DNA from: Syntrophomonadaceae bacterium
GTDB taxonomy: Bacteria > Bacillota > Syntrophomonadia > Syntrophomonadales > Syntrophomonadaceae
Assembly (NCBI GenBank): GCA_012718855.1
Contig: JAAYBS010000033.1
Span: 1 to 33,039 of the forward strand
Direction of reading: 5' to 3'
DNA length: 33,039 nt
In this document: positions 1 through 33,039 of the stretch, piece by piece
Position numbering within the stretch: the stretch's first letter is position 1
Layout: the number at the start of each line of letters is the position of its first letter
Translations under genes and position numbers: made by a program
Notes under the pieces: generated by a model
Told to the model about the DNA's origin: nothing
The model's input: the letters and a program-made list of their open reading frames with translations, nothing else
The model's database searches: none

Positions 1-15
1 ACGTCCCGGTGTAAC

Positions 16-654
16 ATGGAGGTTGGGATGCTGGAAATATTTAATACTTTGTTGAATGCTTATGGTCCCAGGTGCTGGTGGCCGGCTCAAACCCCCTTTG
101 AAATGATGGTGGGTGCTATATTAACCCAGAATACCGCCTGGGCCAATGTGGAGAAGGCGATTTGTAATTTTGGTGATTGTTTGTCACCTGAGTATATTGC
201 CAAGGCCAGTTCGGAAGAATTGGCGCGGATAATCCGGCCCAGTGGTTATTATAATCAAAAGGTATTGAAACTTAAGGCTCTAACCGAATGGTATGAGAGA
301 TATGAGTATGATATAGATAAAGCCAGGCAGGTTGAGGGTGATTTGTTGCGCCAGGAATTACTGGCCGTTAAGGGAATAGGTCCTGAAACTGCTGATTCTA
401 TTCTGCTTTATGCTCTGGATAAACCTTTTTTCGTAATTGATGCCTATACCAGACGAATTCTTTATCGTCTGGGGTATAATTTACCTGCCGCTTATGACAC
501 CCTGCAGCGACAAATTCAAGCCAACATTCCCCAGGATATCCATATATATCAGGAGTTCCATGCCTTGATTGTTGAACACGCCAAACGCCATTGCCGTAAG
601 AACCCGCTATGCTCTGGCTGCCCGCTGGAAGAAAGATGTCCACAACGCATTTGA
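16..654 (+). CDS. Endonuclease III-like HhH-GPD DNA glycosylase
   Basis: ORF 212 aa. HhH segment 'LLAVKGIGPETADSILLYALDKPFFVIDAYTRRIL' and C-terminal FeS Cys pattern 'CRKNPLCSGCPLEERC'. The true start could be 28 (MLEIF...). Confidence 0.9.
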   Translation: MEVGMLEIFNTLLNAYGPRCWWPAQTPFEMMVGAILTQNTAWANVEKAICNFGDCLSPEYIAKASSEELARIIRPSGYYNQKVLKLKALTEWYERYEYDIDKARQVEGDLLRQELLAVKGIGPETADSILLYALDKPFFVIDAYTRRILYRLGYNLPAAYDTLQRQIQANIPQDIHIYQEFHALIVEHAKRHCRKNPLCSGCPLEERCPQRI

Positions 655-818
655 GAGAAGCAGAAAGAATGTCCGAGACTGCTGAAAGTTTCCGCTACTA
701 TGTTGATTTACGCTGTTGGGGATTATTAAGAGATCCTTCGTCGCCTACAGCTCCTCAGGATGACATTTATGATACTTTTTCATTAATCTCGAACATCTCC
801 TTGCTTCTCCCCCTGCTT

Positions 819-2210
819 CTAAAGCAGGAGTTGTGCGGTTTGGCTGACGATTATGGTTACCAGTATTCCCAGCGCCAGGGGAAGCAGGGTGGCCAGCAAG
901 GTCCAGCGCATACTTTTGGTTTCTTTGAAAATGGTGTAAATGGTAGTTCCGCAGGGGAAATGCAATAGGGAAAATAACATTACACACAGGGCAGTGATCC
1001 AGGTCCAGCCGTGATCAAGCAGCAATTTCCCCAAAGCATTCAGGCTGTCCAGTTCGAGAATATGGCCGGCTGACAAGTATCCCATGATCAATATCGGCAG
1101 TACAATTTCATTGGCCGGCAGGCCCAACAGGAAGGCGATGAGGATAATGCCGTCCATGCCCATGATTTTGCCCAAAGGGTCAAGGAAAGCAGCCATATAA
1201 GCAAATATTGTGCTATCACCAATCCAGCTGTTGGCCAGTATCCAGGTCAGAGCCCCGGCAGGTGCAGCTATGACCACGGCACGCCAGAGTACAAAAAGAG
1301 TACGGTCCAGCAGGGAGCGAATGAGGATTTGCCCCAGTTGGGGTTTGCGAAACGGAGGCAGCTCCAGAACAAAAAAGGAAGCAATTCCTCGTAAAAGGGT
1401 CCGGGATAACAAGCTGGAAACCAGTAAACTGGTAAATATTCCGATCATTATTAAGGATGCAACCACTAGTGCCGCTACTATGGAGCTATAAGCCCGGGAA
1501 AACATTGTACCCATAAAAATGGTAGCCAGTGCAATCAGGGTGGGAAAGCGGCCATTACAAACCGAAAAGGTATTGGTAAGTATGGCAATTAATCTTTCCC
1601 GCGGAGAGTCGATGATACGGCAGGAAGTAACTCCGGCGGCATTGCAGCCAAATCCCATGCACATGGTCAGACATTGTTTACCGTGGGCTCCCGCCCGGCG
1701 AAAGAGGTTATCCATATTAAAGGCCACACGGGGAAGGTAACCCAGATCTTCCAGCAGCGTAAAAAGGGGAAAAAATATTGCCATCGGGGGCAACATAACC
1801 GAAACTACCCAGGCCAGGGAACGATACATCCCCAGGATCAGAACACCGGTTAACCAGGCAGGTGCAGCAGCAGCCGTCATCAGGTGCAGCAGGTATCCTT
1901 CAAGTTTGAAAAGTCCAAGTGCCAATAGCTGAGAAGGATAGTTGGCTCCGGATATGGTTATCCATAGAATCAGGGTTAATAACAAAATCATAATTGGGAA
2001 ACCGCACCATCTGGAGGTTAGTATGTTATCCAGTTTAAACTCCAGGCTGTTCCGCCAGGTATTTTCATTACTGACAACCTGACTGGAAATTTCTTCGGCA
2101 TGCTGATAAATACTGCTGACAATCCGATCTCTGATATGGGAAGCATTATCAGGAAGTAAAGGTTCAATTTCGTGAAGCAGCAGTAAGGGGTGATTATTTA
2201 TTGCAGACAT
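819..2210 (-). CDS. feoB: FeoB C-terminal membrane permease half (separate ORF)
   Basis: 463 aa, many TM segments, Gate-type motifs 'LPPMAIFFPLFTLLEDLGYLPRVAFNMDNLFRRAGAHGKQCLTMCMGFGCNAAGV'. No GTPase domain. Confidence 0.9.
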   Translation of the reverse strand: MSAINNHPLLLLHEIEPLLPDNASHIRDRIVSSIYQHAEEISSQVVSNENTWRNSLEFKLDNILTSRWCGFPIMILLLTLILWITISGANYPSQLLALGLFKLEGYLLHLMTAAAAPAWLTGVLILGMYRSLAWVVSVMLPPMAIFFPLFTLLEDLGYLPRVAFNMDNLFRRAGAHGKQCLTMCMGFGCNAAGVTSCRIIDSPRERLIAILTNTFSVCNGRFPTLIALATIFMGTMFSRAYSSIVAALVVASLIMIGIFTSLLVSSLLSRTLLRGIASFFVLELPPFRKPQLGQILIRSLLDRTLFVLWRAVVIAAPAGALTWILANSWIGDSTIFAYMAAFLDPLGKIMGMDGIILIAFLLGLPANEIVLPILIMGYLSAGHILELDSLNALGKLLLDHGWTWITALCVMLFSLLHFPCGTTIYTIFKETKSMRWTLLATLLPLALGILVTIIVSQTAQLLL

Positions 2211-2977
2211 AGGGCGATACCTTCCTGAATTATCTGCAGGGGGAATTTTTCAGGCTTACGGTTAATCATGATATGTTCCAGAATAGTAAAATCTCTCTCC
2301 AATATGCGCAGAGCTACCCAGCGGCTATTAATTCCTTCCGGTAACCAGGGAGCCAGTCTGTTTTCAAGTTTGCTAATGAGGTTTTCCAATTCCTGGTCAT
2401 AGGTGACCTGTCGGGGTTGGGTAACAATTTTTCCGCTGACCATATCATGAAGAGTATTCTTTAGCTCTAACAAACCTCCGCCATTTCGAGCTGTAGTTCC
2501 TATTACCGGTATTCCTAATTCTGAAGCCAGCTGGTCAATATTCACATGAATTGATTTTCTTTTCGCTTCGTCCAGCAGATTAACACAGACAACTACCCGG
2601 TCAGTAATCTCCAATATTTGCAGCACCAGGTTGAGGTTGCGTTCCAGGCAGGTAGCATCACAAACTACCAGGGTTACATCCGGCCTGGAAAAACAGATAA
2701 AATCCCGGGCAGTTTGCTCATCAGCAGAGTTGGCATACAACGAGTAGGTACCGGGCAGGTCAACCAGCTTATAGCGATGATTACGATATGAAAAAGTGCC
2801 TTCAGCTTTTAATACAGTTTTTCCCGGCCAATTACCGGTATGCTGATTGAGACCGGTTAAGCGGTTAAAAACTGTGCTTTTGCCTACATTGGGATTCCCG
2901 GCCAGAGCTATAACGAAGTTATTACGTTCAGGTTGATGGTTCATAATCGGGCCGGGCAGAAATGCAGCTTTAACCAT
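2198..2977 (-). CDS. feoB: FeoB N-terminal GTPase half (separate ORF)
   Basis: G1 'GNPNVGKST', G3 'DLPGTYSL', G4-like 'VNLLDEAKRK'. Ends before any TM region and overlaps the downstream permease ORF by 13 bp. Confidence 0.9.
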   Translation of the reverse strand: MVKAAFLPGPIMNHQPERNNFVIALAGNPNVGKSTVFNRLTGLNQHTGNWPGKTVLKAEGTFSYRNHRYKLVDLPGTYSLYANSADEQTARDFICFSRPDVTLVVCDATCLERNLNLVLQILEITDRVVVCVNLLDEAKRKSIHVNIDQLASELGIPVIGTTARNGGGLLELKNTLHDMVSGKIVTQPRQVTYDQELENLISKLENRLAPWLPEGINSRWVALRILERDFTILEHIMINRKPEKFPLQIIQEGIALCLQ

Positions 2978-2990
2978 AGATATCTCCTTT

Positions 2991-3230
2991 TTAGGTTATT
3001 ATTTCCACTATGATTTGACTGGCATCTTCATTTCGCAGGGCTATTAATCCACCTTTAATTAAATAGGCAGTGGGATTACCGGATGGGCTGCGACGAATTA
3101 CCGTTACTGTTGCACCGGGTATGAACCCCAAATCCAATAATCGGCGGCGATTTTTACCAATAGTTAAAATGTCTGTAATTTTTGCACTTTTACCGACTGA
3201 AATATTAGTCAAAGCCAGGGAAACGGACAT
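2991..3230 (-). CDS. feoA: FeoA-like SH3-domain protein
   Basis: 'RRLLDLGFIPGATVTVIRRSPSGNPTAYLIKGGLIALRNEDASQIIVE' is FeoA-like. Preferred start at 3230 (MSVSLALTN) with GAGGTG upstream; the ORF is open to 3308. Confidence 0.88.
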   Translation of the reverse strand: MSVSLALTNISVGKSAKITDILTIGKNRRRLLDLGFIPGATVTVIRRSPSGNPTAYLIKGGLIALRNEDASQIIVEIIT

Positions 3231-3468
3231 TTCATTTTCACCTCGGTTATACCGGTTAACTATCTGCCTGGGAGCAAAGTTAGCTAAAATGTCGATTATA
3301 TGAAACATAGGTTATTATACTAGGTTTGTGCAGATTTTGTGTTTGTCCGAAGAGAGTTAGAAGATAGCTATTTGTTTTACTATAGACGAAAATAATGGCG
3401 ATATATTATATTTAAAGTCAGATTGGGGAAAAGATATACAGTTTGCTTTTTGGGCAAAGGGGGAGGAA

Positions 3469-5388
3469 ATGCTGAGTAATTCTGAGTTTGATAACAACCA
3501 ACAAATATCGACCAGTTATGACATACTTTTTAATGCCATTGATGATTTTCTATTTGTTATTTCTGAAGACGGAAAAGTAATTGATATCAATTTATGTGTA
3601 TGCAGGGATATGGGTTATAGCCAGCAGGAATTAGTTGGCATAGACCTGTTTTTATTGCATCCCCCGGAAAGATATGATGAGGTATTGCAGATTTTTCAGG
3701 CTATGATTTCCGGTGAGCGCAATGATTGCAATCTGCCACTTTTTACGAAAGACGGAAGATATATACCGGTTGAAACCAGAGTAGTAAAAGGATTATGGCA
3801 GGGACAATCAGTATTTTTCGGAATTAGTAAAGATCTGACTCGTATAAAACGAGCTAACGAAAGGTTTTCCAAGGCCTTTAGTGTCAGTCCGGCTTTAATG
3901 GCTATCAGTAAAATTGACAGCGGTGAATACATAGATGTTAACACCTCCTTTCTAAACGCTCTGGGTTATATCCGTGAAGAGGTTATTGGCAGGACTTCTT
4001 CGGATTTGGGTATTTTCTCATCTGAATCCAGAGAATTACTTAAAGATGAATTAAATCGTAACGGCTATATACGCAATAAGGAAATGACCATATATTCAAA
4101 AGATGGCTGTCTAGTCTATGTTGTCGCGTCTGTAGATTATTTGGAATTATCCGGGCAAAACTATTTGTTAAGTGTATTACTGGACATTACCAGTATAAAG
4201 GAATCACAGTTGAAATTGAGCCGTACACGCAGTCAGCTGCAAGCCATTTTAGACAACCTGCCGTTTATGGCCTGGTTTAAAGACCCCCAGGGAAAATATA
4301 TTGAAGTGAATCGGGTATTTGAACTCAATGTAGAAATATCTGCAAAAGATATTATTGGAAAGACCGATCTGGATATCTGGCCACAGGACTTAGCCTTTTC
4401 CTTTATAAATGATGACCAGCAGGTAATGACCAGTGGAAAACAATTAAATATCGAAGAAATACTAATAATTAACGGAGTTGAGCGGTTGCATAGCACCTTT
4501 AAGACACCGGTGTTTAATGAACGGGGGGAAATAATCGGGACTACGGGAATCACCAGGGATATTACTGAACAGCGGGAATTGGAACATGACCTTCTGAAAC
4601 AGAAAAATTTTCTTAAATCGTTAATAGATGCGGCGCCGGATCTGATTTTTTATAAAGATACTAACAGCATATATTTAGGCTGTAATAGTGCTTTTGCCCA
4701 TAAAGCTATTGGTATACCCGAAGAGGAGATTATCGGCAGGACTGATTTTGATTTTATAAAAGACCCGGAACTGGCCGGATTTTTTATTCAGAAAGATCAG
4801 GAAATGTTGATGCTCAATGAGACTTGTATGAACGAGGAGACTATAACCCTGGCAGACGGATCGGTGATGGAGGCGGAGACGGTTAAAACTCCTTTTTATA
4901 ATGAGTATGGAGAAATAATGGGGTTAATTGGAATAACCCGTGATATTACTAAAAGAAAACATGCTCAGGAGCAGTTATTGTTAAAGGAAAAGATACGGAG
5001 CAGTATTTCTGCGGCTACTAATGAATTGTTGGTTAACAGCGATTTTTATGATGCCATTAACAAATGTCTGGCTTTACTGGGCGAGGCTACCGGAGTAGAC
5101 CGGGTGTATATCTTTGAGAATCATTATGAAGAAGGGCAGAGCTATACCAGTTATAAAGCGGAGTGGAACTCGGGGACTTATGAACCACAAATAGATAATC
5201 TGGAACTGCAGAATATCCCCTTTGAAGAGATCATGGACTTTCTAAGGCCTCTGATGGAAGGAAAGGCTATCAGAGGGCTGATTAAGGATTTTGGAGAGGG
5301 ACGGGATAAAGAGCTTTTGATTGAACAAGGAATAATGTCAATATTGGTATTGCCGATTTTGCGCATAGCTTCAACAATCAGGGTGTAG
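3469..5388 (+). pseudogene. Multi-PAS / GAF sensor protein, 3' truncated (output domain missing)
   Basis: Repeated PAS/PAC signatures ('GEIIGTTGITRDITEQRE', 'GEIMGLIGITRDITKRKH') then a GAF domain that stops being GAF-like after 'EQGIMSILVLPI'. The last residues are antisense Ku sequence. Confidence 0.8.
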
Positions 5389-5750
5389 GCTTTATCACCG
5401 CCCGAAGAAGGTTCCAGGTAATAGCTTTTATCAAAATAAATCGGATCAACCTGCTCCAGTTTTACGAAATCCAGAATGTCAATAGTTTTGGTGTTTTCCT
5501 GCGGAATACGGGCTAAATCTTCTTCATTGATAACGATGTAACTGCCTTTTTGAAATTCATAACCTTTAACCAGTTCATCGGGTTTTATCTCTTTTTCACA
5601 TTTGGAGCAAACTTTTCTGTAATTGACCGGTGCCATACATTCCTAATGCAGATAATGAAATTTGAGGTCCTTGTTTTCGGTAGCCACATACATGCTTACC
5701 GGAATATTGACCAGGCCAAAACTTACGGCACCTTTCCACAGCGTTTTCAT
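5352..5750 (-). pseudogene. ku: Ku-like DNA end-binding protein remnant (in-frame amber stop, truncated C-terminus)
   Basis: Minus strand from 5750 reads MKTLWKGAVSFGLVNIPVSMYVATENKDLKFHYLH*ECMAPVNYRKVCSKCEKEIKPDELVKGYEFQKGSYIVINEEDLARI... matching the Ku N-terminal half. TAG at 5645-5643. Homology stops around 5352-5365. Confidence 0.85.
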
Positions 5751-5881
5751 AAATAGCCTCCTTTCAGCTTCTTTTAATAAGTAGCATCTATGGTTTGGCA
5801 GAATTTTATGCGCTATGGGAACATAATAAATACTTTTAAATATTTAAAGGGAATTCTTTGGCAGTTTTGCAGTGTCTACCC

Positions 5882-6904
5882 TTATGCACCACTACCAAAG
5901 CCACAGGCGGGATAATGACATTGAGGACAGTTGAGGCAAAGTCCGCCCATACCCAGACGGGCGATCATAGCACGGGTTATCTTTTCGCCAGTTAATATAG
6001 TAGGCATTATTAAATCAAAAATAGTTATTTTACTGTACATTACACAACCAGGCAACCCCAGAATCGGCAGATCTCCCATATAGGCGACCATTAGCATTGC
6101 ACCTGGCAGTACCGGTGCTCCATAAGTAATAATCTCTGCTCCAGTTGCTCTAACTGCAGCGGGAGTTAAATCATCAGGGTCTACCGACATTCCTCCGGTG
6201 ATTAATACCATTTCGGCCCCTTGATTTATTAATTCCAAAATAGAATGGGTTATTTGCTGAGGATCATCAGGTACAATAATTTGTTTTTGCAGGCTGCAGT
6301 TATATTTTTTTATTTTTTCCTCCAGCACTGGCCCGAATTTATCCTCAATATATCCTGAGAAAACCTCATTGCCGGTGGTTACGATACCAACTTTATAGGG
6401 GTTAAAGGGTTTGACTTCAATGACTTCATGTTGATGACACAGGGTTTCCACTCTTTCCAAATGTTGCTGTGGAAATACCAATGGTACTACACGAACACCG
6501 GCTACCACCTCACCCAGTTTAACCGGACGGCGGTGGTTACGGGTAGCTACTACCACTTCTTCTATCAAGTTTATTTCCATTAATAAATCTTCATTTATAA
6601 CACACATGCCATCGCTGGTAGCAATAAGATTAACTTTCCCCTCGCGTGGTTCGCTCATTGATAAGCCGTTGCCCATTATAGCTTTAGCCAGTCTGATGGC
6701 AGCATCGTCTTCATGAACCATACCTGCACCCAATTCCCAAACATAAATATGCTCTTTACCCAGTTTGAGTAACTCAGGAATATCTTCCGGGGTTATTATA
6801 TGCCCTTTCCTGAAGGCAGGGCCCTTGAATTCACCTGGTACAATTCTGGTTATATCGTGACACAAAACTGTTCCAACTGCATCTTCTACTCGGATGGTTT
6901 TCAT
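5882..6904 (-). CDS. Molybdopterin-binding protein (MoeA/MogA-like domain) with C-terminal Cys cluster
   Basis: 'VGIVTTGNEVFSGYIEDKFGPVLEEKI', 'LITGGMSVDPDDLTPAAVRATGA', 'LPILGLPGCVMYS'. C-terminus 'CLNCPQCHYPACGFG'. Confidence 0.88.
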   Translation of the reverse strand: MKTIRVEDAVGTVLCHDITRIVPGEFKGPAFRKGHIITPEDIPELLKLGKEHIYVWELGAGMVHEDDAAIRLAKAIMGNGLSMSEPREGKVNLIATSDGMCVINEDLLMEINLIEEVVVATRNHRRPVKLGEVVAGVRVVPLVFPQQHLERVETLCHQHEVIEVKPFNPYKVGIVTTGNEVFSGYIEDKFGPVLEEKIKKYNCSLQKQIIVPDDPQQITHSILELINQGAEMVLITGGMSVDPDDLTPAAVRATGAEIITYGAPVLPGAMLMVAYMGDLPILGLPGCVMYSKITIFDLIMPTILTGEKITRAMIARLGMGGLCLNCPQCHYPACGFGSGA

Positions 6905-7188
6905 AATCCATAATTCCTTTCTGTGTTTTTGGATTTATTCAAAACCGTCTGCTCAATCCCCTAAATATGTTAACTAATTAAATTTGGGAGTACAAGTTAA
7001 ATAAACAAACGCTTGGTCAAAAAAGAACGGGAGGTAATTTTTTATATATTCGCCTGATTACATTTTAAATGTTAAACCAGTGGAAATGCTATTCCGTTTG
7101 CTGTAATTTTTACTGAATGCTATGATGAAATTGGAATAAGAATGCTAAAGATTAGAAGTTTATAGTTTAAATAAACGAGGTGTAGCTG

Positions 7189-7449
7189 ATGATAACGGAA
7201 GATTTAATCAAACGCATAAATGAATTGGCTGCCAGGAAGAAAACGGTGGGGCTTTCGGAAAAGGAGCTGGCTGAACAGAAAAAACTGTATAAAATTTATC
7301 TGGCCTCGGTTCGTAAACAGGTTATCACGCAGTTGGATGAGGCTGGTATCAGACCCGAAGGCCATGCTCATCATTGCTGTGATGACAATTGCAGTCATAA
7401 TCATCATCACCATCACGGACCAAATTGTAATCATGACAGGCATAAATAA
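7189..7449 (+). CDS. DUF896 (UPF0291/YnzC-like) protein with His/Cys-rich C-terminal extension
   Basis: N-terminal 'LIKRINELAARKKTVGLSEKELAEQKKLYKIYLASVRKQV' is DUF896-like. Tail is HAHHCCDDNCSHNHHHHHGPNCNHDRHK. Confidence 0.85.
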   Translation: MITEDLIKRINELAARKKTVGLSEKELAEQKKLYKIYLASVRKQVITQLDEAGIRPEGHAHHCCDDNCSHNHHHHHGPNCNHDRHK

Positions 7450-7487
7450 GCAATACAAAAGCTCTGTTACGGAGGTGAGCTGAAAAG

Positions 7488-7712
7488 ATGCGGGTTAAGG
7501 TTAAACTGTTTGCTACTTTTCGCAAGGGACGTTTCCGGGAAAGAGATATGGAGCTTAATGAAGACTGTACAGTAGGTTGGGTCATTGATCATCTGAGAAT
7601 CCCGCGCAAGGAATTGGGAGTTGTTTTTCTAAATGGCCTGGCTGCTAATGCTGATGAGGTCTTGAAGGAAGGAGATACCCTATCCATTTTTCCTATGGTT
7701 GGAGGTGGTTAA
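7488..7712 (+). CDS. MoaD/ThiS-family ubiquitin-like sulfur carrier
   Basis: 74 aa, beta-grasp-like 'VKVKLFATFRKGRF', C-terminal GGG. Confidence 0.88.
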   Translation: MRVKVKLFATFRKGRFRERDMELNEDCTVGWVIDHLRIPRKELGVVFLNGLAANADEVLKEGDTLSIFPMVGGG

Positions 7713-8526
7713 AATGACTGCTCATGACCCGCTTCAGGATGAATGGCAGGAAATACTGAATATTTCCAGAGAAAAAAGACTGTCTCCTCAGGAAATAGAA
7801 AAAGAGCGTTTGCGGAAAGGACTTATACCGCAGCGCTATGTACGCAATATAAAGGCCATAAGCCCGGAAGAACAGCTAAAGCTTATGGATGCACGTGTGG
7901 GAGTTTGTGGTTGCGGGGGTCTGGGGTTATATGTAATTAATCATCTGGCTCGCATGGGGGTTGGTCATATCAGTGTATGGGATCCGGATGTATTCAGTGA
8001 AAGCAATCTGAATCGGCAGTTGTTTTCCAGCTATGCTAATCTGGGTTTAAGCAAGGCGGAAGTATGTCGGGAGTATATTCAGGTGATTAACCCGGCTATT
8101 GCATTAGCGACATTTGCATCGCGCTGGCAGGATAGTGATCCGGAATTGTTTAAACAGCAGCAGGTAATGGTAGACGCACTGGATAATGTTTCTGCCCGCA
8201 TGGCTTTAGCCGAAGCGTGTGCTCAGGCGGCTATCCCTTTGGTCCATGGAGCAGTAGGTGGATGGTATGGTCATATTACCGTGATAATGCCCGGAGACAA
8301 TAGCTTGCATTATTTATATGGGGATACAAACCGGCAGGGAATCGAAAAGGAACAGGGGACTTTGTCTTTTACTGCAGCAACCATTGCCAGTATGCAGGCG
8401 GCAGAAGTAATTAAGCTGCTTCTACAGCGGGAATCAGATCTTCGCGATGAGATTTGCATGGTAGATTTATTGGATTTGAGCATCGAACGATTTCAGAAGT
8501 GTAACAGTGGTGTAACCCTAGTGTGA
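7699..8526 (+). CDS. ThiF/MoeB/HesA-family adenylyltransferase
   Basis: 'ARVGVCGCGGLGLYVINHLARMGVGHISVWDPDVFSESNLNRQLF' nucleotide-binding motif. A start near 7714 (MTAHDPL) is more likely than 7699. Confidence 0.9.
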   Translation: MEVVKMTAHDPLQDEWQEILNISREKRLSPQEIEKERLRKGLIPQRYVRNIKAISPEEQLKLMDARVGVCGCGGLGLYVINHLARMGVGHISVWDPDVFSESNLNRQLFSSYANLGLSKAEVCREYIQVINPAIALATFASRWQDSDPELFKQQQVMVDALDNVSARMALAEACAQAAIPLVHGAVGGWYGHITVIMPGDNSLHYLYGDTNRQGIEKEQGTLSFTAATIASMQAAEVIKLLLQRESDLRDEICMVDLLDLSIERFQKCNSGVTLV

Positions 8527-8559
8527 TTAGGGTGTTACAATTAAGACAGGTATGTGACA
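8500..8559 (+). promoter_or_regulatory. Candidate upstream activator array (TGTnACA half-sites)
   Basis: TGTAACA 8500-8506, TGTAACC 8511-8517, TGTTACA 8533-8539, TGTGACA 8553-8559. Matches the palindrome in front of the sigma-54 regulator gene. Confidence 0.6.
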
Positions 8560-8595
8560 ATATTGCGAACAAAGAATATATGATGTATATGCCAT

Positions 8596-8630
8596 AGGGT
8601 GCCGGAATTACAACTGGCACCCTTTTGTTA
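8596..8630 (+). terminator. Rho-independent terminator after the moaD-thiF pair
   Basis: GGGTGCC (8597-8603), 12-nt loop, GGCACCC (8616-8622), then TTTTGTT. Confidence 0.8.
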
Positions 8631-8647
8631 TGCTTTATCTCCGGAAA

Positions 8648-8663
8648 TGGCACGAAAATTGCT
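8648..8663 (+). promoter_or_regulatory. Sigma-54 (-24/-12) promoter of the AOR operon
   Basis: TGGCAC-GAAAA-TTGCT, an exact match to the consensus TGGCAC-N5-TTGCW, about 155 bp upstream of the first gene. Confidence 0.88.
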
Positions 8664-8818
8664 TGGTTTATTATTAGAGGGAATTGGAAGCGTTTAGTTA
8701 CTGACTGTTTAAGAATAATGACCAGGGTGGTTGGAAATTAATTGTTTTACATGCCCTCTAATTTAAGCAAAAGGAGAGTGAGAGCTGGTTTGCCCGTGCA
8801 GGGTGGAATCAGGAATGT

Positions 8819-9298
8819 ATGAGCAAAGTTCTTTTTGTTGAACCGGAAAAGTGTACCGGTTGTCGCAGTTGCGAACTGATTTGTTCGTTTGTCCATACCG
8901 AGGAGTTTAATCCCCTGCGTTCCCGTATCTCAATTGTCGCCTTTGAAAAGACTGGCTTTTCCTTCCCGGCGGTCTGCCAGCAGTGCAGTGTGGCGGCCTG
9001 TATGGAAGTATGTCCGGTAGGTGCCATTAGTGTTGACGCTGCTACCGGCGCCAAAATTGTTAATCATTCCACTTGTCTGCGCTGTAAAATGTGCACTATT
9101 GCCTGCCCATTTGGAGCAACTTTTTATGATGCCGATCATGATTTAATAATTAAGTGTGACCTTTGCGGAGGAGACCCGGAGTGTGTGAAATATTGCCCGT
9201 CAAATGCCATTTCCTATCGGGAAGCTAAAAGCGCCAATTTTAACAAACGCCGGGAAACAGCCCAAAAATTCCGTGAGGTTATGGAGGAGGGAAGATAA
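8819..9298 (+). CDS. Polyferredoxin-type 4Fe-4S electron-transfer subunit
   Basis: Multiple Cys motifs: [63 protein letters not shown]. Confidence 0.93.
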
Positions 9299-9300
9299 AT

Positions 9301-11100
9301 ATGTTTGCATGGATGGGTAATATACTACGAGTTAATCTTACTGCTGGAACTGTAGTTGCAGAACCTCTGAATAAAGAATACGCGGAGAAATTTATTGGTG
9401 CTCGTGGACTGGGTACTAAATATTTTGTGGAAGAAGTTGACGCCAGTGTAGACCCTTTGAGTCCTGAAAACAAAATAGTCTTCATGACCGGTCCGCTCAC
9501 CGGAACTTTTGCCGGTTCAGCCGGGCGTTACAATGTTGTTACCAAAGGGCCTTTAAATGGAACAATTGCAGCCTCCAATTCCGGCGGTACTTTTGGACCG
9601 GAACTTAAATATGCCGGCTGGGATGGAATTATTTTTGAAGGTCGTTCACCAAATCCGGTCTATCTCTGGATTCATAATAATGAAGTTAAACTTTGCCCTG
9701 CTGATGAACTGTGGGGTCAGGATGTTTATGCTGCTACCGATTTGCTTAAAGCAGCAACTGATGAGGAAGCCAAGGTAGCATGTATTGGACCGGCCGGAGA
9801 AAACCTGGTTAAGTTTGCCTGTATTATGAATGAATATCACCGGGCTGCCGGTCGTTCAGGGGTTGGAGCAGTTATGGGTTCCAAAAACCTCAAAGCGATT
9901 GTAGTTCGCGGGACAGGCAGTGTGATGGTGAAAGACCCGCAGGCATTTATTGAAGCGGCCAAAGATGCCCGCCGCAAGCTGCATGAACATCCGGTCACCG
10001 GAGAAGGTCTGGGGGCTTATGGAACTAATATTCTGGTCAATATTTTAAATGAACATGGTGGTTTGCCAGTCAAGAATTTCAGCGAAGCTGCAGTTTTTCC
10101 CAATGCTGAAAAAATATCCGGAGAATATCAGGCGGAAAAATATCTGGTAAGAAATAAAGGCTGTTTTGGCTGTTGTATTGGCTGCGGCCGCGTAACTGAT
10201 ATTCCTAAAGGACCCTTCAAGAGTGCTGGGGAAGGGCCCGAATACGAGGCTACCTGGACTTTTGGGTCAAATTTGAACATTGATGATTTTGAAGCTATTT
10301 GTAAGGCTAACTTCCTGTGTAATGAATTGGGCCTGGATCCAATCACTCTTGGTGGCACCATTGCCTGTGCTACTGAAATGATGGAAAAAGGAATTATACC
10401 TCGTACAGCAGCACCTTTGCGCTGGGGAGATGGAGCCGTACTGGTTGATATGGTAACCAAAACCGCCTACCGGGAGGGCTTTGGAGATGAATTGGCAGAA
10501 GGTTCCTATCGTCTGGCAGAAAAATATGGTTATCCGGAGTACTCCATGACTGCAAAGAAACAGGAAATGCCGGCATATGATCCGCGCGGGCAGCAGGGTA
10601 TAGGCCTGAATTATGCTACTTCCAATCGGGGGGGGTGTCATGTACGCGGATATATGACTTCACCGGAAGTTTTAGGAATACCCGAAAAAGTTGATCCGGA
10701 TGCCACTGAGGGTAAAGCAGCCCTGCTTAAAGCATTTCAGGATCTTACCGGACTGGTTGACTCAGCAGGTGTTTGCCTGTTTGTTACTTTTGCGATTGGC
10801 CTGCCGGAAATTGCTGCCCAGCTGAGAACCGCAACAGGACTTGATATTAGCGATGATGAGTATTACCAGGTTGGCGATCGTATCTGGAATCTGGAACGGT
10901 TATTTAATCTAAGGGCAGGTTTCAGCAAGCAGGACGATACCTTGCCGCCGCGCCTCCTGAATGAACCTATGAAGGATGGTCCACATAAGGGAAGAGTAGT
11001 GGAACTGGATGTGATGCTGCCCGAATATTACAGTTTGCGGGGTTGGGATGAAGAAGGTGTTCCCACACCTGAAAAATTACAGGAATTGGGATTGGCTTAA
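9301..11100 (+). CDS. Aldehyde:ferredoxin oxidoreductase family (tungsten-pterin) catalytic subunit
   Basis: 599 aa. '[16 protein letters not shown]', '[48 protein letters not shown]', '[20 protein letters not shown]', 'DSAGVC'. Confidence 0.95.
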
Positions 11101-11325
11101 AATATAAGCAGGCTTATGGTTAAGAGCGCCCGGTCCGGTCTTCGGTTGATATAAAAGCTTTACATTATAGACCGGTTAAACAGAAATACAGGAATAAATA
11201 GCTTTAGTTTCACGTATTTACCCGGTGCGTATCTTAACCAAAAGCCATCTGGCCATGAATCAGGAGAGGTTATTTAGAAAATAGGGGAATCCTTTGAGGT
11301 ATGTCCTCTGTTGGAGGCGAGAGTT

Positions 11326-11832
11326 ATGCAAATTGAAGCGCGGGAATATGAGTATGCCAATGATTACAAAGTTTTGATTGAAAGTTATTCCGGGAAGCCG
11401 GAGCATCTTCTGGCTATTATGCAGGATGTACAGAAGCATTATAATTACCTGCCTCGCCTGGCGATCAGCATGATTTCTCAGCATGTAGGCATTCCGGTTA
11501 GCCGGGTATATGCCATGGCTTCTTTTTATAAAGCTTTTAGCCTGGTACCCAAGGGTAAATTTATTTTTCGTGTTTGTGATGGTACCGCCTGTCATATCAA
11601 AAATTCGGCTACCCTGCTCGACCAGTTGCAGGAGCATCTGGGGATAGAAGTAGATGAAACTACTGCTGACGGACTGTTTTCAATTGAAACCGTAAATTGT
11701 CTGGGGGCTTGTGCCCTGGCACCGGTTATGGTGGTTAACGGCAAGGTATATGGGAAGGTCAGTCCCGGTGATGTGGAAAGAATTATTAATGAGTATGGGG
11801 GGCAGAGCTATGCAAGCCAGCATAAATGTTAA
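11326..11832 (+). CDS. NuoE-like [2Fe-2S] thioredoxin-fold subunit
   Basis: 'LPRLAISMISQHVGIPVSRVYAMASFYKAFSLVPKGKFIFRVCDGTACHIK' and 'NCLGACALAPVMVVNGKVYG'. ATG at 11326 preceded by GGAGGCGAG (ORF open from 11311). Confidence 0.93.
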   Translation: MQIEAREYEYANDYKVLIESYSGKPEHLLAIMQDVQKHYNYLPRLAISMISQHVGIPVSRVYAMASFYKAFSLVPKGKFIFRVCDGTACHIKNSATLLDQLQEHLGIEVDETTADGLFSIETVNCLGACALAPVMVVNGKVYGKVSPGDVERIINEYGGQSYASQHKC

Positions 11833-13642
11833 CAGCAATGACCGGCAGACTGTTCTGGTTTGCTGTGGAACCGGCTGTACCGCCAATGGCGGGCGTGAGG
11901 TATTTAAAACTTTTGAAACCCTGCTTAAGGATCATGCGGAAATTGAATTGCTGCCGGTCATAAAAGCAACCGGATGTAATGGTTGGTGTGAAAAAGGACC
12001 ACTGGTTAGATTATTGCCCCGGGATATTACCTATTGCAGTGTAGCCCCCGAGGATGTCAGTGAAATCATAGATAAAACTTTAATAGAAGGTATACTCATC
12101 AAACGTTTATTATACCGTGACCCGGTCAGCAAGGAGTATTTAAGTTCTCACCATCAAACCGATTTTTATCGTAAGCAGCATAAAATTGCCCTGCGTAATA
12201 TTGGTGAAATTGATCCTGGTCAAATTGATGATTACATTGAACGTGAAGGTTATCAGGCATTAAAGAAGGCACTGCAGGAAATGTCCGGTCAGGGTATTAT
12301 CAATATCGTGCAGGCTGCCGGCCTGAGAGGAAGGGGAGGGGGAGGTTTCCCCACCGGACGCAAATGGCAAGCCTGCAAGAATGCCAGTGGCGAAGAAAAG
12401 TTTATCATCTGTAATGGTGATGAAGGAGATCCCGGTGCTTTTATGGATCGAAGTATTTTAGAGGGGGATCCTCATACCATTATTGAAGGTATGATTCTGG
12501 GTGCTTATGCTGTGGGTGCTTCGCGTGGATATGTCTATGTACGCGATGAATATGATCTGGCGGTGCAAAACCTCGGACAGGCTATTAATGATGCCCGCCA
12601 ACGGGGTTATCTGGGCAATAGAATTCTAGGCAGTGATCTGACGTTTGATATAGAAATTGTAAGAGGCGGAGGGGCTTTTGTATGTGGTGAAGAAACTGCC
12701 CTGATAGCTTCTATTGAAGGCCGAACCGGGGAGCCTCATGATAAGTATGTATTTCCAACTGAAAAAGGCTTATGGGGGATGCCTACGGTAATTAATAATG
12801 TTGAAACCTGGGCTAATGTTCCCGTAATTGTGCTGCATGGTGCCGAACCTTTTGCCCGGATTGGTACAAAGAACAGCAAAGGCACCAAGGTTTTTTCTCT
12901 GGTTGGTAAAGTAGTTAATACCGGCCTGGTGGAAGTTCCCATGGGCACCACTCTGCGGGAAGTTATCTATGAGATAGGCGGTGGGTTGCTCAAAAAGCGC
13001 AGCTTTAAAGCCGTGCAAACGGGTGGACCTTCAGGCGGTTGTATTCCTGCCAGTCTGCTTGACCTGCCCATTGATTTTGACAGCCTGACTGAAGCGGGGT
13101 CAATGATGGGTTCCGGTGGTTTGATAGTAATGGATGACCATACCTGTATGGTGGAGGTAGCCCGCTACTATACAAACTTTCTGGCTGGAGAATCCTGTGG
13201 TAAATGTACTCCCTGCCGGGAAGGACTTCGTGCTCAGCTGGAAATTCTAAACCGTATCTGTGATGGAGAGGGTACAATAGAAGACCTGGATTTACTGGAA
13301 GATATTAGTGTTACTATGCAGGAAGCCTCTCTTTGTGCGCTGGGACGTACGGCTCCTAACCCGGTTTTATCGACACTGCGCTATTTCCGTGAAGAATATT
13401 TGACTCATATAGAAGAGCGTCGTTGTCCCGCCGGGGTTTGTCGTGCACTGACCACCTTCTATATTGACCCGGTTAAATGTACCGGCTGTCAAGTGTGTAA
13501 AAAGCATTGTTCAGTCAATGCCATTCAGGGTGAGAAGAAAGAAGTTCATGTCATTGATGAATCCATCTGTATTCGTTGTGGAGAGTGTTACCGGCAATGT
13601 GCTTTTGATGCCGTAAAGTTGCGTCAGGAGGAATTACGATGA
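11810..13642 (+). CDS. NuoF/HydB-like FMN/NADH-binding subunit with N-terminal thioredoxin-like and C-terminal 2[4Fe-4S] domains
   Basis: 'GLRGRGGGGFPTGRKWQACKNASGEEKFIICNGDEGDPGAFMDR', 'ESCGKCTPCREG', C-terminal 'CTGCQVCKKHCSVNAI' and 'CIRCGECYRQCAFDAV'. ATG at 11810 is in frame in ORF 11711-13642. Confidence 0.95.
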   Translation: MQASINVNSNDRQTVLVCCGTGCTANGGREVFKTFETLLKDHAEIELLPVIKATGCNGWCEKGPLVRLLPRDITYCSVAPEDVSEIIDKTLIEGILIKRLLYRDPVSKEYLSSHHQTDFYRKQHKIALRNIGEIDPGQIDDYIEREGYQALKKALQEMSGQGIINIVQAAGLRGRGGGGFPTGRKWQACKNASGEEKFIICNGDEGDPGAFMDRSILEGDPHTIIEGMILGAYAVGASRGYVYVRDEYDLAVQNLGQAINDARQRGYLGNRILGSDLTFDIEIVRGGGAFVCGEETALIASIEGRTGEPHDKYVFPTEKGLWGMPTVINNVETWANVPVIVLHGAEPFARIGTKNSKGTKVFSLVGKVVNTGLVEVPMGTTLREVIYEIGGGLLKKRSFKAVQTGGPSGGCIPASLLDLPIDFDSLTEAGSMMGSGGLIVMDDHTCMVEVARYYTNFLAGESCGKCTPCREGLRAQLEILNRICDGEGTIEDLDLLEDISVTMQEASLCALGRTAPNPVLSTLRYFREEYLTHIEERRCPAGVCRALTTFYIDPVKCTGCQVCKKHCSVNAIQGEKKEVHVIDESICIRCGECYRQCAFDAVKLRQEELR

Positions 13643-14379
13643 AGATTATGCTAAACGGACAGGAACGGGAAGCCCGGGAGGGAGAAACCATCCTCGAAAT
13701 GTGCAGGCGGGAAGGTATACCTATCCCAACCTTTTGTTATTATCAAGCCTTTGGCGGACAGGGTGCCTGTCGTATGTGTATGGTCGAACTTCGGGAAGAA
13801 GGTCAGGAACAAACGCGTCTGGTAGCCGCCTGCACCTATCCAATTAAGAGTTCGGTAGAGATTATTACTGAATCCGAACGAATACAGCGCTTACGGCGAA
13901 CAATTGTAATGTTATTGGCACGGCGGGCACCGGATAACCCTTTGATGGAAGCGCTTGCCCGCACTTATTCATCCCCCCGCCTGACAGCAATAGAAGTGGA
14001 ACCACCTAATTGTATCTTATGCGGGCTTTGTATTCATGCCTGTGAGGAAATGGGCAGGACTGCTATTTGGAGCATGTTTAGGGGGATTGATAAGCGAATA
14101 GGCACTCCCTACGATGAAGCCAGCGAAGATTGCATAGGTTGTGCTGCCTGTGCACGGATTTGCCCGACTCAGGCTATCAATCTGGAAGAAGAGGGCTCGA
14201 CCCGAAGAATTTGGAACAAGACTTTTGAGTTGGTTGCCTGTCAGCGCTGCGGCAAGAATTATACTACCCGTGAAGAACTCGAATATCTTTGGGAACGCAC
14301 CGAATATGGTAAGGAGAAACTATGTGAGTCCTGCCGTAAAAAAACATTGGCTATTAACATGAAATCCTTTCAGCAATAG
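13639..14379 (+). CDS. NuoG-N/HydA-N-like iron-sulfur subunit ([2Fe-2S] + 2[4Fe-4S], extra C-terminal CxxC pair)
   Basis: 'PTFCYYQAFGGQGACRMCMVEL', 'CILCGLCIHACEEMG', 'CIGCAACARICPTQAI', tail 'CQRCGKNY...CESCRKK'. 4-bp overlap with the NuoF-like gene. Confidence 0.9.
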   Translation: MKIMLNGQEREAREGETILEMCRREGIPIPTFCYYQAFGGQGACRMCMVELREEGQEQTRLVAACTYPIKSSVEIITESERIQRLRRTIVMLLARRAPDNPLMEALARTYSSPRLTAIEVEPPNCILCGLCIHACEEMGRTAIWSMFRGIDKRIGTPYDEASEDCIGCAACARICPTQAINLEEEGSTRRIWNKTFELVACQRCGKNYTTREELEYLWERTEYGKEKLCESCRKKTLAINMKSFQQ

Positions 14380-14401
14380 CAAGTTGCAAGGTTCAAAATA
14401 A

Positions 14402-14419
14402 TGTAACAGTTGTGTTACA
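14402..14419 (+). promoter_or_regulatory. Perfect TGTAACA-N4-TGTTACA palindrome upstream of the sigma-54 regulator
   Basis: TGTAACA GTTG TGTTACA. The half-site is shared with the array at 8500-8559. Confidence 0.7.
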
Positions 14420-14472
14420 CTTAAGGCAAAGGATTAGCTCTGATAATCCATTGCTGAAAGGAATGAGGGCCA

Positions 14473-16482
14473 GTGGGCAAGCTATTGCAATCAGACAATA
14501 CCCTGCATTTATGGGAGCAGTTTGTTGAAAGTGGGGAACTGGCAGCCGATAATATAAATCCAGTGGTAGCTGCTTCCTGGAAACGTTGTTATACCAGCGG
14601 GGTTGATCCTTATGATGGCAGGAGCCATTTAATATTAGATAAAAAAGAATTGCAGCAACTGCTTAAACAACGTGCTGAACTTATTAATATTGCTTTACCA
14701 CTAATGAAAGATTTGAATCGCTATGTTGCCGGTTCCGGATTCCTCGTTATGTTGACCGACGAACGGGGATTTATTTTAGAAGTACTGGGCGATCAGGATA
14801 TTCTAAGAAGTGCCCGGCAGATAAACTTTATTAAAGGAGCAGCCTGGACCGAGCAAGAGGTAGGTACTAACGCAATTGGTACCGTACTGCAGGAAAAAAT
14901 TCCGTTGCAGATAACCAGTTACGAACATTATTGTCAGTTGCATCATTCCTGGACCTGTTCGGCAGCACCTATTTTTAATGAACAGGAGCAAATGATTGGA
15001 GTTCTTAATGTATCCGGTCCTTGCGGGGAAACTCATCAACATACTTTAGGGATGGTAGTATCAGCAGTAGCAGCCATTATGTTTCAAATGCGCGTGCATG
15101 CCCGCAATCTGGAGTTGAATGTCATCAATGAACGCATGCGAAATGTTTTTATGAGCATGTCTGATGGGGTTATGGTATTAGGAAATGATGGCTGTATTGT
15201 ACAAATAAACCCGGTGGCGGAGCAGTTATTAGGCCGGAGCAGTCGGGATATAGAAGGCAAGCATTGCGAAACATTTTTCCCCGATTATATTAAGATTCAG
15301 GATCCCTTGCAGAAGGGAAAGGAATGGAATGATGTAGAAGCGCATCTACAGGGGGCCGGTGGAACGATTAACTGTATTGCTTCCTGCAAGCCTATCTGGG
15401 ACGAAAACGCCCGTGTAAATGGATCAATTCTTATTTTTAATCCTCTGAAAAAGATCAGCAATCTGGTAAACCGCCTGAGCGGAGCCCATGCCAGTTTTAC
15501 ATTTCAGGACATAATCGGGCAGAATCATAAATTACTGGAGGCTGTACAGACGGCAACTCTGGCGGCCGATAAACGCAGCAACATCCTGTTGCAGGGAGAA
15601 AGCGGTACCGGCAAAGAACTTTTTGCCCAGGCCATTCACAATGCCAGCCCTCGTAAACATGGGCCTTTTGTAGCTCTTAACTGTGGAGCCATTCCCCGTG
15701 AATTGCTGGGCAGTGAACTATTTGGCTATGTAGATGGTGCTTTTACCGGGGCCCGGCGGGGAGGCAGAACCGGCAAGTTTGAACTGGCCTCCGGGGGAAC
15801 TCTGTTTTTGGATGAAATAGGGGAGATGCCGTTGGGTAAACAGGTATCCCTGCTGCGAGCAGTACAGGAAAAAGAAATCAGCCGTATTGGTGATGATAAA
15901 GTAATTCCCGTTGATGTACGTATTATTTGTGCTACCAACAAAGATTTAAAGGCCGAGGTGGAAAAGGGTAATTTTCGTCAGGATCTCTATTATCGGTTGA
16001 ATGTTATCAAAATTAAACTGCCTTCTTTACGCGAACGGCGGGAGGACATACCCCTGCAATTTAACTATTTTCTGGAGCAGACCAGTGAAAAAATGGAGAT
16101 GCCGATGCCGCAGGTTGAACCGTCTGTACTGGATTATTTGTGTCGCTATGACTGGCCAGGCAATGTACGTGAACTGCAGAATGTAGTAGAAAGAATGATT
16201 AATATCAGTAATGGACAGGAAATCACCGTGCAGCACCTGCCCAATGAAATTCTGCAACAAGGTAATTCTAAAAATAATGAACCTGTACTGCTTCCCAGTT
16301 CCGGGGTAAGTGTAAGCGAACAGCGTGAACGGCAAAAACAGGACCGGGACCGATTTGAAAAGCAGGAAATTATAATGCTGCTGGATAAATATGGCGGCAA
16401 CATCAGCCGAATCGCGCAGGAAATGAACGTTTCCCGTAATACAATCTACCGCAAAATGAAGAGATATGAGATAAGGCTTTAA
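14473..16482 (+). CDS. Sigma-54-dependent transcriptional activator, GAF-PAS-AAA+-Fis HTH (AcoR-like architecture)
   Basis: GTG start. Walker A 'GESGTGKE', 'GAFTGARRGG' sigma-54 contact loop, 'GGTLFLDEIGEMP', Fis HTH 'GGNISRIAQEMNVSRNTIYRKMKRY'. Confidence 0.95.
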   Translation: MGKLLQSDNTLHLWEQFVESGELAADNINPVVAASWKRCYTSGVDPYDGRSHLILDKKELQQLLKQRAELINIALPLMKDLNRYVAGSGFLVMLTDERGFILEVLGDQDILRSARQINFIKGAAWTEQEVGTNAIGTVLQEKIPLQITSYEHYCQLHHSWTCSAAPIFNEQEQMIGVLNVSGPCGETHQHTLGMVVSAVAAIMFQMRVHARNLELNVINERMRNVFMSMSDGVMVLGNDGCIVQINPVAEQLLGRSSRDIEGKHCETFFPDYIKIQDPLQKGKEWNDVEAHLQGAGGTINCIASCKPIWDENARVNGSILIFNPLKKISNLVNRLSGAHASFTFQDIIGQNHKLLEAVQTATLAADKRSNILLQGESGTGKELFAQAIHNASPRKHGPFVALNCGAIPRELLGSELFGYVDGAFTGARRGGRTGKFELASGGTLFLDEIGEMPLGKQVSLLRAVQEKEISRIGDDKVIPVDVRIICATNKDLKAEVEKGNFRQDLYYRLNVIKIKLPSLRERREDIPLQFNYFLEQTSEKMEMPMPQVEPSVLDYLCRYDWPGNVRELQNVVERMINISNGQEITVQHLPNEILQQGNSKNNEPVLLPSSGVSVSEQRERQKQDRDRFEKQEIIMLLDKYGGNISRIAQEMNVSRNTIYRKMKRYEIRL

Positions 16483-16567
16483 GCGGGATGTTGTGCTATA
16501 TATTCCATTGACGGCTTTGCATAGTTAAGTATTAAAAATGAAGTTTTTACAGCGGAACAATTATACA

Positions 16568-16596
16568 CAAAAAAGAGTCAGGTATTTCCCTGACTC
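16568..16596 (-). terminator. Intrinsic terminator of the minus-strand MORN gene
   Basis: On the minus strand, GAGTCAGG-loop-CCTGACTC followed by TTTTTT. Confidence 0.8.
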
Positions 16597-16609
16597 TCGA
16601 TGATTAAAA

Positions 16610-16906
16610 CTATACGGGTTCATTATGTTTCCATTTTCCGCTGTGACCTTTGCTGCCATCCTTATAATAAACGGTACCCTCACCATGTCTTAAACCATTC
16701 AGGTATTCGCCTTCATAACGCAGTGTGCCATCAGGATAGTATTCTTTTCCATAGCCCTCCTGTTTGCCGTTAACCCAGTCCCCCTCGTACATCCCGCCAT
16801 TACGGAATATGGCTTTGCCTTTGCCGTTTGGCTTCCCCTCTTTAACATCACCGATATAATCTACCTTAACTGTGTAACGTAATTCCAGATCAACTATTTC
16901 TGCCAT
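16610..16906 (-). CDS. MORN-repeat protein
   Basis: 98 aa with about three MORN repeats: 'GKAIFRNGGMYEGDWVNGKQEGYGKEYYPDGTLRYEGEYLNGLRHGEGTVYYKDG'. Confidence 0.88.
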   Translation of the reverse strand: MAEIVDLELRYTVKVDYIGDVKEGKPNGKGKAIFRNGGMYEGDWVNGKQEGYGKEYYPDGTLRYEGEYLNGLRHGEGTVYYKDGSKGHSGKWKHNEPV

Positions 16907-17028
16907 TATAAGACCCCCCCTTCAGAAGATTAAGTCTGCCTAATTTAATAATAACATGCTGGCAATAATTTTGGAAAAGTATTCTATTAAAGTGCCAATA
17001 ATTACCTTTAAGCCAATGCCCAGTCTGC

Positions 17029-17057
17029 TTGACTTAAACCATAAACCTGTTTATTAT
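17029..17057 (+). promoter_or_regulatory. Sigma-A-type promoter of dinB
   Basis: TTGACT (17029-17034), 17-bp spacer, TATTAT (17052-17057). Confidence 0.55.
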
Positions 17058-17061
17058 AATA

Positions 17062-17074
17062 GAACAAATGTTCG
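17062..17074 (+). promoter_or_regulatory. LexA/SOS box (Firmicute type GAAC-N4-GTTC)
   Basis: GAACAAATGTTCG, about 20 bp upstream of the preferred dinB start and just after the -10. Confidence 0.8.
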
Positions 17075-17093
17075 GGAAGAGGGGGTCTGGAAG

Positions 17094-18356
17094 ATGGGGG
17101 ATAGAGTTATACTACATGCGGACCTTAATAATTTTTATGCTTCGGTTGAATGCCTCCATCGACCGGAAATACGTGATAAACCGGTAGCAGTCTGCGGTGA
17201 TCCGGCAGCCCGGCATGGTATTGTACTGGCTAAGAATTACCTGGCCAAAGCCACCGGTATTAAAACTGGCGAGGTAATCTGGCAGGCCCGGCAAAAATGT
17301 CCGCAACTGCTGGTGGTTCCCCCCAATTATCCTCTTTATCTGCGCTTTGGTCGTCTGGCCCGTAGTATTTACAGCAGCTATACTGATCAGGTAGAACCGT
17401 TTGGTTTAGACGAAGCCTGGCTGGATGTATCCGGAAGCATTCATATTTTTGGTGATGGTATCCGTATAGCTGATGAAATCAGAGAGCGAATTAAATCTGA
17501 ACTGGGCATAACTGCATCGGTAGGGGTTAGTTACAACAAGATATTTGCCAAGCTGGGCAGTGATATGAAAAAACCTGATGCTACCACGATTATTAGCCGC
17601 GAAAATTTCAAACAGGTGGTATGGCCATTGCCGGCCGGGGAGTTGCTTTATGTGGGCCGGGCTACCAGACATAAACTGGCTCGTCGCGGTATCAGTACCA
17701 TTGGGGATATTGCCGGCGCTGATCCCGGGTATCTGCGTTCGTTTCTGGGAAAATGGGGAGAGGTATTATGGTCTTTTGCCAATGGTTATGACAGCTCAGC
17801 GGTAGTACATCAGGGGGAGGAATCCCTGATAAAAAGTGTAGGAAACAGTATTACTACCCCCCGTGACCTGGAAAGCGATGAAGATGTACAAATGATATTT
17901 TATGTGCTGAGCGAAAGTGTAGCCGCCCGTATGCGGGAACATGGATTCAAATGTCGTACCGTACAGATTCAGATTCGGGATAAAGACTTATTCAGTTTTG
18001 GCGTCCAGGGCAAATTTTCAAAACCTACCTATCTATCCAGTGATCTGGCCGAAAAAGCCATGGAACTTTTTCGGATTAACTATTCCTGGACAAATCCTAT
18101 CCGTAGCGTGGGAGTACGGGGGTGTGACCTGGTCTCTGCCGACAGTCATGAGCAGCTTTCACTGTTTGAAAATGAGGCTTGGCGCATAAAACAGGATAAA
18201 ATTGAGGCTACTGTCGATGTATTGCGTTATCGTTTTGGACATTTCTCTATCCAACGGGCCGTTTTATTAAAGGATAATGAGCTGGGGGTCATAAACCCCA
18301 AAGAAGACCATGTTATCCACCCGGTAGCATTTTTTAAGGAAGGAAGGTTACCATGA
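17094..18356 (+). CDS. dinB: DNA polymerase IV-like Y-family polymerase
   Basis: 'VILHADLNNFYASVECLHRPEIRDKPVAVCGD', 'FGLDEAWLDVSG', 'ITASVGVSYNKIFAKLGSDMKKPD'. ATG 17094 is in frame in ORF 16956-18356. Confidence 0.95.
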   Translation: MGDRVILHADLNNFYASVECLHRPEIRDKPVAVCGDPAARHGIVLAKNYLAKATGIKTGEVIWQARQKCPQLLVVPPNYPLYLRFGRLARSIYSSYTDQVEPFGLDEAWLDVSGSIHIFGDGIRIADEIRERIKSELGITASVGVSYNKIFAKLGSDMKKPDATTIISRENFKQVVWPLPAGELLYVGRATRHKLARRGISTIGDIAGADPGYLRSFLGKWGEVLWSFANGYDSSAVVHQGEESLIKSVGNSITTPRDLESDEDVQMIFYVLSESVAARMREHGFKCRTVQIQIRDKDLFSFGVQGKFSKPTYLSSDLAEKAMELFRINYSWTNPIRSVGVRGCDLVSADSHEQLSLFENEAWRIKQDKIEATVDVLRYRFGHFSIQRAVLLKDNELGVINPKEDHVIHPVAFFKEGRLP

Positions 18357-18613
18357 TGGAGGAAAAAAACTATCACCATCCTCATAAAGTATATGTAAGT
18401 GTAAAAGCAGTTTTCTATCCTGATGGCGGATTTAAACCGGTTTCGTTTATCTGGGAGGATGGTCAGGAGTATGAAATAAGTCGAGTAACCGATATTCGGC
18501 GGGCAGCCAGTCTAAAAGCCGGCGGGGCCGGTATTCGTTATACCTGCAAGGTAGAAAATCGGGAAGTTTATTTGTTTTTGGAGGAAGACCGATGGTTTAT
18601 GGAGAAAAGGTGA
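18353..18613 (+). CDS. Small conserved-type protein translationally coupled to dinB
   Basis: 86 aa, ATGA overlap with the dinB stop codon. Confidence 0.75.
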   Translation: MMEEKNYHHPHKVYVSVKAVFYPDGGFKPVSFIWEDGQEYEISRVTDIRRAASLKAGGAGIRYTCKVENREVYLFLEEDRWFMEKR

Positions 18614-18659
18614 AATTAAGGTTGATATAAGGCAGAGGTTGAGGGGGAGAGGATAACAA

Positions 18660-19427
18660 GTGGGTTTTTTCGTCAGTGTATGGGCCAGCATTTCCGACCC
18701 GGGGGCTTATCCGGAATTGATTCAGAAGACTACCGGGAAGTGTATGCTTTATCTGATATTGCTGGTATTATTATTTGGCACACCGGTATTGCTGAAAATG
18801 TCATATTCCTATAACCAGGGAATTGACAGCCTGGTGGTTGCAGCCGAAAAGGAAGTACCGGACTTTCAATTCGCTAATGGTGAGCTGGAAGTATATGCTG
18901 ATATGCCGATTATAATTGATGGTGAAGCTGAACAGGTCATAATTATAGATACCACCGGAAAAACTGATGCAACCATCCTTCAGGAGTATGAATCCGGGAT
19001 TTTTATCGGCCGTCATGAAGTGGTCAGCAAAGAAAATCCTTATAAAACGGAAACTCTAAATTATGACCAGTTGAAGGAGTTTAGGTTTGATAAAAAAGAT
19101 GTTATGCAATGGATACCCTGGTTAAAGGCTTTCTGGATCGTCCTGCTTTTCGGGGGTCTGATTACCATGATTTTGAGCAAACTGCTGGCAGTAGTAATCC
19201 TGGGTTTATTTGGTTTGTTACTGGGCAGTATGCAGAGGTACAGTTTGACTTATGAACAGGCACTGCGTTTAAGTGCCCATGCCCTGACTGCTCCGATAAT
19301 ATTTCAGGCCTGTAAATCTCTGGTCTACCCGGACATGCCGTTTAGCGGTTTGATTTATTATGGTGCCTTTATTATATATATGTGGCTGGCGATAAAAGCC
19401 CTTAAAATCGTGGAACTAACTGAATAA
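18660..19427 (+). CDS. DUF1189-like membrane protein
   Basis: 255 aa, N-terminal TM, extracellular segment, then several C-terminal TM helices; layout resembles DUF1189. GTG start. Confidence 0.6.
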   Translation: MGFFVSVWASISDPGAYPELIQKTTGKCMLYLILLVLLFGTPVLLKMSYSYNQGIDSLVVAAEKEVPDFQFANGELEVYADMPIIIDGEAEQVIIIDTTGKTDATILQEYESGIFIGRHEVVSKENPYKTETLNYDQLKEFRFDKKDVMQWIPWLKAFWIVLLFGGLITMILSKLLAVVILGLFGLLLGSMQRYSLTYEQALRLSAHALTAPIIFQACKSLVYPDMPFSGLIYYGAFIIYMWLAIKALKIVELTE

Positions 19428-19450
19428 GCAGTCTTTAAAGTTATTAAGTA

Positions 19451-19577
19451 GCAGAGCGAGCAAAAAAAGGTGAATAGCAAGGCTTGCAAAAAAAACCGTG
19501 ATTGAGGCGTACATACGGTACGTCAATTAAACGATTTTTTTCATAACTCAGCTATTCGTCTTTTTTGATGCTCTGGG
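19451..19577. repeat. Long imperfect inverted repeat (about 60-nt arms), MITE/REP-like hairpin element
   Basis: Left CAGAGCGAGCAAAAAAAGGTGAATAGC...AAAAAAAACCGTGATTGAGGCGTAC pairs with right GTACGTCAATTAAACGATTTTTTTCAT...GCTATTCGTCTTTTTTGATGCTCTG around an ATAC-like centre. Confidence 0.75.
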
Positions 19578-19602
19578 CACTCCGCCAGGAGTGTTTTTTT
19601 TT
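19578..19602 (+). terminator. Rho-independent terminator
   Basis: CACTCC-GCCA-GGAGTG followed by nine T. Confidence 0.85.
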
Positions 19603-19624
19603 ATTTGACCCCACTTTTGTACTG

Positions 19625-19652
19625 CCTCCTTTCGCATATATGCAAAAGGAGG
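19625..19652 (+). promoter_or_regulatory. Palindrome sequestering the SLH gene Shine-Dalgarno
   Basis: CCTCCTTTCGCATATATGCAAAAGGAGG is palindromic apart from one mismatched pair. GGAGG lies 8 nt upstream of the ATG at 19661. Confidence 0.65.
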
Positions 19653-19660
19653 TTGGAAGA

Positions 19661-20767
19661 ATGAAAAAACAATTTATTGCCCTGGTACTGTCTTTATGTC
19701 TGGTTGGAATAGCCGGCAATGTTGCTTTAGCTAAAGAAGGGCCATTTGATAATGGGGGTGGCTCCTGGTACCACAGTAATGTTTCTTTAACTACCGAAGG
19801 ATCATTGCTGCTGGATATAAGCGACAAAAAGATAGTACAACAGCAAAAACATGCTGTCCAGGCAGAGAAGAAACAGCAACAGAAACAGAATAATCCCAAG
19901 GCCGTGCGTTTTGTTCTGGAAATTGACCAGGAGTTTACAGATGTACAAAATGACTGGTCCCGGGAAGAGGTTATGGAGGCTATTGCCAAAGGGTTCGTAA
20001 AGGGCTATGAAGATGCTACCTTCAGACCTAATTCTTCAGTCAGCAGGCTGGAAACCCTGGCAATGATTATTAATGCCCAGGGATTAAAGGATGAAGTTGC
20101 CAAATATACTTTGTCTGCTGAGCAAAAGGTATTACTGGACAAGATTCCTGAGTGGGGTAAAAATTATATTGCTGTAGCCCTGGATAAAGGAATCCTGACC
20201 GCCGAGGAACTGAAAAGTTTTAATCCTCAGCAAGCCGCTAAACGCTATGAAGTATGTCTGTATATGAGCAGAATAATTGAAAGTGACGATAGTAAAAAGT
20301 CAACTGAAACCAAAGTATTTACAGATGAGGAGCAGATTCCTGCCCATTCGGCCAAGTATGTTCGCCAGATGTATATGAATGGCATAATCAAGGGTTATCC
20401 CGATGGTTCATTTCAACCTATGAAGGCAGTTAAAAGAAATGAACTGGTTACCATGCTTAACAAGCTGGATGATACTTATATAAAAGGGTTTGAAGGTTCA
20501 ACCATTAAAGGAACCATTAACTCTGTTATGGTAGTTGAAGGTGGCTATAAAATTACTATTGAAACTCAAAAGGGTGAGACAGTAGAAGTAAAAACCAACT
20601 CAAATACGAAGATGATTTACCAGGGAAAAATGCTGGATACCAATATAACCATAAAGAGTTCCCAGCAAGTAAAAGTATTGCTTGATGAGAATGGGAACGC
20701 TGTTCTGGTCAGAGTTTCAGATGCGATAACTACCTCAACTGATGACGATGATGATGATGATGACTAA
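19661..20767 (+). CDS. S-layer homology (SLH) domain protein with poly-Asp C-terminus
   Basis: Signal peptide 'MKKQFIALVLSLCLVGIAGNVALA', SLH motifs 'FVKGYEDATFRPNSSVSRLE' and 'IIKGYPDGSFQPMKAVKRNE', C-terminus DDDDDDDD. Confidence 0.9.
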   Translation: MKKQFIALVLSLCLVGIAGNVALAKEGPFDNGGGSWYHSNVSLTTEGSLLLDISDKKIVQQQKHAVQAEKKQQQKQNNPKAVRFVLEIDQEFTDVQNDWSREEVMEAIAKGFVKGYEDATFRPNSSVSRLETLAMIINAQGLKDEVAKYTLSAEQKVLLDKIPEWGKNYIAVALDKGILTAEELKSFNPQQAAKRYEVCLYMSRIIESDDSKKSTETKVFTDEEQIPAHSAKYVRQMYMNGIIKGYPDGSFQPMKAVKRNELVTMLNKLDDTYIKGFEGSTIKGTINSVMVVEGGYKITIETQKGETVEVKTNSNTKMIYQGKMLDTNITIKSSQQVKVLLDENGNAVLVRVSDAITTSTDDDDDDDD

Positions 20768-20812
20768 ACTTTAGGATTATGCTTCCTAAAACCGATTTGT
20801 TCATATAGTATG

Positions 20813-20841
20813 CCGGCGGGGGGGGCAGGGCCCTCCGCCGG
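20813..20841. other. GC-rich hairpin between the SLH gene and sigI
   Basis: CCGGCGG (20813-20819) pairs with CCGCCGG (20835-20841); the loop includes a G-run and GGGCCC. No strong T-tract follows. Confidence 0.5.
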
Positions 20842-20922
20842 TAATACATCTTACCGGGTAGCTATGGAAATCATGTGCTAAAATTGGAGCAGATAAAAAA
20901 CATTTTCCCGGGAGGTTAGCAG

Positions 20923-21669
20923 ATGTTTTCTCCTGAACCGACCAGTCTTAACAGTATGTTGGACCAGGTCTGGAAAGATTATCATAACGGGGATAAAGAA
21001 GCCCTGAATAATATATATGAACATTTGATGCCATTTTGCTTGCGGGTATCTTCCAAAACCTGCGGACGATATATTACTGATCATGATGAAGAGGCCAGCA
21101 TCGCCCGCCTGGCTATTTTAGAAGCTTTGGAAAAATATGACCCGGCTAAAGGCTCAGGTTTGGTTTTTCTTGGACAGACAATCAGAACCCGCATCATTGA
21201 CTATAAGCGTAAAGAAAAAAAACACAGCCTGCTGCCCATTACATTTCTTACCCGGAACGGTAGCAGTCTTACCGAGGAAGTTGATGATGGTTTTTTTGAG
21301 GAGATTTTAGATGATTTGGCCCGAAGCCAGGAAATTGAAAGATTAAAATATTTACTTGGAGATTTTAACATAGGTTTTGAAGAACTTGTCCAGGTTTCAC
21401 CCCGCCAGACCCGGAGCAGGCAAAACGCAAACCGTATTATAGATATAATTGTCGCCAATGATGAACTCAGCAATTATTTAATGGAGAAAAAAATGCTTCC
21501 TATGAAGGAGTTGGAAGAGACCTGGCAGGTAAACCGTAAGTTAGCTGACCGCTACCGAAAATACATAATAACTGCTGTAATTATACAATTAAACGATTTT
21601 CCGTATTTAAAAAGCTTTATTTTACCGCAAGCAAGGGGGGAACAAAAATGGCAAACAGAAAAGGCATAG
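20923..21669 (+). CDS. sigI: SigI-like RNA polymerase sigma factor
   Basis: 'FCLRVSSKTCGRYITDHDEEASIARLAILEALEKYDPAKGSGLVFLGQTIRTRIIDYKRKEKK' and a C-terminal basic HTH region. Followed directly by an RsgI-like ORF. Confidence 0.85.
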   Translation: MFSPEPTSLNSMLDQVWKDYHNGDKEALNNIYEHLMPFCLRVSSKTCGRYITDHDEEASIARLAILEALEKYDPAKGSGLVFLGQTIRTRIIDYKRKEKKHSLLPITFLTRNGSSLTEEVDDGFFEEILDDLARSQEIERLKYLLGDFNIGFEELVQVSPRQTRSRQNANRIIDIIVANDELSNYLMEKKMLPMKELEETWQVNRKLADRYRKYIITAVIIQLNDFPYLKSFILPQARGEQKWQTEKA

Positions 21670-22499
21670 TAATGGAGACGGGTAAAGGCTGGGCTATAAT
21701 TCTCACCGAGAATGGAGAATACCATAAAATAAAAACCAATGATTTTATGCAAGTTGGAGAACAATATCAGGAAAAATTTAGTTTGCCATTAAGCTATATA
21801 GCGGCGGCCGTTATTATTCTGGCATTGAGCCTGACTACCCTGGATTATTATTCGGTAAAAGCTTATGCTCAGGTTTCATCGCTGGCAGAACTGGGGGTAA
21901 ATCGCTGGGGAAGAGTAGTTTCAGTACAGGCAAAAAATGAAGCTGGTCAGCAGATATTGAATAAAGTTGAACTCAAAAATGATACGTTGGAAGTTGCGGT
22001 GGAAAAAATATATGCACATGACTTTAAGGATGAGCAGGATAACCAGTTACCGGTGTACAGACCAGAAATATCAGTTACCGGAGCCGATAAAAAAGAGACC
22101 AAGCTGGAAGAGAAAATGTTAAAAAAGATTAACCAGGGGTTAAAAAAGGCTGAGAAGGCCAGAAATAAAGCAGAAATCCAAGGCCTAAATGACTGTGACT
22201 ATTACGATGAAGAAGAACTTGATACCGAAAAAAAAGGTAAAGATAATAATGTCATATGGGAAGATGAAGAAATATGGGGAAATAATGATCTGGATATAGA
22301 TGATATAGATGATATAGATGATTTAGATTTTAATAAATTAAACGAAAAAATTCAGAATGAACAGGAAAAGCTGAAAGAACAAATTGAGAAAAAGCCCTAT
22401 TTCATTAATGAGGGACAAATGCTTCTGCCGCTGGAATCAAAACGGAATTTTAACAGCTATAAAAACAAATGGGATAAAGATGAGGATATAGATGACTGA
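21648..22499 (+). CDS. RsgI-like membrane anti-sigma factor with acidic, low-complexity extracytoplasmic tail
   Basis: N-terminal 'KGIVMETGKGWAIILTENGEYHKIK', one TM 'YIAAAVIILALSLTTLDYY', then 'AYAQVSSLAELGVNRWGRVVSV'. Overlaps sigI by 22 bp. Confidence 0.82.
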   Translation: MANRKGIVMETGKGWAIILTENGEYHKIKTNDFMQVGEQYQEKFSLPLSYIAAAVIILALSLTTLDYYSVKAYAQVSSLAELGVNRWGRVVSVQAKNEAGQQILNKVELKNDTLEVAVEKIYAHDFKDEQDNQLPVYRPEISVTGADKKETKLEEKMLKKINQGLKKAEKARNKAEIQGLNDCDYYDEEELDTEKKGKDNNVIWEDEEIWGNNDLDIDDIDDIDDLDFNKLNEKIQNEQEKLKEQIEKKPYFINEGQMLLPLESKRNFNSYKNKWDKDEDIDD

Positions 22500-22820
22500 G
22501 TATTGATCCTGGGGATGTTCGAAAACCGCCGCCTTTATTGACTTACTGAAATACTTATGGTAAAATTTTGCTCAATTTATTAAGGGGTGGTATCTTTAAT
22601 TGGAAGATTTGCCGGAACGAAGGGCTATAAAATATTGTGCTTTAAAAAGAAGTGACATTTATTCATGAGCAGATACTCATATCTGTTTTTGTTTAGATGG
22701 CGCTTTTTTTAATCTTTAATCTATTTATAATAAGGGTAAAGGATTGGCCGTCGATACGCTAAGAACTTTATGTCAATTTTTTAAGATATAATTTCATGGA
22801 AATTTAGGAGGTTATATATT

Positions 22821-24170
22821 TTGCCTGACCCGGATCCAATATTATGGCCATTGATTTTACAATTTATATTAATCCTAATTAATGCCCTTTTTGCCGGTGC
22901 TGAAATTGCGGTTATCTCAATGAATGACAACAAACTGGCCAAACTTACAGCCATGGGCGATAAACGCGCTATGCGGCTTACGGAACTAACCGCCCAGCCG
23001 GCCCGTTTTCTATCTACTATCCAGGTCGGTATTACCCTGGCCGGATTTCTGGCCAGCGCTTTTGCGGCCAACAATTTCTCCGGAATGATGGTAGATTGGC
23101 TGGTGAGGTCAGGAGTAACTATTGAACCTGCTACGCTTGATACCATAGCGGTGGTTACGATAACTTTGATTTTATCCTATTTTACTCTGGTCTTTGGGGA
23201 ACTGGTTCCTAAACGTATAGCTATGAGAAAGGCTGAAAAACTGGCTCTGGCCATGTCGGGCCTGGTCTATTTTATTGCCAAGTTGTTTGCTCCGGTTGTC
23301 TGGCTGTTGACGGTTTCAACCAATGCCATACTTCGATTGCTGGGTTTTGATCCGCATGCTGATGATGAGGTGATTACCGAAGAGGAAATTCGTATGATGG
23401 TTGATGCCGGAAGCGAAAAAGGGGCTATAAGTTTTAACGAAAAAGATATGATCCAGAATATATTTGAGTTTAATGATAAAAATGCGGAAGATATTATGAC
23501 TCATAGGACGGAGGTATCTGTCCTGTGGATGGATGAAAGTGATGAACAATGGGAATCAACCATAACGGAAAGCAAACATTCCATTTATCCGGTATGCGAT
23601 GGCAGTACCGACAATATCATAGGAGTTTTAAAAGCCAAGGAATATTTCCGTATCAAAGACCGGACCCGGGAAAAAATTTTGGAAACTGCCGTAAAACCCG
23701 CCTGGTTTGTTCCGGAAACCGTCAGGGCCGATGTATTGTTTCGCAATATGAAGGATAGCCGCAATCATTTTGCCATTGTACTGGAAGAATACGGGGGCAT
23801 GAACGGTATAATTACGATGAATGATTTACTGGAAGAGATTGTGGGAGAACTGGACGATGATGATTCAATCCCCGAGGAACCACCCTTGATTGAACGAATT
23901 GATTCGCAAACCTGGAAAATAAAGGGGACAGCTCCTTTGGATATGGTCTCGGTACAGTTGGGCATTGTATTGCCGGAGAATGAATATGATACTTTTGGCG
24001 GATTGATATTTGGATTATTAGGCACTGTACCGGATGACGGCAGTACACCTGAGTTAGAAGAATACGGCATGAATATCAAGGTTACTGATATAAGGAATCA
24101 CCGCCTGGAAACTGCGGTGGTTTACCTCCAACCACAACCCACCGGTCGTAATACCAAAGGGGATTCCTGA
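22821..24170 (+). CDS. CorC/HlyC-family DUF21-CBS-transporter-associated-domain protein
   Basis: 'NALFAGAEIAVISMNDNKLAKL', 'FGELVPKRIAMRKAEKLAL', 'DIMTHRTEVSVLW', 'NHFAIVLEEYGGMNGIITMNDLLEEIVGEL'. Confidence 0.93.
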   Translation: MPDPDPILWPLILQFILILINALFAGAEIAVISMNDNKLAKLTAMGDKRAMRLTELTAQPARFLSTIQVGITLAGFLASAFAANNFSGMMVDWLVRSGVTIEPATLDTIAVVTITLILSYFTLVFGELVPKRIAMRKAEKLALAMSGLVYFIAKLFAPVVWLLTVSTNAILRLLGFDPHADDEVITEEEIRMMVDAGSEKGAISFNEKDMIQNIFEFNDKNAEDIMTHRTEVSVLWMDESDEQWESTITESKHSIYPVCDGSTDNIIGVLKAKEYFRIKDRTREKILETAVKPAWFVPETVRADVLFRNMKDSRNHFAIVLEEYGGMNGIITMNDLLEEIVGELDDDDSIPEEPPLIERIDSQTWKIKGTAPLDMVSVQLGIVLPENEYDTFGGLIFGLLGTVPDDGSTPELEEYGMNIKVTDIRNHRLETAVVYLQPQPTGRNTKGDS

Positions 24171-24187
24171 CGCTGAATGGGAGGGGA

Positions 24188-25423
24188 ATGTTTTTGAAAA
24201 TTTTACATACCTCAGATTGGCATCTGGGGCGTTCCCTGTATGGACGTAAGCGATATGAAGAATTTGCCGGCTTTTTGGATTGGCTGGCCCATCTGCTTGA
24301 ACAGGAGCACATTGATGTATTACTGGTAGCCGGTGATATATTTGATACTACTGCTCCCAGTAACCGGGCTCAGGAGTTATATTATCAATTTTTGTGCCGG
24401 GCAGCCGAGTCGACCTGTCGTCATGTGGTAATAACAGCCGGTAATCATGATTCCCCTTCTTTTCTGAATGCTCCCCGTGAATTGTTGCGCCATTTACAGG
24501 TTTACATAGTAGGTAATACTGGAGATAGTCCGGAAGAGGAAGTTTTCCTGTTAAAGGATTCCCACGGGGAAGCGGAATTAATTGTTTGTGCAGTTCCTTA
24601 TCTGCGTGATCGGGATATTCGCAGCGTAGAGGCGGGAGAAACCCCAGAGGATAAAGAACGAAAGCTGATTGAGGGAATTCGCGGGCATTATGCCCTGGTT
24701 GCCGAGCAGGCTCAGGATATCCTGAACGGGTTGGAAAAGCCGGTTCCGGTTATAGCCATGGGGCATTTATTTGCTGCCGGAGGAAATACGGTAGAAGGTG
24801 ACGGAGTCAGGGAATTGTATGTAGGTACCCTGGCACATGTGAGAGCAGATATATTTCCAGCCGAATTTGATTATGTAGCTCTGGGACATTTACATACTGC
24901 CCAGCTGGTTGCAGGTCAGGAAAAAATTCGTTATTCAGGAACACCCCTCCCCATGAGTTTTAGCGAAGCTTCCCGGGACAAGCAGGTGATTATGATAAAT
25001 TTTAATGAGGACCAGATGGAAATTACTCCGATTCCGGTTCCTCTTTTTCAGGCTCTGCGAAGTATTCGCGGTGATTGGGAGCAGATTGAGCAGCAAATTA
25101 TTTTGCTTAAGTCCGAAGCACAGAGCGTATGGTTGGAAATTATTTATGAAGGTGCGGAAATAATAAGTGATTTGCGGGAAAAGCTGGATGAATTGGTGGC
25201 AGATACTGACCTGGAAATTCTACGCGTGAAAAATAATCGTCTATGGGAACAGGAAAAGAGCCTCCTGGGCGAGGGGGAAATGCTCAGTGAACTGGATGTT
25301 GCTGAAGTTTTTGAATTATGTTTGCAAGCCCACGATGTAGAAGCTGAGCAGCGTGAGGATTTACTAAAGTTATATAATGAAGTGGTTGATTTGTTGAATA
25401 CAGAAGACTTAAGGGCAGAATAG
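24188..25423 (+). CDS. sbcD: Exonuclease SbcD
   Basis: 'KILHTSDWHLGRSLYGRKRYEEF', 'VAGDIFDTTAPSNRAQELYYQFL', 'ITAGNHDSPSFLNAPRELL'. Confidence 0.95.
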   Translation: MFLKILHTSDWHLGRSLYGRKRYEEFAGFLDWLAHLLEQEHIDVLLVAGDIFDTTAPSNRAQELYYQFLCRAAESTCRHVVITAGNHDSPSFLNAPRELLRHLQVYIVGNTGDSPEEEVFLLKDSHGEAELIVCAVPYLRDRDIRSVEAGETPEDKERKLIEGIRGHYALVAEQAQDILNGLEKPVPVIAMGHLFAAGGNTVEGDGVRELYVGTLAHVRADIFPAEFDYVALGHLHTAQLVAGQEKIRYSGTPLPMSFSEASRDKQVIMINFNEDQMEITPIPVPLFQALRSIRGDWEQIEQQIILLKSEAQSVWLEIIYEGAEIISDLREKLDELVADTDLEILRVKNNRLWEQEKSLLGEGEMLSELDVAEVFELCLQAHDVEAEQREDLLKLYNEVVDLLNTEDLRAE

Positions 25424-25435
25424 GAGGGGATCAGG

Positions 25436-28400
25436 GTGAGAATTCATCAGATACGCTTTCAAAACCTGAATTCCCTCACCGGAGAGTGGAGTATAGATTT
25501 GTCTGACCCGGCTTATCTATCGGATGGCATATTTGCCATAACCGGGCCCACCGGAGCCGGTAAAACCACCATTCTGGACGCTATCTGTCTGGCCTTGTAC
25601 GGGCGTACCCCGCGTCTGGCCAGTGTAAACAGCAATAGTAATGAGATTATGTCCCGTCATACTGGCAGTTGTTATGCGGAGATCACCTTCGAGACCCGGG
25701 AAGGGCAGTATCGTTGTCACTGGAGTCAGCAACGGGCCAGAAAAAAACCGGAGGGTAATCTGCAAGCACATAAACATGAGATAGTTGATGCCCGTACCGG
25801 TCAGGTATTGGAGAATAAAATCAGGGATGTGGCCGCTCGGGTAGAAGAGATTACCGGCATGAATTTTAATCAATTTACGCGGGCAATGCTGTTGGCTCAG
25901 GGGGCTTTTGCAGCTTTTCTACAGGCCTCAGCCGATGAACGGGCCCCCATTTTAGAGTCGATAACCGGTACGGAAATTTACAGTGAAATCTCCAGGAAAG
26001 TTCATGAGAGGAGTCGGGAAGAAAAAAACCGCCTGGAAGTTCTTCAGGCAGAAACAACTGATTTGAAGCTGTTAACTGCCTCTGAAGAAGAACAGCTGCA
26101 GGAAGAATTACAACTAAAAATCACCTGTGAAAAAGAACAGCAACAACAACTTGCGACTATGCGGGAATCATTGACCTGGCTGGAAAAGCTGAATGAACTG
26201 GAAAGTGAAATTAAAATTATTGATCAGCAATGGCAGGAATATTTACAGCGACAGGCAGCATTTCAACCCGACCAGGTCCGACTGCAAAAAGCACGGCAGG
26301 CATCAGTTTTAGATGTTACCTATGCCAATCTCTCCAATGTCAGGCAATTGCAAAATGATGATATGACCAGTCTAATTAAAGTCAGGCAGGATTTGCCCGG
26401 GCTGGAGGATGCACTGCAGAAGGCAGTGCAGGCCTGGCAGGAGACCGACAGCAAGTTACAGGAATTTAAAGTTTTACGCAGGTCGGAAGGGGAAACGGCT
26501 AAAAGAGTACGGGAAATAGATTTATTAATCAGGCAGCTTCAACAGCAAATGGAAGAAATCCAGTCGGCTATTGCAGCTGATGAGTTAGAATGTTCTGATT
26601 TACAGACGAAAATAACTGAGCAGCAAAAGAACTTGCAAGATATGTTAAAAACTCTGAACGAAATTGAAAAATACCGCCTGGATAACAGTCATGATGCTGG
26701 TCTGGTTGCCAATCTGACTGGAATAACCCGTAGTTTTAATCAATTGATGGACTTAACGGCTGCATTAAAAAATAAGCAAGCCGAGTGGCAAACCAATGAA
26801 GAAGACCTGCGCCTTCTGACCATCTCCCAACAGGAAATTGCAGTTGCCTGTGAAAATAATCGTGCAACTATGGAAGAGCAGTACAGAGTGTTAAAAAATA
26901 ATCAGGATAGTTTAAATGTCAGCCTGCAAGGACACCAATTAAGCTGGTGGCATAAGAAATTAGATGATTATCGGTATGAGAAAAACAGATTGGCAGAGTT
27001 GAAACAGATTCTAACTAAAATTAGTCAGTTGGATAGTGAATTGGTAAATAACCGACGGTTGGCTGAACAACTGGAACAACAGCAGCAGCAGTTGATAACC
27101 AAAATAAAAGCAGGCGAGGAAAAAGCTGCGAACCTGGAACGGGAAGCTGCCCATCTGGAAACTCAGGCGAGGCTGCTGAATCGTATTCACAACCTGGAGG
27201 AAGAACGGAGCAGATTGGAAGATGGTAAAGCCTGCCCGTTGTGCGGGTCGACAGAACATCCCTTTGCCAGTGAAAATGTACCGCAGTTGGATGAAACTGA
27301 ACAAAGTCTGCAGGCAGCTCGACAGCTGTTGAAAAAGGTTGTTCAGGAAGTACAGCAAGAAAAAATAGAACTGGCCAAAATGAATAACCGGCTGGAACAT
27401 TCGCTTAAAGCGATGCTGGATACTGAGCAGTTCAGGCAAAATGAAACCGGGTTGCTAAATGTTGTTATGGTTGAATTAAGTCTTCAATTAAGTGAGGAGA
27501 ACACGATTGCAGAAATTGAATCATTATTACTTATAAATGAACAAAACATTAATGAATATAATGAAAAAATTATAGTTATGGAAACTTTACAGGAAGGAAT
27601 AAAGGAATTAAGTGCTGTCTATGATGAAGCCCAAGCAGTTTTCAAGCAAACGGAATCGCAGCTGCAGCAGATAAACTGGCAGCAGGAACAGGCCCGCAAG
27701 GATAATGAACGACTGCAACTGGAGTACCGGAATATAAAATCTGAAGTGCTTAATTTACAGGCGGCAGTTTTACAGGAGTTAACTCCCTATGGTATCTCTG
27801 AGCTGCCTTTGGATGGACTGCCGGAAATAATTGCTGCTTTGAGGCAACGCAAAGATTTATGGGAGTATAATCAGAGTGAGAGCTTGCGTTTGGAAAAAGA
27901 TATTAGCGCTGCCCAAAATGAACTGGATATAAAACAGTTCCGTTTACAAACTGGGGAAAATGCTGTCCAGAGTAACCAAATCAGACTGGACGGGCTCAGG
28001 GAACAATGCCAGGTGCAGCGGGAATTCCGTTTTGAGTTGTATGCTGATCGTAATCCGGACAGGGAAGAGGAGCGTCTGGACAAAGAAATAAATATAGCTG
28101 AGGATAACGTGAACCAGGCACGTGAATATATGGAAGAACTTAAACTACACTTGAATCATTTGCAGGAGCAGGAGAAAAAACTATGTGATGATGTGCAAAA
28201 ACGTTCCCTGAAATTACAGGCTAAGGAGAAGGATTTCATAGCTCGTTTACAGCAGACTGGCTTTAATGAGGAAGAAAGTTATTTGTCGGCTTGCTTACCT
28301 GAAGATGAACAGGAGTCCCTATCCCGACAAATGGAGCAATTAGAAAAGGAAAAAACCGGGTTGCAAACCCGTCTGGCTGACCGACAGGGTAAACTGCAAC

Positions 28401-29113
28401 AGGAAAAAGACAAACAGATAACCGATCAGTCGTATGAGGTTTTACAGGTTAATTTGCCCATCGCTGAACAGGAGCTAAATGATTTACAGGATAGTATCCG
28501 CGATAACCGGAGAACTTTAGAAGAAAACGACAACACCCGTAAACAAATGCAGGAGCATTTAAAAAAGATAGAAACTCAAAAAGAACAACTGCATGGTTGG
28601 CAGGTTTTACATGATTTAATTGGCTCGGCGGATGGTAAGAAATATCGCAATTTTGCTCAGGGTTTGAGCTTTGATATTATGATAAACCATGCCAATCGCC
28701 AACTGCAGAAAATGAGTGACCGTTACAGGCTGGTACGCAGCTATGACCAGAACCTGGAGTTAAATGTTATTGATCACTATCAGGCGGGAGAGATTCGCTC
28801 TACCGCTAATTTGTCCGGGGGCGAGAGTTTTCTGGTCAGTCTGGCCCTGGCCCTGGGATTGTCCAATATGGCCAGTCATAAGGTTAGTGTGGACTCATTA
28901 TTCCTGGATGAAGGATTTGGGGCTCTGGATGAAGATACTCTTGATACGGCCCTGAATACATTGGCGGGACTGCAGCAGGATGGCAAGCTGATCGGTGTAA
29001 TTTCGCATGTTCCTGCCCTGAAAGAGCGAATAAGCACTCAGATACAGGTAATATCTCAAGCTGGAGGACGCAGTATATTGCAGGGCCCGGGTGTTTTGCG
29101 GGTCAGCAGTTAA
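25436..29113 (+). CDS. sbcC: Exonuclease SbcC (SMC-like ATPase)
   Basis: 1225 aa. Walker A 'GPTGAGKTTILDAICLALYGRTPR', Zn-hook 'CPLCGSTEHP', signature 'LSGGESFLVSLALALGLS', Walker B 'VDSLFLDEGFGALDEDTLDTAL'. Confidence 0.96.
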   Translation: MRIHQIRFQNLNSLTGEWSIDLSDPAYLSDGIFAITGPTGAGKTTILDAICLALYGRTPRLASVNSNSNEIMSRHTGSCYAEITFETREGQYRCHWSQQRARKKPEGNLQAHKHEIVDARTGQVLENKIRDVAARVEEITGMNFNQFTRAMLLAQGAFAAFLQASADERAPILESITGTEIYSEISRKVHERSREEKNRLEVLQAETTDLKLLTASEEEQLQEELQLKITCEKEQQQQLATMRESLTWLEKLNELESEIKIIDQQWQEYLQRQAAFQPDQVRLQKARQASVLDVTYANLSNVRQLQNDDMTSLIKVRQDLPGLEDALQKAVQAWQETDSKLQEFKVLRRSEGETAKRVREIDLLIRQLQQQMEEIQSAIAADELECSDLQTKITEQQKNLQDMLKTLNEIEKYRLDNSHDAGLVANLTGITRSFNQLMDLTAALKNKQAEWQTNEEDLRLLTISQQEIAVACENNRATMEEQYRVLKNNQDSLNVSLQGHQLSWWHKKLDDYRYEKNRLAELKQILTKISQLDSELVNNRRLAEQLEQQQQQLITKIKAGEEKAANLEREAAHLETQARLLNRIHNLEEERSRLEDGKACPLCGSTEHPFASENVPQLDETEQSLQAARQLLKKVVQEVQQEKIELAKMNNRLEHSLKAMLDTEQFRQNETGLLNVVMVELSLQLSEENTIAEIESLLLINEQNINEYNEKIIVMETLQEGIKELSAVYDEAQAVFKQTESQLQQINWQQEQARKDNERLQLEYRNIKSEVLNLQAAVLQELTPYGISELPLDGLPEIIAALRQRKDLWEYNQSESLRLEKDISAAQNELDIKQFRLQTGENAVQSNQIRLDGLREQCQVQREFRFELYADRNPDREEERLDKEINIAEDNVNQAREYMEELKLHLNHLQEQEKKLCDDVQKRSLKLQAKEKDFIARLQQTGFNEEESYLSACLPEDEQESLSRQMEQLEKEKTGLQTRLADRQGKLQQEKDKQITDQSYEVLQVNLPIAEQELNDLQDSIRDNRRTLEENDNTRKQMQEHLKKIETQKEQLHGWQVLHDLIGSADGKKYRNFAQGLSFDIMINHANRQLQKMSDRYRLVRSYDQNLELNVIDHYQAGEIRSTANLSGGESFLVSLALALGLSNMASHKVSVDSLFLDEGFGALDEDTLDTALNTLAGLQQDGKLIGVISHVPALKERISTQIQVISQAGGRSILQGPGVLRVSS

Positions 29114-29265
29114 AAACTGATATGCAAGGGCTGCAGATTCATACATCCCAACCAGCTTATAACACCTGTTTACAATAGTATCAGGTTTTAAAGTGAAATT
29201 ATGTTACTCTTCAGGTATTATTGATGTTGTGTCCTAGATATTTTAGATACAGGAGCAATTTGTAT

Positions 29266-30594
29266 ATGGCTGACAATCGCCTGCGGTATACGGAATGGAT
29301 TTATTTATTAATTATCAGTGCAGTGGCAATTTTCCTGCGCTACTGGTTTATTATGCATATTCCCAGCGAACCGGTCTTCGATTTCAGTACTTATCAGGAA
29401 ATTGCCAGTAATATATACCATCATCGCGGGCATACTCTATTGGGTCAACCGGTTGCCTGGCAGGGAATGGCTTACCCAACTATATTAGGCTGGTTTTATA
29501 TTTTAATGGGAAATGATCAGGTGCATACCGCCCGTCTTTTTAATCTGGGCTTATCTCTACTTTCCTTGCCGCTCATATTACTGATTTTTAAAAAGCTGAG
29601 TTCAAATAAAGTGGTAGTCTATGGAGCCTATACATTGACAATATTTTTGCCCAATTATATTGCCTATACCAATGTGGTGGGAACGGAAGTATTTTTCCTG
29701 TTTTTATTTTTACTGATTCTGGTCTTGCAGCTTTATAACTTTAAAAACTGGCTGCGTTACCCCCTGTTGGGTATCGTAATTGGCATAGCCGCCCTGACCA
29801 AACCATTTTTTCTGGCATATCCACTGGTGGTCGGCTTACATATCTGGATGAAAAACCGAAATTGGAAAGAAACCGCAGTAATGCTGCTGACTATTTCGGT
29901 AGTAATGGCCACAGTAGTATTCCCCTGGACATTACGCAATTACCGTTGCTATAACGCTTTTATTCCCATATCCTATAATTCCGGTTATGTGTTGTTTATT
30001 AATAATAACAGCAATAATGTAAACGGCAGCTGGATGCCTCTGGAAGAGGTACCGGCATCGCCCTCCATTCAAAGACAAATTGAAACCCAGCTTCAGAAAA
30101 ATCAGGATAATGTCAAGCTAGCCGCACATCTGGAGAAAACCATCAAACCAGTAGCTCGAAAATGGATAATTGACCATCCGGGAGCATTTATGGAACTGGG
30201 TTTATTACGCCTGAAGCAGACTTTTTTCTCCGGGGCATGGGATATAGATGCCTGGGCAATGAATGGGATATTTATGGTTGGACAGGACTCACCGGAATTC
30301 AGAAGACATATAAATACCTTTTATGCCGGGGCAGATATATTGATTTATATACTAAGTTCAGCCGGAATAATATACCTGCTGTTAAATACCAGGAGACTGC
30401 TAAAAGCCTTATTTTCCCGTAAAATGACCTTAAAGGATGAAGTATTAATACCTTGTCTTAATACTGCTTTTTTCCTGGCGGTTTACTTTGTATTTGAGGG
30501 TCAGGCCCGTTACAATTACCCGCTGCTATTTTTATTTGCTATAAGTCTGTTTATAATTATGCATAAGACTGCAGACGGATTAAGGAGTGAATAA
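29266..30594 (+). CDS. Polytopic membrane glycosyltransferase (ArnT/PMT-like, GT-C fold)
   Basis: Many TM segments. 'FDFSTYQEIASNIYHHRGHTLLGQPVAWQGMAYPTILGWFYILMG'. ATG 29266 with AGGAG upstream (ORF open from 29221). Confidence 0.75.
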   Translation: MADNRLRYTEWIYLLIISAVAIFLRYWFIMHIPSEPVFDFSTYQEIASNIYHHRGHTLLGQPVAWQGMAYPTILGWFYILMGNDQVHTARLFNLGLSLLSLPLILLIFKKLSSNKVVVYGAYTLTIFLPNYIAYTNVVGTEVFFLFLFLLILVLQLYNFKNWLRYPLLGIVIGIAALTKPFFLAYPLVVGLHIWMKNRNWKETAVMLLTISVVMATVVFPWTLRNYRCYNAFIPISYNSGYVLFINNNSNNVNGSWMPLEEVPASPSIQRQIETQLQKNQDNVKLAAHLEKTIKPVARKWIIDHPGAFMELGLLRLKQTFFSGAWDIDAWAMNGIFMVGQDSPEFRRHINTFYAGADILIYILSSAGIIYLLLNTRRLLKALFSRKMTLKDEVLIPCLNTAFFLAVYFVFEGQARYNYPLLFLFAISLFIIMHKTADGLRSE

Positions 30595-31457
30595 TGAAAC
30601 TCATTTGGCTGTTTATTAAACAACTTCGCCCTAAACAATGGACCAAAAACCTGTTGGTATTTGCAGCTTTGATATTTACTATTCCGAATGTCAGTCTGGA
30701 TATGTTTTATCTGGCCCTGGTGGGCTTTGTTCTGTTTTCGCTGGTTTCCGGAGGGGTCTATATTTTAAACGATTGGGTGGATTTGGAGCAAGACCGCCTT
30801 CATCCCGACAAAAAAAACCGCCCCATGGCCTCCGGGGAATTACCACCGGTATTAGCTCTGACTGGTGGGGCTATTATACTACCGCTTTCATTAATAATCA
30901 GTTTCTATATAAATTTCAATTTTGGACTGATTCTTTCCCTGTACTTTATTCTGAATATAGCCTATTCTTTTTATCTTAAAAATTTAGTAATTATAGATGT
31001 GATGGTTATTGCCAGCGGCTTTGTATTACGGGCGGCCGGTGGAGCTTTTGTTATTGAGGTTCCCATTACTCCCTGGTTTATTATTTGTACCGCTTTGCTG
31101 GCTCTATTTCTGGCTATCAGCAAGCGGCGGCAGGAGCTGGTGGTAAGCAGTATTGGTGAGGGGGAACATCGGACAGTATTAGGTTCGTATTCGGTAAATC
31201 TGCTGGATGAAATGAACAGTATAGTTACTACGGCAACGATTATCAGCTATGCGTTGTTTACATTTACATCCGGTCATACCATAAATCTGATGTGGACCAT
31301 ACCTCTGGTTATATATGGAATATTTCGTTATCTGTATTTGATTCATGTTGAAAATCAGGGGGAACAACCGGATGAAATTCTGCTCAGGGATAAGCCCATC
31401 CTGATTACGGTCGCACTCTATACGCTGGCGGTAGTAGTAATTTTGCTGTATTTTTAA
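30594..31457 (+). CDS. UbiA-family prenyltransferase, decaprenyl-phosphate phosphoribosyltransferase-like
   Basis: 'LRPKQWTKNLLVFAALIF', 'YILNDWVDLEQDRLHPDKKNRPMASGEL', 'IDVMVIASGFVLRAAGGAFVI', 'SKRRQEL'. Confidence 0.88.
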   Translation: MKLIWLFIKQLRPKQWTKNLLVFAALIFTIPNVSLDMFYLALVGFVLFSLVSGGVYILNDWVDLEQDRLHPDKKNRPMASGELPPVLALTGGAIILPLSLIISFYINFNFGLILSLYFILNIAYSFYLKNLVIIDVMVIASGFVLRAAGGAFVIEVPITPWFIICTALLALFLAISKRRQELVVSSIGEGEHRTVLGSYSVNLLDEMNSIVTTATIISYALFTFTSGHTINLMWTIPLVIYGIFRYLYLIHVENQGEQPDEILLRDKPILITVALYTLAVVVILLYF

Positions 31458-31511
31458 AGTTGTCTTTCGAATCTTTTAGGCTCTATTAAAAAGAGTATAA
31501 ACATTATTTCA

Positions 31512-31558
31512 TTTATATAAATATACCGCTCGCTCGCTCGCTTGTATATTTATATAAA
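31512..31558. repeat. Perfect 15-bp AT inverted repeat with (CGCT)4-type loop
   Basis: TTTATATAAATATAC (31512-31526), CGCTCGCTCGCTCGCTT (31527-31543), GTATATTTATATAAA (31544-31558). Confidence 0.9.
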
Positions 31559-31593
31559 CTATAATAAAGCAACCAAACCTAAGGAGTTAATTA

Positions 31594-31950
31594 ATGCATC
31601 CATATATCCTGGTTTTCATTTCCATAATATTAGGGGTAGCCGGACAGCTTACCATGAAGTGGGGAACCTCACAAATATCTGCCACCGGCCTTTCAGTGAT
31701 TTCCCAGCTTATTAAATATTTTACTCATATTCCTATTCTTATGGGATTGATGTTTTATGTTCTATCTGCAGTTGTATGGCTTTTTGCTATCTCCCGGGTA
31801 CAACTCTCCGTAGCCTATCCCATGGTAGCATCAGGATATGTCCTGGTGGTACTCTTTTCCTGGCTGCTTCTAAACGAACCACTGACTACTTTAAAAATTA
31901 TCGGCTTACTGACCATAGTAACGGGTGTAATTATTATTGCCAACTCCTAG
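31594..31950 (+). CDS. Small EamA/SMR (EmrE-like, ArnE/F-like) transporter
   Basis: 118 aa, 4 TM. 'GVAGQLTMKWG', 'VAYPMVASGYVLVVLFSWLLLNEPLTTLKIIGLLTIVTGVIII'. Confidence 0.85.
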   Translation: MHPYILVFISIILGVAGQLTMKWGTSQISATGLSVISQLIKYFTHIPILMGLMFYVLSAVVWLFAISRVQLSVAYPMVASGYVLVVLFSWLLLNEPLTTLKIIGLLTIVTGVIIIANS

Positions 31951-32098
31951 CATAGCAGGGTTGACAAGGGAAGAGGTTGTTATCGACCCAATGATGTGAA
32001 ATTATTCACTAACAAGGCAATATAACCTAATTTGTGATAAAATATAATCATATATGGAATTAAAAGCCATAAACATCCATTATATGGGAGGAGATGCG

Positions 32099-33039
32099 AT
32101 GAAAAAAAGTATCTTATGGTTGGCGATCACATTTATTTTTGTGCTTGGCATGGTATTCACAGAGGTATATGTAGCTCGGGCAGAATATGTACCTGAACTG
32201 GATACTAATATTAAGGTCAATACCCCGGCAGCCGGGGCAACACTTACTGCCGGAAGCAGTTATGACATTACCTGGGATGCCGGCGGACTGATTCAATCAG
32301 TTAATATCATGTATTCTTCTGACGGTGGAACCTCGTGGTATTCTCAGGAAATATTAAGTGGAAACCCAGGAACGTATACCTGGACAGTTCCCTCAACTCC
32401 CACCAACCAGGGAATAATAAAAATTGATATAGCCAGAACTATATTTCAGGGATACCCCCCTCATCCGGTAATCAAGCATTATTATAATGACAGCGGAACT
32501 TTCACTATTAAAAAATTATTGGGACCCATATTGATAAAACCAGCCGCTCCTGCTGATCTGACTGTTACCGGTACTACTACCGATACGGTGGATTTATCCT
32601 GGACAGATAAATCCTTTAATGAAAGCGGATTTTTTATACATAGGAAGCTGGAGGGGGCACCAGGTTATACCAGCGTTGGACATGTAGGGTCCAACATTAC
32701 CAGCTTTCATGATAGCGGACTAACTTCCGGAACCGAGTATCATTATGTAGTTACAGCATACAATAGTATTGGCACTTCGCCATTTAGCAATGATGCTGCT
32801 GCTACTACCCTGGAAATAGCAAACAGCAAACCTTTAGCCCCTACTCTGTTAACGGCACTTCCCGGTTCAGATGATACCCGTATTGACCTCACCTGGCAAA
32901 ACAACTCTACCAATGAAACGGGATTCTATATTTACCGTCAAAAAGAGGGAGACGCTGATTTCAGTAAAGTATATGACAGCGGCAGCGGAGGCTGGACTGG
33001 ATATGGCGATGTTGGGCTGCAGCCGGGCACCAAATATTA
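32099..33039 (+). CDS. Secreted fibronectin type III-domain protein (partial, runs off window)
   Basis: Manual translation from ATG 32099: MKKSILWLAITFIFVLGMVFTEVYVARAEYVPELDTNIKVNTPAAGATLTAGSSYDITWDAG... followed by two FN3-like repeats (PAAPADLTVTGTTTDTVDLSWTDKSFNESGFFIHRK...; PLAPTLLTALPGSDDTRIDLTWQNNSTNETGFYIYRQ...). No stop before the window end, so it is absent from the ORF track. Confidence 0.85.
   Translation, partial: MKKSILWLAITFIFVLGMVFTEVYVARAEYVPELDTNIKVNTPAAGATLTAGSSYDITWDAGGLIQSVNIMYSSDGGTSWYSQEILSGNPGTYTWTVPSTPTNQGIIKIDIARTIFQGYPPHPVIKHYYNDSGTFTIKKLLGPILIKPAAPADLTVTGTTTDTVDLSWTDKSFNESGFFIHRKLEGAPGYTSVGHVGSNITSFHDSGLTSGTEYHYVVTAYNSIGTSPFSNDAAATTLEIANSKPLAPTLLTALPGSDDTRIDLTWQNNSTNETGFYIYRQKEGDADFSKVYDSGSGGWTGYGDVGLQPGTKY

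Follow-up and report, generated by a model that had tools for sequence, protein, structure and literature searches.

We found that a stretch of 33,039 nucleotides from a Syntrophomonadaceae MAG (the window) carries an operon, worS-L-C-B-A, whose product, judged by its sequence, is a further Class IV (Wor-Bfu) WOR, a kind of enzyme that has already been described. The five genes are intact, separate and in one direction (8819-14379, + strand; open reading frames of the window), and SLCBA is the published order of type 1 operons of Class IV, electron-bifurcating WOR (PMC13328260), named Wor-Bfu in PMC9304861. An earlier note on this DNA had described a co-directional five-gene block, and all five genes were indeed present; however, the AOR and NuoEFG modules that it called fused are separate genes, and the five-subunit set in which it had seen novelty is that of the published type 1 operon. 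The genome search that it proposed for a kept gene order did find one, as the S-L-C-B-A order is shared by 19 Syntrophomonadales operons, namely those with stretches reaching far enough. The wider unit also includes worX and thiF 5' of worS and a sigma-54 activator gene 3' of worA. The newest feature of the locus is a conserved RNA hairpin that separates the ribosome-binding site from the start codon of worS. We consider the account as a whole, a type 1 Class IV bifurcating WOR controlled by sigma-54 with an activator and by both RNA structures described below, to be very probably correct.

PDB 9mqx, which we take to be Acetomicrobium mobile WOR1, was the top structure match for WorL, WorC and WorA and the second for WorB and WorS; it contains three AOR and three Fe-S chains and one NuoG-, one NuoF- and one NuoE-like chain. 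The polyferredoxin, AOR-family and NuoE-like subunits named in the earlier note were borne out by matches to chains of 9mqx and 8c0z. WorS (8819..9298, +), a polyferredoxin subunit of 159 aa with 16 Cys in four groups for four [4Fe-4S] clusters, matched 8c0z_C, a bacterial AOR subunit, best (3e-44) and 9mqx_E second (5e-36). WorL (9301..11100, +), the AOR-family tungstopterin catalytic subunit of 599 aa with AFOR_N and AFOR_C domains, matched 9mqx_D best (7e-256) and contains the pterin and cluster motifs CFGCCIGC (from residue 288), DSAGVC (from residue 487), GPEYE and GGCH. At the place of the first D-x-x-G-L motif of PfAOR, WorL has NELGLD, which counts against the assignment, though the N is shared with 9mqx_D. 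Of the solved structures, 9mqx_D and then PfAOR (clade 87) were nearest to WorL; a tree of our own had no reference clades. WorC (11329..11832, +) is a NuoE/HydC-like [2Fe-2S] subunit with 9mqx_C as its best match (2e-43); its start is ATG 11329, with TTG 11311 also possible.

The two remaining subunits were named correctly as homologues but differ from plain NuoF and NuoG. WorB (11810..13642, +; 610 aa) is a FMN and NADH subunit of the BfuB/HydB type that matched 7t2r_B first (4e-229) and 9mqx_B second (2e-226); it has an additional thioredoxin-like domain ([2Fe-2S]) at its N-terminus and two [4Fe-4S] sites at its C-terminus, and its B1, B2, B5 and ferredoxin-domain ligands are complete. The B2 cluster is held by C438, C476, H525, C531 and C536 in 7t2r numbering (PMC9304861). 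All five ligands are kept in WorB and are absent from four control NuoF homologues (L110, L112, L113 and L114); because the B2 cluster separates bifurcating from non-bifurcating NuoF homologues, WorB was classed with the former. WorA (13639..14379, +; 246 aa; best match 9mqx_A, 4e-53) corresponds to the N-terminal piece of NuoG only, with clusters A1, A2 and A4 and a C-terminal Cys4 ribbon but without the His-Cys3 cluster (A3) and A5. This cluster set was read from the Cys map and the alignment with 9mqx_A. In the map, residues 66 and 124 enclose a stretch free of Cys and His, which is the Type 2 Bfu pattern (PMC9304861).

The Class IV features, an AFOR_N/AFOR_C WorL with a four-cluster WorS beside it and WorABC adjoining in SLCBA order, are thus joined here by those of Type 2 BfuABC, namely the B2 ligands, the extra Fe-S sites of WorB and a WorA with A1, A2 and A4 but without A3 and A5. 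Because of the homology to 9mqx and the cluster ligands, a bifurcating complex is the best reading, and the NAD(H)- and ferredoxin-linked complex proposed earlier is strongly supported at the sequence level. Homology, gene order and cluster ligands were determined here, and reaction, metal and assembly are carried over from A. mobile WOR1. WorL would convert aldehydes to acids at its tungstopterin site; electrons would pass from the WorS clusters to WorA (A1/A2/A4) and on to the WorBC core, where the FMN and the B2 cluster would divide them, one part going to NAD+ and the other to ferredoxin. The enzyme of A. mobile (WorABCSL, Class IV) resembles the one described here in five subunits homologous over nearly their full length and in the cluster complement of B and A, whereas its operon is of type 2 (CBASL) and position C476 of B2, a Cys in WorB, is a Thr in 9mqx_B, a residue that also counts as a ligand there in Type 2 BfuB. 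The Synergistota type 2 loci that we looked at showed neither the promoter layout nor the worS hairpin described below. In Geobacter class II benzoyl-CoA reductase (BamBC + BamGHI), too, a BfuABC-type module goes with a catalytic subunit of the AOR family, but BamC has three clusters and WorS four (PMC13328260). We rejected this enzyme as the identity of the complex, as WorL matched BamB weakly (6e-58) and no BamDEF was recognised in the window.

The WOR reaction may also run backwards, and in vivo confurcation, in which NADH and reduced ferredoxin would turn carboxylic acids to aldehydes and feed alcohol formation, is a less likely alternative. The Bfu reaction is reversible (PMC9304861) and the sigma-54/AorR-controlled aor of Clostridium serves alcohol synthesis (PMC6615313); however, aldehyde oxidation is the proposed task of those Class IV enzymes to which a role has been assigned (PMC13328260), and a search of the window for an alcohol dehydrogenase gene found none.

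An AOR of the kind of Aromatoleum aromaticum AorABC (Class III), NAD-linked but not bifurcating, whose NuoEF part would just hand electrons to NAD+, is improbable, as AorC, the NAD module of AorABC, is a different FAD/NAD reductase that is not NuoEFG-like, whereas WorB holds the full B2-B5 cluster set that non-bifurcating NuoF homologues lack. AorABC (PMC10413684) shares with the present enzyme an SL pair with a four-cluster S and the NAD link, and Class III is absent from the enzymes listed as bifurcating. What speaks for such an enzyme is that the best match of WorS was a bacterial AOR small subunit (8c0z_C) and that the partly purified WOR of Eubacterium limosum reduced only ferredoxin in vitro; bifurcation could not be shown for it, and A. 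mobile WOR1 is the sole enzyme for which it has been demonstrated (PMC13390469). E. limosum WOR1 (Class IV, type 1 SLCBA) shares its published gene order and five-subunit set with the present enzyme. Two enzymes side by side, a stand-alone ferredoxin-linked SL AOR and a CBA bifurcating module for another partner, are very improbable, since the five chains homologous to them make up a single particle in 9mqx and since SL and CBA are neighbours in different phyla in either of two opposite orders, although SL occurs without CBA in other phyla and in one member of the order (L064) and the sole long gap of the operon, which is structured, lies between L and C. On the preferred bifurcating reading, many of the Syntrophomonadaceae that we examined would have aldehyde oxidation of this type together with a regulator of its own; these organisms live close to the thermodynamic limit, and the balance of NADH and ferredoxin is critical for them.

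An exact -24/-12 sigma-54 promoter (TGGCACGAAAATTGCT; 8648..8663, +), also reported in the earlier note, precedes worS and is the sole exact match in the window. With at most one mismatch, four matches were found versus 1.4 expected, and the promoter is weak on window statistics alone; it is significant because it is conserved across related loci, exact TGGCAY-N5-TTGCW being present within 350 nt upstream of worS in 16/22 of them versus 0.08 expected from the background rate within the same 22 loci. A candidate upstream activating sequence (8500..8559, +) contains TGTnAY half-sites at 8500, 8511, 8522 and 8533, in 11-bp steps, and at 8553; the five matches compare with 0.33 in shuffled sequences, and 0 of 200 shuffles reached five. 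TGTnAC half-site clusters also lie further upstream in most relatives. The gene 3' of worA (14473..16482, +) encodes a sigma-54 activator with GAF-PAS-AAA-Fis domains, a homologue of which adjoins the operon, downstream or upstream, in many relatives, and the genome itself contains the RpoN gene. Sigma-54 control of the operon is well supported by these features, and the activator is likely its regulator. Transcription would start from the dedicated promoter with the adjacent activator bound at the TGTnAC half-sites, as their conservation suggests. Such control, in which the earlier note had seen part of the novelty, has a precedent in a 2019 prediction for Clostridium, in which aor is controlled by sigma-54/AorR (PMC6615313). 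The aor-moaD AorR regulon of Clostridium likewise combines an AOR gene, sigma-54, a dedicated activator and TGT...ACA sites, but comprises aor-moaD only, with no CBA module named, whereas here the full SLCBA set is involved.

The strong Shine-Dalgarno of worS (AAAAGGAG; 8769..8776, +) lies 42 nt before the AUG, and the interval is occupied by a conserved RNA hairpin (8785..8812, +; -12.3 kcal/mol). To our knowledge, hairpin-bridged ribosome-binding sites are known chiefly from phage T4, and worS would be a clear bacterial case. In a model-based alignment of 24 leaders, 99.6% of cells were paired and 7 of 11 pairs had changed on both sides, so that a stem between Shine-Dalgarno and AUG is kept by compensatory change; the covarying hairpin was found at every Syntrophomonadales worS start that could be read. 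The hairpin model had a single match in its own genome, at worS, and a scan of 209 kb of that genome for the Shine-Dalgarno/hairpin/start layout returned worS and 10 other, weaker matches. An extended Shine-Dalgarno (AAGGAGGTGA) occurs in many relatives, and AAGGAG(G) at the distal site is almost always retained. By folding out the spacer, the hairpin probably lets the distant Shine-Dalgarno serve the AUG. The stems in the split ribosome-binding sites of T4 genes 25 and 38 shorten the spacing in the same way (PMC3014915), from 27 to 11 nt in gene 25 compared with a predicted 42 to about 14 nt at worS; in contrast to T4, the worS site belongs to a bacterial operon, is unrelated in sequence and is conserved across an order. 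A repressive hairpin, in which the 3' arm would mask a weak local Shine-Dalgarno (CAGGA before the AUG) until a signal opens the stem, is less likely: in many sequences the 3' arm does overlap CAGG(A), but several relatives (L054, L057 and L058) are without such a match near the AUG, and the strong AAGGAG(G) further upstream persists in nearly all. A leader peptide before worS was rejected on inspection by eye, as a GTG frame is present in the window and the closest relatives but stops early (L064) or gives way to other frames elsewhere, and its GTG belongs to the extended Shine-Dalgarno.

The one long gap of the operon, about 210-228 nt between worL and worC, contains a structured intercistronic region (11101..11328, +; z -3.4), and strong structure (z below -2.5) was found there in 18 of 24 Syntrophomonadaceae operons. 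No known riboswitch (e.g. Moco) was detected by Rfam over 7000-17000, including the leader and this gap, up to E 1, and the literature that could be searched held no prior description of either the worS hairpin or the worL-worC structure. The latter may reduce the output of C, B and A compared with that of S and L, and both structures would suit the 3 SL : 1 ABC of 9mqx. A tentative proposal, somewhat less likely than not, is that across Syntrophomonadales the two conserved structures jointly cause more S and L to be made than A, B and C, as a nanowire with one bifurcating plug would need; it offers an explanation of the unequal subunit supply that can be put to the test. As a counterpoint to a single operon, the L-C gap could part two transcripts.

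The gene worX (7488..7712, +) encodes a ThiS/MoaD-like sulfur carrier of 74 aa with GGG at its end, which matched Pfam ThiS (2e-10) and the MoaD family (7e-7, below the curated cut-off) and is called ThiS-like in PMC13328260. It is followed by the thiF/moeB-like gene of an E1-like adenylyltransferase (7714..8526, +; Pfam ThiF 1e-51), whose start, ATG 7714, comes after the worX stop. A terminator-like hairpin of the worX-thiF unit (8596..8630, +; 10-bp stem, TTTGTT tail) lies 3' of the activating sites and 5' of the promoter; shuffled sequences contain sites of this type no less often. A search for a tungstate-binding protein with the PBP_like_2 profile was too general to name TupA. From its sequence, WorX probably acts in pterin-cofactor synthesis rather than as a subunit, and the thiF product is its likely partner. 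In most relatives, too, thiF lies 5' of worS. The worX-thiF neighbours suggest a dedicated pterin supply.

Gene and domain calls confirmed the earlier note's observation of five co-directional genes (AOR plus NuoEFG-like) behind a -24/-12 site. The block at 8819-14379 (+) runs in the order S-L-C-B-A and encodes a polyferredoxin (worS), a 599-aa AOR (worL), and the NuoE-like (worC), NuoF-like (worB, best start 11810) and NuoG-N-like (worA) subunits of a predicted tungsten oxidoreductase (WOR). WorL was the only AFOR_C protein detected in the source genome (2.09 Mb, 82.7% complete; the window is its contig C3, 1-33039), whose closest named relatives are Syntrophomonadaceae MAGs. In a PDB search, chains of 9mqx ranked first for L (7e-256), C (2e-43) and A (4e-53) and second for B (2e-226) and S (5e-36). 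This entry, with three AOR and three Fe-S chains and one each of NuoG-, NuoF- and NuoE-like chains, is taken to be A. mobile WOR1, the 'nanowire with bifurcating plug' (PMC13328260). Class IV WORs have been defined, and their operons come in two gene orders: type 1, exemplified by E. limosum, is SLCBA, and type 2, exemplified by A. mobile, is CBASL (PMC13328260); a larger Wor-Bfu group in Firmicutes was noted earlier (PMC9304861). The window shares SLCBA with E. limosum, in contrast to A. mobile. The enzyme is therefore of an already described kind, and the novelty proposed for it in the earlier note does not hold, since both Class IV WORs and the SLCBA order are published (PMC13328260, PMC9304861).

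The same note had raised a possible bifurcating complex. The B2 cluster of the BfuB/NuoF-like subunit is bound by C438, C476, H525, C531 and C536, and B2-B5 are absent from non-bifurcating homologues (PMC9304861). Window B carries Cys, Cys, His, Cys and Cys at these positions, and every ligand of B1, B5 and the ferredoxin domain. Relatives' WorB proteins share this set, except that C476 is replaced by V or T in a few of them and that the first B5 Cys is changed in Synergistota. In four control NuoF homologues (one from the same genome, three from Syntrophomonas relatives), position 438 is Asp and the C-terminal set is missing. In window A, clusters A1, A2 and A4 are present and A3 is absent, the Type 2 pattern. 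At the sequence level, these ligands support a putatively bifurcating enzyme; bifurcation failed with the partially purified E. limosum WOR (PMC13390469).

An AOR relative was found at E 1e-50 in 42 of the 61 genomes searched, and full-length matches of at least 70% identity occurred within Syntrophomonadales only. The SLCBA set was complete in 19 Syntrophomonadales operons, counted after wider stretches around the loci were fetched. In a tree of 44 L proteins, 27 SLCBA rows formed one well-supported clade and six Synergistota CBASL rows a separate one (86/69); two SLCBA rows from other phyla or families fell apart from the main clade, and SL-only rows fell mostly elsewhere.

The -24/-12 site (8648-8663, +) lies downstream of a terminator-like hairpin (8596-8623). 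An exact TGGCAY-N5-TTGCW within 350 nt upstream of worS was found in 16/22 loci, against 0.08 expected from the motif rate across the remainder of those loci; L057, L058, L068 and L027 have one mismatch. In L027/L003, from a sister genome (98% identical), the -12 element is altered to TTGCG. Most loci also have clusters of TGTnAC half-sites farther upstream; in the window, four of these (8500, 8511, 8522 and 8533) are spaced at exactly 11 bp. In addition, a GAF-PAS-AAA-Fis sigma-54 activator is encoded downstream of worA (14473-16482, +). An activator gene borders the operon on that side in most loci and on the upstream side in three, and the genome encodes RpoN. Sigma-54/AorR control with TGT...ACA sites has been predicted for Clostridium aor-moaD (PMC6615313); thus, the principle was already known. 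In the closed genome G021 (contig C1), worS is separated from its promoter, intact at L056:3648, by an insertion that lies about 48 nt before the gene and carries a 442-aa transposase-like ORF; the insertion is absent from the 98-99% identical locus L054.

The putative regulatory RNA is the part of the operon that deserves further study. A covarying hairpin (8785-8812) that separates the Shine-Dalgarno sequence from the worS AUG was present in every Syntrophomonadales locus with a readable leader, and was not seen in the Synergistota loci or other phyla's SL-only loci examined. Aligned by model fitting, 24 sequences had 99.6% of cells paired, with both-side changes in 7/11 pairs; the fitting and the relatedness of the sequences bias these counts upwards. 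Shuffles never attained either value, and slid partners, equally related, were 31-63% paired. A covariance model matched the source genome once, at worS, and the worS site in ten relatives, with three additional weak matches (E 0.006-0.044). Folding out the hairpin would shorten the Shine-Dalgarno to AUG distance from 42 to ~14 nt. A hairpin placed likewise in T4 genes 25 and 38 raises translation (PMC3014915). Furthermore, the worL-worC gap (11101-11328) has a stable predicted RNA structure; this gap was strongly structured (z below -2.5) in 18/24 Syntrophomonadaceae operons, with sequences that differ; the hairpins of relatives there are not the same but often match it in strength. We hypothesize that the two structures may jointly make SL exceed ABC.

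The MoaD-like frame (worX) varies in position among relatives: in L062, L063, L044 and L046 the worL-worC gap holds it, by eye, in place of the strong structure, and in L057 and L058 it lies upstream of worS. In the window, the ThiS/MoaD-like worX (7488-7712, +) and thiF (7714-8526, +) precede worS. Nearby are a protein that has a molybdopterin-binding domain and a Cys-rich C-terminus (5882-6904, -) and a DUF896 protein with a His/Cys-rich, perhaps metal-binding, tail (7189-7449, +). A short, possibly truncated Ku-domain ORF (5181-5636, -; 152 aa) overlaps the end of a PAS-domain gene, and a sigma factor and RsgI-like anti-sigma pair (20923-22499, +) lies beside an S-layer-domain protein.
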